Below are positions 1 to 64,000 of a DNA stretch of 64,000 nt, in pieces (the first letter of the stretch is position 1; the number at the start of each line of letters is the position of its first letter). The translations under genes and the position numbers were made by a program. The notes under the pieces were generated by a model. That model was not told where the DNA came from and did not search any database. It saw nothing but the letters and a program-made list of their open reading frames with translations. Origin of the DNA: Chloroflexota bacterium (GTDB lineage: Bacteria; Chloroflexota; UBA11872; VXOZ01); NCBI GenBank assembly GCA_028874195.1, contig JAPPLM010000033.1, positions 1 to 64,000 of the forward strand, given 5' to 3'.

Positions 1-36
1 TGAATCCACCTTCCCGCTTTCGCGGGAATGACGGCA
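1..36. repeat. Dispersed repeat fragment at window edge
   Basis: The hairpin-like string with CCCGCTTTCGCGGG followed by AATGACGG matches a common intergenic repeat style. A related copy lies near 34,596-34,611. Only the end of the element is in the window. Confidence 0.45.
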
Positions 37-153
37 AAATGCCCACACAGCCTAGCTAAGTCCGACGAATCGTCCATGCTAACGTTCACCGGGCTTGTGA
101 TACTCTGGCCGTAACGAGCATGCGGTTAGCACGTGACAAAGGGCCATTGGGCT

Positions 154-1047
154 ATGGGTACACTTTCTGCTGCGGCAGCCCCGGCAAGGCGATACTTTGC
201 CACCGGCCTGTCTCTCATCAATCGCCGCCGCGGGACCTACGCCCTGCTCACCGCGCTGTACGTTGCGCCGGCCTTGCTTGCGGCGCTGCTGGCGGTGATG
301 ATTGCAGAGCCGAACATCTGGCAGCAGGCGCTGCTGTATCTCCTGCGCTCCATCACCGTCGTGCTGGGAACGCTTGCCGTCATGGTAATGGTGTCCTTTC
401 ACGCGCAGGGACGCGAGATAGGCATCGCGCGCGCGAGTTGGCTGGGGCTGCACTGGGTGTTCCGCTACCTGTGGACGAATGCCCACACAAGCCTCATCTT
501 CTGGGTGCCGACGACGGCATTGCTCTGGCTGCACGCGCGACAGGGAGAAGTCGTCCCGCTGGAAGGCGGGTTCCAGCCGTTGGCGGACGGCATCTGGTGG
601 ATCATCATCGGGGTCCTCGCACTGGCAATCCACACCCGCACGATGCTCGCGCCCTTCTTGGCCGTCCACGGCGATCTGCCGGGCACCCTTGCCACCACCG
701 AATCGTGGCGCTTGGGCGGACGTTCCTTCCGGACGTGCCTGAGTACGCTTGTCCTCGCCAGCGCGCCTATTGCAATCCCACTGAGCATCGCGGGAGGCGG
801 CCTGCTTCTGACGCTCCCATCCGCTCAGCGGGCGTTCTTTCTCATCGCTCTGCCGGACCTCACGTGGGCCGCCATCCAGCTTATCCGCCCGTTGCTCATC
901 CCGGCCGTCTACGCGCTCTACAAGGATCTTTGGGAGAAAGAAGCCGCTGGGAGGACGGCGGGAGACGTGCTCGCCACCACTCCCAAGCTTGCGCGTCCCT
1001 TGCTGGCCCTCACCAGGCCCCTCCCCCACTTTGGTCGCTGGGAGTAG
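154..1047 (+). CDS. Polytopic membrane protein of unknown function
   Basis: I do not recognise a specific family. The protein (about 297 aa) has several hydrophobic segments: roughly residues 28-48, 60-80, 110-130, 150-165 and 205-260. A basic RRR stretch precedes the first, so it is very likely an integral inner-membrane protein. The layout recalls uncharacterised YIP/DUF-type multi-pass proteins, without a diagnostic motif. I prefer ATG 154, which sits about 10 nt after an AAAGGG ribosome-binding-like run; an in-frame GTG at 133 would add 7 residues. It stands alone, facing away from a repeat-bearing gap and the convergent aldo/keto reductase. Coding on this strand is supported by hydrophobic periodicity; the antisense frame is arginine/glutamine-rich and unlikely. 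Confidence 0.65.
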   Translation: MGTLSAAAAPARRYFATGLSLINRRRGTYALLTALYVAPALLAALLAVMIAEPNIWQQALLYLLRSITVVLGTLAVMVMVSFHAQGREIGIARASWLGLHWVFRYLWTNAHTSLIFWVPTTALLWLHARQGEVVPLEGGFQPLADGIWWIIIGVLALAIHTRTMLAPFLAVHGDLPGTLATTESWRLGGRSFRTCLSTLVLASAPIAIPLSIAGGGLLLTLPSAQRAFFLIALPDLTWAAIQLIRPLLIPAVYALYKDLWEKEAAGRTAGDVLATTPKLARPLLALTRPLPHFGRWE

Positions 1048-1151
1048 GTCGAGGCCGCGGGAATCTGCGCCGGTCCCGGGCTAATGGCGCAACGTCTTCG
1101 GCTTGAGGCGTAACCGTAGCGGCACTATACTCCGGCAACACTGCACTGCGG

Positions 1152-1198
1152 CGCAGGTTGCAAACGTGTCCTGAGCCTGTCGAAGGGCCTGCGCTACC
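1152..1198. repeat. Nested intergenic repeat (GCGCAGG outer arms, TGTCGAAGG inner element)
   Basis: The outer arms GCGCAGGTTGCAAAC and CCTGCGCTACC flank an inner TCCTGAGCCTGTCGAAGGG. The same nested arrangement is found inside ybeY (6201-6268), and the uninterrupted outer palindrome appears at 23949-23969. The remaining part of the 1048-1334 gap shows no other feature. Confidence 0.7.
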
Positions 1199-1334
1199 GG
1201 ATGAACGTCAGCGACGCTCGTGTTCTCGTCACGCGGCAGTACACCGCCGGCCATAGCGCAGTGCGGGGCTCGTCCCCGCTTCTTCGTCCTGTGCTCCCGT
1301 TGCGCTTACTCAGCAAAGCAACCGTGTTGGACTG

Positions 1335-2276
1335 CTAGTTCCCAATGGGATCGATGACGTGCCCGAAGAGGTCGTGCAGGCGCGCGTAGTCGTCCTCTGG
1401 CAGCGCGGGGTCCTCCAACGCGCGCAGATTGCTCTCGAAGTGCTCCAGATTGGAGGTGCCGCTTAGCACGGTGCTCACGGCGGGATGCATGGCGGTGAAC
1501 TTGTAAGCAGCGCTCGGGAGAGAGTCCACTTCACCGTGAATCAGCCAGTCCAGCGGCCTTGCGTCCGGCAGCGCATCGGTTGCGACGAGACCGCGCCGCT
1601 TGAGATCGGCGACCGTCTCTTCCAAGCGTTCCCGCACGGCGAGCACGCGCCGCACCGCGAACATAATGAATACTCCCACGTTGTGCTCCAGACACTGCGG
1701 GTAAACGAGGTGGTCGGCGCTTTGATTCAGCATGTTGTACCCCACCATTGCCGTAGCGAAGTGGTCATCCTCCAGCGCCATCTGCAGCATCTCGTGGGCT
1801 CCATCCTCGCCGTACTGCTCGGTGATGCCGATCCAGCGGCATTTACCCTGGTCCCGCAGTTTCAACACCGTCGGCAGGAGGCGCTCCATTACGGCTTGGT
1901 ACTGCTGAGGCCGCACGCCGTGGAATTGCAGGACTTCGACGAAATCCGTCTGCAAGCGTTTGAGACTGCGTTCCACGGAAGCCACCACGTCAGCGGGAGA
2001 GACCACCTCACTGTCTTCTTCCGGCGTGAATTTCGTGGCCAGGTAATAACGGTCCCGCGGCACGCCTTTAAGGGCGCGTCCCAGGATGGCCTCGCTCTCG
2101 CGGTAACCGGCGGCGGTATCGAAGATATTCACTCCAACGTCGAGGGCCCGCCGCACGAGGCGATGGATGTCCGCTTCCGGCACACCGGTCCTCTGTCCGA
2201 AGTTGCTTGGTCCGCCGGTGCCAAGGCTCAGCAGCGAAACGCGCAGACCCGTGCGACCCAACGTGCGATAAAGCAT
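1335..2276 (-). CDS. Aldo/keto reductase
   Basis: NAD(P)H-dependent oxidoreductase of the aldo/keto reductase superfamily (313 aa, about usual length). The (alpha/beta)8-barrel signatures are visible: the catalytic tetrad fits Asp53 and Tyr58 in FDTAAGY, Lys82 in ATKF and His119 in QFHG. The N-terminal YRTLGRTGL is typical of the YdjG/YhdN-like group, which reduces small aldehydes or sugars; the substrate cannot be told. The start at 2276 is chosen because MLYRTLGRTG is the canonical opening and GAGAGGAG lies 8-9 nt upstream; longer in-frame versions are rejected. A TATAAT on this strand at 2317-2322 may be its -10 box. Monocistronic. Confidence 0.9.
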   Translation of the reverse strand: MLYRTLGRTGLRVSLLSLGTGGPSNFGQRTGVPEADIHRLVRRALDVGVNIFDTAAGYRESEAILGRALKGVPRDRYYLATKFTPEEDSEVVSPADVVASVERSLKRLQTDFVEVLQFHGVRPQQYQAVMERLLPTVLKLRDQGKCRWIGITEQYGEDGAHEMLQMALEDDHFATAMVGYNMLNQSADHLVYPQCLEHNVGVFIMFAVRRVLAVRERLEETVADLKRRGLVATDALPDARPLDWLIHGEVDSLPSAAYKFTAMHPAVSTVLSGTSNLEHFESNLRALEDPALPEDDYARLHDLFGHVIDPIGN

Positions 2277-2316
2277 CCGGCAATTCTCCTCTCGACAGCA
2301 GGGGTTCTCAGCGCCT

Positions 2317-2322
2317 ATTATA
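2317..2322 (-). promoter_or_regulatory. Candidate -10 box for the aldo/keto reductase
   Basis: A perfect TATAAT on the minus strand about 40 nt upstream of the ATG. No good -35 box is seen, so this is tentative. The rest of the 2277-2712 gap holds nothing else I can recognise. Confidence 0.3.
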
Positions 2323-2712
2323 CGAGAGGGGAGACTATTGCGCTCATGCGAATATAGAGCGTAGAGTTTCCGCTCGTGTGTTCGCTCGCAAGCGGCCTCC
2401 CTCTTATGGTGTTTTGCCTCGCTCTCGATTGAGCCAAATGTACGAACAAGGTGCAAAATACATTTGGACTACCCTGCATGCGTCCACCGGAACAGCAGGG
2501 TAAGAACGTGCGATGGTCCCACTCTTCCCGCGCGCAGCAGCGCCTAACCAACGTTCAGCGAAACGAGTGCAGTTGTTCTCTCGAAGCGAGCGCAGCATGC
2601 GGCGCAGGTGGTCGCACGCAACTCCATTCGATGAGAGCGAATCACCTATGGCACTCTCTTACCCCGCCGGCTGTCAGCCAGCGGCGCACGCCGATACGAG
2701 GAGCCTTCTGTA

Positions 2713-4275
2713 GTGCAACGCCGCGACGTACTTACAGGCGCGCTTGCGGGAATGCTGCTGCCGTTGCTTGTTGCCTGCGGCGGCGAGAAGTCGGGCGGGA
2801 CCGTGCGCATCCAGATGCCCTTGCCGGACGATCTCGATCCGGCGGCGCTGCAATCCGACCTCGACGCGCAGCTTGCCGTCCACGTCTACAGCGGTTTGGT
2901 CACACTGAACGACAAAGGCGAGCCAATCCCCGACCTGGCGCAACGTTGGTCGCTTTCTCCGGATGGTCGCACGTATCTCTTTCCTTTGCGTCCCGGTCTG
3001 CGTTTTCACAATGGAGAGCAATTAGCCGCCGAGCATATCAAAGATACTTGGGAACATCTGCTCGATCCTCAATTTGAATCGCCGTCCGCGCAGGAGTTCC
3101 TGGGCAATATCGTGGGTGTAGCCCCGTACCGCAACAAGATTGCCGGGGACATCAGCGGCATCCGCGCCGTCAACACGCGGACCCTTGAGATCGACCTTGC
3201 CGAGCCCGACCTTACCTTTCCCGCAAAGCTGACACACCCTGCGACGTACGTCCAGGCGCCCGCCGGGATAAAGGGCGGTACATCACAGATCGGCAGCGGC
3301 CCCTTCACCGTGGCGGCCTGGGTCCCCGGTGAAGCGTTGACCCTCGTCCGCAGCGAAGACTACTACGGCTTTGCGCCGCTGCTGGATCGCATTGAGATTA
3401 CCGGGGGAATCGATGGCCAATCCCTGGGTCGTTACGCTGGGGATGCTTTGGATATTCTGTACGTCGGCGCCAACGACATTGCAGCAGTCTGGGACCGGAA
3501 TAACCCTTTGCATAAAGACCTGGTTGTCCTTGATGCCCTGGAGATGACGTTCCTGGCTATGAACAACCGCACACCGCCCTTCGATGACGAGGGAGTGCGC
3601 CAGGCCTTTGCCTTGGCTATCGACCGCGCCGCTATCGTCGAGCAGGTGTTCTCGCAAACGGTGGGCAGGGCGACCTCGCTTCTCCCTCCTTCGCTTGCGC
3701 GAAACGGCAATGCGGAGACGGTGGCCTTCGATATCTTCAAGGCACGGCAGGCGTTGGGCGACTCTCGGTACCGCGACGTGAACAACCTCCCAGAGGTGAC
3801 GTTTACGGTACCGGGCACCCGCAGCCCTCCGCCGTCTGAAGTCTTAGCGCTGATCAATATGATTCAACAGCATCTTGGCGTGCGCATCCGCATCCAGCGT
3901 GAGTCCTACTCCACGTTTGTCGAAAACCTTGACAGGCGGGCGAATCCGTACCAGCTCTTTCTTTTCACGTGGCGCGCTGAATATCCCGACCCACAAGCAG
4001 TGCTGGACCCGCTCTTTCGTTCCAGCAGTGTGTCAAACTACAGCAGCTACCGCAGCCCGGACGTAGACGCGCTCCTGCTGCAAGCCAGGGGCGAGCACGA
4101 TAGCGGCCGCCGCAGACAGACGCTTGCGGAGATCGAGCAACGCATCGCAACAGACTCACCCGTGACTCCATTGTGGCACGGGAAATCCTATGTTCTCGTC
4201 AAACCGTGGGTGCGAGACGTACAGCTTTCCGCGACAGCCAGGCCCTGGTTGAACCGGGTACATCTGTCCTCCTAG
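2713..4275 (+). CDS. ABC transporter substrate-binding lipoprotein, family 5 (peptide/nickel type)
   Basis: Extracytoplasmic solute-binding protein of the DppA/OppA family (520 aa). The N-terminus is a lipoprotein signal: MQRRDVLTGA, a hydrophobic core, then a lipobox ending LLVAC with Cys22 as lipidation site. The mature part has the family's ordered features: DLDPAALQSDL near residue 40, SGLV followed by PDLAQRWSLSPDGRTY, LRPGLRFHNGE, the NNRTPPFDDEGVRQAFALAIDR block near residue 285, and a C-terminal WRAEYPDPQ. It would capture oligopeptides or a similar ligand for a membrane permease. No permease or ATPase gene is adjacent, so it is an orphan binding protein. Start GTG 2713 gives the complete signal peptide. 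Confidence 0.88.
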   Translation: MQRRDVLTGALAGMLLPLLVACGGEKSGGTVRIQMPLPDDLDPAALQSDLDAQLAVHVYSGLVTLNDKGEPIPDLAQRWSLSPDGRTYLFPLRPGLRFHNGEQLAAEHIKDTWEHLLDPQFESPSAQEFLGNIVGVAPYRNKIAGDISGIRAVNTRTLEIDLAEPDLTFPAKLTHPATYVQAPAGIKGGTSQIGSGPFTVAAWVPGEALTLVRSEDYYGFAPLLDRIEITGGIDGQSLGRYAGDALDILYVGANDIAAVWDRNNPLHKDLVVLDALEMTFLAMNNRTPPFDDEGVRQAFALAIDRAAIVEQVFSQTVGRATSLLPPSLARNGNAETVAFDIFKARQALGDSRYRDVNNLPEVTFTVPGTRSPPPSEVLALINMIQQHLGVRIRIQRESYSTFVENLDRRANPYQLFLFTWRAEYPDPQAVLDPLFRSSSVSNYSSYRSPDVDALLLQARGEHDSGRRRQTLAEIEQRIATDSPVTPLWHGKSYVLVKPWVRDVQLSATARPWLNRVHLSS

Positions 4276-4435
4276 CCACGTCCGCTTGCTGCTTCCAAGA
4301 GGGCGGGAGATTTCGGGACTCAGGGTTTTGCCACCTCCTATCTCCTGCGGTCGAATTATGCAGGAAAATGGGGTGATTATATATTCTCGGCCTTGCATAC
4401 CAGCGCAAGGTGTGATACGTTAGGTACAGCATAGT

Positions 4436-4547
4436 GATGCGCCAAATCCTTAATTGGAGCGGGGGACCCAGCACTTGGGGTGAACCGCCGTCGCGCGGAG
4501 GGTGACTCTTTCCACCCTAACCCGACAGCTAACCTCGTAGGCGATAG
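4436..4547 (+). ncRNA. Cyclic di-AMP riboswitch (ydaO-yuaA class)
   Basis: The near-invariant ydaO/yuaA core is present in order: AATCCTTAATT, GGAGCGGGGGACCCA, TTGGGGTGAACC, then CCCGACAGCTAACCTCGTAGGCG. CGCC at 4440-4443 pairs with GGCG at 4540-4543 to close P1. This class binds cyclic di-AMP and usually switches off genes for potassium transport, osmolyte uptake or cell-wall hydrolases. An intrinsic terminator follows at once. The next recognisable gene is a glycosyltransferase more than 500 nt downstream, so the regulated gene is unclear. Confidence 0.9.
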
Positions 4548-4590
4548 AAAGAGCTTTTGGCTAATACTGCCAAGGAAGCTCTTTTGTTGT
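4548..4590 (+). terminator. Intrinsic terminator / riboswitch expression platform
   Basis: AAAGAGCTT (4548-4556) pairs with AAGCTCTTT (4576-4584), extended inward by TTGGC with GCCAA across a 7-nt loop. A T-rich tail TTTTGTTGTT follows. Its position directly after the aptamer suggests ligand-dependent transcription termination. Confidence 0.88.
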
Positions 4591-5114
4591 TAATGGACGC
4601 ATACCAACCGCGTTATTCTTCTCCGGGTTCGGCACCGACGCTCCGGGACTGCCCCCTGTTGTCCTCGCATAGTGCCTTGAACGGATTCCCTGTATCCCCC
4701 AATCATAGGGATAGTTAACCTTGCGATTTTCCTGAATGCTCCTCCTGTTCGCACCACCCCGCACCGGCCCTTTCCCCCAAGGGTCGGTGTCGGCTTAAGG
4801 CGCGCGGTCGGGGGCCTCTGCGAAAAAGAGAATGACAGGCTTCCGGTAGCTTGATGAATGGAGCGATCTCCCTATGCCGCAAAGCCAGGAACGGCGTATA
4901 CTGTACCTAAAGACTATACGCCGCTCTACGGCACGATTACGGGTACGCATTGGAGGCCCCTGTGCGGTCGGGAGACCTGGCGAAGCGTGTCGGCACACTG
5001 CGGACGCGGGAATCCGTCGGCGGCCAAACGTTGGATAGCGCAGCCATAACCTTAAGAATCACCCAGAGTTGACTTGACGTATCCCCGTAGAAGGAGGCGC
5101 AAAGACACCCCCAG
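4591..5114 (+). other. Non-coding or decayed region downstream of the riboswitch
   Basis: Over 500 nt with no ORF I can recognise in any frame. A 41-codon frame from ATG 4593 and a 63-codon frame from 4858 show no family motif and no good ribosome-binding site. It may be the remnant of the riboswitch's original target gene, or a long leader to the glycosyltransferase. Confidence 0.5.
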
Positions 5115-5867
5115 ATGTCAATGAAGACACCGCCTCTCTCCGCTGTGACGGTCTCCCTTGTCCTCCCCGCGCTCAATGAAGCAGACAACATCGCCGCCAC
5201 CCTGGATGACTGCGTGCAGACCCTCCGGCGGGTGGCGCAAGACTACGAGATAATCGTCGTTGACAACGACAGTACGGACGATACCGCGGACATCGTCCGT
5301 CAATTCCAGTCCGAGAATGCGCGCGTCCACCTGATTCATCAGCCCATTCGCGGCTACGGTTCCGCCATTTGGACGGGACTCAAGGCGGCACAGTTGGAGA
5401 TCGTGGGCTGGCGCGACTCGGATACGCAATACCGCACCGCCGATATCGTTCCCATGCTCAAGGCGTTAGACACGTACGACGTGGTGGTCGGCCACCGCGT
5501 GCAACGCCGGGACCCTTCCCACCGCCTGCTATTCGCGCTCCTCTGGAACGTGCTCAACCGCGTCCTCTTTGGGTTTGTGGTCCACGACATGGACTGCGGC
5601 TGCAAGATCTTTCGGCGCGAGGTGGTGGATACGCTTGATATTAAGGCGGCCGGGGCGGTGTTCAACGTGGAGTTTCTCGTGCAGGCCAAGCGCGCCGGCT
5701 TCCGTGTGGGCGAGGTCTCTATCAGCCACCTGCCGCGTCACGCGGGGGAAAATACCGGCGGCAGTTTGCGGGTGATCCTGCGCGCCATGCGGGAGGTGCT
5801 GCGGCTGCGGTGGCGCCTCTTGCGGGAACCTCGACCCATCCGAAACGCGCGGCCCACGCGCAACTGA
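5115..5867 (+). CDS. Glycosyltransferase family 2
   Basis: Inverting GT-A glycosyltransferase, close to the dolichol-phosphate-mannose / undecaprenyl-phosphate sugar transferase branch (250 aa). It would move a sugar from a nucleotide donor to a lipid carrier or polysaccharide at the inner face of the membrane. Visible motifs: VSLVLPALNEADNI at residues 13-26, IVVDNDSTDDT at 47-57, the metal-binding DSD at 101-103 (families usually show DXD here), and the acceptor region DCGCKIFRREV near 157. The C-terminus is basic and arginine-rich with no transmembrane helix. ATG 5115 lies after a GGAGG-like run. The end lies near the ybeY start, suggesting co-transcription. It may be governed by the upstream c-di-AMP riboswitch, but distance makes that uncertain. 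Confidence 0.85.
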   Translation: MSMKTPPLSAVTVSLVLPALNEADNIAATLDDCVQTLRRVAQDYEIIVVDNDSTDDTADIVRQFQSENARVHLIHQPIRGYGSAIWTGLKAAQLEIVGWRDSDTQYRTADIVPMLKALDTYDVVVGHRVQRRDPSHRLLFALLWNVLNRVLFGFVVHDMDCGCKIFRREVVDTLDIKAAGAVFNVEFLVQAKRAGFRVGEVSISHLPRHAGENTGGSLRVILRAMREVLRLRWRLLREPRPIRNARPTRN

Positions 5868-5944
5868 CCGGCGACCGCCGGCCCACGAAGACGGAAGCCA
5901 ATGTCATTACTTTCCCCATTCTCCGACGCGCGGAAGTGCGCGCG

Positions 5945-6502
5945 ATGCTGACGGTCCTCTGGGAAGACGTAGCGGAACGTCCGGTACAGGGAGCGCTGCT
6001 CGCGCGTTTATTTACCGCGGCCTGCGACGTCACGAACACCGATGTGTCGGTCGAAGTGACGGTCATGCTCACCGGCGACGCTCGCTTGCGGGAGCTCAAC
6101 CGCACGTATCGCGGCGTGGCTGCGCCCACCGACGTGCTTTCGTTTGCTCAACGCGATGCTCTGCCCGTGGACGCAGAGCCTGCCCCGTACGTGATACGGG
6201 GTTGCAAAACCTGTCCTGAGTACTTCGACAAGCTCAGTACAGGCTCTGTCGAAGGGCCTGCGCTACCGCCGGAAGGATGCGCCTACCTGGGGGACATCGC
6301 GATTTCGTGGGAGCGCGTCCAAGCACAGGCGGCAGCTTACGGCCACAGCGAGGAGCGCGAACTCGCCTACTTATTTGTGCACGGCTTCCTGCATCTCATC
6401 GGGCACACGCACGCTGGAGAAACTGCTTATAAGCAAATGCGGGCGCGAGAAGAAGAGATTCTTGCCGCGGCAGGGCTGCAGCGCTCAACCAACGTCACTT
6501 AG
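5945..6502 (+). CDS. ybeY: Endoribonuclease YbeY with in-frame repeat insertion
   Basis: Metal-dependent endoribonuclease needed for 16S rRNA 3'-end maturation and ribosome quality control in the cytoplasm. The diagnostic HGFLHLIGHTH motif supplies zinc ligands His146, His150 and His156; PTDVLSFAQ (residues 61-69) and YLGDIAIS (114-121) are the other family blocks. Normal YbeY has about 12-15 residues between those two blocks; here there are 44. The excess matches a dispersed repeat (6201-6268) translated in frame as roughly residues 86-108. The rest is intact, so the protein could still fold with an extended loop. The start is uncertain: ATG 5945 fits family length, while the open frame extends upstream into the glycosyltransferase. 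Confidence 0.88.
   Translation: MLTVLWEDVAERPVQGALLARLFTAACDVTNTDVSVEVTVMLTGDARLRELNRTYRGVAAPTDVLSFAQRDALPVDAEPAPYVIRGCKTCPEYFDKLSTGSVEGPALPPEGCAYLGDIAISWERVQAQAAAYGHSEERELAYLFVHGFLHLIGHTHAGETAYKQMRAREEEILAAAGLQRSTNVT
6201..6268. repeat. Nested dispersed repeat inside ybeY
   Basis: The segment opens with GTTGCAAAACCTGTCCTGAG, passes a TTCGACAAGCTCAGTAC arm, and closes with CTGTCGAAGGGCCTGCGC. It shares both ends with the intergenic copy at 1152-1198. It carries an additional TACTTCGACAAGCTCAGTA palindromic core and stays open in the ybeY frame. Confidence 0.85.
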
Positions 6503-6867
6503 AGGCGACAGTCCGACGCACGCAAATGAACCGTATATAGTATGTAGTGTAAACTTTCACATATACTATGTTATTATTAGTTCGACTGACTTTCTATCAA
6601 AAGCACGCTAAACCCATACAATACTCGAAAGAGAATGGGTGTAGCTCACGCGAATACTATGTACTTAGCACTCTTTGGCAACATTGAGAAGACCACTTCT
6701 AAGCCTGCTAAAGAGTGGTATGCTAATGATGTGGGAGAAGGTGAGCGGTCGGATCAGCGAGAATGCCCTGACTTTTGGTGAAACGGTCAAAGCGTTCCCC
6801 ACAATGCATCCTAGTGAAGTCGAGGATGCGTCTCAACCGGGCACGTCAGACCAAGGGGAGAAAGAGT
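6503..6867 (+). other. AT-rich gap before the small two-gene module
   Basis: Composition drops well below the neighbours. It contains an imperfect inverted pair, ATAGTATGT and ACATATACTAT, near 6535-6570. A possible 48-codon frame at 6635-6781 lacks a good ribosome-binding site and family motif, so I do not call it a gene. Confidence 0.4.
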
Positions 6868-7209
6868 ATGACATCGGAAGAGATAGCGGGGGAGGACCGC
6901 AACCGTCTATATGAGATATTGCGATATGCAGGTCTAGAATCAGAGCAGACGGAGCGCGTAATAGAAGAGTTGTTCGACGACAGATATGTCGGGTCTCTTC
7001 TGTGGGAAACCTTCATTGGGCGCCTTTACGCCTCAATGTTGAGGGCACTGATTGGTGATGGGATATCGCTAGTCAAGAACGAGACGATTATTGACCAGTT
7101 GCAGCTCCTGTATAGGCTGTTTCCTGATCATCCCGGCTTACAAAGCGGTGTGCCTGTAATCATGGCGTCCCTCAGTACCCCATCTGTGGTTGACGGATTA
7201 GGGCGATAA
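6868..7209 (+). CDS. Small hypothetical protein, first of a coupled pair
   Basis: A 113-residue, mostly alpha-helical acidic protein with no motif I recognise. ATG 6868 is chosen because AAGGGGAGAAAG lies just upstream; longer in-frame starts lack this. Its TAA overlaps the ATG of the next gene by one base, a strong sign of translational coupling. Base composition is AT-richer than the surrounding housekeeping genes, consistent with recent acquisition. It is cytoplasmic by sequence, and its partner has a membrane anchor, so a membrane-recruited pair is possible. A small toxin-antitoxin or immunity-type module is only a guess. Confidence 0.6.
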   Translation: MTSEEIAGEDRNRLYEILRYAGLESEQTERVIEELFDDRYVGSLLWETFIGRLYASMLRALIGDGISLVKNETIIDQLQLLYRLFPDHPGLQSGVPVIMASLSTPSVVDGLGR

Positions 7210-7439
7210 TGGCCAAACGACAGGATGGTATCACTGCTAGGTTGTTGTTGACCAGAATGGGGAACCATCAGGCTGAAGTTCTGTCTGACATCCTAAGCAA
7301 TCTAGACGAAGCAAGTGCAACACAAGCAGACATTGATTTGTCGATTGAGAAAGCTCTGCGAAACCATACTATAGCACTCGTAGTGTTGATGCTCGCAATG
7401 CACGCAATTACGATCGGCATTGTCTTTGCTATTAGGTAG
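7209..7439 (+). CDS. Small tail-anchored membrane protein, second of the pair
   Basis: A 76-residue protein with a polar, heptad-like N-terminal half (roughly residues 18-50, possible coiled coil). A single C-terminal hydrophobic segment (about 54-74, IALVVLMLAMHAITIGIV) ends in AIR. This is a tail-anchored layout resembling the small DUF1640-like protein at 11071, though the sequences are not obviously homologous. ATG 7209 overlaps the previous stop. No enzymatic motif is visible. The following 235 nt hold only a short CTCAC-TTCG-GTGAG hairpin near 7503-7516. Confidence 0.6.
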   Translation: MAKRQDGITARLLLTRMGNHQAEVLSDILSNLDEASATQADIDLSIEKALRNHTIALVVLMLAMHAITIGIVFAIR

Positions 7440-7674
7440 AGATTGGGTGTAGACCAGCTTTCGATACCTTGTAAGGTGTTGACACTACAGCCATTCCTTG
7501 ACTCACTTCGGTGAGCTAGCTATAGTTGCTTACGTGCGAATCTGGAGCGGCTGTCCCCCCTACAATCTTTGCTGAACTATCCCCCTCCCCGGTTAAGACG
7601 AATGGAGTTCCCTGTTTCCCGTGAATACGCTGAAATTCGCTTGCCGTCAATTGCCAAGGCGCCATTGCCGATTG

Positions 7675-8469
7675 CTACTCCGGATACCAGTCAGGATCGT
7701 ACCGCCGGGCGTAGAAGCGCGTTGCCTTCGTTAGGTCCAGGTCGGCAACGAGCAGGTCTTCTTTGCCGTAGGGGACGTGCGCCAGCAGGTTGCCCTGGGG
7801 GTCGATGAGGCTGGTGGCTGAATTCTGGTAGCGCATGGCTTGGTTGACGCTTGCGAAGTAGACCGAATTCTCTTCGGCGCGGCACAGCATGGCCTTTTCA
7901 TAGAAGGACTCGCCCCATGCAGTGAGCGTCTTGCCGTCCTTGTCGCTGCCGGTCACCTGGGGTTGGAAGACGATGCGCGCGCCGCGTACGGCCGGCCAGC
8001 GCACGGTCTCCGGATAGCGCCACCCCTCGTGGCAGATCGTGATGCCAAACACCGCGCCGGCAGTGCGGAATACCCGCCGCTTGCCGTCGGGCACGTAGTT
8101 TCGTGATTCGCCGCCGGGCGTAATCTGGTTCTTCGTCTGGTAGCCCAGCACGCGCCCGGCGGCCGAGATCACCACGGCGCGATTCTCCAACCCCAGTTCG
8201 CTCACCCACTCCAACCCGACAATGGCCGCCACGCGGTGCGTACGGCAGGCGGCGCGCAGGCGCTTGAGGGCCTCTTCCATAACGACTTGATCTACTGCTG
8301 GAAGATCGAAGCTCGCGCCCCGCAGACCGGGCAGATAAGCCTCTGGAAAACAGGCAATTGCGACCTGCTCTGCCGCGCAGCGAGCGAGAACGGCATTGAT
8401 CTTCGCGACGCCGTGCAACACGGACTCCGGCTGTCGCAGCGGCGCCAAGCCCACGCGGATCGTCTTCAT
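7675..8469 (-). CDS. Carbon-nitrogen hydrolase (nitrilase superfamily)
   Basis: Cysteine amidase/nitrilase-fold enzyme (264 aa) hydrolysing non-peptide C-N bonds. The catalytic triad is clear: Glu43 in CFPEAYLPG, Lys113 in TKNQI and Cys146 in ICHEGWRYPE. Length is typical of single-domain members such as N-carbamoylase, beta-ureidopropionase or omega-amidase types; the substrate cannot be assigned. Start 8469 (MKTIRVGLAP) follows an AGAGAGG run by about 7 nt, while a longer frame to 8490 has no site. It fits with the formamidase, acylase and amidohydrolase genes elsewhere in the window as part of an amide-degrading repertoire. Monocistronic, flanked upstream by palindromic repeats. Confidence 0.9.
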   Translation of the reverse strand: MKTIRVGLAPLRQPESVLHGVAKINAVLARCAAEQVAIACFPEAYLPGLRGASFDLPAVDQVVMEEALKRLRAACRTHRVAAIVGLEWVSELGLENRAVVISAAGRVLGYQTKNQITPGGESRNYVPDGKRRVFRTAGAVFGITICHEGWRYPETVRWPAVRGARIVFQPQVTGSDKDGKTLTAWGESFYEKAMLCRAEENSVYFASVNQAMRYQNSATSLIDPQGNLLAHVPYGKEDLLVADLDLTKATRFYARRYDPDWYPE

Positions 8470-8506
8470 GGAGCGCCTCTCTTTGCACATTACCTCGTTC
8501 GCGGTA

Positions 8507-8761
8507 GGGGCACGAAATTTCGTGCCCCAACCGCGGCGCCGTTAAACAACGCGGACTATTGAGCCGCGCGGTTGCCACCGTAACCGCTGGGAACCGCCAA
8601 TTTCACGTCATTCACCGGGGACTTGCTCGACCTCGCCGTGCATTCAGAAACCAACTCTGCTCTCCGTTTGTGCTGAGCGTGTCGAAGCATGAGCGGAGTG
8701 TGTTGAACGCTGATGCCCATGATTTTCCCGTTCACCCTTCGACCAGGCTCAGGGTGAACGG
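8507..8761. repeat. Cluster of palindromic repeats in the nitrilase-dnaB gap
   Basis: A perfect 22-nt palindrome (GGGGCACGAAA and its complement) lies at 8507-8528. A TGCTGAGCGTGTCGAAGCATGAG copy follows near 8669-8693. An 11-bp inverted repeat, CCGTTCACCCT...AGGGTGAACGG, spans 8728-8761 around TTCGACCAGGCTC. These belong to the dispersed TTCGACAGGCTC family. No gene is seen in the 8470-8820 gap. Confidence 0.75.
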
Positions 8762-8820
8762 TTAGAGGACCTATATTAAATGGCAATGACGGTCTGGCCA
8801 GCTCACTGGATGTGCGCTCG

Positions 8821-10191
8821 CTAGAACGGCGCGCCGTTCGTCTGCCGTTGCTCCTGCATGTCCTCGAACGCGAAGTACTGGTTCAGGAATTTCAGCGTTA
8901 CCGTGCCCGTGGGCCCGTTGCGGTGCTTGGCCACGATGATGTCTGCCTCGCCCTGGCGAGAATCTTCGTCATAGAGTTCCTCACGATAGACGAACATCAC
9001 CAGGTCCGAGTCCTGTTCCAGAGCGCCCGATTCGCGTAGGTCTGAGAGCATGGGCCGGTGGTTCTCTCGCTGTTCCACGGCGCGTGAGAGTTGAGAGAGG
9101 GCGATAACCGGAATGTTGAGTTCGCGTGCCAGCGCCTTCAGGGAGCGGGATATCTCGGAGATCTCCTGCACGCGGTTGTCGCCGCCCCGTCGTCCCTGAA
9201 TAAGCTGCAGGTAGTCGACGATGAGCAAGCCGATGTTGGCCCGGGCTTGCAGCCGGCGCGCTTTCGTGCGCAGGTCCATCGAATTGAGAAAGCCGCTGTC
9301 GTCAACGTAGATCGGCGCATCGGTCAGCGCTCCGACCATGCTGGTAAGGTTTTCCCACTCTCGTTCAGTCAATTCGCCTAAACGGAGGCGATGGGAATCA
9401 ACGCGCGCGAGCATGCAGAGAAAGCGCTGCGCGAGTTGCTCTGCGGACATTTCCAGGCTGAAGATACCCACGGGGACGTGGGGGTCCAGAATGGCAAGAC
9501 TGCTTGCGATGTTGAGCGCCAACGTCGTCTTGCCGGTGGAGGGCCGCCCGGCAATGATGATGAGGTCCGAGCGCTGTAGCCCGGCGGTAAGCCGGTCCAA
9601 GCCCTTGAAGCCGGACTGGATGCCGGGCGCGGCCTGCTCGCCCTCACGTGCACCCGTCAGCTTCTCCCAATACTCGTCAACTATCGGGCGAATGTGCACG
9701 AAGTCCTTGTCCGCGGCGTGACGGGCCAGGCCAAAGAGCACCTGCTCCGCCCGATCCAAGGCATCGTCAATCTCGAGTTGCGTGTCGTAGCCAATCGACG
9801 CGATTTCGGCGGCGGCGCTGATGATACGCCGCATCACCGCGTGCCGTTCGACGATATGGCCGTAGTGTTCCGCGTGCACCGACGTCGGTGTCACATTCGT
9901 CAACGACGCGACGTATGACTCATTGCCGACCTCTTCGATGAGGGACATGCGCTCCAGCTCATCGCAGATGGTCACGAAGTCCGTCGGCTCGCGGCGCTCG
10001 TAGAGCGCAAGCCCCGCCCGAAAGATGTGCTGATGCGCCTCGCGGTAGAAGTCTTCAGGCTGCAGAAACTGCGCCACGCGCTCGATGGCCTCGGGATCGA
10101 TGAGCATGCTGCCCAGCACCGCTTGCTCCGCTTCGATGTTCTGCGGCGGCAGGCGCTCAACATTGGTGTTTGCGACGAATTCGGTCGCCAC
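8821..10191 (-). CDS. dnaB: Replicative DNA helicase DnaB
   Basis: Hexameric 5'-3' helicase that unwinds DNA at the replication fork and recruits primase (456 aa, normal length). The N-terminal primase-interaction domain begins PPQNIEAEQAVLGSML (residues 15-30). The RecA-like motor has Walker A GRPSTGKT at 215-222 and Walker B LLIVDYLQL with Asp326. Also visible are SQLSRAVEQR and DLRESGALEQDSD, motifs typical of DnaB/RecA-fold helicases. No intein is present. The GTG start at 10191 directly abuts the rplI stop (TAA then GTG), so translation is probably coupled. The rplI-dnaB pairing is a conserved arrangement in several phyla. Confidence 0.97.
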   Translation of the reverse strand: MATEFVANTNVERLPPQNIEAEQAVLGSMLIDPEAIERVAQFLQPEDFYREAHQHIFRAGLALYERREPTDFVTICDELERMSLIEEVGNESYVASLTNVTPTSVHAEHYGHIVERHAVMRRIISAAAEIASIGYDTQLEIDDALDRAEQVLFGLARHAADKDFVHIRPIVDEYWEKLTGAREGEQAAPGIQSGFKGLDRLTAGLQRSDLIIIAGRPSTGKTTLALNIASSLAILDPHVPVGIFSLEMSAEQLAQRFLCMLARVDSHRLRLGELTEREWENLTSMVGALTDAPIYVDDSGFLNSMDLRTKARRLQARANIGLLIVDYLQLIQGRRGGDNRVQEISEISRSLKALARELNIPVIALSQLSRAVEQRENHRPMLSDLRESGALEQDSDLVMFVYREELYDEDSRQGEADIIVAKHRNGPTGTVTLKFLNQYFAFEDMQEQRQTNGAPF

Positions 10192-10644
10192 TTACGCTTC
10201 CTCTTTTTGCACGTCCACCGAGATAGCGGCTTCCACGGCGTGCCCGAGCTTGATTGAAACGGTGTAGGTGCCCAGATCGCGAATGGGCTGCTCCAATTCC
10301 AGGGCATGGCGATCGATTTCAATCTCGGTCTGTTCTTTGATCGCCTCGGCGATGTGTTGGCCGGTCACCGAGCCGTACAGGCGGTCATGTTCGCCGACGC
10401 GCGCCGCAATGACGACGGTCGCGCCGCTCAGCTTAGCAGCGGTATCCATAGCCTCTTGCCGTTCCGTCGCCGCACGCCGTACCGTGGCCGCTTTTTGTTC
10501 CTCCCACAGGCGTTCGGCGCCCTTGGTGGCCTTTTGCGCAAAGCCGCGCGGGATGAGGAAGTTGCGGGCATGGCCGTCGGCGACATCCTTCACCTCACCG
10601 GCCTGACCCAGGTCCGGCACATTCTTGAGCAAGACGACACGCAT
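10192..10644 (-). CDS. rplI: 50S ribosomal protein L9
   Basis: Structural protein of the large ribosomal subunit (150 aa) that binds 23S rRNA and helps maintain reading frame. The N-terminal L9 signature is complete: MRVVLLKNVPDLGQAGEVKDV, then GHARNFLIPRGFAQKA. The long connecting helix (about residues 40-75) and a C-terminal domain follow. ATG 10644 is preceded by AAGGAG at 8-nt spacing. It is the first gene of the rplI-dnaB transcription unit; rpsF and ssb, often upstream in other phyla, are not here. Confidence 0.97.
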   Translation of the reverse strand: MRVVLLKNVPDLGQAGEVKDVADGHARNFLIPRGFAQKATKGAERLWEEQKAATVRRAATERQEAMDTAAKLSGATVVIAARVGEHDRLYGSVTGQHIAEAIKEQTEIEIDRHALELEQPIRDLGTYTVSIKLGHAVEAAISVDVQKEEA

Positions 10645-11070
10645 GAATTGTTCTCCTTATACTCTCTGGTGTTGTACGGCTATACTACTGGCTCAAGCAC
10701 CTGGTCTCAAGGGGAAATCACGCTCAATCGCAGGAGACCTTCGCGCATCCACTGCTAGCCGGCGAGAAGAATTCCGAATACGTGGAGAACCTTGTGTAAA
10801 CATTGTCAGCAGCAGTGGAAAACCTTCCCCTAGCTGGGGAGAATTCTGGGGAGAGTGGGAAAATGGCATCGCTACAGGCTTTTTCCGGCTTTTCGGCCAA
10901 AAAACAAAAGATTCCCCAAGTTGACAAGGCGCGGTGCGACGCGCAAGCTATAGGTAGACTGCGCTTACGTTCCGCATGCGTGCGTTGCGTAAAGCGTATT
11001 GAGCTTGCGGAGGCGGGCGGCATCGTCAAGCGTGCCCACGCCGCCAGGCAGGAGTGAGGAGCAACAACCA
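10645..11070. other. Divergent intergenic region between rplI and the DUF1640-like gene
   Basis: A 426-nt gap expected to hold promoters for both directions. I see repeated TGGGGAG/GTGGGAAAA-type strings around 10838-10862 but no convincing -35/-10 pair or regulator box. Confidence 0.35.
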
Positions 11071-11307
11071 ATGGCCATCTTCGATACCCACAAGGCGTAT
11101 CGGGCGCTCACGGCGGGCGGCTTCAGCGAGGCCCAAGCGCAAACCCTCGTTGAGACGCTGGGTGATTCGCGTGACGCGCTAGCCACCAAAGCCGACCTAC
11201 ACGCCGGGCTGCGAGACCTAGAGCCACGCATGGTGAAGTATCAGCTTGGCATTGCCGGCGCCACGGTTGCCATGATAGTCGCACTGCTAAAACTGCTGCC
11301 TGTCTAG
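11071..11307 (+). CDS. DUF1640-like small coiled-coil membrane protein
   Basis: A 78-residue protein matching the layout of DUF1640 (CCDC90/MCUR1-like) bacterial proteins. It opens FDTHKAYRALTAGGFSEAQA, continues with an LATKADL segment likely to form a coiled coil, and ends in one transmembrane helix (about residues 55-76, LGIAGATVAMIVALLKLL). Function is unknown in bacteria; homologues are often short and found singly. ATG 11071 is preceded by GGAGTGAGGAG. It stands alone before the TPP enzyme gene. Confidence 0.75.
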   Translation: MAIFDTHKAYRALTAGGFSEAQAQTLVETLGDSRDALATKADLHAGLRDLEPRMVKYQLGIAGATVAMIVALLKLLPV

Positions 11308-11470
11308 AGGAGCGACGACGAGACCGCTTCAACCGGAACCGCTGTCTACCACCGCCCAGCGCAAGGATGCTACCGTCGCGCGTGTGTCATCCACGCGTTG
11401 CGTCAGTTAGTCCCCTACGAGAGCACTGCCGCAGACACCTCACTAACGGAATCTCCAGTCTAGAGCATCG

Positions 11471-13129
11471 ATGATCACAACACCACACCTTGCCACTCCC
11501 ACAGTAGCAAAGTACATCGCCAGGTTTCTCCGCCAGCAGGGCATCCAACGCTTCTGGGGCATCACCGGCGGTGAGAACGTCGATCTTATCAACGCCTGCT
11601 ACGCGGAACAGATCGAATTCCAGCTTGTTCACCACGAGAATACCGCCGCCTTCCTCGCCCAAAACACGGCTTTCCTTACCGGAGCGCCGTCAGTCTTTCT
11701 GACCACGTTAGGTCCCGGCGCTACGAACATCATCAATGCCGTAGCCGACGCGTACTTGGCGCGCCTTCCCGTCATAGTGATCACTGCGGACTTTGAAGAC
11801 CCAACCGTGGAGTTTGCTACGCACCAGAATGCCCCGCTGCTGGACCTCTTGCGCCCCATTACCAAATGGAATGCGCGCCTGACGCCCACCAATGTGGCCG
11901 ACGCGCTGGCCTACGCCTGGGCGGTGGCGGCGCAGGGACGTCCCGGCCCGGTGCACTTGGCCTTACCGGCGGCGGTTGCGCGGCAGACCATGGACGCCGC
12001 CCCATTGCAAGCCTCCGCCCGGCCCACGGGCATCTTGGATGCGGCTCCTTTGCCCCACACCGCGCACGCGCGCCTGACCACCTGCGACGCGCCGGTCATC
12101 GTCCTGGGACTGGAAGCAAATCACCGCCTTAGCCAAGAGTCTATCGTCGCACTGGCGGAACAATGGGGCGCGCCGGTAGTCAACATGCCCATGAGCAAAG
12201 GGGTCTTCCCTGAAGACCACCCGCTGTTCGCCGGCATTCACAGCGTGTACGGCTACGCGATCGTCGATGAGTTTCTCGATCAGGCCGATTGCATCCTGGC
12301 TGTGGGCCTGGACGGCTCGGACTTCATCCATCCCTGGCAAACCGAGGCGACGACCATCGCCATCCATCCGCACACCGAGGTTGACTCCGCTTTCAGCGCG
12401 GACTTCGTGCTGGTGGGCGATCTGGACGCTACGGTGCGCATTTTGACGCCGGAGCTCACCCATCAAGGCGACTGGGGCCCGCGCGCAGCGGCAGCGTGCC
12501 GCGCGCGAATTCAACAACGCTTGGCGCCAAAGCGCGAGGGCAGTGGCGCGGTGAATGCGACGAAGTCAGCCGTCGCTCCTCAAGTTCTGCTCTCCGCTTT
12601 GCGTGAATTAACGCCGCCGGAGACAGTCTTTGCCTGCGACGTGGGGTCGCATAAACTCCTCGCCTGCCAATGGTGGCAGAGCACACAGCCGCTGACGTTT
12701 CTCGTTTCCAACGGTCTTTCGACCATGGGCTTCGGCGTGCCGGCGGCCCTGGCCGCCAAGCTCTCTGAGCCCGACCGCCCGGTAGTCTGCGTTACCGGCG
12801 ACGGCGGCTTGTTGATGTACGCCGGCGAATTGGAGACCGTCAAGCGACTTGCGCCGCCGGGTAACGCCCCGTTCGTCATCGTCGTGTTTGTGGACTCCAC
12901 CTTGGCCCTGATTCGCACCAAATCGGAAGAGCGCGGCTATCCTGGTGTTGAGAATGACTTTGGGCATACTGATTACGTGAAACTGGCAGCGGCATTTGAC
13001 CTGCCCGCCGTCCTCATTCGGCACGATGACGAATGTGCCGCCAAGCTCCAAGAAGCGCTGGATCTAAACCGGCCGGTCTTGGTGGCAGTTGAAATCGACG
13101 TTGACGAGTACCGCCACATGGGCGGCTGA
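11471..13129 (+). CDS. Thiamine-diphosphate-dependent enzyme (acetolactate synthase-like)
   Basis: A three-domain ThDP enzyme of the acetolactate synthase / benzoylformate decarboxylase / sulfopyruvate decarboxylase family (552 aa). The N-terminal pyrimidine-binding domain has ITGGENVDLI and the activating glutamate Glu56 in HHENTAAFLAQ. LGPGATNIINAVADAYLARLPVIVITAD is the family signature near residues 78-105. The C-terminal pyrophosphate domain carries GDGGLLMYAGELETV from about residue 443. The motif normally ends NN; here the corresponding region is VDSTLALI, so metal coordination may be unusual. Substrate is not assignable. It lies 28 nt upstream of a formamidase with a shared orientation, suggesting one operon that degrades a keto acid or amide. 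Confidence 0.87.
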   Translation: MITTPHLATPTVAKYIARFLRQQGIQRFWGITGGENVDLINACYAEQIEFQLVHHENTAAFLAQNTAFLTGAPSVFLTTLGPGATNIINAVADAYLARLPVIVITADFEDPTVEFATHQNAPLLDLLRPITKWNARLTPTNVADALAYAWAVAAQGRPGPVHLALPAAVARQTMDAAPLQASARPTGILDAAPLPHTAHARLTTCDAPVIVLGLEANHRLSQESIVALAEQWGAPVVNMPMSKGVFPEDHPLFAGIHSVYGYAIVDEFLDQADCILAVGLDGSDFIHPWQTEATTIAIHPHTEVDSAFSADFVLVGDLDATVRILTPELTHQGDWGPRAAAACRARIQQRLAPKREGSGAVNATKSAVAPQVLLSALRELTPPETVFACDVGSHKLLACQWWQSTQPLTFLVSNGLSTMGFGVPAALAAKLSEPDRPVVCVTGDGGLLMYAGELETVKRLAPPGNAPFVIVVFVDSTLALIRTKSEERGYPGVENDFGHTDYVKLAAAFDLPAVLIRHDDECAAKLQEALDLNRPVLVAVEIDVDEYRHMGG

Positions 13130-13157
13130 CCCGCATTCGAAAGGAAAGGTGCACTAT

Positions 13158-14126
13158 ATGGCTACCGTACACCGCCACGAACCGAGCATCTACTACTACA
13201 CCTTCGGCCCGAACGAACCGGCCTTGCACATCAATGCCAGCGACCGCGTTATCGTGCAGACCGTGGATGCCGGGCATTGGGACCGCAACGGTGAGGAACT
13301 TGCTGCTGAAAAGCGCTACTCCCGTCCCGATACCGAATATCGCCAGGCTAATCCCCAGGTCGGGCCCTATTACGTTGAGGAGGCCGAGGTTGGTGACATC
13401 TTGTGCGTCCACATCCGGCGGGTAGACCTGAACCGCGATTGGGCCTTTTCGCGCTACAATCCTGGGTTCGGCAACTTGGGCGTGGAAGACTATCCCGGCG
13501 GGCCGACCGGTCTCAACGAACCGCTGCCGCGGAAATACTACCACTGGGAAATCGATCTCGAGAATCAAGAGGCGACGCTGGACTTACCGGAAAGCAAGCT
13601 CGGCAGCATCACCATTCCCTGCCACCCCTTCCTCGGCTGCATCGGCGTCGCGCCGCGCTTTGGCGAACACATCAGCACGCTCTCGTCCGCCAACCACGGC
13701 GGCAACATGGACTGCGTGGAGACCGGCCCCGGCACGACCGTCTATCTGCCGGTTTTCGTGAAGGGCGCCTATCTGCAATTCGCCGACGTGCACGCCGCGC
13801 AAGGCGACGGCGAACTCTGCGGCGTCGCCCTGGAGACCTGTGCGGAGGTTGAAGTGGAAGTGGAGATCCGGAAGAGCGGCGGGCCCATTTACTGGCCCCG
13901 CTTCGAGAACGACGAGTGGATCATGGTCGCGGCCAACACGCGCCCTCTCATGGACGCTTACAAGATCGCCCATGTGGAACTGATACGCTGGCTTGCCAGC
14001 GACTACGGCTTCGATCTCTGGGACGCCTTCCAGGTGGTTTCCCAAGTGGGCCGCACCCGCGTTGGCAATGTGGTGGATCCAAATTTCACCGTGGTTGCGA
14101 AGTTTCCGAAGCAGTACTTGCCTTAG
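13158..14126 (+). CDS. Acetamidase/formamidase family protein
   Basis: Member of the FmdA/AmdA family (322 aa), hydrolysing short-chain amides to ammonia and the acid. Family features seen: a conserved early Asp-Ala-Gly-His region (QTVDAGHWDRNG), GPYYVEEAEVGDILCVHI, the CHPFLGCIGVAP stretch, NHGGNMDC, and the C-terminal SQVGRTRVGNVVDPNFTV. ATG 13158 follows GAAAGGAAAGGTG. It is probably co-transcribed with the ThDP enzyme (28-nt gap). A second, shorter paralogue lies at 41125. The enzyme is expected in the cytoplasm. Confidence 0.9.
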   Translation: MATVHRHEPSIYYYTFGPNEPALHINASDRVIVQTVDAGHWDRNGEELAAEKRYSRPDTEYRQANPQVGPYYVEEAEVGDILCVHIRRVDLNRDWAFSRYNPGFGNLGVEDYPGGPTGLNEPLPRKYYHWEIDLENQEATLDLPESKLGSITIPCHPFLGCIGVAPRFGEHISTLSSANHGGNMDCVETGPGTTVYLPVFVKGAYLQFADVHAAQGDGELCGVALETCAEVEVEVEIRKSGGPIYWPRFENDEWIMVAANTRPLMDAYKIAHVELIRWLASDYGFDLWDAFQVVSQVGRTRVGNVVDPNFTVVAKFPKQYLP

Positions 14127-14232
14127 TGAACACCAGATTTGTGGGCGATTAGCCGTGGGTTGATGATATGCTGACTATAGAGGTCGGTTTCGTATTGGCT
14201 GGGTGACATTTGGATTGAGCGGAGGTCGCGTG

Positions 14233-14580
14233 GTGACCGACAAGGATCGAACGCGATTACTACACATGGCTGACGCGTCGAGGAAGGCAGTAGCCGTGGT
14301 TTCTGGCATTTCTCTGGAGCAATATACGGCCACAGAGAACTTTGGCCTCCGGGCTGCTACGGAGCGGTTCATAGAGATCATCGGTGAGGCGGCTCACCAT
14401 GTCTCAAACGATCTCAAGGAACTGAACCCGGATGTCCCCTGGGAACAGATTGCCGCAATGCGCAACCACTTGATTCATGGGTACATGAATACTAGTGATC
14501 GGCTCGTTTGGGAAGCCGCGACGACACACGCACCTCGCCTGCTTGTTCAGTTAGAGCAGATGCTAGGAGGCGGAACATGA
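14233..14580 (+). CDS. hepT: HEPN-domain ribonuclease toxin (HepT/DUF86), copy 1
   Basis: Type VII toxin-antitoxin toxin of the DUF86/HepT family (116 aa). It carries the RNase/AMPylation motif R-x4-H-x-Y as RNHLIHGY. Helical blocks include ISLEQYTATENFGLRAATERFIEIIGEAA. GTG 14233 aligns exactly with the ATG of copy 2 (VTDKDR versus MTDEDR), which fixes the start. The stop overlaps the ATG of the partner nucleotidyltransferase (ATGA). In characterised systems the MNT partner adds AMP to the motif tyrosine and silences the RNase. Confidence 0.92.
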   Translation: MTDKDRTRLLHMADASRKAVAVVSGISLEQYTATENFGLRAATERFIEIIGEAAHHVSNDLKELNPDVPWEQIAAMRNHLIHGYMNTSDRLVWEAATTHAPRLLVQLEQMLGGGT

Positions 14581-14930
14581 TCCCTACACAGGAGCACGTG
14601 CTGAGAGAGCTTTATAAGATCCGCGCGGCACTGCAACTCTTCCGCGTGCGGCGGATTGGGGTCTTTGGCTCGGTGGCCCGCAATTCCGCCCGCGTCGACA
14701 GTGATATAGACATCATCGTGGACTTTGCGTGCGAAGATGAGACAATTGCAAACTTCTTCGGACTTCAAGACTTCTTGAGTGACCATTTTCAGCGAAAAGT
14801 AGACGTAATACCTGAAAGTGGACTAAAACCCTTTTCCCGCGACTTGGTCATGCGAGATGCGGTCTTCCTCGAAGACTTGGACGAACCGACAACGGAGGTT
14901 GAAGCGGAGAGCACACTGTCGCAAGCGTAG
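14577..14930 (+). CDS. mntA: MNT-domain nucleotidyltransferase antitoxin (MntA), copy 1
   Basis: Minimal nucleotidyltransferase (117 aa), the antidote of the HEPN toxin just upstream. The catalytic motif is intact: GSVARNSARVDSDID fits G-S-x10-D-x-D, followed by the third acidic position in KVDVIPES. By analogy with MntA it would AMPylate the tyrosine of the toxin's RNHLIHGY motif. The start at 14577 overlaps the toxin stop. The C-terminal tail (EPTTEVEAESTLSQA) differs from copy 2. Confidence 0.92.
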   Translation: MIPTQEHVLRELYKIRAALQLFRVRRIGVFGSVARNSARVDSDIDIIVDFACEDETIANFFGLQDFLSDHFQRKVDVIPESGLKPFSRDLVMRDAVFLEDLDEPTTEVEAESTLSQA

Positions 14931-14973
14931 TCTACAGTGGTCCCCAGTAAAAGTGTAAGGCCGGGCACAGGAC

Positions 14974-15321
14974 ATGACAGATGAGGATCGAGTCCGGTTG
15001 CGCCACATGGTGGACGCTGCGCAGAAGGCCGTAACTCTGGTTGCCGGCATCTCCTTGGAGCAATACACGGCTGCAGACAGTTTTCCGCTGCGCTTCGCCA
15101 CGGAACGGTCGCTAGAGATTGTCGGCGAAGCGGCGAGACATGTATCGAACGAATTCAAAGCTCTGCATCCGAGTGTGCCGTGGCGACAAGTAATGGGCAT
15201 GCGCAATCATATAGTACACGGGTACATGACGACCGAAGACGAACTCGTCTGGCGAACAGCAGTGGAGCACGCGCCGCGTCTCTTGCGGCAACTAGAGGAA
15301 ATATTGGGGAGCGCGTCATGA
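14974..15321 (+). CDS. hepT: HEPN-domain ribonuclease toxin (HepT/DUF86), copy 2
   Basis: Paralogue of the 14233 gene (115 aa), lying 43 nt after the first pair in the same direction. The motif RNHIVHGY again fits R-x4-H-x-Y, so the active site looks complete. Similarity runs the full length (ISLEQYTAADSFPLRFATERSLEIVGEAA). ATG 14974; the stop overlaps the next gene's ATG. The two pairs clearly arose by tandem duplication, followed by substantial divergence. Confidence 0.92.
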   Translation: MTDEDRVRLRHMVDAAQKAVTLVAGISLEQYTAADSFPLRFATERSLEIVGEAARHVSNEFKALHPSVPWRQVMGMRNHIVHGYMTTEDELVWRTAVEHAPRLLRQLEEILGSAS

Positions 15322-15701
15322 TTCCCACGCGAGAATACGTATTGGAAGAGCTTTTCAAGGTCCGCGCGACGCTGCGGTCATTCGGCGTTCGCCGGATAGC
15401 AGTCTTTGGTTCGGTTGCCCGCAACACTGCACGTGCCGACAGTGACATCGATATCGTTGTGGACATTCCGCGCGGGCAAATCACGATTGAGAACTTCTTC
15501 GGACTCCAAGACTTCCTTAACGATCACTTTCAGCGGAAAGTAGACGTGATTACAGAGAGTAGCGTCAAGCCCTTCGCGCGTGACTTGGTCATGCGGGACG
15601 CGGTTTTTCTCGAGGGACTGCAGAGCCTGAACCGCAAAAAGAAAGAGCGCTTTCGAAAGCGTAGAGATGTTGCCAATAAGGGTCTCAACAGCTTCAGGTG
15701 A
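15318..15701 (+). CDS. mntA: MNT-domain nucleotidyltransferase antitoxin (MntA), copy 2
   Basis: Paralogue of the 14577 gene (127 aa). The active-site string GSVARNTARADSDID and KVDVITES are conserved. Compared with copy 1 it has a basic C-terminal extension (NRKKKERFRKRRDV), which could give nucleic-acid binding or reflect drift past an old stop. The ATGA overlap with the toxin gene again indicates coupling. Whether the two antitoxins cross-neutralise cannot be told from sequence. Confidence 0.92.
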   Translation: MIPTREYVLEELFKVRATLRSFGVRRIAVFGSVARNTARADSDIDIVVDIPRGQITIENFFGLQDFLNDHFQRKVDVITESSVKPFARDLVMRDAVFLEGLQSLNRKKKERFRKRRDVANKGLNSFR

Positions 15702-15742
15702 TTAGCTGGTCTTGTAGAGTATTCAAGTTCAGAGCATAATCT

Positions 15743-17314
15743 ATGACCTTTGACCTTCTCATCCGCAACGGTCGTGTCATCGACGGGCTTGGCAACCCGT
15801 GGTTTCGGGCCGACGTTGGTATTTCACAAGGCCGGATTACTGCTGTTGGACGCTTGGACTCGAGCGGCGCGGAGACCGTGATCGATGCTAAAGGGAAAAT
15901 AGTCTGTCCCGGCTTTATCGACGTCCACAATCACTCCGACCTCATCTTATTGCGCGAGCCGGACCACACCCCCAAAGTCGCGCAGGGCATCACCACCGAG
16001 ATTCTGGGTTCCGACGGCATCGGCTACGCGCCCATGTCGCCCAAGCACCTGCGCGAGACCACCCAGCTCTACCACGCCATCAACGGCGGTCTGCCTGAAC
16101 ACGTCGAGCTGTGGCAGACCATTCCCGAATACCTGAACCGCTTCGACGGAAATGTCGCCGTCAACGTTGCCTTCCAAGTGCCGCACAACGCCTTGCGGCT
16201 GGCGGTGATTGGTTGGGAAAACCGCGCCGCTTCCGAGGATGACCTCAAGCAAATGGCGCGCTTGGCCGCGGAAGCCATGGAGCAGGGGTGTGTGGGCTTT
16301 GCCACCGGCCTCTCCTACCACCCGCACGTGTTTTGCGGGCTGGAGGAACTCGTCGCCATCAGCCAGGCCGTGGCCGCGTATGGCGGCGTCTACAACACGC
16401 ACATGCGCTACCACCTGGGCGATCAGTTCCTGGATCCGGTGCACGAGACGCTGGACGTGGCGCGCCAGGCCGATATTCCCGTGCACATCGCACACTACCT
16501 CATCTCCGGCGTCGATACCTGGGGGTTGAGCAGCCAGCGGCTGGCGCTGGTGGACTCCGGCCGCGCAGAAGGCCTGGACGTGACCTATGACGCCTATTGC
16601 TATCCCGCCGGCTCCACCACCGGCATGTTCGTGCTGCCGCTCTGGATGGGCGCCGATGGGCCGCACGCCATGTTGAAACGCGTGCGCTCGCCCAACGTTA
16701 TGGCGCAGATCCTCGACGAAATCCAAGGCCGCGAGCGCGATTTCTACGCCCGCATGCAGATAACCTACATTGGCGCCGAGCGTTATCGGGAGTGGGAAGG
16801 CCGCCGCCTGGCCGACGTTGCCGATGAGGTGGGTGAAGCGCCCGACGCGCTGCTGCTGCGGTTGCTTGATGAAACCGCGCTGGAACTCGGCTTCACGTTC
16901 CACTTCGGCAACGAGGCCGACGTGCAGGCCATCATCCAACACCCGGCCCACATAGGCTCCACGGACGCCATCATGATGGGCAGTTCACCCCATCCCCGCG
17001 CCTACGGCACCTACCCGCGCTTCCTCGGCCACTACACCCGCGACCTTGGCCTCTTCACCCTGGAAGACGCCATCCGCCGCTTCACCGGCTTCCCGGCGCA
17101 GCGTTTTGGCTTGTCCGATCGCGGCATCATTCGCACCGGCATGGCCGCCGACATCGTGGTCTTCGATCCGGCTACGGTCATCGACCGGTCTACGTTCGAG
17201 GACCCGCGCCAATACCCCGTGGGCATCGAACACGTGCTCGTCAACGGCACGCCCGTCATTGCAGACAGCGCCCCCACCGGCGCCCGCCCCGGCCGGGCGC
17301 TCCGGCGGGGGTAG
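15743..17314 (+). CDS. N-acyl-D-amino-acid deacylase / D-aminoacylase family amidohydrolase
   Basis: Metal-dependent amidohydrolase (523 aa) of the D-aminoacylase family, which removes N-acyl groups from D-amino acids or opens related cyclic amides. The N-terminal beta-sandwich opens FDLLIRNGRVIDGLGNPW. The metal site is FIDVHNHSD with His62 and His64, HIAHYLISG near residue 251 supplies a further histidine, and ASIGSTDAIM-type sequence near 408 precedes a C-terminal GMAADIVVFDPATV (about residues 463-476). It is monocistronic and about 40 nt after the second toxin-antitoxin pair. It fits the amide-degrading theme with the formamidases and nitrilase. Confidence 0.9.
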   Translation: MTFDLLIRNGRVIDGLGNPWFRADVGISQGRITAVGRLDSSGAETVIDAKGKIVCPGFIDVHNHSDLILLREPDHTPKVAQGITTEILGSDGIGYAPMSPKHLRETTQLYHAINGGLPEHVELWQTIPEYLNRFDGNVAVNVAFQVPHNALRLAVIGWENRAASEDDLKQMARLAAEAMEQGCVGFATGLSYHPHVFCGLEELVAISQAVAAYGGVYNTHMRYHLGDQFLDPVHETLDVARQADIPVHIAHYLISGVDTWGLSSQRLALVDSGRAEGLDVTYDAYCYPAGSTTGMFVLPLWMGADGPHAMLKRVRSPNVMAQILDEIQGRERDFYARMQITYIGAERYREWEGRRLADVADEVGEAPDALLLRLLDETALELGFTFHFGNEADVQAIIQHPAHIGSTDAIMMGSSPHPRAYGTYPRFLGHYTRDLGLFTLEDAIRRFTGFPAQRFGLSDRGIIRTGMAADIVVFDPATVIDRSTFEDPRQYPVGIEHVLVNGTPVIADSAPTGARPGRALRRG

Positions 17315-17764
17315 TCCCTTTCCCGGCCGACGCTTTCCCTGAACCGAGACTGCGTGCCTCCTCGCCTCGCTGACGATATCCCTCGCAATCCGCGCCCCGA
17401 GCGCCTGCACAATTTCCCGCTCCCATCCTTTCTGCACTCCTCGAATCTGACGTATGCTGGCAGCGCGCCGGGTGCGCACACGTGCCGTATACGCTAGCCG
17501 CGCGGCCCCGTACAAACCCTTGCATGAAGCACTGTATGCATCTACTTAACAATAACCTACGTTAATTGCCTATTTTTTCAAAAATAATGGTATTTACTAA
17601 ATAATGAGTTGCATTCTTCAAAAAGATGCATTATACTCTCCAAAAGGTGTAGAATTCTGAACATGCGGTTAGGAGGTTGCCAAAACCGCTTTAATCCGGT
17701 TCGGACGTGAATCCAGCCAATTGTGCTCTCGCATCTTCAGAAACACGAGTGGAGGGAAACCTTA
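17315..17764 (+). other. Long leader region of the ABC exporter operon
   Basis: A 450-nt gap whose right half (about 17540-17650) is strongly AT-rich and holds the promoter described separately. The left half is GC-rich, with no gene or repeat I can support. Confidence 0.5.
17609..17637 (+). promoter_or_regulatory. Sigma-70-type promoter with internal palindrome
   Basis: TTGCAT (17609-17614), a 17-nt spacer, then TATACT (17632-17637) give near-consensus elements at ideal spacing in an AT-rich stretch. Within the spacer region TGCATTCTT is mirrored by AAGATGCA, an operator-like inverted repeat between the two boxes. It points at the ABC operon starting at 17765, leaving a leader of about 120 nt. 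Confidence 0.65.
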
Positions 17765-18685
17765 ATGGACGGTAACCCGGTAATCCAAACCGAAGGGCTC
17801 ACCAAGCGGTTTGGGAAGATCGTTGCCGTAGATAATCTCTCGTTGACCGTGCCGCGCGGCCATGTTTTCGGTCTGCTCGGCCCCAACGGCTCCGGCAAGA
17901 CCACGACCATGGGCATGCTCTTGGGTCTGACGCGGCCTACTGCAGGCAGTTTTCGCCTGTTTGGTTCGCAGAGCAACCATCAAGACGCCCTGCGCCGCGT
18001 CGGCGCCATCGTCGAAACACCCACATTCTACCCGTACCTCTCCGGTCGCCAGAATCTCGCCTACTTCCAAGGCATTCTGGGACGCGGCAGCGCCAAAGAA
18101 CTCGACGACCTGCTGGAGAGAGTAAGCTTAGCCGACCGCGGCGACGACCGCTTCCATACCTACTCCCTCGGCATGAAGCAGCGTCTTGGGATAGCCTACG
18201 CGCTCTTGGGCGATCCGGAACTGCTCTTTCTGGATGAACCCGCCAACGGCATGGACCCCGCCGGCATGGCCGAGATACGCGATCTCATACGCAGTCTGGG
18301 GACGGAGGACCGCACGGTCTTTCTCTCCAGTCACCTGCTCCACGAGGTCGAGCAGGTCTGCGACAGCGTGGTGATTCTCTCCAAGGGCAAGCTCATCGCC
18401 CAGGGCAGCGTGGCCGACTTGCTACAAGGCCGCGGGCAGACCCGCCTGCGCACGACCGACAATGCTCAAGCGCTCACCGTCTTGTCGGCGTTGGATTGGG
18501 TGGAGAAGGCCACGCTGGAAGGCGAAACGCTGGTGGTGACTGCGCCGCCTGAGCGCGCAGCGGAGTTGAGCACCGTGCTAGGCCGGGCCGACATCTACGT
18601 CACCGAGATGACCAGCGGCGCGGAATCCCTGGAAAGCTATTTCCTGGAAATCACCGCCGCGGAAGAGGAAGGAGAAGCAAAGTGA
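17765..18685 (+). CDS. ABC-2 type exporter, ATP-binding protein
   Basis: ATPase subunit of an ABC-2 exporter (306 aa), in the BcrA/NatA/CcmA-like group. Walker A GPNGSGKT is at residues 39-46, the signature is the variant YSLGMKQ (133-139) common in this subfamily, Walker B LLFLDEP is at 153-159, and SSHLLHE supplies the H-loop. The C-terminal 80 residues form the usual accessory domain. ATG 17765 follows GGAGGGA; an upstream in-frame ATG at 17723 is less likely. The gene overlaps the first permease by 4 nt. The substrate is unknown; such systems export peptides, lipids or antibiotics, or act in stress resistance. Confidence 0.93.
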   Translation: MDGNPVIQTEGLTKRFGKIVAVDNLSLTVPRGHVFGLLGPNGSGKTTTMGMLLGLTRPTAGSFRLFGSQSNHQDALRRVGAIVETPTFYPYLSGRQNLAYFQGILGRGSAKELDDLLERVSLADRGDDRFHTYSLGMKQRLGIAYALLGDPELLFLDEPANGMDPAGMAEIRDLIRSLGTEDRTVFLSSHLLHEVEQVCDSVVILSKGKLIAQGSVADLLQGRGQTRLRTTDNAQALTVLSALDWVEKATLEGETLVVTAPPERAAELSTVLGRADIYVTEMTSGAESLESYFLEITAAEEEGEAK

Positions 18686-19755
18686 TCGCCAACGTCTTGC
18701 GGCTCACCGTCTGGGAGTGGCACAAGCTCCGCCGCCGCCGCATCACCTGGCTTCTCTTAGCAATAGCAATTGTGATTGCGCAACTCTGCCTATGGAGCCT
18801 CTACATTGCCTACCAAACCGACTTTCTCGGTGAAGCCAATCAACTCACGCAATCATATGCTCCCAAAGACGGTGAAGAGGGTGGAGGATCAGAGTTTTCC
18901 GTCACCATGAGTTGCGCGGACATGCGAGAGGGGCGCATTCCCTCTGAAGTCAATGAACTCCCTGAAAGTCAGCGACAAGAAGTTCTCGCGGATTTCGAGC
19001 GTTTCTTCACTGAAGATTGCGCACAGCTAGAGGAAGCCCGAGAAACGCTCCGCAAAAACTTTACGCTCCCAGGCAGCATTGGCGGCATCCTATCTATCGT
19101 GCAAAGCGTTGCGGTCATCCTCACCATAGTCTTAGCCGCATCGACACTGGGCAGTGAGTATGGTTGGGGCACCCTGCGAACAGTCCTCGTCAGGGGAGTC
19201 GGTCGTTGGCAATACCTGGCGTCGAAGACCATTGCGCTCATGCTCATGGTAGTCGCAGGATTGCTAATCATGTGCTTGACCGTTGCGGTCGGCAGCCTGG
19301 TCACAACACTCCTTGTAGCTAACGCCAATGATGGGCTTGGCGCCACCATCGAACTGTCTGAGTGGACGGTCACCGCCGCCATGTTCGGCAAGACGTTATA
19401 TGGATTGGTGCCCTATCTGATAGCGGCTCTGTTCCTTGGGGTATTGACCTCATCTACGTATGCCAGCATCTCAATTGCGCTAGTCTACTATGTAGGTGAA
19501 CTGGTGATCGTTCCGATGCTGAGCACCCTTTTCGACTGGTTCCGCAACGTAAAACAGTACGTGCTCGGTCCCAGCATCCAAAACTGGCTCGACAATCCGC
19601 CGCTCATCCAAATAGGCGCTTCTAGTGGCTCAGACTTGCAGAATCCGGATGTGCTCCAAGCCTTCCTCGTTTTGCTAGCATATATAATCATATTCGGCGC
19701 GGCGACGTTCTGGCTCTTCCAACGCCGCGACATCACCGGTGCAAAGGGCCAATGA
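18682..19755 (+). CDS. ABC-2 type permease, paralogue 1
   Basis: Integral membrane subunit (357 aa) of the exporter. The N-terminus LRLTVWEWHKLRRRR leads into a first membrane helix. A large acidic extracytoplasmic loop (about residues 50-125) contains two cysteines, in MSCADMREGRIP and EDCAQLEEA. About five further helices follow, with GSEYGWGTLRT at the cytoplasmic face, typical of ABC-2 permeases. The C-terminus is FWLFQRRDITGAKGQ. It starts with GTG overlapping the ATPase stop. The next gene is a paralogue with the same ends, so the transporter is probably a heterodimer. Confidence 0.87.
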   Translation: MIANVLRLTVWEWHKLRRRRITWLLLAIAIVIAQLCLWSLYIAYQTDFLGEANQLTQSYAPKDGEEGGGSEFSVTMSCADMREGRIPSEVNELPESQRQEVLADFERFFTEDCAQLEEARETLRKNFTLPGSIGGILSIVQSVAVILTIVLAASTLGSEYGWGTLRTVLVRGVGRWQYLASKTIALMLMVVAGLLIMCLTVAVGSLVTTLLVANANDGLGATIELSEWTVTAAMFGKTLYGLVPYLIAALFLGVLTSSTYASISIALVYYVGELVIVPMLSTLFDWFRNVKQYVLGPSIQNWLDNPPLIQIGASSGSDLQNPDVLQAFLVLLAYIIIFGAATFWLFQRRDITGAKGQ

Positions 19756-19823
19756 CCGCGCCCGGGCAAGCGCTTGCAGCAGCCCTGGTTCGCGCTCATC
19801 CCCACAAGGATAGGAGAAGGGAA

Positions 19824-20873
19824 TTGATTGTCCACATCTTGCGACTTACGGTATGGGAATGGCACAAGCTCCGCCGCCGCCTGCTGCCGTGGATACTCTT
19901 GGGAATCGTTGTCATCCTGATGCAAGTAGCGGTGTGGGGCGCCTACGCCGTGTACCGCACCGAACCCTTCTCGCCGCAACACAGCACTTCCATTCAGTCC
20001 CAGACTGATGAAGACGAAACGGTGTTCGAAGCGTCATGGAGGTGCAAGGACGTGCGGGGCGAGCGTATCCCGCCGGAGGTGGAAAACGTCGCCGAGGAGT
20101 ACCGCGAGCGAGCGCTCGCGAGTGTGCAGGAGTTTCGCGAATCGTGCACAGGGTACGAGGAGTTCCGCAACTTTACGAGCAACGCGGTCTTGCTGCCGAA
20201 TAGCATTCTCTTAGGCTTCGACCTGCTGCAAGGGACCCTGTTCATTCTCGTCAGCATCTTGGGCGCGGCGGCGCTGGGGAGTGAGTACGGTTGGGGCACG
20301 TTGCGCACGGTGTTGACGAAAGGCACAGGCCGCTGGCAGTTCCTGACGGCAAAGCTCGTCGCGCTTATGTTCACGGCGCTGGTTGGACTGCTCATTGCCG
20401 CGGCTACGGTGGCGGTTAGCAGCATCTTGATTGGCATCCTCGGCTTGGAAGGCGAACCGCTGCAAGGCTCGGCGGAGTGGCTTGACGTACCCATCAAGAT
20501 GGGTACGCTGCTCTATAGCTTCCTCCCGTACGCCATGCTGGCCTTGCTCGTCACGACCGTGACCCAGTCTACGGCTGCGGGCATCACCGCTTTCGTGGTC
20601 TACTACCTGATCGAGGCGACGCTCTTCCCGCCCTTGAATAGCTTCGAATGGTTCAAGCGGGCATCGGAATACCTGCTTAGTCCGAACGCCACGGCCTTGC
20701 TCGAATCGAGCTACGGGGAGGTTTCCGTCACAATTGGCAACAACGGAGGCGACGCGGTTCAGCCGGACGTGCTCCACGCCATCCTTGTCCTGGCGGCCTA
20801 CACACTCGTCTTCGGTGCGGCAACGTTCTGGCTCTTCCAACGCCGGGACATCACCGGCGCGAAAGGCGGCTGA
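19824..20873 (+). CDS. ABC-2 type permease, paralogue 2
   Basis: Second membrane subunit (349 aa from TTG 19824, which follows GGAGAAGGG and aligns with the start of paralogue 1). An alternative ATG at 19752 overlaps the previous stop and would add 24 residues. The architecture repeats paralogue 1: LRLTVWEWHKLRRR, a long polar loop with two cysteines (WRCKDVRGERIPPEV and ESCTGYEEF), GSEYGWGTLRTVLTKG, and a C-terminal FWLFQRRDITGAKGG. The last 50 nt are nearly identical to those of paralogue 1, suggesting gene conversion or strong constraint. It is the last gene of the operon. Confidence 0.87.
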   Translation: MIVHILRLTVWEWHKLRRRLLPWILLGIVVILMQVAVWGAYAVYRTEPFSPQHSTSIQSQTDEDETVFEASWRCKDVRGERIPPEVENVAEEYRERALASVQEFRESCTGYEEFRNFTSNAVLLPNSILLGFDLLQGTLFILVSILGAAALGSEYGWGTLRTVLTKGTGRWQFLTAKLVALMFTALVGLLIAAATVAVSSILIGILGLEGEPLQGSAEWLDVPIKMGTLLYSFLPYAMLALLVTTVTQSTAAGITAFVVYYLIEATLFPPLNSFEWFKRASEYLLSPNATALLESSYGEVSVTIGNNGGDAVQPDVLHAILVLAAYTLVFGAATFWLFQRRDITGAKGG

Positions 20874-20920
20874 CGTCCGGTAAGGGAAAAGCGCTGCAAA
20901 GCGCTCAGGATCTGTCTATA

Positions 20921-20950
20921 GTAAGGGTCACGAGGTGTCGTGACCCTTAC
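20921..20950 (+). terminator. Perfect 13-bp hairpin after the ABC operon
   Basis: GTAAGGGTCACGA (20921-20933) and TCGTGACCCTTAC (20938-20950) form a perfect stem with a 4-nt loop. A smaller GGTTAACC palindrome follows. There is no T tract, so it may be a weak or factor-assisted terminator, an mRNA-stabilising hairpin, or an operator for katG. The remainder of the 20874-21185 gap shows no gene. Confidence 0.55.
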
Positions 20951-21125
20951 GGTTAACCGTAAGAAAATCCGTGCCAGACTCTGCCGTAGCGGTATGGTAC
21001 TATGCCACTCACAAAGGAGTGCGCGCGCAGTCAATGCGCTCCGTCTGCTTGGCTGCGCGGCTGTCGGGAAGGCGCGGCGCCGCGAGGTTTCCCCGGGTTG
21101 GCGACGGCACGCACACTGCGGATAG

Positions 21126-23318
<2,193 letters not shown>

Positions 23319-23483
23319 TCGCAGCGGGGCGCTACGTGCGCGTTGGGAGCACGAGGGACAAGACTTGGAAGACCTCAAGGGGCATTTTAGTTGCCTTTTG
23401 CGGAAACTACTAAAGCACTGGGCCAGGAAAACGGACAGCCCCAGCGGTTCAGCCACTCCCTGGGGTCATCCGGCGGTTAGCGT

Positions 23484-23800
23484 TCAGGAGGCGTCATACA
23501 CGACCCTTCCCTCGGCCAGCGCCGGTTTGATGATCAGCGCGTGACTGTCCTTATACCGCTCCACGTCCGCCGGAGAGACCATGACAGCGTCCACGGCGGC
23601 GCCGACCCCGTGCAGCTTGCGGTATATCTGCCCTACGAGTTTTCGCGAGTGCCCGCCTTTACGAATAATGAGCAAATCGACATCGCTGTGCGGGCCCATC
23701 TCGCCGCGCGCAGCGGAGCCGAAAAGGATGATCCTCTCCGGTTGCGCCTCTCGACAATTCTCTTGATTATGTCATCCAGAATGGCTTGTTCGAGCATCAT
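23484..23800 (-). pseudogene. Frameshifted MNT nucleotidyltransferase
   Basis: The start MMLEQAILDDIIKRIVE (from 23800) is in one frame. The rest, reading PERIILFGSAARGEMGPHSDVDLLII and onward to 23484, is in another. A one-base shift near 23747 explains both. The MNT motif GSAARGEMGPHSDVD would otherwise be intact. The ATG ATG start overlaps the end of a HEPN-like reading frame, the standard toxin-antitoxin overlap. It belongs to a different MNT subgroup from the 14.5-15.7 kb copies. Confidence 0.75.
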
Positions 23801-24150
23801 CGAGTATCCAATTCCCGCCTGTCGAGTCTCGGCTGCCACGCATTGATCAGGAATTCCAAAGAATCTGCATAGACGTGCGCCCGCTGTTCCGTTATCAGAA
23901 ACACACCACTATCAGAAACATATCACGCAAAGGGTCTCCATCCAAGTAGCGCAGGTTTGCAACCTGCGCCTCGTTTTGTCCGGCTCCGAAAGCAGAAACG
24001 GAAAGAACCTGTGTCGGAAGTCCTTGTCTTTGGGCAACGCGCCCTAAGATGGCCACTTGCTTTAGCGTGAACCAACAGATCATATCCCCGTTCTCGCCAC
24101 CCTTCTCGGCAAAACATCCTCTGTTCCCATAGTCGAACCTTCGACTTCAA
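23801..24150 (-). pseudogene. Decayed HEPN-like partner gene
   Basis: Just upstream of the MNT remnant a frame reads TEQRAHVYADSLEFLINAW and ends at a TGA that overlaps the MNT ATG. This resembles the C-terminal helix of a HEPN toxin. Upstream fragments in other frames (for example YDLLVHAKASGHLRA, 24065-24100) are separated by stops. A GCGCAGGTT palindrome at 23949-23969 sits inside and may have broken the gene. Confidence 0.45.
23949..23969. repeat. GCGCAGGTT-TGC-AACCTGCGC palindrome
   Basis: A perfect 9-bp stem with a 3-nt loop. It is the uninterrupted form of the outer repeat seen at 1152-1198 and inside ybeY, here inside the decayed HEPN region. Confidence 0.75.
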
Positions 24151-24286
24151 GCTCTATAATGGAATGAACTATCAGGGCTTTAGAGGCATTGGAGTCTTCC
24201 TGGAAGTTCGTTCGCCCGCTGGCAACAGGCAAGTCGTCTCAGCGAATACCACGGGCACCCCCTGAACAGAGACAGGCCCCGGTCAA

Positions 24287-25624
24287 ATGGCCAACGTACT
24301 TGAAACCATCACCAAGCTCAAGAGAGAACTCGACGGCCTGCGGCCATTGCCGCAGACTGTGCTGGCTCAGGTAGAGCAGAAACTGCGGCTCGAGGCGAAC
24401 TACCACTCCAATGCTATTGAAGGCAACACGCTGACCCTCGGCGAGACCCGCAGCCTCATCCTCCACGGCGTGACCGCGCGCGGCAAGCCCTTGCGCGACC
24501 ACCTGGACATTCAAGGGCATGACAAGGCCGTAAAGGCGATTGAGGACGCGGTAAAGGATAACCAAGAACTCAACGAGGTCTTCATACGCAATCTCCACCG
24601 CGTGTTGCTGAAAGAACCGTACAAAACGAAGGCGGAGACTCCGGAGGGAACGCTGATAGAGCGCACGATTTCACTTGGTGACTACAAGACGGTACCGAAC
24701 AATGTGAGGACAGCCACCGGCGAAACGTACTTCTTCACGCCCCCCGAGCAAGTAAAGCAGGCAATGGGGGACCTCATCGACTGGTACCGCGCCAAGGAGC
24801 GGGAGGGCGAACACCCGATAGTCATCGCCGCCACCTTCCACTACCGCTTCGTGCACATCCATCCTTTCGACGACGGCAACGGCCGCATGGCGCGGCTGCT
24901 GATGAATATGGTCCTGATCAAGCACGGCTACACGGTGGCGATGATTCGACGGGAGAACCGAGACGAGTATCTGAGCAAGTTGGAGCATGTTGATAAAACC
25001 GAGGACCTGACAGAGTTCATCAACTACATTGCAGAATGCTGCGAATACGCTCTCAACCTTTATCTTAAGGCTGCGCGCGGAGAACCCATAGACGATATCG
25101 ATGACATTGACAAAGAGATCGCGCTCTTCAAGCAGTCCCATGCCAGAACCAATGTTCAAGGGTTTTCTTCAAAGTCGTTTGTCAAGTCTGTCTTGAGTCC
25201 ATTCTACGAATACTGTTCAGGTAAGGTCTGGAGCATTTCGGATGCATTTGGCAACGTGGATGTGACTATTGATGTCGAAGGAACTGACATAGAAGACAAA
25301 CCAATACAGCCCTGCAGATTCGGGATAAATGAGGGATCGCCTACACTTCAGTCCTTGCTGGATTCAGAGAATGTCCCGGATGAAATGGGCTCAATCTCAA
25401 CCGTTTTTTCAAGCGGCTTTTCACGCTTCAGGCAAAGAGAGGGTGAGGGCATCAACTTGCGCGTTGAAAACAACACTGACGCGGACCGATGTAGATGGCA
25501 GTTCTATAGCGAAGTGCTAGGTGTCCAACGGAGTCACGAGGGCAGAGACCTCGACGACCTCAAGAGATTGTACGACGACCTGCTGCGAGAATTGATGAAG
25601 TATCTTGACCGCAGCAACCCATGA
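24287..25624 (+). CDS. Fic-domain protein (AMPylase, class II)
   Basis: Fido-fold enzyme (445 aa) that transfers AMP or another nucleotide moiety onto protein hydroxyls. The catalytic motif HPFDDGNGR is at residues 192-200. An N-terminal inhibitory helix motif SNAIEGN (41-47) fits the [S/T]xxxE[G/N] of class II Fic proteins, which self-inhibit through that glutamate. After the Fic core, residues about 280-445 form a C-terminal region of uncertain fold, in place of the usual winged helix. A TATAAT lies at 24155-24160, but without a clear -35 box. No antitoxin gene is adjacent. Its position between the decayed HEPN/MNT locus and a channel remnant suggests a variable region. Confidence 0.9.
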   Translation: MANVLETITKLKRELDGLRPLPQTVLAQVEQKLRLEANYHSNAIEGNTLTLGETRSLILHGVTARGKPLRDHLDIQGHDKAVKAIEDAVKDNQELNEVFIRNLHRVLLKEPYKTKAETPEGTLIERTISLGDYKTVPNNVRTATGETYFFTPPEQVKQAMGDLIDWYRAKEREGEHPIVIAATFHYRFVHIHPFDDGNGRMARLLMNMVLIKHGYTVAMIRRENRDEYLSKLEHVDKTEDLTEFINYIAECCEYALNLYLKAARGEPIDDIDDIDKEIALFKQSHARTNVQGFSSKSFVKSVLSPFYEYCSGKVWSISDAFGNVDVTIDVEGTDIEDKPIQPCRFGINEGSPTLQSLLDSENVPDEMGSISTVFSSGFSRFRQREGEGINLRVENNTDADRCRWQFYSEVLGVQRSHEGRDLDDLKRLYDDLLRELMKYLDRSNP

Positions 25625-25639
25625 CCAACTCTAGGGAGA

Positions 25640-25975
25640 CTGCCACGACTCCGGCCCAAAGATTGCCGTGGCATTTGGTCAAACGTCTGCTACCCCAATG
25701 CAAAACCGCTCACCTCCGATTTTCTTGACGAAATTCTCGATCCCTCGCGCATTGGCCCAAGACTTGCCGAAATAGCCGTTGCCGCCGATTCGGGCTACGC
25801 GGGCATGGACCTTACCGAATTCGCAGCGGCACACTCGTTGCAAGTGCTAGCAATAAGTAAACAAGACGGTCAGTTGCTCTTTTCTCCGGCAACGGATGTC
25901 GTGCTGGATCCCGGCGACAGGGTAGTGGTGGCCGGAGACGACGCGCAACTTCAACACCTGAAAGGCGATGCTTAG
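25640..25975 (+). pseudogene. C-terminal remnant of a potassium channel/transporter (RCK_C / TrkA-C domain)
   Basis: The open frame ending at TAG 25975 reads TSDFLDEILDPSRIGPRLAE, then VLAISKQDGQLLFSP and LDPGDRVVVAGDDAQL. This is the pattern of the regulator-of-K+-conductance C-terminal domain, which binds ions or nucleotides. The preceding membrane and NAD-binding parts are absent and there is no start codon or ribosome-binding site in frame. I read it as a truncated pseudogene; a mis-started small protein is less likely. Confidence 0.65.
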
Positions 25976-26354
25976 CGCGGCGCAGGGCCCGCCTTCTGCG
26001 GCGCGCCCCTTCCCACACAGTGGCACACAAACCGTACAATTCGCCCTGAGAATCCTGGGTTTGCGGCACCCCTTCTCTGCCAGCAATTGCGCTACTCTCC
26101 GGCGGTGCTGTGGTCTGGCCTCACACGTCCAGAAACCCCAATCTTATGTGAATATAGGCACCTCCAAGGGTATTCTGCACTGCAGGAATCTTCATGACAC
26201 TCCCCTCCAGTTATGGTAGGATACTTCCCACACCAAGACTCTTGATGGAGTGCTGATTGTACGCGACTTTCGATGCGCTTGCTCAAGCTCCTATAACGAG
26301 ATTCCCTATGGAGTAGCTGGTATGTCTTCACTCTCTATCGGCTGGTAGGTCAGA
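25976..26354 (+). other. Gap upstream of the SulP transporter
   Basis: About 380 nt with no convincing ORF. It presumably carries the SulP promoter, but I see no clear -35/-10 pair. Confidence 0.35.
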
Positions 26355-27971
26355 TTGGCGTACAGTTTTCAGACCCTGCGTGGCGACATATTTGGCGGCA
26401 TCACCGCGGCGGTGGTGGGCTTGCCGGTATCGCTGGCCTTCGGTGTGGCATCCGGTCTTGGGCCGCTGGCCGGCATTTACGGCGCCATTGCCGTCGGGTT
26501 TTTTTCGGCGGTCTTCGGCGGTACCAAGTCACTGATATCGGGTCCCACCGGCCCCATGGCCGTCGCTATGGCCGTCATCGTCACCACCCACGCCGACACA
26601 CTCGCCGAAGCTTTCACCATCGTCATCATGGCCGGTCTGATCCAGATTGCGCTCGGCGTAATGCGGATCGGGCGCTTCGTGGCCTTCACGCCGTACTCCG
26701 TGATATCCGGGTTCATGTCCGGCATTGGCATCATCATCATGCTCCTCCAGACGCTCCCGTTCCTGGGAGCGGCGGGCGCGACGGGCGGGCCGCTCGAGGC
26801 CGTGCGCGCGTGGCCGAACGCAATGAACAACGTCAACTTCAGCGCGCTCGCTATTGCCGCCGTGACGCTCGTGGTCGGTGTGCTTTGGCCTCAGCAATTG
26901 CGCAGGTTCTTCCCTTCCACTTTGGCGGCGCTCGCTGCCGGCACACTGCTGAGCATGCTGTGGCTATCCAACGTACCGGTCATTGGCGAAATGCCCACCG
27001 GTTTGCCGCAGATTGCCATGCCAATCATTTCGGCCGAAATCCTCGTCAGGGCCATCGAGCCTGCCTTGATCCTCGCGCTGCTCGGCTCAATCGACAGTCT
27101 GCTCACGTCGCTGATTGCCGACGCCATGACCCGCACCCGCCACAACCCGAACCGTGAGTTGGTCGGCCAAGGTGTCGGGAACTTGGTGGCGGGCCTCGTT
27201 GGCGGCTTGCCCGGCGCCGGCGCGACTATTGGCACCGTAGCCAGCGTCCGCGTCGGCGGGCGCACCCAAGTGTCCGGCGCCCTGTACGTGGCGATCCTGC
27301 TGGCGCTCGTGCTCGGTCTCGGCAGGTACGTCGAGGCGATACCCCACGCCGTGCTCGCCGGTATCCTGATGAAGGTTGGTTGGGACATCATCGACTGGCG
27401 CTTCATCACGCGCCTGCACCGGGTGCAGCGCGAGCACCTGCTGGTGATGGTGATTACGCTGGGTCTCACGGTATTTGTCGACCTCGTTACCGCCGTGGCC
27501 ATCGGTCTCATCGCCGCCGGTATGGCCAGCGCGCGCCAATTCGAGCGCCTGGAACTCGACCGGGTTGTCTCTGTGCCGCTGCTGGACCAAAGTTTCTTTG
27601 GTAGTGAGGAAACCGAAGAGGAAAAGGACGCCTTCTCCGCGCGTGTCGGCCTGGTTGCGCTGCGGGGCAGCTTCTCGGTTGCCTCGTCCAACAAGCTCAT
27701 CAACACCATCAGCGTCGACATCCGCGATCACGAGGTTGTAATCCTTGACTTCACGGAAACCGTCTACATCGACGACAGCGCCGCCCTGGTAGTCGAGCAG
27801 ATGATCGATAGCGCCATCGCGGAAGACACCGAATACATCATCATGGGCCTCACCGGCCCGCCCGCGTTCGCCCTGCGCGCGCTCAACGTCTTGCAGCGCG
27901 TTCCCGCCGACCAATTCGCCAAGAATCTCGATGAGGCCAAGGATATCGCGCAACGGCTGCTGGCGGAGTGA
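26355..27971 (+). CDS. SulP-family anion transporter with STAS domain
   Basis: SLC26/SulP secondary transporter (538 aa) for sulfate, bicarbonate or another anion at the inner membrane. The N-terminal membrane domain opens with the family's DIFGGITAAVVGLPVSLAFG and ISGPTGPMAVAMA (about residues 10-75). LLGSIDSLLTSLIAD and GLPGAGATIGTVASVR are conserved core blocks near 237-300. The cytoplasmic STAS domain begins near residue 432 (LRGSFSVASSNKL) and has the DFTETVYIDDSAA strand-helix. It resembles BicA-type members in length, but bicarbonate specificity is not provable here. The start is TTG 26355, with a weak upstream GTAGGTCAG. Monocistronic. Confidence 0.92.
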   Translation: MAYSFQTLRGDIFGGITAAVVGLPVSLAFGVASGLGPLAGIYGAIAVGFFSAVFGGTKSLISGPTGPMAVAMAVIVTTHADTLAEAFTIVIMAGLIQIALGVMRIGRFVAFTPYSVISGFMSGIGIIIMLLQTLPFLGAAGATGGPLEAVRAWPNAMNNVNFSALAIAAVTLVVGVLWPQQLRRFFPSTLAALAAGTLLSMLWLSNVPVIGEMPTGLPQIAMPIISAEILVRAIEPALILALLGSIDSLLTSLIADAMTRTRHNPNRELVGQGVGNLVAGLVGGLPGAGATIGTVASVRVGGRTQVSGALYVAILLALVLGLGRYVEAIPHAVLAGILMKVGWDIIDWRFITRLHRVQREHLLVMVITLGLTVFVDLVTAVAIGLIAAGMASARQFERLELDRVVSVPLLDQSFFGSEETEEEKDAFSARVGLVALRGSFSVASSNKLINTISVDIRDHEVVILDFTETVYIDDSAALVVEQMIDSAIAEDTEYIIMGLTGPPAFALRALNVLQRVPADQFAKNLDEAKDIAQRLLAE

Positions 27972-28127
27972 AACCATGCAATTGGTGCCACACCCAATGC
28001 TGCGAACGGCTGGAGTGAAGCGTGGAGATACGCATAAGGCGAGCCAATCCGCAGGGCCGCAGGCGCGGCAATTCTCAGCCCGCCATGTACCGTCTACACG
28101 TCGCGCCCGATACGCCCAGCATCACCA

Positions 28128-31007
28128 CTACGGGAGGACGATGCGGAGCGCGGTTCCCCAGAAGGTGAGCACGTACACCTCGCCATCGGCATCGGTGCCG
28201 AATGACGAAACCGACCGCGGGCTCACGGCGATCTCAACCACGTCGCCGCCATCCGGAGGCAGCGCCCACAGTTGCCCGCGGCAGAAGTCCGAGAAGAGGT
28301 AGTGCCCGACGAGCGCCGGGATGGCCTTTCCCCGGTACACCAGGCCGCCCGTGACCGAGCAACCGAGGTGGTGTCCGTACTCCACAACGGGCAGGATGGT
28401 GTCAGTCGGATCACACCCCACCCGGGGAATATTGCAGCGCGTGCCTTCTAACCGGGCCCAGCCGTAGTTGCCGCCGGCCTCGATGCGGTCGATCTCCTCG
28501 ATATCCTCTCTCCCGACATCGCCCGCCCACAGGACGCCGGTTGCCGGGTCGAACGCCATCCGCCACGGGTTGCGTAGCCCGTACGCCCAGATCTCGGGCC
28601 GAGCGCCCTCTACTTCCACGAACGGGTTGTCGGGCGGGACGGCGTAGGGCGAGGCTTCTGAGGCCTCACTCACGTCGATGCGGATGACACTGCCCAGCAG
28701 GTTTCCTAGGTTCTGGCCATTTTGGGACAATCCTCCGTCGCCAAGGCTGAGGTACAGCATCCCGTCGGGTCCGAAGCGGATGCTGCCGCCGTTGTGGTTA
28801 AGACGCGGCTGCCCGACCTCCAGGACTACGAGCTCGGAGCCGGAACGTACGCGCCGCGGGTTATCGAGGTCCACCGAGAAGCGCGAGAGCCGCGTCCTGA
28901 GCGGCACACCCCGCACTGAATAGTAGAGCCAGAGATGGCCGGTCTCCTCGAACCGTGGGTCAAGGGCGACGCTGAGGAGGCCATCCTCGGTACTTACCAA
29001 AGATACCTGGTCACTGATGTCGAGCAGCTCGACGAACTCGTCGCCATCGGGGTGAGGCAGCAGCAGGATACGGCCTTCCCGCTCGGCTACGAACGCGCCG
29101 GAGCCGGCTGGCCCAATCGGGTACGTGCCAATCTCGACCGGCTGCTCGAACTTTCGTCCGCCGAACACCTCCTGGAGTGCGACCGCGAGCGGAGCCTGGG
29201 AGGGCTGGGGGGCCGTGCCCGCAGGCGCGACACGAACCGGTACCGGACTGCCCGGAATCTCCCCACTCAATTGGTTACCGGTGACCCACAGACTTGTCAG
29301 TTTGGCGAGGCTGCCCAGTGCCGGTGGAAACTCCCCGGTTAGTTGATTGTTGTGAAGCCACAGCTGTTCGAGATTCGCTAGGTTGGCCAGTTCCGACGGA
29401 ATCTCTCCGGTCAGCCGGTTACTGGTGAGCCGCAGACTTATCAGGTTGGCGAGGCTGCCCAGTTCCGGCGGAATTTCACCGGTCAGCCCGTTACCGCTGA
29501 GCCACAGCTGTTCGAGATTCGCTAGGCTGCCCAGTTCCGGCGGAATCTCCCCGCTTAGCCGGTTACTTTCGAGCCACAGTTCTTTCAAGTTGGCGAGGCT
29601 GCCCAGTTCCGATGGTATCTCCCCGCTCAGTTGGTTACCGCTGAGCCACAACTGTTCGAGATTCGCTAGGCTGCCCAGTTCCGGCGGTATCTCCCCACTC
29701 AGTTGATTAGTGCTGAGCCGCAGAATTGTCAGGTTGGCGAGGCTGCCCAATTCCGGCGGTATCCCTCCGGTCAGCTGGTTCCGTTCGAGCCGCAGCCATG
29801 TCAGGTTGGCGAGGCCGCCCAGTTCCGATGGTATCTCCCCGGTCAATTGGTTACCGTTGAGGCCCAGCCATGTCAGGTTGGCAAGTCTGCCCAGCTCCGG
29901 CGGAATCTCCCCGGTCAGTTGGTTCCAGTCGAGGCTCAACCATGTCAGGTTGGCGAGGCCGCCCAGTTCCGATGGTATCTCCCCGGTCAGCCGGTTACTG
30001 CCGAGCCACAGTCTTGTCAGGTTGGCAAGTCTGCTCAACTCCGGCGGTATCTCCCCGGTCAACTGGTTCCCGCTGAGGCCCAACCTTGTCAGGTTGGCGA
30101 GGTCGCCCAGTTCCGTTAGTATCTCCCCGGTCAACTGGTTCCCGATGAGAAACAGCCATTCCAGGTTGGCGAGGCTGCCCAGCTCCGGCGGTATCTTCCC
30201 GCTCAATTGGTTCCGATTGAGCCACAGTCCTGTTAGGTTGGCGAGGCTGCCCAACTCCGGCGGTATCTCCCCGGTTAGCTGATTCCGATTGAGCCGCAGT
30301 TCTGTCAGGTTAGAGAGGCTGCCCAGCTCCGGCGGTATCTTCCCGCTCAATTGGTTCCGATTGAGCCACAGTCCTGTTAGGTTGGCGAGGCTGCCCAACT
30401 CCGGCGGTATCTCCCCGGTTAGCTGATTCCGATTGAGCCGCAGTTCTGTCAGGTTAGAGAGGCTGCCCAGCTCCGGCGGTATCTCCCCGCTCAACTGGTT
30501 ATTGCTGAGGCTCAGGTGTGTGACGCGTCCGCTTGCGTCAACGGTAACGCCGTGCCATTCTCCGATTGGCGCACTGCTCAGCCACTTGCCGCTGTGCTCC
30601 CACTGTTCGCCACCTGTGGCGTTGAACAGGGCGACGAGCGCCTCTCTGTCCCGTGCCACGGCCGCGGCGATGCCGCCGGGGGCGTAGTCCGCTTCCCATT
30701 CAAAGCGTTCGGTGTTGAGCCGCTGCACGAGGCCGTTGGGACCGTTGATCCAGGTGCGGTAGCCGTCGGTGAAGGCGGTAAAGTTGTCAGCCTTGCGCCA
30801 GACCAGCAGGCCGCCAGTGGTCTGCTGCTCGCTGTTGCCGTTGGCAGCGTAGCGTTGATCCTCCAGGCACTCGCCGACGATATCGTGGCCGATGAGATCG
30901 CGCAGCGTCTTGAAGCCGAACACGAACTGGCAGTCGGCGGCGAGAACCGTACTCGGTGCAAGCAGCGCCAAAAGAAGTCCAAGTATGAGCCCACTAAGGC
31001 GTTTCAA
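28128..31007 (-). CDS. Secreted LRR protein fused to a glucose/sorbosone dehydrogenase-type beta-propeller
   Basis: A multi-domain secreted protein (about 959 aa). Residues 1-24 are a signal peptide (MKRLSGLILG, hydrophobic core, cleavage after VLAA). Residues 25-110 are the CQFVFGFKTLRDLIG...WRKADN...TWINGPNG module, also found in the RCC1 gene upstream. About 18 plant-type leucine-rich repeats of 24 residues follow (about 164-596), with consensus LxLxxNQLTGEIPPELGSLANLT. From about 620 a six-bladed propeller of the GSDH family appears, with HNGGSIRFGPDG, GLRNPWRMAFDP, GNYGWARLEG and FSDFCRGQLWAL. It may bind and oxidise sugars outside the cell; PQQ binding cannot be confirmed. TTG 31007 has GAGG upstream and gives a clean signal peptide. 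Confidence 0.85.
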   Translation of the reverse strand: MKRLSGLILGLLLALLAPSTVLAADCQFVFGFKTLRDLIGHDIVGECLEDQRYAANGNSEQQTTGGLLVWRKADNFTAFTDGYRTWINGPNGLVQRLNTERFEWEADYAPGGIAAAVARDREALVALFNATGGEQWEHSGKWLSSAPIGEWHGVTVDASGRVTHLSLSNNQLSGEIPPELGSLSNLTELRLNRNQLTGEIPPELGSLANLTGLWLNRNQLSGKIPPELGSLSNLTELRLNRNQLTGEIPPELGSLANLTGLWLNRNQLSGKIPPELGSLANLEWLFLIGNQLTGEILTELGDLANLTRLGLSGNQLTGEIPPELSRLANLTRLWLGSNRLTGEIPSELGGLANLTWLSLDWNQLTGEIPPELGRLANLTWLGLNGNQLTGEIPSELGGLANLTWLRLERNQLTGGIPPELGSLANLTILRLSTNQLSGEIPPELGSLANLEQLWLSGNQLSGEIPSELGSLANLKELWLESNRLSGEIPPELGSLANLEQLWLSGNGLTGEIPPELGSLANLISLRLTSNRLTGEIPSELANLANLEQLWLHNNQLTGEFPPALGSLAKLTSLWVTGNQLSGEIPGSPVPVRVAPAGTAPQPSQAPLAVALQEVFGGRKFEQPVEIGTYPIGPAGSGAFVAEREGRILLLPHPDGDEFVELLDISDQVSLVSTEDGLLSVALDPRFEETGHLWLYYSVRGVPLRTRLSRFSVDLDNPRRVRSGSELVVLEVGQPRLNHNGGSIRFGPDGMLYLSLGDGGLSQNGQNLGNLLGSVIRIDVSEASEASPYAVPPDNPFVEVEGARPEIWAYGLRNPWRMAFDPATGVLWAGDVGREDIEEIDRIEAGGNYGWARLEGTRCNIPRVGCDPTDTILPVVEYGHHLGCSVTGGLVYRGKAIPALVGHYLFSDFCRGQLWALPPDGGDVVEIAVSPRSVSSFGTDADGEVYVLTFWGTALRIVLP
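30181..30468 (-). repeat. Perfect 144-bp tandem duplication within the LRR array
   Basis: Bases 30181-30324 and 30325-30468 appear identical and encode two 24-residue LRR units each. The wider array (about 29270-30510) has a 72-bp period with ordinary divergence, so this duplication is recent or maintained by conversion. Confidence 0.85.
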
Positions 31008-31085
31008 CGTAGCGACCTCATTATGTGCGCGTGGACACCCTCGGCTTGCCACACCAGTGAAGCTGGCGTTGTGAGTTGCAAGCGA

Positions 31086-32900
31086 TCACGGCAGCGCCGT
31101 CGACGCAGTGAACCGAGCGGGATAGGGGATGACCCCGGCTGCGCCCCAGCAGACGAGCCCGCCTTCGCTGTCGATGCCGCACATGTGGCGCGTCCCGGCG
31201 CCCAGGCTCTGGAACCCGGTCATGGCCAGTATCTCACTGCTGGGCAGATACTGGCTCTTCTCATTGTTCCAGCACGACAGCGAGCCGTCGCTCTCCCTGA
31301 TCGCGCAGTTGGGATTGCCGCCCGTGGCGATATCGACGTAGTTGATGTCGCCGAAGCCCTGCGCGTCATCGCTCCCGCCGGGCACGGCATAGCGGCTGTC
31401 GGCGTGGTAGCCCCAGCAGACCGCCTTCTTGTCGTCGCGGATCGCGCATGTGTGCCCTTCGCCAGCCGTGATGTCGATGTACCGGTGCGCGCCGCTCGGC
31501 GAAATCGTCGACGTGTGATTGCCCTTGCCGCCGATGTCGTCGGGTGTGCCGTCGCCCTCCCGGTCGAAGAAGATCGTCTCTCCCCAGCAGACTATGCTCT
31601 GGTCGCTCTTAATTGCACAGATGTGGGTTGCGCCAACGGCGACATGGGAGAAGGTGCCGCTGGGCTCATTTAGGCGGTCGTGGCTATCGTTGCCCCAGCA
31701 CTCGATCGTGCCGTCGGTCTTGATCCCGCAGGTCAGATCGGGACCGGCGTCCAGCGTGGTGAATGTGCCGGTGGGCGGGACTGCGGCGGCAATCGTCTGG
31801 CCGGCTATGTTTGTGCCTGCCGGACCCACACCGCCCCAGCAGGCGACCGTGCCGTCGGATTTCAGCGCGCATGCGTGGACGTGGCCGGATGAGACCTGTA
31901 TGAATGTTCCCGTAGCAGGCGCGTTGAGCTGTTTCCAGCCATTGCGCCCACCCCAACAGACGATGTTTCCATCGGAATTCAGCGCGCAACTGAAGCCGTC
32001 CCCGCCGTCAGTCTGCTCGAACGCCCCCATCGGCGGCGTGAACAGGCCGCCGTCGTCGATGCCCCAGCAGGTGAGTGCATTATCGGCGTCCAGTGCGCAG
32101 TTGGCGAAACTGCCGACCGAGATGGATGCGAATGAGCCGGCGGGAGCGGTCGTCTGGCTCGGATATGCGAGTTGCCAACCCCAACAATGGATTGTGCCGT
32201 CTTCCGCGAGGCCGCAACCGTAGAGATCGGTGGCGCTCATCTCGATCGCGGTGAACTTGACCCCGGCCGGCGCGGTATTGATCTGTACGTTGGGGCTGCG
32301 GGAATCGGAGTCACCCGGTAAGGGGTTGTTGTACGCCGAGTGGCCGCCCCAGCACTCGACGGAGCCGTCCTTGGCCAGGGCGCAGCCGTTATACAAGGCC
32401 AACGTGACATCGACGAACGGACCCGCGCCAATGGGCCCCGCCGAACGGTTATGGGACTGCCGGCCGAAGCACACGACGGAGCCGTCTTTGCGGATGGCGC
32501 AGGCATTTGCGAAGCCCGCCTCCACCATAGTCCAGTCGGTGATCGCCGCGCCGTTGTCATCGGGAATCACCAAGCGGGCGTCGCCCGCCTTGCCCCAGCA
32601 GACGAGTTCGCCGTTCGTCTTGATCGCGCAGGCGTGGTAGTTGCCCACGCTCAGGGAGCCGGGCTTGAATTTGACCGTGCTCGGAGGCGTGTTCACCCAG
32701 CCGGTGTAGTCGGCTGCGGGATTGGCGATCCACTCGCTCCAGTCCCGATGGTCGCTCTCGCGGTGTGTGCCGTTCTCCTGTTCCGGGTAACCCCAACACA
32801 TCACGCTGCCGTCGGTCAGGATACCGCAGGTGAAGAAGGAACCGGCGGAGATGGAGTCAAACCGCTGCGAACGGTAGCGCCACCTGCCCCAATCGCTCAC
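31086..32900 (-). CDS. RCC1-type beta-propeller repeat protein, downstream part
   Basis: A 604-residue frame with 13 repeats centred on CAIKxDGSVxCWG, spaced about 40-50 residues. Each carries a pair of cysteines across one blade and resembles RCC1/BLIP-II propeller blades. There is no signal peptide here; it lies in the upstream frame (32897-33409), which also holds one more repeat, for 14 in total, enough for two seven-bladed propellers. The GTG start overlaps the upstream TGA as GTGA. Either the two are translated by coupling, or one gene has been split by a frameshift; domain continuity favours the second. It probably functions outside the cell as a binding scaffold. The LRR gene follows 78 nt downstream. 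Confidence 0.8.
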   Translation of the reverse strand: MSDWGRWRYRSQRFDSISAGSFFTCGILTDGSVMCWGYPEQENGTHRESDHRDWSEWIANPAADYTGWVNTPPSTVKFKPGSLSVGNYHACAIKTNGELVCWGKAGDARLVIPDDNGAAITDWTMVEAGFANACAIRKDGSVVCFGRQSHNRSAGPIGAGPFVDVTLALYNGCALAKDGSVECWGGHSAYNNPLPGDSDSRSPNVQINTAPAGVKFTAIEMSATDLYGCGLAEDGTIHCWGWQLAYPSQTTAPAGSFASISVGSFANCALDADNALTCWGIDDGGLFTPPMGAFEQTDGGDGFSCALNSDGNIVCWGGRNGWKQLNAPATGTFIQVSSGHVHACALKSDGTVACWGGVGPAGTNIAGQTIAAAVPPTGTFTTLDAGPDLTCGIKTDGTIECWGNDSHDRLNEPSGTFSHVAVGATHICAIKSDQSIVCWGETIFFDREGDGTPDDIGGKGNHTSTISPSGAHRYIDITAGEGHTCAIRDDKKAVCWGYHADSRYAVPGGSDDAQGFGDINYVDIATGGNPNCAIRESDGSLSCWNNEKSQYLPSSEILAMTGFQSLGAGTRHMCGIDSEGGLVCWGAAGVIPYPARFTASTALP

Positions 32901-33409
32901 TGCCCTGCAGCGTCTTCGCCCCAGCAGGTGACGAGGCCGTCGGACTCAAGGACGCATGCGTGGTTCTGGCCAACCTCAACCTGTAGTATTGACCTGGGCA
33001 TGGCGATGCCGCCGCCGGGGGCATAATCTGCTTCCCATACAAAGCGTTCGGTATTGAGCCGCTGCACGAGGCCGTTGGGGCCGTTGATCCAGGTGCGGTA
33101 GCCGTCGGTGAAGGAGGTGAGGTTGTCGGCTTTGCGCCAGACCAGCAGGCCGCCGGTGGTGTGCTGCTCGCTGTTGCCGTTGGCGGCGTAGCGTTGATTC
33201 TCCAGGCAGTCGCCCACTACCTCGTGACCAATGAGGTCACGGAGTGTCGCAAAGCCAAGCACGAATTGGCAATTAGCACCTGCGACCGCGGACGAAAATA
33301 TGAGGAAAAGACCGAGCAAGAGTGCGCCAAGCAGGGGGAGAAACAGAAATAGCTTGCGGCTGGCTGCTCTAGAACGCCAACTCCGGTGGGTTGCGTCGAG
33401 TTTAACCAC
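32897..33409 (-). CDS. Secreted N-terminal module plus first RCC1 repeat, upstream part of the split gene
   Basis: A 170-residue frame. A basic start is followed by a signal/membrane segment (LFLFLPLLGALLLGLFLIF, about residues 20-38). Then comes the same module as in the LRR protein: CQFVLGFATLRDLIGHEVVG, RYAANGNSEQHTTGGLLVWR and TDGYRTWINGPNGLVQRLNT. It ends in one RCC1 unit (CVLESDGLVTCWG) and stops at TGA 32897-32899. GTG 33409 is chosen because AAGGAG lies at good spacing; ATG 33430 is an alternative. The first repeat being cut off from the other 13 suggests a frameshifted gene. Confidence 0.75.
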   Translation of the reverse strand: MVKLDATHRSWRSRAASRKLFLFLPLLGALLLGLFLIFSSAVAGANCQFVLGFATLRDLIGHEVVGDCLENQRYAANGNSEQHTTGGLLVWRKADNLTSFTDGYRTWINGPNGLVQRLNTERFVWEADYAPGGGIAMPRSILQVEVGQNHACVLESDGLVTCWGEDAAGQ

Positions 33410-33601
33410 TAGGAGCACTCTCCTTATCATATCGTCGAAGTTACGCTCATTCCCGAACGTACCATACAAAGATTGCTATTTGGTTGTCAACCGTCTGGCG
33501 CCGGGTATTTCGCCGTGTGGAGCAAACCGCAGGAACACATCCATATGCCACTGCAAGCAACGTCAGCACGTCTAGACCTTCAGCGTGAAGCTTATGGTGA
33601 G

Positions 33602-33628
33602 GGTTCTTGATTTTATCAAGCGTGGTGG
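33602..33628. repeat. Copy of the tRNA-Val 3'-flank repeat
   Basis: GGTTCTTGATTTTATCAAG is followed, after two mismatches, by TGGTGG. It matches 40701-40727 at 25 of 27 positions, where TGGTGG is the complement of the tRNA's CCACCA end. The core CTTGAT-TTT-ATCAAG is itself a hairpin. Confidence 0.7.
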
Positions 33629-33681
33629 CCGGGCGAAAAGCTGCATCTTAGCGGCAGGACCAAGTGTGGCCACGAACGGGG

Positions 33682-34254
33682 TCATAGGTCCAGATACCAA
33701 AGCAGCCGTACTTCATCGGGGTACTCCGGGTAGGCGCCACGCTGTACGTCTCTAAGGGTGCAGCCCTGCTTGGCATAGAATTTGCAGGCCCGCACATTGA
33801 TGTCCTGCGTTTCCACCTTGAGTTGCCGGCACCCTTTGGCGCGTGCCCAGGCGGCGGCATAAGCGAAGAGCCGTGTTCCTATGCCCGTGCGGCGGTGGTC
33901 CGGATGAACGCGCAGGTCCCAGAGCACCGCGAGATCATCGCGTCCCTCCAGCATGTCGGCGCCAGGCGTATTCCACGCGACGACAGCGCCGCCCACCCGC
34001 GCTCCTTGCTCCATTGCCGCCAGGACAATCCAGTTGGAAATGTCCCATCTTGCTTGCCAGCGCAGCGGCCGCTCCGCGCCGGCATCGTAGTCCTTGATGA
34101 ATGGCGGACAGACCGCTTCCTCCACCAGCCGCCAACCGCCGGCGCCACCTGTGATCTCTTCGACTCTGTAGCGAGTACAGACGGTAAACGCGATGGGCAA
34201 CTCGCCGTAGCCGCGCAAGTGCTCCTCATTCGGTTCGAGTGCTTTTACGATCAA
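33682..34254 (-). CDS. GNAT-family N-acetyltransferase
   Basis: Acetyl-CoA-dependent N-acetyltransferase (190 aa from TTG 34254). The motif A region is LRVHPDHRRTGIGTRLFAYA, with the acetyl-CoA phosphate-binding R-R-T-G-I-G. LKVETQDINVRACKFYAKQGC is the classical motif B, and DEVRLLWYLDL the C-terminal strand. The sequence, with VEEAVCPPF and WVLDLRV-like elements, resembles streptothricin or spermidine-type acetyltransferases; the acceptor is unknown. Longer in-frame starts up to 34326 read through arginine/proline-rich sequence and are unlikely. Monocistronic. Confidence 0.85.
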   Translation of the reverse strand: MIVKALEPNEEHLRGYGELPIAFTVCTRYRVEEITGGAGGWRLVEEAVCPPFIKDYDAGAERPLRWQARWDISNWIVLAAMEQGARVGGAVVAWNTPGADMLEGRDDLAVLWDLRVHPDHRRTGIGTRLFAYAAAWARAKGCRQLKVETQDINVRACKFYAKQGCTLRDVQRGAYPEYPDEVRLLWYLDL

Positions 34255-34878
34255 CGCGCCTCGCCTTTCGCCGGCAGGAGTGGCCGGGCTGCGCAGCCAC
34301 ACAAGACACCTACCGCCCCAAACCAAAGTCCTTCAATAGCAAGATGTCGCGGAGAGGGTCTGTCCATTTGTACTGTTCCGGTTGTCATTGATGAAAGTGA
34401 CAGGTAATTCGTTGACAGAATTGGACCAAGAACAAAGGTGGAGGTCACCAGAGTAGTAATCGCGTGCAAAGGTAATAGACTACAGTGGCTTTTCTCTAAG
34501 CTTGAAATAGCGCATTTGTTCGTCACTCCGGCGAACGCCGGAGTCCAGGGCACGCGGAGAAGATGGATTCTGCGCCCCCGCACGGGGGCGAGTTTTCACG
34601 GGAATGACGGGCAAAAGGCGAACTCTGCACTTGCCACATTGGATCGACAGACGACGCTGTCAACGAATTAGTCAACACTTACAATTGACGGCGAGGCGAA
34701 GTCTACCTCGTGAAGACGGAGCGCGGCTGCGGGAATGTACTGGGTTTGCTCCCATGCACCATCGCCACCTATCTATCTTAACATCAGAGTTTTGACGTGT
34801 AATAATAGACAACGAACCCCCTGTGTTAGGAATAGGTCGCATTAGCAAGAGCAGCCACTGCGGAGGTTGACTTTCTCA
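34255..34878. other. Long gap with short repeats
   Basis: No gene is recognised. A perfect hairpin ACTCCGGCG-AA-CGCCGGAGT lies at 34525-34544, and an ACGGGAATGACGG copy at 34598-34610. A 14-bp inverted pair, TAATTCGTTGACAG (34405-34418) and its complement (34657-34670), brackets these repeats. Confidence 0.5.
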
Positions 34879-36219
34879 GTGTCCTCTATTCCGCGCTTTG
34901 TCGCTGAGCGAGCGTTCTACGCCCTTGCCGCCGGCCAGCTCGTCTCAACTATCGGCTCAGGCATGACACGGTTCGGGCTGGGCCTCTGGGTGTTAGACCA
35001 GACCGGGGACGTCGCCGCCTACACAACGCTGCTCTTTGCGGCAGTGCTGCCGCTGGGCGTTGCTTCCTTGCTCGTTGGGCCGCTCATCGACCGTTGGAAC
35101 CGGCGCTGGATTATGATTTGCGCCAATGCCGGGGCCTCGGCGCCGACCCTGATCGTGGCGTTGCTTTACTTTACCGACGCCCTTGCCGTTTGGCATCTCT
35201 ACATTGCTCTGGTTGTCAACGGCATTGCCATCGCCTTTACTTTGCCCGCCCTTGAGGCGAGCACACCAATGTTGGTGAAGCAGGAGCGATTGGGCAATGC
35301 CGCCGGCATCTCGGCAATGCTGCAGTCTGTCGACATGATTCTCTCGCCCCTGCTCGCCGTGCCGTTCTACTTGGCGTTCGGCCTGGGCGCGGTGTTCGCC
35401 GTGGACTTTGTGACCTTTGGCATCAGCATTATCGCGATTGCGCTCGCCATAGTTCCGCAGCCAAAGCGCGTGCTGGAAGAGGCCGGCGCTACGCTCTGGT
35501 CGGAGTTTCGCTTTGGGCTAACGTACTTGGCGGAACGGCGGCCGTTTCTTTATCTTGTCTTCTTCGTGACGACTGCAATGTTCCTGATGCCGGGCATTGG
35601 CTACGCGCTCGCGACGCCGCTGGCGCTTTCGTTCTCCAATGAGACCGGCGCGGCCATCATCATGACGGCGTTCGGCGTCGGGTCGCTGATTTCCGGTGCC
35701 TTTCTCGCCGCGTGGGGCGGGCCGAAGCGTCGCATGAACGGCATACTGGGAGCGATGGCGCTTGCCGGCGCCGGCGCCATCATAATGGGACTACGAGAGA
35801 GCCTCCTTCTTACCGCCGCCGGCGTATTCATTATAGGCTTCGGTTTCGTATTGGCGATTGGATTGAACCGTGTAATCTGGCAAGCCAAAGCGGCTCCCGA
35901 TGTCTTGGGCCGGGTATTTTCTTTGCGGGTGTTTCTTGGCGTCTGCGCCCAGTCATTAGGAGTCTTAGTCGCCGGGCCCCTGGCAGCGAGCTTCTTTGGC
36001 CCGTTCATGGCGCCGGGCGGCGCGCTGGCCGATACTATCGGCACACTCATTGGCGTGGGCGCTGACCGCGGCATGGCCTTGATGTACATCGTCGCCGGCG
36101 CCGCGCTCATTGGACTAGCAGTCATGGCACTTTTGGTACGCCCGGTCTGGCGGCTCGAGGATGATTTGCCTGACCAGGAACTGGAGCCGCAGCCCGCGGC
36201 TGACCCCAGAGCGAAATAG
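34879..36219 (+). CDS. MFS transporter, paralogue 1
   Basis: Major facilitator superfamily exporter-like protein (446 aa, about 12 helices), similar in style to enterobactin/macrolide efflux MFS proteins. The loop 2-3 region LVGPLIDRWNRRWIM carries the MFS motif A-like G-x-x-x-D-R-x-x-R. AKAAPDVLGRVFSLRVFLG and GPKRRMNGILGAMALAGAG are conserved with paralogue 2 at 39065. GTG 34879 is preferred because it aligns with the paralogue start and has GGAGG about 12 nt upstream; TTG 34867 is the longer option. The C-terminal tail is short and cytoplasmic. The substrate is unknown. Confidence 0.9.
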   Translation: MSSIPRFVAERAFYALAAGQLVSTIGSGMTRFGLGLWVLDQTGDVAAYTTLLFAAVLPLGVASLLVGPLIDRWNRRWIMICANAGASAPTLIVALLYFTDALAVWHLYIALVVNGIAIAFTLPALEASTPMLVKQERLGNAAGISAMLQSVDMILSPLLAVPFYLAFGLGAVFAVDFVTFGISIIAIALAIVPQPKRVLEEAGATLWSEFRFGLTYLAERRPFLYLVFFVTTAMFLMPGIGYALATPLALSFSNETGAAIIMTAFGVGSLISGAFLAAWGGPKRRMNGILGAMALAGAGAIIMGLRESLLLTAAGVFIIGFGFVLAIGLNRVIWQAKAAPDVLGRVFSLRVFLGVCAQSLGVLVAGPLAASFFGPFMAPGGALADTIGTLIGVGADRGMALMYIVAGAALIGLAVMALLVRPVWRLEDDLPDQELEPQPAADPRAK

Positions 36220-36384
36220 CTGTTGGCTGCCCGTTCTGTACTTTGTATGCTACCCGCACGCGCTCAATTCTGAAGCGCGCACGTGGAACTGCACCGCAAA
36301 TCGCTCACGAGAGATCGTTCAAAAGCACGCGGAGATTCCCTCTTGAACTCCCCGCGACTGGATGCGGATGGCCCTAAACGCTCG

Positions 36385-38124
36385 CTAGCGGGAGCCCTCC
36401 ACCTGCACCGTGATGATGTCGAGGCCGTGGTACTTCTGGTGCTGCACCGAAGACGCATAGTGCCAGAGCAAGCGGAACGAGACCTCGCGTTCGTCAGGAA
36501 CAGGGGGTAGTTCGTTCAGGTAGGCTAGGTGGTCCTCCAGGTTCTCGCCTTCCAGAGACGTGACGAACTCCAGTTCCGCCATTCCATTTTCCAACCGGGC
36601 GTTGACAGTCAGGCGCCGCGCCGTTTCAGCCTCGCCACCGTCAGTTTCCTGCAACAGTATGGCCAGCATCTCCTCGCCCGCCGAGGTCAGCCGCTCTGTG
36701 GAAGCGTCGTTCCAGCCGCGCTTCCCCGCAACAGCCAGCAAGAACTGTTCGATCTTGGGTAGTGCGTCGCTTTCCAAAGCCACTTGCAGCCGCCTGCGCC
36801 GCGAGCGGGTGAGTTCTATAAAGACCATTACGATGATCGCCACAATCGCGCCAGCCGTCATGCCGTTGCTGAGCAGCACCCCTATGAAGCCCTCACCCAG
36901 CAAGTCCTTGAAAATCCAGCCGCTTTGGAAGCCTGCGCCTATCCAGAATGCCAAGCCGACGACGATCGCTTTGCGGTGGTCCATGCCGTCATTGATGACG
37001 ATCCTCATGCCCTGGACGAAGAGCAAGACGACCAGCACGGTAATGTAGGCGGCCGCCACGGGAGGTGGAATGGCGATGAGCAGGGCGGCAACTTTGGGGA
37101 AGAACGCCAAGACGACGAAGATGACGCCGATAACCACACCCACGCGCCGCGCGGCCACGCCGGTGACTTCCGCCAGAGCGATACTGGATGAGTAGGTAGT
37201 ATTTGGTACCGTGGCTAGGAGGCCGGACAGCAGGTTGCCCACGCCATCGGCATTCAACGCGCCCTGCACCACGCGAAAGTCCGTGGCGCGCGGATTGCGG
37301 CGAGAGACCCGTTGGATCGCCACGCCGTCGCCGATAGTCTCGATGGCGCCCACCAAGGTGACCACGATGAAGGCGGGCAGGAGCGCCCAGAACTCGATGC
37401 CGGGCGTGACGTCAAACCCCGGCCAGCCGTCGAAAGGTATGCCAATCCACGGCGCGTCCAGCACTTGCTGAAAGTCGAAGATGCCATAGGGAATAGAGAC
37501 CAAACACCCAACGGCAATGGCGATAATGGGCGACCATAGCCGCCAGGCCGGCGGCGCGCGCACCACCATCGCCACCACGATGACCATCGTAACCAGGGCC
37601 GAAACCGGCGCGGCAGCCTGCGGTGACCCCTCCGGCACGTCAGCGAGGGTATCAAAGACGATCGGCATCACGGTAGCCGCAATGAGCATGATCACGGTAC
37701 CGGTCACAATTGGTGTGAAGATGCGCCGCAGCCACGAGAGGCGCGCCGCCAACAAGAACTGAAAAAGTGCTGAAATAACGATCAGGCTCGCCATGGTGGC
37801 CGGCCCACCCAGCTTCAGCGCCGCCGCGCAGACGGCAATGAATGCCCCCGACGTGCCCATCATCAACACGTGCCCGGCCCCAAAGCGCCCGACGCGTACC
37901 GCCTGCAGCACGGTGGTTGAGCCGCTGACGAGCAACGCGGCAAATATCGCCCAAGTCATGAATTCTGCAGATTGTTCTGCAATCCGCGAAACAATGACGA
38001 CGGTCAAGACTACCGGCGCGAGGATCAGAATGGCCGCCTGAATGCCGGAGCCGATGGTAACTAACTGGGGAGGATTCTCATCAGGTTCGTAGCGGACAGT
38101 CTCGTTGACGCTTGCTGCAGCCAT
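36385..38124 (-). CDS. NCS2 (xanthine/uracil) permease with C-terminal ATPase-like domain
   Basis: Nucleobase:cation symporter-2 family (579 aa). Membrane core landmarks: FGAGHVLMMGTSGAFIAV (about residues 80-97), GAIETIGDGVAIQRVSRR near 262, and the NAT signature-like region GALNADGVGNLLSGLLATVPNTTYSSSIALAEVTGVAARR (about 290-328). Beyond the usual length, about 135 cytosolic residues follow. ERLTSAGEEMLAIL, LEFVTSLEGENLEDHL and SFRLLWHYASSVQHQKYHG recall a histidine-kinase/anti-sigma-like ATPase fold. A fusion of nucleobase transporter and regulatory domain is plausible, but ATP binding is unproven. ATG 38124 and the single-gene layout are clear; the GYD gene upstream is 331 nt away. Confidence 0.88.
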   Translation of the reverse strand: MAAASVNETVRYEPDENPPQLVTIGSGIQAAILILAPVVLTVVIVSRIAEQSAEFMTWAIFAALLVSGSTTVLQAVRVGRFGAGHVLMMGTSGAFIAVCAAALKLGGPATMASLIVISALFQFLLAARLSWLRRIFTPIVTGTVIMLIAATVMPIVFDTLADVPEGSPQAAAPVSALVTMVIVVAMVVRAPPAWRLWSPIIAIAVGCLVSIPYGIFDFQQVLDAPWIGIPFDGWPGFDVTPGIEFWALLPAFIVVTLVGAIETIGDGVAIQRVSRRNPRATDFRVVQGALNADGVGNLLSGLLATVPNTTYSSSIALAEVTGVAARRVGVVIGVIFVVLAFFPKVAALLIAIPPPVAAAYITVLVVLLFVQGMRIVINDGMDHRKAIVVGLAFWIGAGFQSGWIFKDLLGEGFIGVLLSNGMTAGAIVAIIVMVFIELTRSRRRRLQVALESDALPKIEQFLLAVAGKRGWNDASTERLTSAGEEMLAILLQETDGGEAETARRLTVNARLENGMAELEFVTSLEGENLEDHLAYLNELPPVPDEREVSFRLLWHYASSVQHQKYHGLDIITVQVEGSR

Positions 38125-38455
38125 AGATCACCTCACTCCATTGTGCTAACACACTGCCGCGTTGGGCGTGATTGTACCGTATTGCGTACTCATCGCGGGG
38201 ATATCCGGCTGTAGGGAGCCGGTCTAGCTATTCCAACCTGCCCCAGCGAAGCTACCGACCACGACCGGTCCCGGTTGGTGGCTCTCTCATTGGGCAGTCC
38301 CGATTGTTCTTCTTGCGTCCTCTCCCGGCCTTGTTGGCCGCATAGTCTGCTACACGCCAGAGTCCTGGAAACGCTGCCTGGAGAACCAACACCATATTCA
38401 CGTTGACGTTGCCGGGAAGGCCGGCGCAACAATCACGTGAGGGTGCAAATGCAGC
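38125..38455. other. Gap between NCS2 permease and GYD genes
   Basis: About 330 nt without an ORF, repeat or terminator I can support. It presumably contains the permease promoter. Confidence 0.35.
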
Positions 38456-38776
38456 CTACGCTCCCGGCGGGCGGTAGGTCACCGTTTTTTCGCAGGCTTC
38501 GTCGATTTCCTCGGGGGTAATCAACTGCACGGTGGTGATGCTGAGGGCGCCCCCAGCACCTATGCGCAGGGAGACCGCGGAGGCGGTCGCTGTATCCGGC
38601 AACTCGAAAGTCAAGTACAGGTCAGTCCCGCCGAATGCGTAATAAAAGGACTCCAGAGTCCCTCCCTGCTCATTGGCAATGTCTTCAAAGACCTGCCGGC
38701 GTGAACTGCCTCCCTCCTTCAACAATCCCTGAAGACCCTGGGCGGTGTAATTGGCTTGGAAGAGGTATTTAGGCAT
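38456..38776 (-). CDS. GYD-domain protein
   Basis: Small protein (106 aa) of the GYD family, a ferredoxin-like dimeric alpha/beta fold of unknown role. It opens with the typical MPKYLFQANYTAQGLQGLLKEGG. SFYYAFGGTDLYLTFELPD is the diagnostic middle block (families show YxxxGxYDxV here), and it ends in a PEEIDEAC segment. ATG 38776 is preceded by GGAG at about 10 nt; an in-frame ATG at 38794 is less likely. Predicted cytoplasmic, monocistronic. Confidence 0.87.
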   Translation of the reverse strand: MPKYLFQANYTAQGLQGLLKEGGSSRRQVFEDIANEQGGTLESFYYAFGGTDLYLTFELPDTATASAVSLRIGAGGALSITTVQLITPEEIDEACEKTVTYRPPGA

Positions 38777-39064
38777 TATGCTCAACTCCTGCAATTAATG
38801 TCTGTCACTAAAGTCAGTCCCGTCACTTTGGCGTCAAAGTTGTATCTTCGCTGATACGGCGGGATCAGCAGTTGCCAGTATATAAGCAATGCACCATCAC
38901 CTCGGTCCTTTCTCGCTACACCTCCAATCTAAATCTCGAAGTGAAGGTCTTGTCTACCGTCAAGTCTGGTTGGGCTGACCTCTTGATAGCACACCCCGGC
39001 AACACCTTCGGAGACCTGACCCAGTATCGAAAAGCTGTTGTCTGGCCCGGCGCTCTGCTGGTCA

Positions 39065-40435
39065 TCACTGGTGGAATCTCGGTCCTAAGCCCGTGACAGG
39101 CTCGTGCTGCGCCTCCACGTCCGTGTCTGGTTCCGGTTGAGCCACCTGGTCAGGCAGCGCGTCTTCAAGGTACCGGATCGGGCGCAAGATGAATGATACC
39201 ACGACCATCCCGATGAGCGTGACGGCGGAGATGATGTACAACAGGGCCATGCCCCGGTCGGCGCCCACACCGATTACGGCTCCGACACTTCCAGCCAGAC
39301 CTCCTCCTGCCTCCATCAGTGGGCCGAAGACATTTTGGGCAAGTGGCCCGGCTATCAGCAAACCTACGGACTGGCCGACGATAGCAATCATGATGCGGAT
39401 GGAGGACACACGTCCCAGTACGTCGGGAGATGCTTTCGTCTGCCATATCACCCGGTTCAACCAGAACGCGAACGCGAACCCGACGCCGGTGATGAAGAGG
39501 CCGCCAGTTGCAAGAATCAGGTTCTCGCGCAGACCGACCACGAGCGCTCCTGCACCTGCAAGCGCCATGGCTGCCAGGATGCCGTTCATGCGGCGCTTGG
39601 GGCCTCCCCGGGCCGTGAGTAGCAGTCCGGACAGGAACGATCCGGCACCGAACGCGGTAATCAAAGCAGCCGCGCCGGCCTCGTTCGAGAATGACAGCGC
39701 CAGCGGTGTCGCCAGCGCGTAGCAGATACCCGGCAACAGGAACATCGACGCGGAAAAGAAGAAGATCAGGTACACGAACGGCCGCCGCTCGCCGATGTAC
39801 CTGATCCCGAATCGGAACTCCGACCAGAGCGAAGCCCCGCCCTTCTCCAGCACGCGGGCAGGTTGCGGGACAAAGGAGAGCGCGAGCGTAGTGACGGCAA
39901 CGCCGGACGCTACGAATTCTACGACGAACACGGCCCCCAGGCCGAGCGACAGGTAAACAGACACAGCGAGGAGAGGCGATAGGACGAAGTCGACCGATTT
40001 CAGCATCGCCGCAACACCGACGGCATTGTCGAGTCTCTCGCGCTTCACTAGCATCGGCGTGCTCGCATCCATAGCAACAGAGCTGAACGCGAAGACAACG
40101 CTATGTACAGCGAGGGCGATGTACAGGTGCCAGAAAATAAGGTTGTCCGTGAAGTAGAGCAGGGCTACGATCACCGTCGGCGCCGATGCCCCGGCGGTGG
40201 CGAGCATCATGATCTGCCGCCGGTTCCAGCGGTCGACGAGAGATCCGACCAGGGGCGAAGCGACTCCGAACGGGAGTAGCACCATAAACAGCAGTGTAGC
40301 GTAGGCGGTGACGTTACCAGTCTGGTCCAGTACCCATAGCCCCAAACCGAAAAGGGTCATGTTGGCCCCGATCGCATAGACGACCTGTCCGGCGACGATA
40401 GCGTAGAATGCTCGCTCGGCGGTAAAGCGCGACAT
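39065..40435 (-). CDS. MFS transporter, paralogue 2
   Basis: Major facilitator superfamily protein (456 aa, about 12 helices), a clear full-length paralogue of the 34879 gene in the opposite direction. Shared strings include TAERAFYAIVAGQ, FGLGLWVLDQTGN and SLWSEFRFGIRYIGERRPF. The motif A region is LVGSLVDRWNRRQIM. The C-terminal cytosolic tail is longer and acidic. The two copies are inverted and flank the NCS2 and GYD genes. This suggests an old duplication with rearrangement. The substrate is unknown. Confidence 0.9.
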   Translation of the reverse strand: MSRFTAERAFYAIVAGQVVYAIGANMTLFGLGLWVLDQTGNVTAYATLLFMVLLPFGVASPLVGSLVDRWNRRQIMMLATAGASAPTVIVALLYFTDNLIFWHLYIALAVHSVVFAFSSVAMDASTPMLVKRERLDNAVGVAAMLKSVDFVLSPLLAVSVYLSLGLGAVFVVEFVASGVAVTTLALSFVPQPARVLEKGGASLWSEFRFGIRYIGERRPFVYLIFFFSASMFLLPGICYALATPLALSFSNEAGAAALITAFGAGSFLSGLLLTARGGPKRRMNGILAAMALAGAGALVVGLRENLILATGGLFITGVGFAFAFWLNRVIWQTKASPDVLGRVSSIRIMIAIVGQSVGLLIAGPLAQNVFGPLMEAGGGLAGSVGAVIGVGADRGMALLYIISAVTLIGMVVVSFILRPIRYLEDALPDQVAQPEPDTDVEAQHEPVTGLGPRFHQ

Positions 40436-40700
40436 CTAGGGCACCTGCAAGGTCAATGCTATTGGACCATACCTGCGTTGACCATTTCTTGCGTTTGGGG
40501 TCAGGACATACCAGGTAACGTGCACATTCAACTTCACTCGCTCTGGTGGAAGTGGTCCTTGTGCATTCCGGGCACTGGTCACGCTGGCCTCTATTGTAGA
40601 GCCAGCACAACTCGGCGAAGCCTCATCAGCAGGGGCTTCGCACTTTACCCTGGGAGCGATGAACGTATGATTACACCGCCACCGCGAACCTGATCTGAAA

Positions 40701-40721
40701 GGTTCTTGATTTTATCAAGTC

Positions 40722-40727
<6 letters not shown>
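40701..40727. repeat. tRNA-Val 3'-flank repeat
   Basis: GGTTCTTGATTTTATCAAG abuts the tRNA 3' end, with TGGTGG lying within the CCACCA. It matches 33602-33628 with two mismatches. The CTTGAT-TTT-ATCAAG hairpin could also serve as a tRNA terminator. Confidence 0.7.
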
Positions 40728-40798
<71 letters not shown>

Positions 40799-41124
40799 TT
40801 AGGAGAGTGAAGAGAGCTTGCCAGCTTTGCTTCGGCCAAATTCATCGCCTTGACTACGCTGGCAAGACCGACAAATTTCCGTAAGTATAGGGCGGAGATT
40901 CCGCCTGTGTCAAGCAAGCGAATACTTGCAAACTTGGAAGTAGACTCGGATTTGTGCATCCTTTGAATCTACTGAGAAGTACGTCTAATTCTGCGCGCAA
41001 GGGCTAGGCGCATACACCGAATCGGCATAGAATCTAATTATGAGGATTAATTCCCGGCCGGCTTCACTCCGTTGTACAACCCAAACAATGCGGCCGATGA
41101 GACAGTGTTTACGGGAGGATTCTT
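40799..41124. other. Gap between tRNA-Val and the second formamidase gene
   Basis: A divergent, AT-leaning gap. TAGAAT at 41028-41033 could be a -10 box for the formamidase, without a matching -35. Nothing else is seen. Confidence 0.35.
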
Positions 41125-42057
41125 ATGCGGCGCTTCACGCGCACACCCTACTACACCGGCCGCGACGACCCTGAACGCGGCGAACTGCGCGGCACCCTGC
41201 ATCTGGGCGAGACGGTCGTCATCGAGACGGTCGGCGGCCACGACCAGGACCTGAAGATCGAGGGCGAACTGCGGCCCGGCGCGGTGATGGAGGTCGGCAC
41301 GCCGCGCTACTCGCGGCCAGGCGGACCCTTTTACATCGAGGGCATCGCGCCCGGCGATTGGGTTTCCATCGATATCCTGGATATGGAGTGCGGTCCCTAC
41401 GGCTTTTATCGCAACGGCGGCCCCATCTGGGGCAGCGTGCGCCTCATCGCGCCGGTGCGCGACGGGCTGGTGCATTTTCCGCCCGACTTTGTGGTGCCCG
41501 AACGCCCCATGGTCGGCGTGGTCATGCTGGAATCGGTGGACCCGTATGAGATCGATCACGGCGGCAACATGGACTTCAACTCGACCCGCCCCGGCAGCAC
41601 GGTGCACATTCGCGCGCAGAAAGCCGGCGGTTTGCTCACGCTCGCCGACGCCCACGCGCGCATGTCCGACGGCGAACTCACCGGCACCGGCGTGGAGATC
41701 GACACGGCGGTGACGGTTCGCGTCGACCGCTCGCCGGGCTTCTCGACCTCCAGCCCTGTGGTGGAAACGACCAACGTGGTTGAGAGCGCCGAGGAATACC
41801 TCACCGCCGGCCAGGGCCGCACGTGGACCGATGCCGTGCGCGCCGCGTGGGCGGATATGGTGGGCCTCATCGCCGACCGCTACGACACCACCACCGAGCA
41901 TGCGAATCTCATCGTCGGCACCATCGGCGACGCCCGGCCCGGCTACTCCGCCGGCGACATGAACCACCGAGGACGCCCCACCGAAAGCGCCTACGTCACC
42001 TGCCAGATCGCGGTGACGAAAGAACTGCGGCGCACCGGCGAGCCGTTCAAGGGGTAA
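41125..42057 (+). CDS. Acetamidase/formamidase family protein, paralogue 2
   Basis: FmdA/AmdA-family amidase (310 aa), distant from the 13158 copy. Shared family features are GTPRYSRPGGPFYIEGIAPGDW (metal-site region), CGPYGFYRNGGPIW, the EIDHGGNMDFN block, and LTLADAHARMSDGELTGTGVE. It lacks the Cys-His segment CHPFLGCIG seen in paralogue 1 and ends earlier. ATG 41125 follows GGGAGGA. Expected to hydrolyse short amides in the cytoplasm; monocistronic. Having two divergent copies suggests different substrates. Confidence 0.9.
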   Translation: MRRFTRTPYYTGRDDPERGELRGTLHLGETVVIETVGGHDQDLKIEGELRPGAVMEVGTPRYSRPGGPFYIEGIAPGDWVSIDILDMECGPYGFYRNGGPIWGSVRLIAPVRDGLVHFPPDFVVPERPMVGVVMLESVDPYEIDHGGNMDFNSTRPGSTVHIRAQKAGGLLTLADAHARMSDGELTGTGVEIDTAVTVRVDRSPGFSTSSPVVETTNVVESAEEYLTAGQGRTWTDAVRAAWADMVGLIADRYDTTTEHANLIVGTIGDARPGYSAGDMNHRGRPTESAYVTCQIAVTKELRRTGEPFKG

Positions 42058-42193
42058 GCCGAGCTAGGCTCTGCAATCCGGCTTCAGCCGCTTTGGGGCA
42101 TGAACCTGCGGTGTTCGGCAAAGCGGAGCGCAGATTCTTTTGGAGGGCCTCCAGCGACAATCAGCGCGGGAAGGCTCTGGGTGCCTTCAAAGA

Positions 42194-42919
42194 CTACCGC
42201 CTCGACCGGCCCGTCAAGCGACCGGCCGACTGCCACACCGCCCGGAAAGGGGCGGCGAACGCGGAGAGAGCCCTGTTCCCAGGGGTCGTCCCGAACAGCG
42301 TCCAACCGAGGGCCGCGAGCGCCATTACCACAGTGAACTGGATGAGTCCCAGCCATGCAGAACTTACCTCGCGCAGGACACTTGCCGCTGGAGGAGATGG
42401 GCTGGGAGCTGAAGAAGCGGCGCTCGTCTTCTCAATGATATCAACCAGTTGCGGGTAGGGCTCAATAGTTTCCGGAGTAGGCTCCTGGCCCCGGCCAAGT
42501 TCGTCCAGGTCTGCCTGCGCCAGCGACAAGGGCCGCGTCCGGCCGCAGGAATGCGCGGTCGCGCCGTCGTAGGAGTAGACCAGCCATTCCTGTCCTACAT
42601 AGAACTCCACCCCGCAACTGCCGCTCCACCAGGCGGTTTCCACGAACATGGTGGCAAAGGCCGGGCCTTTCCAGACCGCATAGACTTCGAATTCTACCAG
42701 TATGAAGCCGCTGAGCAGCGCGGGCACCCGCTCCGTGCCGCTTCCACCATGTACGTACACGACTTTGCCGGAAAACACCTTTGCCGACTGCGCCGCTGCT
42801 ACGGTTGGCGAGGGGATGTCCCCGCACGAGCACGCACGTAGTTCACTCACGAACAACATGAAGCAGAATCCGGCGATTAGGGCTGCTGCGGCGAGCCGCG
42901 ATCTGAGAACGGAATTCAT
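42194..42919 (-). CDS. TIMP/NTR-like secreted protein with C-terminal membrane anchor
   Basis: A 241-residue protein with an N-terminal signal peptide (about residues 1-28). Mature Cys-Ser-Cys-Gly begins at Cys30, followed by AAAQSAKVFSGKVVYV and CGVEFYVGQEWLVYSYDG. This matches bacterial proteins with the netrin/TIMP-like OB fold, in which the exposed N-terminal cysteine is typical. A Pro/Ser/Ala linker (about 160-180) leads to one transmembrane helix (about 190-210) and a basic tail. Protease inhibition is known for animal TIMPs only; the bacterial role is unclear. ATG 42919 is preferred over TTG 42928. Confidence 0.72.
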   Translation of the reverse strand: MNSVLRSRLAAAALIAGFCFMLFVSELRACSCGDIPSPTVAAAQSAKVFSGKVVYVHGGSGTERVPALLSGFILVEFEVYAVWKGPAFATMFVETAWWSGSCGVEFYVGQEWLVYSYDGATAHSCGRTRPLSLAQADLDELGRGQEPTPETIEPYPQLVDIIEKTSAASSAPSPSPPAASVLREVSSAWLGLIQFTVVMALAALGWTLFGTTPGNRALSAFAAPFRAVWQSAGRLTGRSRR

Positions 42920-42997
42920 CTCACGCAACTGTTCCTAGTCCCGCTGAGAACTTTGAATGGCCGTACAATGGTTTTCTTCAATGCCGGCACACCTTGG

Positions 42998-43873
42998 TTA
43001 AGCCCTGCTTGACGGCACGAACTGGACAGGCTCGGCATGGTACCCCTGGCGCTGGAGTCCGGCGGCGAGCGTGCGAGCCGCAGCCTCGTCTCGGCAAACG
43101 GTGAAGACCGTCGGGCCGCTGCCGGAGACGTGGGCATATTGGGCGCCTGCCCTGAGCAATGCCGCTTGTCCTGCTTTGATCTCTGGCGCGAGCGCGTGGG
43201 CGGGACGCGCGAGGGCGTTATACCAGCGGGTCTGCGGCAAGAGCGTGCCATGTTGTGCGGCCGCCACGGTGTCCGCGGTGGCGACGCCCGAGGTGTAGTC
43301 CGATGGGACCACAGAGCCGTACACCGCCGCCGTGCTGAGCGCAACCGGTGGGGACACGAGCACGACCCAATGGCTTGGCAGTGACGGCAGCGGCGTGATC
43401 TTCTCGCCGCGACTAGTGGCAAGCGCCGTGCCGCCGGTAAGGAAGAACGGTACGTCCGACCCCAGCCTAGCCGCCACACGCTGCTGCTCCGACAACGAGA
43501 GCCGCAAGTCCCACAGGCGGTTGAGAGCGACTATCGTCCCTGCCGCGTCGCTGCTGCCGCCGCCCAACCCGGCCGCGACCGGAATGCGTTTCTCCAACCG
43601 CAGCGCGGCGCCCATCCGTACTCCGTATTCCTCTTGCAGCAGCCGGCCGGCGCGGTAGACGAGGTTGTCCGGGGTCGCCAGGACGGGGTCAGAGCACGTG
43701 ACGGTAAGTTTCTCTGCCGCTGTCACTTCCAGCCGGTCCGCCAGTCCGACGGTCTGCATGACCGTGCGGACCTCATGGTAGCCGTCGGCGCGCTTCCCCA
43801 GTATCTCAAGGGTCAGGTTGATCTTGGCGTAGCAGTTAATGACCACGGGCTTGCCAATCCCTAAGGTGCGCAC
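42998..43873 (-). CDS. ispE: 4-diphosphocytidyl-2-C-methyl-D-erythritol kinase
   Basis: GHMP-family kinase (291 aa) of the non-mevalonate (MEP) isoprenoid pathway; it phosphorylates CDP-methylerythritol using ATP. The N-terminal CYAKINLTLEILGKRADGYHEV contains conserved Lys17 and the substrate-binding region. The ATP-binding GHMP motif PVAAGLGGGSSDAA is at 98-111, and the C-terminal motif VSGSGPTVF at about 250-258. GTG 43873 is the start. It is isolated from ksgA and other usual partners. The organism therefore likely makes isoprenoids by the MEP route. Confidence 0.96.
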   Translation of the reverse strand: MRTLGIGKPVVINCYAKINLTLEILGKRADGYHEVRTVMQTVGLADRLEVTAAEKLTVTCSDPVLATPDNLVYRAGRLLQEEYGVRMGAALRLEKRIPVAAGLGGGSSDAAGTIVALNRLWDLRLSLSEQQRVAARLGSDVPFFLTGGTALATSRGEKITPLPSLPSHWVVLVSPPVALSTAAVYGSVVPSDYTSGVATADTVAAAQHGTLLPQTRWYNALARPAHALAPEIKAGQAALLRAGAQYAHVSGSGPTVFTVCRDEAAARTLAAGLQRQGYHAEPVQFVPSSRA

Positions 43874-44174
43874 CCAATCACTCTAAGGCAGCACAGGGAT
43901 GGAGAAATTTCGGCATCCCTGTGGTCTATTCCGTTTCGATCCTCAATAGTCCATTTTGAGGCATTGCCGGCATGGATATACGTTCACCCTGAGCTTGTCG
44001 AAGGGTCGCAGGATGAACCGTATGGCGAGGCAATCCGGCTTGTCCCATCACCCAAAGTCCGTTCATGCTTCGACAAGCTCAGCACGAACGGATCGCGCAA
44101 GAGCCTACCAAGAAGGGCCAACGGACTGCGCACGCGCCTTTCAAGAGACGGCCATCCCCTTGCTGCTGCGCCGG
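43874..44174. repeat. Intergenic repeats of the TTCGACAAGCTCAG family
   Basis: CGTTCACCCTGAGCTTGTCGAAGGG-type sequence lies at 43981-44005. A CTTCGACAAGCTCAGCACGAA copy follows near 44067-44088, in the opposite orientation. No gene is seen in this gap. Confidence 0.7.
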
Positions 44175-44633
44175 CTATTTCAGAGTCTCCAGATATGCGA
44201 CGAGGTCGGCGGCTTCCTGGGGCGTGAGCGGCTGCGACGCCATAAGGGTGCCGGGCTTGACGAGTTGTGGATTCGTAATCCAACGCCATAGGTTCTCTGG
44301 CGTGTTCTCAAGCTCCCCGATGAGCGTCGGCCGCTTGGTGCGATCGCCGATGCCGTCGATTTCAGGTCCCGCGCTGCCGCCCTCGCCGCCGACCTTATGG
44401 CAGGCGGTACAGCCCTTGCTCGCAAAGAGCTCCCGCCCCACAGTAGCGTCGCCATTGCCGAGAATGCCCGGTGGCACGGTCGGGAGCGGCCTGGCGGCAG
44501 CGCGCGAACCGGCATTCGCGGCCGGACGAGAAGCAGCTTGCTCGGATGTTTTCCAAGGAAAGCAGGCAGCGAACGCAGTAAGCAGGAGAGTGGCAAGGAA
44601 TAGGGCCGCAGTGCTTTGGGCAAGCCTACGCAT
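44175..44633 (-). CDS. Monohaem cytochrome c, copy 1
   Basis: Exported class I cytochrome c (152 aa). The signal region LFLATLLLTAFAAC (about residues 11-24) may be a lipoprotein signal with Cys24, though the lipobox is imperfect. The haem-binding motif CTACH is at residues 75-79, and the likely distal ligand is Met131 in PGTLMASQPL. It ends with the TPQEAADLVAYLETLK helix. Paralogous to the gene just upstream (64-nt gap, same direction), so both are probably co-transcribed. It probably shuttles electrons in a periplasmic or surface respiratory chain; no oxidase genes are nearby. Confidence 0.9.
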   Translation of the reverse strand: MRRLAQSTAALFLATLLLTAFAACFPWKTSEQAASRPAANAGSRAAARPLPTVPPGILGNGDATVGRELFASKGCTACHKVGGEGGSAGPEIDGIGDRTKRPTLIGELENTPENLWRWITNPQLVKPGTLMASQPLTPQEAADLVAYLETLK

Positions 44634-44697
44634 CGACTACGGTTCTCTGAGAGTGCCGCAAGAACGCGTGGCGCCCGATTCCGGTCGGCTTCACGCG

Positions 44698-45216
44698 CTA
44701 CTTCAGCGTTTGGAGATACGCCACCAGGTCGGCAGCCTCTTGCTCAGTCAGGGGTTGCGGCGCCATCTCCGTCCCCGGCTTGATCTTCTGCGGGAACTGC
44801 ACCCACCGCCAGATGTTCTCAGGAGTGTTGGGAATGCCTGCCGCGCCTTCATCACCTGCCGCCAGCGTCGGGCGGCTTGCCGGATCGCCAATGCCGGCGA
44901 GCAAGGGGCCTATTTCGCCGCCGGGACCGTCTTCGGCAACCTTATGGCAGGCGACACAGCCCTTCTTCTCGAATAGCTCCATGCCGTCCTCGGCATTGCC
45001 CACACTCAGGTCCACAGTTACCTCAATGCAGTCCGGCATCGGCTCACAATCATCTTCCTCGGGGTCAGGGTCTTGCTCGCCACTGACAGCCACTGGAGTT
45101 GGGTCTTCATCCCAACTCCAGGCTGCTGCTTCCTCTTCACCGCCACACGCGCTGAATAGCGTCAGCGAAAGCACAATCGCGACGAGCGCCACGGGAACGC
45201 GCAAACCCCACCGCAT
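44698..45216 (-). CDS. Monohaem cytochrome c lipoprotein, copy 2
   Basis: Exported cytochrome c (172 aa from ATG 45216, which has AAGGAG at about 9 nt). The signal peptide ends LTLFSAC with Cys24 as probable lipid site. A long acidic linker (about residues 27-75) contains Cys57 and Cys63. The haem motif CVACH is at 87-91 and Met151 in PGTEMAPQPL is the sixth ligand. The C-terminal helix AADLVAYLQTLK nearly matches copy 1. First gene of the pair; a perfect hairpin lies about 65 nt upstream. Confidence 0.9.
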   Translation of the reverse strand: MRWGLRVPVALVAIVLSLTLFSACGGEEEAAAWSWDEDPTPVAVSGEQDPDPEEDDCEPMPDCIEVTVDLSVGNAEDGMELFEKKGCVACHKVAEDGPGGEIGPLLAGIGDPASRPTLAAGDEGAAGIPNTPENIWRWVQFPQKIKPGTEMAPQPLTEQEAADLVAYLQTLK

Positions 45217-45280
45217 CAAGAGTAACTCCTTCTTGCGACAAGCAACTATAGTCAAAGAACGTCCATATTATTTTCGCAAA

Positions 45281-45306
45281 GGATGGGTGAGATTCATCAC
45301 CCATCC
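45281..45306. promoter_or_regulatory. Perfect 10-bp hairpin upstream of the cytochrome pair
   Basis: GGATGGGTGA and TCACCCATCC are separated by 6 nt. On the minus strand a TTTGCGAAAAT run follows the hairpin. It could be a terminator, a leader hairpin or an operator. The remaining 45217-45538 gap shows no gene. Confidence 0.5.
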
Positions 45307-45538
45307 CACAACTCTAGCATAGCACCTCGCTGCTGTCATGTTTCCATTGCCGCCTGCGTCGTGCATCATTTATCATGCACTGGCGTTCACCGTGGCCACG
45401 CCCAGTTTGGCTCAAAACTACGCGGTCGCTGTGAAACGCTCAAAGTAAGCGCGAGAACAAGCGTAAGCAACTCAGGCCGTTGTGTGCGAGGCACGTAAAG
45501 TTTCTCGGTGGGATTTGACGCCCACAATTGGTCAGGCA

Positions 45539-46300
45539 ATGAGTGAGAAATCGTACAAACAGGCGCAGAAGCAGTTCGGCCGCGCGGCTGACGCGTACAC
45601 CCAAAGCCCCGTCTTTGCGGAGGGCGAAGACTTAGGTTGGCTGGTGGAGCAGGCCGGGGTCGAACGCCACGCCTATGCGCTTGATATCGGCACCGGCGCG
45701 GGCCACGCCGCCTTTGCGCTGGCTCCCTGTACGAGAATCATCGTCGGCCTCGACATTACGCCCCAGATGGTGCAGGCGGCCCTACGCAACGCGAGCGAAC
45801 GCGGCATCGCGCAGTACCGGGCCAGCGTAGGCAACGCCGAACACCTCCCTTTTCCTGACGAGAGCTTCTCTTTGGTGATCTGCCGCTACACCGGGCACCA
45901 CTTTCACAACCCCGCGCGCGTAGTGGAAGAAGTGTCCCGCGTGCTCACCGGGGACGGGCGTTTCCTGGTCGTGGACAATACGTCGCCGGACGATGCCGCC
46001 GCCGACCGCTGGATCAACCGCGTGGAAGTGCTGCGGGATCCCTCCCACGTCCGCGAGTGGAGCCAGAGTGAGTGGCAGCGGTTCTTCGGGGATGCCGGTC
46101 TCGATTTCACCGTGACGCATACCTGGTTGAAGATGCTGGAATTCGACGATTGGGTGGCGCGGCAGCAGACGCCGCCGGAGGCGGTAGCTGAGCTCCGGTC
46201 GCTGTTCGCCGCCGCGCCGCCGGTGATGCGCGAGACGTTTGGGATCGAGTGGCCCCGCTTCGGCTTGCTCACCCGGCTGATGGTGGGAGGGAAACTATGA
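45539..46300 (+). CDS. SAM-dependent methyltransferase (class I)
   Basis: Rossmann-fold methyltransferase (253 aa), UbiE/COQ5-like. Motif I DIGTGAG is at 49-55, GLDITPQMV gives the acidic loop after strand 2, GNAEHLPFPDESFSLVICRYTGHHF is motif II/post-I, and VEEVSRVLTGDGRFLVVD is the typical motif III area. The substrate is unknown; similar proteins methylate quinones or act on small molecules. ATG 45539 is chosen because MSEKSYKQAQKQFGRAAD is the family opening; longer frames lack support. The ribosome-binding site is weak. The dehydrogenase 188 nt downstream is separated by a repeat. Confidence 0.87.
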   Translation: MSEKSYKQAQKQFGRAADAYTQSPVFAEGEDLGWLVEQAGVERHAYALDIGTGAGHAAFALAPCTRIIVGLDITPQMVQAALRNASERGIAQYRASVGNAEHLPFPDESFSLVICRYTGHHFHNPARVVEEVSRVLTGDGRFLVVDNTSPDDAAADRWINRVEVLRDPSHVREWSQSEWQRFFGDAGLDFTVTHTWLKMLEFDDWVARQQTPPEAVAELRSLFAAAPPVMRETFGIEWPRFGLLTRLMVGGKL

Positions 46301-46390
46301 GCAACTCGACGCGCATTCTTCTACCGGGGGCGGAAGTCCGGCAACACGCACCACGCAGACATGTGTATACCCCCCAGAAGTGCGAAACTA

Positions 46391-46428
46391 CTCCCTCTCG
46401 CTGGGGAGAGGGTCGGGGTGAGGGGAGA
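46391..46428. repeat. CTCCCTCTCG...GAGAGGG...GGTGAGGGG dispersed repeat
   Basis: This GA/CT-rich element, with a short CCCTCTC/GGGAGAGGG hairpin followed by CGGGGTGAGG, resembles a very widespread intergenic repeat in bacterial genomes. Here it lies between the methyltransferase and the dehydrogenase. Confidence 0.6.
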
Positions 46429-46487
46429 GTGGCATGTCCGGCTTCCCTTCTCTACGGAGAAGCAAAGAGAGGGAGATAGTCTCAAAC

Positions 46488-47465
46488 ATGATTCGTGTGG
46501 GCGTAATTGGCTGCGGCGCCATTTCCCATTCGCATCTGCGCAGCTATGCGGCGAGCGGGCGGGCGCAGATCGTCGCCGTGGCCGATCCCATTCAGGCTGT
46601 AACGAAGACGCGTGCGCAGGAGTATGACGCCAAAGCGTACACCGATTACGCGGACTTGCTGGAAGCCGAGGACTTGCAGGCGGTGAGCATCTGTACGCCG
46701 CCGCCCTCCCATCGCGAAATCACCGAGCACGCTGCTGCGCACGGCCTGCACGTCCTCTGCGAGAAGCCGCTGGCAATGGGTGTGGAAGATGGCACAGCCA
46801 TGGTAGCGGCGGCCAAACGCGCCAACGTCTTGCTGCTGACCGCCTTCTGCAACCGTTTCTACACGCCCATTGTGAAAGCCAAGGAGTGGATAGATGCGGG
46901 CAAGTTGGGTCCGCTGCACCACCTGCGCCTGCGCTTTGCGGGGGTCGAACTCATGGCCGGCACCTGGCTGGCGGATCCCGCCCAAGGGGGCGGCATCCTC
47001 TGGGAGACCGCCCCACACTACGTCGATCTCTTTCGCTACTTGGTGGGCGAAATGAAGAGTATTTACGCCAAAGGCGGCACCCTCGCCCAGGACATTTGTG
47101 GCACCGACACCGTTGCCTTCCTGGCGGAGAGCGTGGACGGCGTGGTCGGTACTCTGGAAGGTAGTTGGTCGTCGCCGCACACGGAGAAGCGCGTGGAGGT
47201 CTTTGGCGAGCGCGGCGCCATCGTCATCGACTTCTTGGCCGGTCGCAGCCGCTTCAGCCTGGACCACGTCACCGAGCGGGTGGAAACGGACATCGGCGGT
47301 CACGACCGCTTCTATATGGAGATCAGCCACTTTCTCGACTGCATACAAGGCAAAACGGCGCCAATCGTCTCCGGAGAGGACGGCGTGGAAGCAATGCGCC
47401 TCATCGAGGCCGCCCGACAGTCCATCGAGACGGGTCTGCCGGTGAGCGTAGAGTCCCAAGTGTAG
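46488..47465 (+). CDS. Gfo/Idh/MocA-family oxidoreductase, copy 1
   Basis: NAD(P)-dependent sugar/inositol dehydrogenase-type oxidoreductase (325 aa). The Rossmann nucleotide-binding loop is GVIGCGAIS (residues 5-13). The conserved EKP is at 92-94 within HVLCEKPLAMG, and GGGILWETAPHYVDLFRYL supplies the catalytic histidine area (about 166-184). ATG 46488 follows GGGAG; an earlier in-frame ATG at 46434 runs over the repeat. The substrate is not evident. A second, divergent copy is at 54053. Confidence 0.92.
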   Translation: MIRVGVIGCGAISHSHLRSYAASGRAQIVAVADPIQAVTKTRAQEYDAKAYTDYADLLEAEDLQAVSICTPPPSHREITEHAAAHGLHVLCEKPLAMGVEDGTAMVAAAKRANVLLLTAFCNRFYTPIVKAKEWIDAGKLGPLHHLRLRFAGVELMAGTWLADPAQGGGILWETAPHYVDLFRYLVGEMKSIYAKGGTLAQDICGTDTVAFLAESVDGVVGTLEGSWSSPHTEKRVEVFGERGAIVIDFLAGRSRFSLDHVTERVETDIGGHDRFYMEISHFLDCIQGKTAPIVSGEDGVEAMRLIEAARQSIETGLPVSVESQV

Positions 47466-47605
47466 GTTATGGTCTCCTTAATAGTCGCTTCTTGCGGTGC
47501 GCTAAAAAACTCACAGATTGCTCTGGCTACGGCGAGAAGAGGTCTGGCGCTTCCATCTAGGCAAATGCGAACTGCATGAGAGCGGGTACGTTAGGACTAC
47601 ATGCA

Positions 47606-48406
47606 ATGAAATCCCGACTGGAAATCAGGCGCAATTACGACCGCGAGTGCGTGAAACTCAAGATTTGGTACGTACACCACCTGCTCCAGACCGAGCCGCG
47701 CCCTTTCGCGGAACTCATCACCACCCGCGCCGACATCTACCGTCGCACGCACCTCTGGGACGGCAAGCGCCATCCTGCCCAGGGTTACCCCGATCCTGAG
47801 TGGAACGTGCTGGTAGACCGGTTGCAAGAGTTGTTTCACCGCCACCGCGCCGACGCAACCACCGCAGCGCTGGAGGAAGCCGCCTACGCTCTGCTCATGC
47901 CCGCAATGGAGGAACGGCTGGCCGGCGAACGCAAGGGCAATCTCTGGGAGGGAGCGGGACAGGTAATCCCGCCCACGCCCTACGGCTCCTTCAGCCGCGA
48001 CTACGCGGAGGATAGAGTGCATATCCACTTCACGAACGTGCTGCAGCCCAACTCGCCCTTCTGGGACATGCCCGCGCTCACGCGATTACTGCTGAAACTC
48101 CTGGACGACCTGGAGCAAGATCGGCCGGACATCCGGATTGTGCAGTGCGGCAGTTGGATCAACAACTTTCCGCCGTTTCGCTCGCTCTTTCCACCGGAGT
48201 GGATTGAAAACGCCCGGGTCTCCAAACCCAGTTATACCTACGGCACTTGGGGTCAGTTCATGGCCCACACCGGCGACTTCCACTACCGGAACGCCGCCCG
48301 CTTCCGCGCCACCGGCGCGCTTCCCTATCCTAGCCTCGTCTGCAGCGCCGACCGCGACAGCGTCCGCGCGCACGTGGAACATCTGCTGGCGGAGTACGGC
48401 GAGTAG
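47606..48406 (+). CDS. Conserved-looking hypothetical protein
   Basis: I do not recognise this 266-residue soluble protein. It is rich in aromatic residues, histidine and charged residues, without signal peptide or membrane segment. Notable strings are LEIRRNYDRECVKLKIWYVHH near the start, VHIHFTNVLQPNSPF in the middle, and VQCGSWINNFPPFRSLFPPEWI. The pattern suggests a globular enzyme or binding protein. ATG 47606 fits best; an upstream in-frame ATG at 47576 is possible. It lies 140 nt after the dehydrogenase and might be co-transcribed. Confidence 0.7.
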   Translation: MKSRLEIRRNYDRECVKLKIWYVHHLLQTEPRPFAELITTRADIYRRTHLWDGKRHPAQGYPDPEWNVLVDRLQELFHRHRADATTAALEEAAYALLMPAMEERLAGERKGNLWEGAGQVIPPTPYGSFSRDYAEDRVHIHFTNVLQPNSPFWDMPALTRLLLKLLDDLEQDRPDIRIVQCGSWINNFPPFRSLFPPEWIENARVSKPSYTYGTWGQFMAHTGDFHYRNAARFRATGALPYPSLVCSADRDSVRAHVEHLLAEYGE

Positions 48407-48522
48407 GATCTATTGCCGTCATGCCCCATCTCTCTAGCGAGTGTCCTACAGTCGTTCGGCACGCGGGAAGGTGCAGTTGTGATTTACGCCCACCGTACGA
48501 GCACAATGCGCATAGTGCCCAA

Positions 48523-49005
48523 TCAATAGCCGGTGAGGTTGTAGACGAGGTTTAGGAGTTCGAAGGGACTGAAGTGCTTGTGGAGCGTGCGATCCGGCTG
48601 ACTCAGGCTTTCAGGTGGATTTGAATCTCGAGCGGATGGGTCGGTTAGCAGGATAACTGGCACGTGGGTGAAGACCGGATCACGCTTGAGTTCCTGATAT
48701 GGCGTTTCCGATTCATTGGGGGAGAGGCCAAAGTCCAGAATTACGAGATCTAAGCTCTCGCTTTGCGCCGCAGCGCGCAATTCTTCCAGGGACGACGCCT
48801 CCACCACGCTCGTACGCTTGTTTGCCAGGGCAGCGCGCACGAGCGCCCGCAGGTGCCACGCCGCGGCAACCACGGCGATGGTCTTGCTGCGGCCTTTTGT
48901 TTCGGGGAGCACGTGGGGCTGGGAAATTGTGCTTCTCTCCAGTGGAACTGCACTGTACGGTATTGCGCTAAACCACAAGGCGTTGCGTTCGGCGCTCACA
49001 TTCAA
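48523..49005 (-). CDS. Degenerate response-regulator receiver protein
   Basis: A 160-residue protein with a CheY-like receiver fold from about residue 40. Asp91 in LVILDFGLSP is in the phospho-acceptor position, Thr121 in VILLTD and Lys143 in TLHKHFSPFELL fit the switch Thr/Lys. The N-terminal acidic pair (DD/DE) that binds magnesium is replaced by Ala-Ala in IAVVAAAWHLR. Phosphorylation may therefore be weak or absent. There is no output domain and no kinase gene nearby, so it could act by protein contact. The first 38 residues are unstructured and the true start could be later. Confidence 0.78.
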   Translation of the reverse strand: MNVSAERNALWFSAIPYSAVPLERSTISQPHVLPETKGRSKTIAVVAAAWHLRALVRAALANKRTSVVEASSLEELRAAAQSESLDLVILDFGLSPNESETPYQELKRDPVFTHVPVILLTDPSARDSNPPESLSQPDRTLHKHFSPFELLNLVYNLTGY

Positions 49006-49062
49006 TATCGTATTCTAGGTCATTGAAGGGTATCAGCGCAGGTCAAGCAGAGAATTGTCAGC

Positions 49063-49068
49063 TATAAT
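49063..49068 (+). promoter_or_regulatory. Candidate -10 box for the aldolase-phosphofructokinase pair
   Basis: A perfect TATAAT about 50 nt upstream of ATG 49119; no good -35 box is seen. Confidence 0.35.
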
Positions 49069-49118
49069 GGGATGTTGCAATCAGTAGGCCAAGAAGCGGT
49101 CAGCTCGCAGCAGTATAC

Positions 49119-50159
49119 ATGGCAGAGGCAATGAGCGCGTACACATTTGACCTGGATAGATTCTTCCCGGAAGACGTCTTCTGGCGCATTACGGACGTGC
49201 GGGTGGACAAGCCGGAGATCGTGGCGTTGGAGCAGCGGTCGCGCACGCGGCGTAAGCACCTCGCGCCTGACGGCAAACTGGTAATCCTGGCGGCGGATCA
49301 TCCCGCCCGCATGTCCACCGCCACGCCTTCCGATCCCCTGGGCATGACGAATCGACACGCCTACTTGGGCCGCGTGCTGCGGGCGCTGGTGGGCGGCCTC
49401 ATCGACGGCTTGATGGCAACGCCCGATATCCTTGACGACGTTTTCATCGTCAATCACCTGGTCAAGCAGGGCGGCGGCCCGGGCTTCCTGGACGGCAAGG
49501 TGCTGCTGGGTTCCATGAACCGCTCCGGCCTGGCCGGAACGGTGTTCGAGATGGACGACGATATGAGCGCCTACACCGCCGACGGCATTGCCGAAGCGAA
49601 CCTGGACGGGGCCAAGGTGCTGTGGCGTCTCGATCCCGACGAGCCCGGCTCCGGCAAGACGCTCATGTACATTGCCGAGGCGGTGAACGAACTGAGCGAG
49701 ATGGGACTGCCGAGTTTCTTGGAACCGCTGCCGGTCAAGCGCACGGAGAACGGCTACCAACCGGTGAAAGACCCCATCGCACTGCTCAAGCAGATCGGCG
49801 TGCTTGCCGGTCTGGGCGGCAATACCGCCCGCACGTGGCTGAAGATTCCGGTGTGCGAGGACTACGAACGCGTCGTGCGGGCCACCACGATGCCGCTCCT
49901 AATGCTGGGCGGGGCGTCCCACGACAATCCCGAACCGACCATTCGCGAGTTTGCCCGCGGCCTGACCGGCGGACCCAACGTGCGCGGGGCCATGGTGGGG
50001 CGCAACGTAATCTACCCGGGGCAGGACGACCCCCTGGCCGTCGGTAACGTGATCAGCGAGATCATCCACGACGGCATTGGCCCGGACGAAGCACTAAAGA
50101 GACTTCCCCATTACCAAGATCAGAATATCGACCTGCTAACGAAGTATGCGCTTGCCTAA
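49119..50159 (+). CDS. Cgl0159-type (beta/alpha)8-barrel aldolase-like protein
   Basis: A 346-residue TIM-barrel protein that I relate to the Cgl0159/DeoC-LacD-like aldolase family. Visible blocks are LVILAADHPARM (about residues 53-64), DGLMATPDIL, AGLGGNTARTWLKIPVCEDYE with the likely Schiff-base Lys near 240, LLMLGGASHD, and RGAMVGRNVIYPGQDDPL near the C-terminus. Such proteins act on phosphorylated keto sugars, including inositol breakdown products. The gene is followed after 23 nt by a phosphofructokinase-family gene, so the two probably act in consecutive steps of a sugar or polyol pathway. Confidence 0.8.
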   Translation: MAEAMSAYTFDLDRFFPEDVFWRITDVRVDKPEIVALEQRSRTRRKHLAPDGKLVILAADHPARMSTATPSDPLGMTNRHAYLGRVLRALVGGLIDGLMATPDILDDVFIVNHLVKQGGGPGFLDGKVLLGSMNRSGLAGTVFEMDDDMSAYTADGIAEANLDGAKVLWRLDPDEPGSGKTLMYIAEAVNELSEMGLPSFLEPLPVKRTENGYQPVKDPIALLKQIGVLAGLGGNTARTWLKIPVCEDYERVVRATTMPLLMLGGASHDNPEPTIREFARGLTGGPNVRGAMVGRNVIYPGQDDPLAVGNVISEIIHDGIGPDEALKRLPHYQDQNIDLLTKYALA

Positions 50160-50182
50160 CGTGAGAGAAGCGGAGGCCTCCA

Positions 50183-51412
50183 ATGCCTGACACTTTGCGC
50201 GGCAATCTGGCGGTGGGCCAGTCGGGCGGACCGACCGCCGTCATCAACGCATCGCTCGTGGGCATGTTGCACGAGGCGAGCAAGCATGCCGCCATCGAGA
50301 ACGTCTACGGTCTGCGGCACGGCGTGGAAGGCTTGCTCAAGGAAGACCTGATGGACCTCGGCGGGGTAAGCGCCGCGGAGTTGGACCTCATCAAGCGCAC
50401 GCCGGCGGCCGCCCTGGGCTCCTGCCGCCGCAAGCTGCGGCCGGACGACTATATTCGCATCCTCGAGGTGTTTCGCGCTCAGAATATCCGGTATTTCCTC
50501 TACAACGGCGGCAACGATTCCATGGACACGAGCCAGCGCATCGCCGATCTGGCCGCGCGTGAAGGCTATGAGCTGCGCGTGATCGGTGTGCCGAAGACTA
50601 TCGATAACGACCTCATGTATACCGACCATTGCCCCGGCTACGGCAGCGCCGCGCGCTACTGCGCGCTGTCGGTGCGCGACATGGGGCGCGACGTGGAGGC
50701 GATGGCGGGCTACGATAGGGTTGCCATCTATGAAAGCATGGGCCGCCACGCCGGGTGGCTGACGGCGGCAAGTTGCCTGGGCAAAGAGAGCCCCATCGAC
50801 CCGCCGCATCTCGTGTACGTGCCGGAGATACCCTTCAGCGAAGACCGCTTTCTGGATGACATTTCACGCTGTTTCGTCGAATTCGGCTTTGCCACGGTGG
50901 CGGTTGCCGAAATGCTGATAACGGCGGATGGAGATATCGTCGGACTGTCGGAGGCTACCGTGAACTCCGATTCCTTCGGGCATATCATCGTTGCCGGCTG
51001 CGCCAACTACCTGGCGCGGCAGGTGCGGGAGCGTCTGGGGCTCAAGGCCCGCGCGAATCGTCCCGGCACCTTGCAGCGGTCGTCCATGATCACCGCTTCC
51101 CCCGTAGACCGCGCGGAGGCGTACATGGTCGGTCAGGCGGCGGTGCGGGAAGCCGTGGGCGGCGCCAGCGGTGTGATGATAACCCTGGAACGCACAAGCA
51201 ACGATCCCTACCAGTGCACGACCGGCACGGCACCGTTGGGAACCGTGGCCAACGCGGAGAACCTTATGCCGCGGGCCTTCATGAACAGGGACGGCAATAT
51301 GCCGTCTGCAGCGTTCGAGGCGTATGCCCGGCCGCTGATCGGCGACCCGCTGCCGCCCGTCGGTCGCTTTGCGTACCATGCCGTAGAGCAACGGGCGACG
51401 GTGGCAGACTGA
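50183..51412 (+). CDS. 6-phosphofructokinase family enzyme, probably PPi-dependent
   Basis: Phosphofructokinase (409 aa). GQSGGPTAVINASL (residues 12-25) binds the phosphoryl donor, GGNDS is at 109-113, and the catalytic loop is PKTIDND (137-143). A lysine in PKTIDND, where ATP enzymes have glycine, is typical of pyrophosphate-dependent members. MGRHAGWLTAAS and the long C-terminal half fit the large PPi group. The asparagine in GGNDS, instead of GGDDS or GGDGS, is unusual. The upstream aldolase and short gap suggest an operon for a non-standard sugar phosphate. ATG 50183 is preceded by GAAGCGGAGG. Confidence 0.9.
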   Translation: MPDTLRGNLAVGQSGGPTAVINASLVGMLHEASKHAAIENVYGLRHGVEGLLKEDLMDLGGVSAAELDLIKRTPAAALGSCRRKLRPDDYIRILEVFRAQNIRYFLYNGGNDSMDTSQRIADLAAREGYELRVIGVPKTIDNDLMYTDHCPGYGSAARYCALSVRDMGRDVEAMAGYDRVAIYESMGRHAGWLTAASCLGKESPIDPPHLVYVPEIPFSEDRFLDDISRCFVEFGFATVAVAEMLITADGDIVGLSEATVNSDSFGHIIVAGCANYLARQVRERLGLKARANRPGTLQRSSMITASPVDRAEAYMVGQAAVREAVGGASGVMITLERTSNDPYQCTTGTAPLGTVANAENLMPRAFMNRDGNMPSAAFEAYARPLIGDPLPPVGRFAYHAVEQRATVAD

Positions 51413-51460
51413 TAGCTTGCTTGTGTTTGGCGATTGCTTCTTAGAAAGTGTGTGAAAGGG

Positions 51461-51573
51461 TGTCCGTTCATCCTTCGACAGGCTCAGGACGAACGGATCA
51501 GAATGCGTCGGAAGGCCAGCAGCCGTTCGTGGTGAGTGGGCTTCGCGAAGCCCTTGTCGAACCATGAACGGAT
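51461..51573. repeat. TTCGACAGGCTCAG repeats after the phosphofructokinase gene
   Basis: GTCCGTTCATCCTTCGACAG near 51463-51482 continues into GCTCAGGACGAACGG. A partial opposite copy, CTTGTCGAACCATGAACGGA, lies near 51554-51573. This is the same family as at 8728, 44060, 53776 and 58427. Confidence 0.75.
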
Positions 51574-51681
51574 GCTGACGCTGGGAAATCTTAACACACC
51601 CTCGTAGCGCCCTTGACCGAGATTGCGGCGTATAGCCGCCACCCGGGCATTGAGCAGCCGGATGAAGGAGTGCCATAGCTG

Positions 51682-52275
51682 GTGTGGTCCGTGTCCCAAG
51701 CGCTCGCAACGCTTACCCTCATCGCCTACGCGGCAGTAGCGCTCTGCGTGATCGTGGGAATATGGGAGCGCGCTTTTTTTCCCAACCTGTCCGAGCGTGT
51801 GCCCCGCTTGGGGCAAGTGCGGGCCCAGGTGCAAGATTCCGCCCTCGGCCTCGCGTGGATTGTCGCACTGGTCGCGACGCTTGGCAGCCTCTACCTCTCT
51901 GAAATTGCCAACTATCCGCCCTGTACCCTGTGCTGGCTGCAGCGCATTGCCATGTATCCGCTGGTCGTGTTGCTTGGCATTGGCGCGCTGCGCGAAGACC
52001 GCGCCATAGGGTGGTATGCGTTGCCGCTGGCCGGCATCGGCGCGGCGCTGGCCTTCTACCACGCGCTGGTGCAACGCGTGCCGGGACTGCAACAGGCGAC
52101 CAGTTGCAGCGCGGAGGCGCCGTGCAACGCCATGTGGGTGCGCGAGTTTGGGTTCGTTTCCATCCCCGTCATGGCGCTCGGCGCCTTTCTGCTCATTGGC
52201 GCCCTGATATTGGTTAGCGCCACTGCCGCTGCCGGCGATGTTGCAGCAGAGAGAAGATCGCCTCGCAGACGCTAA
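51682..52275 (+). CDS. DsbB/BdbC-like disulfide bond formation membrane protein
   Basis: Four-helix thiol oxidoreductase (198 aa) that regenerates oxidised DsbA-type proteins using quinone. The first cysteine pair is Cys81-x-x-Cys84 in YPPCTLCWLQRIAMYPL, the exact DsbB signature. The second pair, Cys142 and Cys148 in TSCSAEAPC, lies in the next extracytoplasmic loop. An extra N-terminal helix (about residues 8-27) precedes the core. No dsbA gene is adjacent. GTG 51682 lies after GAAGGAG. The many paired cysteines in the secreted RCC1 and TIMP-like proteins of this window would need such a system. Confidence 0.9.
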   Translation: MWSVSQALATLTLIAYAAVALCVIVGIWERAFFPNLSERVPRLGQVRAQVQDSALGLAWIVALVATLGSLYLSEIANYPPCTLCWLQRIAMYPLVVLLGIGALREDRAIGWYALPLAGIGAALAFYHALVQRVPGLQQATSCSAEAPCNAMWVREFGFVSIPVMALGAFLLIGALILVSATAAAGDVAAERRSPRRR

Positions 52276-52437
52276 TGCATGCCCATCCGACGGGGTTGCG
52301 CCCCGCCTACACACGTGGTTTGTCCAGCGCGCGGGCATAGGGTACCATGAGGAATGGCGCATCACGCCGGTGATGCCGGGGTACGGACTTTCCGCTAAAC
52401 TAACGGCTTGGTTTAGCTTGTGTTGAGGGAGGCAGCC

Positions 52438-53739
52438 ATGCCAGTGACAGCCGTGGTTGGAGCCCAATGGGGTGATGAGGGCAAGGGGCACGTGGTGGAT
52501 TTCATGGCCTCGCAGGCCCACATGGTGATTCGCTTTCAAGGCGGGGACAACGCGGGTCATACGGTCGTCAACAACCATGGCAAGTTTGCGCTGCATCTCT
52601 TCCCGTGCGGAATCTTCTACCCGCACGTGCACAACGTCCTCGGCACGGGCATGGCGATCAACCCGGAGTCATTTCTCAATGAAATGACGATGCTCAATGA
52701 CGCGGGTCTGGAGACGCCGCCGAGCCGCCTCCACATCTCGGAGCGGGCGCAGGTGGTGATGCCGTACCACGTCCTCATCGACGGTCTCGAAGAAGAGGCG
52801 CGCGGCAAGCACGCCCAGGGCACCACCAAGCGCGGTATCGGGCCGTGCTATACGGACAAAGCCGCGCGCGTGGGGCTGCGCATGGGCGATCTCACCGACG
52901 GGGCGCACCTGCGGGAGTACTTGCGCCAGGTGATGGACGTGAAGAATCGCTTGCTGACGCGCGTCTACGACCACGATCCGCTCTCCTATGACGACGTGCT
53001 GGAGCAGGCGCTGGCCTGGGGGAAGCAACTTGCTCCCTATATCGAGAATACGCATCCCTTGGTGCAGCAGGCCTTGCGCGAGGATAGGACGATTCTCCTG
53101 GAAGGCCAACTGGGCGCGTTGCGCGACGTCGATTGGGGCATATACCCTTATGTCACGTCGTCGTCTCCCATTGCCGGTGGCAGCGCGACCGGCGCCGGGG
53201 TGCCGCCGCATCGCATCAACAACATCATCGGTGTGGTTAAGGCTTACACTACGGCGGTGGGTGAAGGCCCGGTGCCGACGGTGCTCGATGGCGAGATGGG
53301 TGAGACCCTGCGGGAAGTCGGCGAGGAGTACGGCGCCACCACCGGAAGGCCCCGCCGCTGCGGTTGGTTCGATGCCGTTGCGGTACGCTATGCCGCCGAA
53401 CTGTGCGGTTTCTCGTCGATTGCCGTCACGAAGATCGACGTGCTCGACCAACTGCCCACGCTCAAGCTCTGCGTGGCCTACGACGTGGACGGCACGCGCC
53501 ATGAGACGGTACCGGATACGCGCATGATGGCGCGGGCAAAGCCGATCTACGAGGAATTTCCCGGCTGGCAAGCATCCACGACGGAAGCGCGGACGTGGCA
53601 CGATCTGCCGCCGAACGCCCAAGCATACTTGGCGCGCATCAGCGAATTGAGTGGCGGTCTGCCCATCAGCATGGTGGGCGTCGGGCCGCACCGCAACGAT
53701 ACGCTGGTAGTAAATGGGCAGCATTACGAAGTGGCGTAG
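52438..53739 (+). CDS. purA: Adenylosuccinate synthetase
   Basis: Homodimeric cytoplasmic enzyme (433 aa) that converts IMP and aspartate to adenylosuccinate with GTP hydrolysis, the first committed step of AMP synthesis. The P-loop GDEGKG is at residues 12-17 with catalytic Asp13, and His41 lies in GDNAGHTVV. QGTTKRGIGPCYTDKAAR (about 124-141), GLRDVD-like LGALRDVDWG, TGRPRRCGWFD and the C-terminal GVGPHRNDTL complete the family blocks. ATG 52438 is preceded by GAGGGAGG; the upstream in-frame codon at 52420 is rejected. Monocistronic; no purB nearby. Confidence 0.97.
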   Translation: MPVTAVVGAQWGDEGKGHVVDFMASQAHMVIRFQGGDNAGHTVVNNHGKFALHLFPCGIFYPHVHNVLGTGMAINPESFLNEMTMLNDAGLETPPSRLHISERAQVVMPYHVLIDGLEEEARGKHAQGTTKRGIGPCYTDKAARVGLRMGDLTDGAHLREYLRQVMDVKNRLLTRVYDHDPLSYDDVLEQALAWGKQLAPYIENTHPLVQQALREDRTILLEGQLGALRDVDWGIYPYVTSSSPIAGGSATGAGVPPHRINNIIGVVKAYTTAVGEGPVPTVLDGEMGETLREVGEEYGATTGRPRRCGWFDAVAVRYAAELCGFSSIAVTKIDVLDQLPTLKLCVAYDVDGTRHETVPDTRMMARAKPIYEEFPGWQASTTEARTWHDLPPNAQAYLARISELSGGLPISMVGVGPHRNDTLVVNGQHYEVA

Positions 53740-54052
53740 AGCTACGCTGGAAGAGATGAAGCCGCTTCGATCTGCCCTTCGACAGGCTCAGGGCGAGCGG
53801 GCTGAGCAAGGCATCAGGTTACGGTTCGTGGAGGCAAGGTGTCGTCTCGCGGAGGTAAAGCACCGTTTCACGCAATTCAGGCACCCTTTGGAGGAGGCTA
53901 GGTACCGTTCGTGCTGAGCTTGTCGAAGCACGGAGAAGAGAGCAAACGAAAGTCGATAGTGATAGTTATTATATGAATATATTGCCCGCCGTGCGTTGCA
54001 GCGGTAGGGAATCAGACTCTTGGTGAGTGAGTAGAAGAAGGGACGGTACAGC
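53740..54052. repeat. Repeat-bearing gap between purA and the second Gfo/Idh/MocA gene
   Basis: CCCTTCGACAGGCTCAGGGC lies near 53776, and the opposite-strand form, GTGCTGAGCTTGTCGAAGCAC, near 53910-53930. They are separated by an oligonucleotide run of GGAGG-rich sequence. AT-rich sequence near 53955-53985 may contain the promoter of the next gene. Confidence 0.7.
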
Positions 54053-55120
54053 ATGGCAACACAGCAAGCGATTGGGTTTGGCGTGATCGGCGCCGGGGGC
54101 ATTGCCGGTTCCCATACACAGGCAATCAAGGACGCCGGCGGGGCGGAATTGATCGGCATTGCCGATATGGAGCCGCAGTTCGCGGTTGGCCTCGCGGAAA
54201 AACACAACGTCACCGCCTACGGCTCCGTAGCGGAACTGCTGGCCGACGACACCGTGCAGGTGGTGAATATCTGCACGCCCACCGGCACCCACGCCGAGTT
54301 GGGCATCCAGGCGGCTGAGGCCGGCAAGCACGTCATTTGCGAGAAGCCGCTGGACGTGACCCTGGAGAAAGCCGATGCCCTCATCGCGGCCTGCCGCGAG
54401 CATGACGTCAAGCTGATGGCGATCTTTCAGTCCCGCCTGCATCCGCTTTACGCCAAGGTGAAGGAGACCATCGCGTCCGGCCGCTTGGGCCGCGTCTTCT
54501 ACGCTGACGTGCAACTCTATTGGCTGCGCACCGCGGAGTATTTCGCCGGCGGCGGCCCGGTAAGCTGGCGCGGTACCTATAAGTTCGACGGCGGCGGCGC
54601 CTCCATGAACCAGGGTATCCACAGCATCGATCTCTTGCAGTGGATCATGGGGCCGGTGGAATCGCTGACCGCTCAACTCGGCACCTTTACACACGACATC
54701 GAGACGGAAGACCTGGCCGTGGTGAACGCGCGCTTTGCCAACGGCTCGTTCGGCAATATGGTCTTCACCACCTCGGCTTATCCGGGGCTCGACCATAACT
54801 TCCACTTCTTTGGCGAGAAAGGTACCATCTGCCTGACGAACGCCGGTGTCGTCACCTGGCGCATCCAGGGCGACCGGGAGGAAGAGGAGGAGCAGGAGAT
54901 GAAGTCCGGCTACTCCGCGAAAATGACCGCCGCCGCCGACCCGACGGTGAAGGGTTGGAACGGCCACCAGGTGCAGGTGGAAGACATGGTAGCGGCCATC
55001 CACGAGGGCCGCCCGCCTGCTATCACGGGCGAAGAGGCCCGCCACGCGCTCGAGATCGCCTGCGGCATCCAAAAGGCCGGCAAGATCTCACCCGCGCCGG
55101 TGACTTTCCCGCTGGATTAG
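54053..55120 (+). CDS. Gfo/Idh/MocA-family oxidoreductase, copy 2
   Basis: NAD(P)-dependent dehydrogenase of the Gfo/Idh/MocA family (355 aa). The nucleotide loop is GVIGAGGIAGSH (residues 10-21). EKP lies at 97-99 in HVICEKPLDVT. GGGASMNQGIHSIDLLQWIMGP (about 182-203) contains the catalytic histidine-type region. It is quite different from copy 1, so a different sugar or polyol is likely. ATG 54053 follows GAAGGGACGG. A strong convergent hairpin terminates it. Confidence 0.92.
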   Translation: MATQQAIGFGVIGAGGIAGSHTQAIKDAGGAELIGIADMEPQFAVGLAEKHNVTAYGSVAELLADDTVQVVNICTPTGTHAELGIQAAEAGKHVICEKPLDVTLEKADALIAACREHDVKLMAIFQSRLHPLYAKVKETIASGRLGRVFYADVQLYWLRTAEYFAGGGPVSWRGTYKFDGGGASMNQGIHSIDLLQWIMGPVESLTAQLGTFTHDIETEDLAVVNARFANGSFGNMVFTTSAYPGLDHNFHFFGEKGTICLTNAGVVTWRIQGDREEEEEQEMKSGYSAKMTAAADPTVKGWNGHQVQVEDMVAAIHEGRPPAITGEEARHALEIACGIQKAGKISPAPVTFPLD

Positions 55121-55141
55121 ACCACATAGAACAAGCGATTT

Positions 55142-55178
55142 AGAGAAGGAGGGCTAGCATGTGCGGCCCTCCTTCTCT
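55142..55178 (+). terminator. Strong bidirectional hairpin terminator
   Basis: AGAGAAGGAGGGC (55142-55154) pairs perfectly with GCCCTCCTTCTCT (55166-55178) over an 11-nt loop. It sits between convergent genes ending at 55120 and 55194, and can serve both, though T tracts are short. Confidence 0.75.
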
Positions 55179-55193
55179 TATGCGTTGACCGCT

Positions 55194-55931
55194 TCAGCTA
55201 TCATTGCCGCAGCCATGTTGCGGTGAATGGGATCTCACGTCGGTCCGCGCATATTGGTACGCATTGCCTTGCTTGCCGACGATCTCGATTGCCTGCATGT
55301 GGCGCAGGCAGTACACGATCTTCTGTCCCTGGCCGCGGCGTAGCTTGAGGTCGGCGGCGAGCTCGCTGCTGGTAAACAGCTCCGGCAGTGTCGCAGGCAG
55401 GAGCGCGGCAAAGTCCGCCGGGCCGTGAAAGCGGTGTTGGGACTCCACGCCGACAAGAATCTGGTCGTGGATACTCCAGCCCCGCCGCCGCCAACTGCCC
55501 TGGCCGTCCTGGCAGCGGGTTTCCTCGACCTCGACGAGCAGCACTTCCAACGCAAACCGTGGGTGCGCGATGAGGTGCGGGATGCTGACAAGCTCATCGA
55601 AGATGTCCAAGAGCTTGCCGCGCTTGGGCGAACGCCGTCGGCTGAGCACGGTCGTGCCGTCGCGGTCCAGCCGCACGATCCACTTTAGCGCCGGAATCGG
55701 ATGCACCAGGCGCACCGCGTGGTTCTGCAGCAGCACGGCGAGCTTGCGCTTGATGGCGGAGAAGTTCCGTGTCTGAATCTCAATGAGTTCCTCGTCGCGT
55801 ACGAGGTCAACCACGTAGCCGTCTACGGGCTGCTCAGTAAGGTCGCCGGGCGCGGCGATCCAGTCTTTGAGCGCCGCGTGCAGCGACTTCTCCTGGTACG
55901 TGCCGATGGTTGGCGCGGGTGCGGTGCTCAC
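55194..55931 (-). CDS. DUF8091-like conserved hypothetical protein
   Basis: A 245-residue soluble protein that resembles a conserved hypothetical family with the pattern IGTYQEKSLHAALKDWI, then VDGYVVDLVRDEELIEIQTRNFSAIKRKL, LVHPIPALKWIVRLD and LSRRRSPKRG. The Glu-Ile-Gln-Thr core and Asp/Glu spacing (EELIEIQTRNF) recall restriction-endonuclease-like folds, but I cannot confirm this. The second half (about 150-240) looks like a winged-helix region with LKLRRGQGQKIVYCLRHMQAIEIVGKQGN. GTG 55931 lies 10 nt after the stop of the upstream gene, so the pair is likely co-translated. Confidence 0.72.
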   Translation of the reverse strand: MSTAPAPTIGTYQEKSLHAALKDWIAAPGDLTEQPVDGYVVDLVRDEELIEIQTRNFSAIKRKLAVLLQNHAVRLVHPIPALKWIVRLDRDGTTVLSRRRSPKRGKLLDIFDELVSIPHLIAHPRFALEVLLVEVEETRCQDGQGSWRRRGWSIHDQILVGVESQHRFHGPADFAALLPATLPELFTSSELAADLKLRRGQGQKIVYCLRHMQAIEIVGKQGNAYQYARTDVRSHSPQHGCGNDS

Positions 55932-55941
55932 GGTTGAACAG

Positions 55942-56961
55942 TCAGGCGGAGTCCGCGGCGCTAATCCGCATCTGTTGCCCGTCGTGCACCGGCAGCGTGA
56001 AGCGTATGCGGCCTTCACTCAGCGCAGCGACGTCGGTCACCGGCGCGCCGTCGCTGGTCACCAACGGCGTCTGCCAAGCGGGCGGCACGTCCATGGTGAA
56101 GGTGAGTTCCCGGTTCTGCGCGCGCTCCGGTATGCGCGGCGCTTCCATGGAGAAGGTGATGGCCGCATCAGTGGCGCGGTACCCGCGCGGGTGAGCCGCG
56201 CGGCGCATGAGAATGTAGTCAATCACCTCGTCGGGCGTGGCGCGCCACACGTCGCCGACTTCCGCCACTTTCGCGAAGCGTTCGCCAAGCAGCGCGGGCG
56301 TGATGTCGCGTTCCGAATCCTCTGGTTCTGCGGTGACCACGCGAGCGCTATCGACCAACCACCCTTCAGAATCCCGGGCTTGGTGCAGCCGCCAGTAGGG
56401 ATCATAGGTCCGCGCGGGCAGGGGGACGCCTTCTACCGTGTAAAGCGCTGAACGGCCCAGCGCGTGAAAGTCCTCATCGACGTGGTTGTAGTTCAGGCGA
56501 TCCTCCAGGGTAAAGACTCCCAGGTATCCGGCCGTTTGTACTTCTTGCGGCAATATCCCGTGATGATGGTCAATGGTCGACACCGTGAGCACCGTAACCG
56601 GCGCACCTACCAGTTGCTCCAGCGCTTCCCGCGATGTCTGGGTAGGGGCGCCCCTCGTGGGCGCCCGCTCGGTATCGCTCGATTGCACACGCGTTGGCCC
56701 TGCGCTGGCGATACTCCAACCATGGCGTTGCAATTCCCGGATTTCCCCCACGCTCAGGTAACGCTCACGCTCGCTGCCGCGAGAGCTTAGACGTAGTTGG
56801 CCGCCGTCTGCGAGAAGTTCCGCAGCCAATGCCACCGTGCCGGGCATATCGTGCTGCCGGTGCAGCGGCAGGGCATGATCAAGCAGAGAGCGGACGCCCT
56901 CGTCATACGTAACGGAGTACACCCAGCGCCAACCGTGTTTCCAGGTCTCTACGCGCAGCAT
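55942..56961 (-). CDS. Polysaccharide-deacetylase-like protein with in-frame repeat insertion
   Basis: A NodB-fold-like protein (339 aa from ATG 56961, GAGAGGAG 8 nt upstream). The first family block reads VYSVTYDEGVRSLLDHALPLHRQ (residues 14-36). The second motif, where active enzymes have H-(S/T)-x3-H after GWSIAS, reads GWSIASAGPTRVQSSD and lacks both metal-binding histidines. Residues about 99-108 (RAPTRGAPTQ) correspond to a dispersed palindrome at 56638-56667. So this may be a non-catalytic member, or histidines elsewhere (IDHHHG near 129) compensate. The role in cell-surface sugar modification is inferred. The gene is followed directly by the DUF8091-like gene. Confidence 0.7.
   Translation of the reverse strand: MLRVETWKHGWRWVYSVTYDEGVRSLLDHALPLHRQHDMPGTVALAAELLADGGQLRLSSRGSERERYLSVGEIRELQRHGWSIASAGPTRVQSSDTERAPTRGAPTQTSREALEQLVGAPVTVLTVSTIDHHHGILPQEVQTAGYLGVFTLEDRLNYNHVDEDFHALGRSALYTVEGVPLPARTYDPYWRLHQARDSEGWLVDSARVVTAEPEDSERDITPALLGERFAKVAEVGDVWRATPDEVIDYILMRRAAHPRGYRATDAAITFSMEAPRIPERAQNRELTFTMDVPPAWQTPLVTSDGAPVTDVAALSEGRIRFTLPVHDGQQMRISAADSA
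56638..56667. repeat. GTAGGGGCGCCCC-type repeat inside the deacetylase-like gene
   Basis: GGTAGGGGCGCCCCTCGTGG followed by GCGCCCGC is close to the free-standing palindrome at 58322-58349 (GTAGGGGCGGTTCG and its complement). It remains in frame. Confidence 0.65.
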
Positions 56962-57434
56962 GCGGTTGCTCCTCTCATCGCGTTCCTGCAAACGTGCCAA
57001 CAACGTGCGCATTCTCTACTGTCATTCCGAGCGGAGCGTCGAACAGGAGTTCGCGGAATCTAGAGTCCTTTTCGGTAATGGTCGAATAGGCTTACAGCTT
57101 TAGATTCCGCGCTCGGAGCGACGCTCCGCTGCGCTCCGTTCGGAATGACATGTCTGCAGGGCGGGCCGATCTTGCTTTTACGTTCTGTCTCAAGAGACTC
57201 TGTCGACGAATCACCTGACATTGGCAGTTCCCGCGCATGCAGGAACCCTTCTCACCGCAAATCATCTATGCCTGCCCCATACCATACACGAGGCGAATTC
57301 TGCGACAGTTATGAAGAAAAGTGGCACCGTTTTTCACCCTAAAGGTAACCTAAACTGGAGAGAAATGCACAGACTCATCTGCTGAATCTAGAATGGTGAC
57401 TAACGTGCCCGCTAGGATCTGACGGAGGATTGGG
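56962..57434. repeat. Gap with a large imperfect inverted repeat
   Basis: GTCATTCCGAGCGGAGCG (57021-57038) and the complementary CGGAATGAC end (57141-57149) face each other. GCGGAATCTAGAG and TTTAGATTCCGC lie inside, with a further GGAGCGACGCTCC palindrome. A related GTCATTTCGAGCGCAGCG copy lies at about 60170. No gene; a GGAGG site at 57423 serves the next CDS. Confidence 0.7.
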
Positions 57435-58241
57435 ATGGCTAACTTAGAACTGACCACGCGTTTTCTCATCCACGAACCCCGCGCGCCGGACCTGCCCTAT
57501 CGCGAAGAGCACTTCGGCTTCAAGTATGCATCGGTAAGCGTTCCCCCTGCGGAAGCCGCCATCGTGCTGGTGGACTGCTGGGACGAGCCGACCATCGAGA
57601 GCCATGGAGAGCGCTCCGCCCAGATTTGCCAAGACCTTATTGGGCCGCTGGTCGATGAGTGCCGCGCGCTGGGTATCGCCGTGATACACGCGCCGTCGCC
57701 GCCGGTGGCGCGGAAGTTCCCGCAGTGGTTGCGCTACGCCGGCGAGAGCGAACTCAATCCGCCGCCAAAGGCCGTAGCAGACTGGCCGCCGCCTGACTTT
57801 GCCGGACGTCAAGGCAAATGGGCGGACCTGGAAGCGCACTACGGCGAGGAATGGATGCCCTTGCGCCAGCAGCATGAAAAGGCGCGGTCAATTGACGCAG
57901 CCGTGTGGCCGACCGCCGAGGACTTCGTGATCGCCACCGGCGAGCAAATGCACCGCCTGTGCCGGGATAAACGAATTCGCTACCTCTTCTACGCGGGTTT
58001 TGCCGCCAATTATTGCGTACCCCATCGTGACTATGGTGTTTTCGCCATGCGCGAGCGCGGCTACTGCATCATCGTCTTGCGGGACTGCACCACGAGCATC
58101 GGCACACCCGGCCTGCCGCACAATCTCTGCACCGAAGAGGTATTGCACCACCTGGAGTCGCGCAGTCTGGCAGGTTCGATCACCTCTGTAGAGTTCACAG
58201 CCGCGGCGCAGCGCGTAGCAGGCGCGACGCAAGCGGGATAA
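57435..58241 (+). CDS. Isochorismatase-like cysteine hydrolase
   Basis: Cysteine hydrolase of the isochorismatase/nicotinamidase superfamily (268 aa). The catalytic Asp is Asp47 in IVLVDCWD, and the nucleophile Cys194 lies in GFAANYCVPHRDYG, in the usual order. The cis-peptide-type stretch before the cysteine is preserved. An internal insertion (about residues 95-150, PPPDFAGRQGKWADLE) is longer than in nicotinamidases, so the substrate may be a larger amide or carbamoyl compound. ATG 57435 has GGAGG upstream. It ends at a strong hairpin. Confidence 0.88.
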   Translation: MANLELTTRFLIHEPRAPDLPYREEHFGFKYASVSVPPAEAAIVLVDCWDEPTIESHGERSAQICQDLIGPLVDECRALGIAVIHAPSPPVARKFPQWLRYAGESELNPPPKAVADWPPPDFAGRQGKWADLEAHYGEEWMPLRQQHEKARSIDAAVWPTAEDFVIATGEQMHRLCRDKRIRYLFYAGFAANYCVPHRDYGVFAMRERGYCIIVLRDCTTSIGTPGLPHNLCTEEVLHHLESRSLAGSITSVEFTAAAQRVAGATQAG

Positions 58242-58249
58242 CGCGAAGA

Positions 58250-58275
58250 AGGGAGGCAACGCCCCGTGCCTCCCT
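58250..58275 (+). terminator. Hairpin after the cysteine hydrolase gene
   Basis: AGGGAGGCA (58250-58258) pairs perfectly with TGCCTCCCT (58267-58275) around an 8-nt loop, starting 9 nt after the stop. No T tract follows. Confidence 0.6.
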
Positions 58276-58321
58276 CCTCGATGGATGAATTGTCTACGTG
58301 TCTTTACGTAGCTGGTCATGC

Positions 58322-58490
58322 GTAGGGGCGGTTCGCGAACCGCCCCTACATCTCGCCGTTCGTACTGAGCTTTTCGAAGTGCGAACGGTGAGAACAAAGC
58401 ACTGCTTCCAACCCGCCATTCACCTTTCGACCCTTCGGCAAGCCTGTACTGAGCCTGTCGAAGTGCTCAGGACAGGCAGGCTCAAGGCGA
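58322..58490. repeat. Palindromic repeat cluster
   Basis: A perfect 28-nt palindrome starts at 58322 (GTAGGGGCGGTTCG and its complement). It is followed by CGTACTGAGCTTTTCGAAGT near 58361 and by nested TACTGAGCCTGTCGAAGTGC and CTCAGGACAGGCAGGCTC copies near 58447-58480. Confidence 0.8.
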
Positions 58491-58523
58491 ACGACTGCGG
58501 GTCCGCCTTACGAAGTGCGTGGC

Positions 58524-59894
58524 TTAGGCGTTCTCCTTCTTCCAGTCCTCGATGGCCTGCTCGAGCGCCGCGAACGCATTCTCTACCGCCTCTTCCGACG
58601 TCAGGTTGTCTTCCTCACGGAAGTGCGGCCGCAGGTGCGTATTCAGGGCGCCGGTGAAGCTGAGGTACGCCGGGTGCGGCCAGAACGGTGTGGCGTAGCC
58701 CGCGCTGCGGGCGAACGACAGTTGGTTGGCCGGGTGCGGGTTGTCTTCCGGCGGGCCGAAGGCATGCTGTGACGGGATGTGAACCGGAATGGCGTGACCG
58801 CGCTGCCCCATCCACTCCTGATGGGTGGACTTGGCGAACCAGACCACGAGCGTCTCCGCGTCCGGATTGGTGCTGCTGTCCAGAACGAAGTGCTCTTCCT
58901 GGCCCATGAAGGCGCCGCGCGTGCGTCCGCCGCCAATTTCCAGATACGGCGGCTCAATGGAATCGAAGCCGAATTCCGCCGCTTCCCGTGTCGGCACGAT
59001 ACCCCACGTGCCAAAGATAACCTGGCTGAGTTGCTGTCTGCCGAAGGCTGCGATGGCAAAGCGGCTCAGATCGATGTCTTCGTTGTTCGGCCCTGGCGCC
59101 GCTTCCCGCCGGGTCCACGAATCCTTGATCATGCGCACCATGTGGAGCACGATTTCGCGGTCGGCGGCCAGTTCGCCGTCCGCATCCAGCATGCCGCCAT
59201 AGACGAACGGCAAGTATTGGGGAATATACGAACTCATGGCGATGCCCCAGGCGGTCTTCTTTTCCGATCCCTGGTTGAGATGCGCCGTCAAGGCATCGGC
59301 ATCGTTGAGGACCTGCTCCCACGTGGTCTCGTCTGTCGGGGGATTCAGGCCGGCCGCGGCAAAGTGATCCTTGTTGTAGAAGATGCTCGTCGTGTTCAGG
59401 CCGTAAGGCACGCCGAGTAGCTTGCCCTGCCATGTGTTGCCAGTGATCACCGGCTCGACGATCTCGTCAATATTTACGCCGTGTGCCGCCAAAATTGGAC
59501 GGTGGTCTCGGACGATGTCGGCCACCTGGTGCGGCGCGACACCCCACCAGCAGACGTCCGGCGGTGAACCGGCTGCCAACAGCGGCGGCAACTCGCGCGG
59601 CGGGTAGCCCAACTTCCACGCGACGTGGACCTCAGGATGTTCCGTAGCAAAAAGCTGCAGCGTGGCCGCCGTCTTGGCGATCGTGTCTTCGCGCTGGCTG
59701 ATGAGCAGCGCGATCACAGGCGCGTGCTCCACCATTTGCGGCTGCTCTGCCTCTTCCTTCGGAGCCTCTGCATCCTGCTCCATATCTCCACCCGTCATCT
59801 GAACCTGGCCGCACGCCGCCAAAACAAGCCCGGCGGAGCCTACGACCGAGGCGCCCAGCAGACTGCGCCGTGAGAATCGGTGGACTTCCTTCAT
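58524..59894 (-). CDS. ABC transporter substrate-binding lipoprotein, family 1 (sugar type), Tat signal
   Basis: Extracellular solute-binding protein family 1 (456 aa). The N-terminus has a twin-arginine motif, FSRRSLLGAS (Arg9-Arg10), then a hydrophobic core and lipobox LAAC with Cys28, so it is probably exported folded and lipidated. A typical acidic linker (DMEQDAEAPKEEAEQPQ) follows. Binding-domain blocks include KLGYPPRELPPLLAAGSPPDV, YGLNTTSIFYNKDHFAAAGLNPPTDETTWEQ (about residues 165-195) and a GTWGIVPTREAAEFGF segment. ATG 59894 has AAGGAG upstream. No permease genes are nearby; an orphan binder for a sugar or polyol. Confidence 0.9.
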   Translation of the reverse strand: MKEVHRFSRRSLLGASVVGSAGLVLAACGQVQMTGGDMEQDAEAPKEEAEQPQMVEHAPVIALLISQREDTIAKTAATLQLFATEHPEVHVAWKLGYPPRELPPLLAAGSPPDVCWWGVAPHQVADIVRDHRPILAAHGVNIDEIVEPVITGNTWQGKLLGVPYGLNTTSIFYNKDHFAAAGLNPPTDETTWEQVLNDADALTAHLNQGSEKKTAWGIAMSSYIPQYLPFVYGGMLDADGELAADREIVLHMVRMIKDSWTRREAAPGPNNEDIDLSRFAIAAFGRQQLSQVIFGTWGIVPTREAAEFGFDSIEPPYLEIGGGRTRGAFMGQEEHFVLDSSTNPDAETLVVWFAKSTHQEWMGQRGHAIPVHIPSQHAFGPPEDNPHPANQLSFARSAGYATPFWPHPAYLSFTGALNTHLRPHFREEDNLTSEEAVENAFAALEQAIEDWKKENA

Positions 59895-60413
59895 CGTTGC
59901 TCTCCTTTGCACCACTGCTTACTCATCGGGAACGGCTTTGGGCTCTTCCCCGTCACTTCCCGTTGTGGTAAGAAGCGTACTCCTCGATATTCTCCATTGT
60001 CAAGTCAAAGCAAGGGTTCAGGCACTGCCTCGTCACCCCTCCTTATGAGGAGGTTCCTGCAATACCTGCGGCAAGGACATGAGAACGGGAACCTGCAAGT
60101 CCAAATGAGATATGGGCCTGGTGAACTGCAATGCGACCCTCAGCCGCACTAAGCACACAGCCTGTCATTTCGAGCGCAGCGAGAAATCTAGAGTCCCAAG
60201 ATTGCTAGTCTCAGGATCGCGGAGCCTTGCCAAGGTTGGCGTAGATCTCACCTGAATGACTGGCTAAAGGAAAGTGCTGCACACCGGACAGCAAGTTCCG
60301 CCCACATCCTGGCAGCGCCTCAGTCCAAAGCCGCTCGTTGGAGCGTTAGGGCGGTATCGGCGGGCCGCGCGCCACGACCGGGCCGGGCGATGATAATTGC
60401 GGAAGTCCTCAGA
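59895..60413. other. Gap with repeat fragments
   Basis: About 520 nt, with a GTCATTTCGAGCGCAGCGAG repeat copy near 60169-60188 followed by a CTAGAG box shared with the 57021-57149 element. No ORF with recognisable motifs. Confidence 0.5.
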
Positions 60414-61187
60414 CTACGCCTTGCGCATGGCCAGAATACGTGCCATGTTGCCGCCCATGATGAGCGCCCGCTCTTCGTCCGTCAGGTTTACTGCCCGCAT
60501 CTTGCCGATGCCGGCAGTAAACGACGTATCGCAGCCAAAGAGTACGCGCTCCGCTCCGACGACGTCTACGGCCATCTGCACCATGCCGCTATCGAAGACG
60601 CTGCCGCTGGTATCGAGGTAGATACCCGGTGTAGCGCGCGCTGCTTTGACGGTCCACTCCCAATCGCCGCCGCCCCCGATGTGGGCGCAGATGAAGACCG
60701 CTTCGGGGTAGCGGGCGGCCAGTTCAGCCAAATCGCCGCTATCCGAAATAAAGGGCTGGCTGGGTATGGGACGGTGCTGATGGCTGGCGTGCTGCAGGAT
60801 TGGCACCCCGAGCTCGATAGCGAGTTCAACAATGGGATAGAGAATGGGATCGGTGCACACGTACTCGTTGTAGAGCTTGATCCCCATGAAGTCGTGCCCC
60901 TCCACGTAGGTGCGAATCTCGTGAAGGGCCTCACGCGTGTAGCCGGGGTTCACGTAACAATAGCCGCGGACCTTACCGGGGAACATCCGGGTAGCGGCGG
61001 CCATTTGGCGGTTGCACTCCTGGAAGTCCGCCAGCGGGGCGGGCATGGCGGTGGTCAGAACTGACGCACAACTCAGTTCGATGCCCACCCGGTCGGCGGC
61101 GGCAATGAGGGCAGCGTCACTCCTGCCCCAGATGCGCGTGATGCCGGTATGTTCGCCGCTCAGATGGGCATGACAGTCGATTACCAT
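60414..61187 (-). CDS. Amidohydrolase family 2 (TIM-barrel metal-dependent hydrolase)
   Basis: Amidohydrolase_2-type enzyme (257 aa). The metal-binding N-terminus is VIDCHAHLSG with His6 and His8. GIKLYNEYVCTDPILYPI is the central strand with a likely metal-site Lys/Glu, ILQHASHQHRPIPSQ supplies another histidine, ICAHIGGGGDWEW a further one, and LFGCDTSF near residue 215 gives the final Asp. Members hydrolyse or decarboxylate aromatic and lactone substrates; this one is unassigned. ATG 61187 is the family-typical start. Monocistronic. Confidence 0.9.
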   Translation of the reverse strand: MVIDCHAHLSGEHTGITRIWGRSDAALIAAADRVGIELSCASVLTTAMPAPLADFQECNRQMAAATRMFPGKVRGYCYVNPGYTREALHEIRTYVEGHDFMGIKLYNEYVCTDPILYPIVELAIELGVPILQHASHQHRPIPSQPFISDSGDLAELAARYPEAVFICAHIGGGGDWEWTVKAARATPGIYLDTSGSVFDSGMVQMAVDVVGAERVLFGCDTSFTAGIGKMRAVNLTDEERALIMGGNMARILAMRKA

Positions 61188-61496
61188 AGTGATTGCCTTG
61201 TCTCCGTGGCGACCGCGTCCCCTCGCTTATTGGCAGTAGGCCTCAGTTGGGTTCCGGATAGGGAGACTTCTTCAACTACGACCGGTCTCTCTGTTGTCGT
61301 TATCGCCACACACGCCCCCATTGTCACCTTTCAGAGAGGTGGTGTCCAGGGACAACGGACGTAAGGCTTGGTGAGCTGGCAAACGAGGCGCGGCATAACA
61401 CCGCGACGATAGCATCCGCTACATCACCGTAGTCTACAAATCGGTCTGTCCGCAGTATACTCAAGATGGACGCCACGCTACGCACAGAGAGTTCCC
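61188..61496. other. Divergent gap upstream of the AHSA1 gene
   Basis: About 310 nt of intergenic DNA between divergent genes. No repeat, promoter pair or ORF I can support. Confidence 0.35.
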
Positions 61497-62045
61497 GTGC
61501 CGGAACTTCCTACGAGTGCATTTCCCAAGGACGCGCCTTTGAACGCCTTGACAGATTCAACTGAAGACGACTTGGAAAGTGTTGTGCCAAGCGATTCCGC
61601 AAACACGCACGATGACATGCTGGAAATGTCGCTAAGGATTGCGGCCCTGCCGGAGCGCGTGTTTGCATTACTTACCGACCCTGACCGGATCGCCCTTTGG
61701 TTCGCGCAGGTGTCCGGCATCGAACCCCACGTAGGCGGCGGCGTGGAGTTTGTCTTTTTCAACGAGAACGGCTCGGTCAGCGTGTTTTCGGGGGAAGTCA
61801 CGGCCTTTGAAGCCGATACCCGCTTCGGCTTCACATGGCACAACCGGCAGTGGACGTTTCCGCCGCTGCACGTGCTCATCACCCTGGAGAGCGTTGGCGA
61901 CGAGACTATGTTGCACTTGCGGCAGACCGGTTTCGCTGAGGCCCCGCCTCTCGAACGCGACATTCACGACGAAGGCTGGGCACGGTACCTTGAACGGCTG
62001 GCGGCAGTCGCCGACGGCTCGCGACCGGAAGGATGGAACGCATGA
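61497..62045 (+). CDS. SRPBCC/AHSA1-like ligand-binding protein
   Basis: A 182-residue protein of the START/AHSA1-like fold. After a polar N-terminal 40 residues, the domain starts LRIAALPERVFALLTDPDRIALWFAQVSGIEPHVGGGVEF (about 47-85). It ends with HDEGWARYLERLAAVADG (about 158-175), the typical C-terminal helix. This fold binds hydrophobic ligands or chaperones; no catalytic residue is known. GTG 61497 is the only good start. The TGA overlaps the ATG of the DUF1992 gene as ATGA, implying coupling. Confidence 0.85.
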   Translation: MPELPTSAFPKDAPLNALTDSTEDDLESVVPSDSANTHDDMLEMSLRIAALPERVFALLTDPDRIALWFAQVSGIEPHVGGGVEFVFFNENGSVSVFSGEVTAFEADTRFGFTWHNRQWTFPPLHVLITLESVGDETMLHLRQTGFAEAPPLERDIHDEGWARYLERLAAVADGSRPEGWNA

Positions 62046-62488
62046 CGGATAAATGGGGCAAACTGGTCGAGGAGCGGCTGCAAGAGGCCTTCGCTGAAGG
62101 AAAATTCGCGAACCTGCCCGGCAAGGGTAAGCCCCTCGACTTGGAGGAAGACCCGCTGGCGGATCCGGCCGATTGGATGGCGCGTCACATTCTCCGCAAC
62201 AGCGGCATGAGCTTGCCTTGGGTTGAGGAGCGCCGGCGGATTGAAGAACTCTTTGCTGAGGCAACCGCAGTTTTGGCGCGGTCATGGTCAACGTATGCGG
62301 CTAGTCACGGTGGAGAACAGCCGAGCCCGACGGCAAAATCGCGCTGGCAGAAGGCCGTGGGAGCCTTTCGCGAACAGGTTGCTGCGCTCAACCGACGCAT
62401 TCGAAACTACAACCTTTCGGTCCCCCACGTGCGCTTTCAACGCGGCCTCATCGCGGCAGAGCGTGAAATCTCGCGGGTGTGTCGATAG
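62042..62488 (+). CDS. DUF1992 (DnaJ-homologue subfamily C member 28-like) protein
   Basis: A 148-residue protein with the DUF1992 signature: a VEERLQEAFAEGKFANLPGKGKPL opening, then LEEDPLADPADWMARHILRNSGMSLPWVEERR. Despite the family's J-domain name, no J-domain HPD motif is present here. The remainder is helical and basic (ALNRRIRNYNLSVP). Function is unknown. The start overlaps the stop of the AHSA1 gene, so the two are probably translated together. Confidence 0.88.
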   Translation: MTDKWGKLVEERLQEAFAEGKFANLPGKGKPLDLEEDPLADPADWMARHILRNSGMSLPWVEERRRIEELFAEATAVLARSWSTYAASHGGEQPSPTAKSRWQKAVGAFREQVAALNRRIRNYNLSVPHVRFQRGLIAAEREISRVCR

Positions 62489-62521
62489 AAGATACGCAAC
62501 ATGTAAGCACTTCTGGACTAC

Positions 62522-62549
62522 TTAACTAATTCATGATATAGTATAGAAT
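62522..62549 (+). promoter_or_regulatory. Candidate promoter of the PaREP1/HEPN array
   Basis: TTAACT (62522-62527), a 16-nt spacer, and TAGAAT (62544-62549) in an AT-rich stretch, about 45 nt before the first gene. Only the first unit has this; the others have short homologous spacers. Confidence 0.4.
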
Positions 62550-62593
62550 GACTTCTTGGTGTAATTGGACAAGTTTAGTGTTAGGGGCTCGGT

Positions 62594-62974
62594 TTGGCTA
62601 GGCAAGTCAACGGCAGAAATCGCAAAATGGAAGTGCACGTGCGCATTAGCCGCCAATTCATGCGCCAAGCGGATGAGGAATTCGCCAAGGGCGATAGATT
62701 GCAAGCCTCGGAGAAGGCCTGGGGCGCGGCGGCGCATGCGGTAAAGGCGGTCGCCCAGCAACGAGGCTGGCGGCACGACGGGCATCGCTATCTCTTTGAC
62801 GCAATTGACAGCATTTACCGGGAAACGGGCGACACCGAGTTGCGGGGGCTATTTGGAACTGCCAATGCTCTGCACATGAACTTCTATGAGGATTGGCAAT
62901 CGGCTGAATACGTGCAAGACGGCATTGAGCGGGTGAAACTTTTGCTAGAGAAACTGGAGCCGCTGGCTGAGTGA
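62594..62974 (+). CDS. PaREP1/HEPN-family protein, copy 1
   Basis: A 126-residue all-alpha protein matching the PaREP1 branch of the HEPN clan. Visible blocks are RISRQFMRQADEEFAKGDRLQASEKAWGAAAHAVKAVA, then GWRHDGHRYLFDAID, and NALHMNFYEDWQ. The strong HDGHRYLF and LHMNFYE motifs are family-typical. Compared with classic HEPN RNases it lacks the R-x4-6-H motif, so nuclease activity is doubtful. Starts at TTG 62594. It is the first of three near-identical-length tandem copies and the most divergent. Confidence 0.85.
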   Translation: MARQVNGRNRKMEVHVRISRQFMRQADEEFAKGDRLQASEKAWGAAAHAVKAVAQQRGWRHDGHRYLFDAIDSIYRETGDTELRGLFGTANALHMNFYEDWQSAEYVQDGIERVKLLLEKLEPLAE

Positions 62975-63058
62975 CATACTGAAGGTAATGGGCGTGCTAC
63001 CTTGCAACGTGGATCTTTTCATGACGAGTAGCGCAGCAGCCATAACGCGGGGCACGTA

Positions 63059-63439
63059 GTGGCGAAGCAAGTCAATAACAGAGACCCCAAAGTGGAAGAA
63101 CACCTGCGCATCAGCCGCCAATTCCTGCGCCAAGCTGAAAGGGAGTTCGCGCAAGGCGACAGGTTGCAGGCCTCGGAGAAGGCTTGGGGCGCGGCGGCGC
63201 ATGCGGTGAAAGCCGTGGCTCAACAACGCAGGTGGCAGCACGACGGGCACCGGTACCTCTTTGGAGCAATAGATAAGATATATTACGAGACGGGAGACCA
63301 AGAGTTCATTGTCCTATTTAGAATAGCCAGTTCCTTGCACACGAACTTCTACGAGAACTGGCAATCGGACAATCTCGTGCAAGACGGCATCGAGCGGGTG
63401 AAAGTCCTGCTAGAGAGACTGGCGCCGCTGGTAGAGTGA
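63059..63439 (+). CDS. PaREP1/HEPN-family protein, copy 2
   Basis: A 126-residue paralogue starting exactly 465 bp after copy 1, with GTG 63059. The opening VEEHLRISRQFLRQAEREFAQGDRLQASEKAWGAAAHAVKAVAQQR is nearly the same as in copy 3, and HDGHRYLFGAID and SLHTNFYENWQ are conserved. The 84-nt spacer upstream aligns with the spacer before copy 3 (shared TTGCAAC, ATCTTTTCA and GACGA boxes). So the unit that duplicated includes gene plus leader. Confidence 0.88.
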   Translation: MAKQVNNRDPKVEEHLRISRQFLRQAEREFAQGDRLQASEKAWGAAAHAVKAVAQQRRWQHDGHRYLFGAIDKIYYETGDQEFIVLFRIASSLHTNFYENWQSDNLVQDGIERVKVLLERLAPLVE

Positions 63440-63523
63440 CAGGCCGCAGGTAGCAGGCATGCGAGATTGCAACGCACATCTTTTCACGACGAATAGGGCA
63501 GCAGTCAGGACACGGAGTTCATC

Positions 63524-63904
63524 GTGGCTACGCGAGTCAACGGCAGGGACCCGAAAGTAGAAGAACACCTGCGCATCAGCCGCCAATTCCTGCGCCAAGC
63601 TGAAAGGGAGTTCGCGCGAGGCGACAGGTTGCAGGCCTCGGAGAAGGCTTGGGGCGCGGCTGCGCACGCGGTGAAAGCCGTGGCTCAGCAACGCGGGTGG
63701 CGGCACGACGGGCACCGGTACCTTTTCGAAGCAATAGACAAGGTGTATTGCGAGACGGGAGACTCGGAGTTTCTTGTTCTCTTTAAAGTAGCTAATTCGT
63801 TGCACACGAACTTCTACGAGAACTGGCAAACGGACAATCTCGTGCAAGACGGTATCGAGCGCGTAGAGGCGCTGTTGGCAAAGCTGGAGCCGCTAACAGC
63901 CTGA
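63524..63904 (+). CDS. PaREP1/HEPN-family protein, copy 3
   Basis: A 126-residue paralogue starting exactly 465 bp after copy 2, with GTG 63524. Very close to copy 2 through about residue 65, more divergent around residues 75-95. HDGHRYLFEAID and SLHTNFYENWQ are again conserved. With no stop-codon or frame damage in any copy, all three look functional. The array may continue outside the window, but the last 96 nt show no fourth start. Confidence 0.88.
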   Translation: MATRVNGRDPKVEEHLRISRQFLRQAEREFARGDRLQASEKAWGAAAHAVKAVAQQRGWRHDGHRYLFEAIDKVYCETGDSEFLVLFKVANSLHTNFYENWQTDNLVQDGIERVEALLAKLEPLTA

Positions 63905-64000
63905 CCGAGCGCAGGCTTTCCGTGCGCCACATTATGCCCATCCGGCACAGTTAGCCAACTGTCATCGAGCGATGTTCCAGATGGCGCGTTAGACCAACAC

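What the first reader, a model, noticed from the sequence alone, without database searches (positions are those of the whole stretch)
5945..6502. Dispersed repeat translated in frame inside essential-type gene ybeY
The loop between PTDVLSFAQ and YLGDIAIS is about 25-30 residues too long and contains the nested intergenic repeat seen at 1152-1198 (same GTTGCAAA start and CCTGCGCTACC end). The frame stays open and the HGxLHLxGxxH zinc motif follows undisturbed. In-frame palindromic element insertion into proteins is well known for Rickettsia RPEs; this looks like an analogous case in an unrelated bacterium. The element adds a cysteine-containing peptide (GCKTCPEYF).
Basis: partly seen in the sequence, partly recalled or inferred. 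Interest (0 to 1): 0.78.

Follow-up and report, generated by a model that had tools for sequence, protein, structure and literature searches.

The report
Nested repeat translated inside YbeY loop
In a group of uncultured Chloroflexi (nearest named genome: MAG SB0662_bin_44), a small mobile DNA hairpin landed in a surface loop of the widely conserved RNA-processing enzyme YbeY, and in some species further hairpins then landed inside it; the sister species preserve the steps and the reading frame is kept at every one.

Summary
Window 6173-6267 is a composite dispersed repeat read in frame inside an intact ybeY (5945-6502).

(1) The base unit is a genus-specific GTAG-tagged REP hairpin, GCAGGTTGCAAACCTGCGCTACC. 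Sister species carry a REP-associated transposase gene (RAYT) flanked by this same REP.

(2) Four same-genus YbeY orthologues preserve the build-up. G001 and G002 have only the base unit (loop 23 aa). G005 has two palindromes nested in it (39 aa). The window genome has one more inside those (47 aa). G003 has three REPs spaced exactly 66+66 nt (67 aa). All are in frame.

(3) Elsewhere in the genus the commonest nested insert is 23 or 47 nt, which would break the frame. In ybeY it is 24 or 48, through one extra A carried by only 4 of 61 copies in six genomes.

(4) This is not a gene-invading family like Rickettsia RPEs. Of 201 classifiable copies in 774 kb of the genome, ybeY is the only one inside a gene; 44% of random positions there score as coding.

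AlphaFold keeps the YbeY fold and disorders the inserted part. Intragenic REPs are already known (Di Nocera 2013). The nested, frame-corrected series at one conserved site is the new part.

The parts
5945..6502 (+). ybeY, endoribonuclease / rRNA maturation RNase, 185 aa from the ATG at 5945, with a 47-aa loop (residues 68-114)
   Evidence: PF02130 and TIGR00043; 80% identity to L061; AlphaFold model matches S. aureus YbeY 7y7o, TM 0.87 by target
6173..6267 (+). whole composite element (95 nt) translated in frame; C71:68095-68189 is 96% identical over the full length
6173..6176 (+). level 0, first fragment of the base REP (GCAG)
   Evidence: alignment to G002/G001 ybeY and to dispersed copies
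6177..6200 (+). level 1a, 24-nt insertion AGCCTGCCCCGTACGTGATACGGG carrying the CCCCGTA...TACGGGG palindrome
   Evidence: absent in G001/G002 ybeY, present in G005 ybeY and in intergenic composites
6201..6208 (+). level 0, second fragment of the base REP (GTTGCAAA)
6209..6256 (+). levels 1b and 2, 48-nt insertion made of the CTGAGCCTGTCGAA / TTCGACARGCTCAG palindrome; 24 nt in G005 ybeY; commonly 23 or 47 nt in intergenic copies
6209..6209 (+). the extra A (GCAAA-A-CCTG) that makes the nested insertion a multiple of three; exact base within the A run is arbitrary
   Evidence: 4 of 61 copies in six genomes have it, including both ybeY copies
6221..6244 (+). level 2, extra 24 nt holding an inverted copy of the core (TACTTCGACAAGCTCAGTACAGG), absent from G005 ybeY; exact ends ambiguous
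6257..6267 (+). level 0, last fragment of the base REP (CCTGCGCTACC; reverse complement GGTAGCGCAGG carries the GTAG tag)
1153..1198 (+). intergenic sister copy: base REP with the 23-nt nested core, a length that would shift a reading frame

Best explanation
A GTAG-tagged REP (23 nt, 9-bp hairpin) inserted into the variable surface loop of ybeY in the ancestor of this Chloroflexi genus, or was already there and spread through it. REPs of this family are probably mobilised by a RAYT (HUH/Y1 transposase) acting on single-stranded DNA. Two other palindromic families then inserted into the REP in the lineage leading to the window genome and G005, a further inverted core copy was added in the window genome, and extra REP units were added in G003. 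Because ybeY is functional and probably important, only versions with a net multiple of three, no stop codon and a loop location survived. The clearest trace is one extra A that turns the usual 23/47-nt nested insertion into 24/48 nt. The added peptide (AEPAPYVIRGCKTCPEYFDKLSTGSVEGPALP) is most likely a tolerated, disordered passenger without a function of its own. Shown by sequence: presence, homology, nesting, open frame, the order of states across species, rarity in genes, and the REP-flanked RAYT in G001 and G002. Inferred: RAYT-driven movement, selection on frame, translation, tolerance.
For: Same-site orthologues form a series of 23, 23, 39, 47 and 67 aa loops, each difference made of repeat units. 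The REP is genus-restricted: 44-72 copies in the more complete genomes, 27 in the 69%-complete G005, 0 and 1 in two same-class genomes, controls 0. RAYT (NF047646) in G002 scores above cut-off and in G001 just below it (79.6 vs 80); both are flanked on each side by this same REP in inverted orientation. The base REP folds as a 9-bp, 3-nt-loop hairpin, z -4.7. Frame: 24/48 nt in ybeY against mainly 23/47 elsewhere, extra A in 4 of 61 copies; G003 ybeY REPs spaced 66 and 66 nt while intergenic G003 arrays are 58, 64, 65, 79, 101, 103, 117, 139. Purifying selection outside the loop: dN 0.14, dS 0.92 against G005. AlphaFold: pLDDT below 50 at residues 81-90 and 97-108, folded core. The loop is naturally variable, 7-46 aa outside the genus.
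Against: No expression data. The RAYT flanked by this REP is absent from the window genome's own assembly; its own RAYT at C45 is flanked by a different GTAG-REP, so movement may be past or not RAYT-driven. Recombination between dispersed copies could also have built the composite. The two ybeY copies with the extra A share an ancestor, so as independent events the frame signal is one observation at about 4/61, suggestive rather than significant. The extra A also occurs in two intergenic copies of the window genome.
Confidence: 0.75

Rival explanations
1. The nested growth was produced by homologous recombination or gene conversion between the base REP in ybeY and composite copies elsewhere, rather than by successive transposition events in ybeY.
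For: Ready-made composites with the same internal structure lie elsewhere: C71 96% over 95 nt, C18 100% over 76 nt. G000 and G005 agree at 83-100% of third positions in most of the tract 6125-6340 (75% in two windows) but only 20-66% in other parts of ybeY, so recombination has acted in this gene.
Against: The ybeY copies carry the extra A, present in only two other copies in the six genomes. The C18 copy has a different, longer CCCCGTA palindrome, so it is not a full-length donor.
Confidence: 0.35
2. The insert has been put to use, for example the cysteines (GCKTC) bind metal or the loop contacts the ribosome, and is kept by selection for that function.
For: The loop is present in all five same-genus YbeY found, and the cysteine of GCK is kept in four of them.
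Against: Loop content and length differ in every lineage (23 to 67 aa), G001 has GSK in place of GCK, and the model predicts disorder. The conserved cysteine is simply what the REP encodes in that frame.
Confidence: 0.06
3. Ordinary loop-length variation with a chance resemblance to the repeat, an assembly chimera, or a decaying pseudogene.
For: This YbeY loop varies from 7 to 46 aa in unrelated genera without this repeat.
Against: The G002 loop matches the 23-nt REP consensus exactly; a separate MAG has a related composite at the same site; the catalytic motif is intact and dN is far below dS outside the loop.
Confidence: 0.03

Closest known systems
Intragenic GTAG REPs (Di Nocera, De Gregorio and Rocco 2013, PMC3733652), e.g. 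in Opitutus terrae, Thauera, Xanthomonas recB
   Same: GTAG-tagged hairpin repeats inserted within ORFs of conserved proteins; RAYT association; most copies intergenic; GTAG REPs already reported in one Chloroflexi species (Thermomicrobium roseum, GTAG-23)
   Different: Here other palindrome families are nested inside the REP, the successive states are seen in sister species at one orthologous site, and indels bring the nested units to multiples of three. That paper reports T. roseum REPs lying within small palindromes, the reverse nesting, outside this setting.
Rickettsia palindromic elements (RPE; Ogata et al. 2000, cited through PMC10969869 and PMC2229807)
   Same: Palindromic element translated in frame inside conserved housekeeping proteins and apparently tolerated
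   Different: RPEs are about 105-150 bp and often intragenic (19 reading frames, later 44 in R. conorii); here 1 of 201 copies is in a gene, the sequence differs, and the element has a REP/RAYT signature
RAYT/REPtron system (TnpA-REP; PMC8266576)
   Same: Y1/HUH transposase gene flanked by inverted GTAG REPs, found in G001 and G002
   Different: The window genome's own RAYT at C45 is paired with another REP family; activity untested
REPs as insertion targets (Tobes and Pareja 2006, PMC1525189, abstract only)
   Same: REPs act as preferred landing sites for other mobile DNA
   Different: There the guests are IS elements; here they are short palindromes, inside a coding gene

Membership tests
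GTAG REP superfamily | terminal GTAG motif next to the hairpin | tested here: met
   Reverse complement GGTAGCGCAGGTTTGCAACCTGC; all 62 pattern copies keep it. In copies ending GCGC the last G of GTAG can pair in the stem, a small departure from a fully unpaired tag.
GTAG REP superfamily | stem 5-13 bp, loop 2-20 nt, 20-40 nt long | tested here: met
   9-bp stem, 3-nt loop, 23-26 nt
GTAG REP superfamily | many dispersed, mainly extragenic copies | tested here: met
   62 perfect-pattern copies, control 0; none of the 67 single REPs with at most 1 mismatch scored as in-frame coding
GTAG REP superfamily | RAYT gene flanked by the cognate REP | tested here: met
   G001 L221 and G002 L224; not found in the window genome itself
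GTAG REP superfamily | mobilised by the RAYT | not testable with these tools
   needs in vitro cleavage and strand-transfer assays
Rickettsia palindromic element (RPE) | in-frame insertion inside a conserved protein | tested here: met
   ybeY 5945-6502
Rickettsia palindromic element (RPE) | large share of copies inside genes | tested here: not met
   1 of 201 classifiable copies
Rickettsia palindromic element (RPE) | RPE sequence families of about 105-150 bp | not tested
   element here is 23-95 nt; no RPE sequences were compared directly
Rickettsia palindromic element (RPE) | host in Rickettsiales | tested here: not met
   nearest named relative is a Chloroflexi MAG, SB0662_bin_44
YbeY (host gene) | family profile, H-G-x-L-H-L-x-G-x-x-H motif, fold | tested here: met

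The most novel reading that the evidence does not exclude
The translated ybeY copy is also a source: the frame-corrected composite with the extra A, shaped by selection inside a gene, has seeded intergenic copies (C18:49039-49114 is identical over 76 nt), so coding constraint on one copy has shaped part of a non-coding repeat family.
Probability: 0.25. Interest if true: 0.65.

Novelty: new variant of a known kind. Interest (0 to 1): 0.52.

Why it matters
How short non-autonomous repeats enter proteins is usually inferred from single endpoints. Here intermediate states survive in sister species at one site of a widely conserved enzyme: base REP, REP with nested guests, and REP array. That makes it possible to test how loop location and frame filter insertions, and whether repeats can be a step-by-step source of new protein sequence. 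It also adds a further Chloroflexi lineage to the few cases of REP-decorated proteins.

Tried and rejected
(a) Genome-wide gene invasion: a first census flagged five other in-frame REP sites, but these were chance matches to the 11-nt REP end CCTGCGCTACC; with up to 3 mismatches 20 more appeared, all with 2-3 mismatches and likewise judged chance. (b) Composite copies inside open frames in G004, G005 and G002: their flanks have no convincing coding signal and the shared G004/G005 copy looks intergenic. (c) ybeY of G004 was not found with a second query, so that species is missing from the series. (d) Low dS in the loop between G000 and G005 first suggested recent conversion of the element; neighbouring genes are 87-95% identical, so the loop is at the normal distance and the outer parts of the window's ybeY are the anomaly. 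(e) No Rfam family at E up to 0.1 in 5000-7700. (f) No paper in the library contains the core 14-mers.

Full report
Observation. The ORF at 5945-6502 is an intact YbeY. Between PTDVLSFAQ and YLGDIAIS it has a 47-residue loop. In E. coli YbeY (1xm5) seven residues separate the matching aligned blocks. The loop contains a dispersed repeat, also present at 1153-1198. Genome-wide counts are far above controls: 224 cores against 2 and 62 REP patterns against 0.

Anatomy. Position by position, the 95-nt element at 6173-6267 resolves into a 23-nt base unit, GCAG/GTTGCAAA/CCTGCGCTACC, split by two insertions. The first (6177-6200, 24 nt) carries a CCCCGTA...TACGGGG palindrome. The second (6209-6256, 48 nt) carries the CTGAGCCTGTCGAA palindrome, itself enlarged by an inverted copy of its own core. 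The base unit folds as a 9-bp hairpin with a 3-nt loop, and on the other strand begins GGTAGCGC, the signature of GTAG REPs.

Orthologues. Whole-genome search found ybeY in four of five same-genus genomes. G001 and G002 hold only the base REP (loop 23 aa; G001's copy has decayed to GCAGGATCCAAACCTGCGCTACC). G005, the nearest named relative (MAG SB0662_bin_44), holds both nested insertions without the inner inverted copy (39 aa). The window genome holds all levels (47 aa). G003 instead holds three REPs in direct orientation at exactly 66-nt spacing (67 aa). Outside the genus the loop is 7-46 aa, so it is a naturally tolerant loop.

Frame. The nested core insertion in intergenic composites of the window genome is most often 23 or 47 nt. 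In both ybeY copies it is 24 or 48, because of one extra A (GCAAAACCTG). In six genomes, 57 copies lack this A and 4 have it: the two ybeY copies and two intergenic copies of the window genome. The two ybeY copies share descent, so this is suggestive, not a formal test. The 66/66 spacing in G003 ybeY against 58, 64, 65, 79, 101, 103, 117 and 139 in intergenic G003 arrays points the same way. Outside the loop dN is 0.14 and dS 0.92 against G005, so the gene is under purifying selection.

Genome-wide setting. In 774 kb of sampled genome I classified 201 genuine copies by the coding signal of both flanks. Only the ybeY copy is inside a gene in frame. By the same classifier 44% of random positions in those stretches are coding. 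So this is an extragenic repeat with one exceptional intragenic copy, unlike Rickettsia RPEs. The stretches were chosen around known copies, and the classifier is a simple Markov model, not a full gene caller.

Mobility. G002 encodes a protein above the NCBIfam cut-off for REP-associated tyrosine transposase (82.5 against 80 bits), and G001 one just below (79.6). Both are flanked on each side by this same REP in opposite orientations, a REPtron arrangement. The window genome has two other RAYTs above cut-off; the one at C45 is flanked by a different GTAG REP, GTAGCGCGGGGGCTTGTCCCCCGC. RAYT-driven insertion is therefore likely for the base REP but not shown. What moves the two guest palindromes is unknown; the core guest is widespread, found in 46 of 101 genomes searched.

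Protein. AlphaFold with five sequences gives pTM 0.79. The core is confident, residues 81-90 and 97-108 are below pLDDT 50, and the fold matches S. aureus YbeY with TM 0.87. The insert is most simply a disordered surface addition.

Mosaic. The outer parts of the window's ybeY (about 5849-6088 and 6388-6502) are only 57-75% identical to G005, while neighbouring genes are 87-95% and the loop tract 86-96%. Recombination has therefore touched this gene, and gene conversion remains a real rival for how the composite was assembled.

Comparison with the literature. In-frame RPEs in Rickettsia are long known (PMC10969869, PMC2229807). Di Nocera et al. 2013 (PMC3733652) already described GTAG REPs within ORFs in many bacteria, and GTAG REPs in Chloroflexi. 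The kind is known. I found no report of nested palindromes accumulating at one coding site with the intermediate states preserved in sister species, but the library searched holds only open-licence papers.

Noticed in passing
window 5849-6502 against L210 (G005) and L208 (G002): The outer parts of ybeY are much more diverged from the sister species than neighbouring genes or the loop tract, suggesting a recombinant gene.
   Followed up: partly
window about 6503-7650: About 1.1 kb downstream of ybeY has no alignable match in the sister contig L061/G005, while both sides align; it looks like an accessory insertion.
   Followed up: no
L214 (G000:C45:130985-131374 and flanks): A RAYT gene of the window genome is flanked by a second GTAG-REP family, GTAGCGCGGGGGCTTGTCCCCCGC, in inverted orientation.
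   Followed up: partly
L150 (G000:C18 about 49000-49114), L118, L080: Intergenic composites carry yet another palindrome nested in the CCCCGTA hairpin and share longer flanks (TGACCCTGCTGTGCCGCAG), so the unit that spreads may be larger than 95 nt.
   Followed up: no
window 28128-31052 (-): A 974-aa ORF with about 15 tandem 72-nt units read as leucine-rich repeats (LxxNQLTGEIPxELG), followed by a region resembling a sugar-dehydrogenase-type beta-propeller.
   Followed up: no
window 31086-32900 (-): A 604-aa ORF of repeated CxW/CWG units resembling RCC1-type beta-propeller repeats, next to the LRR gene.
   Followed up: no
window 62584-63813: Three direct repeats of at least 300 nt at 465-nt spacing.
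   Followed up: no
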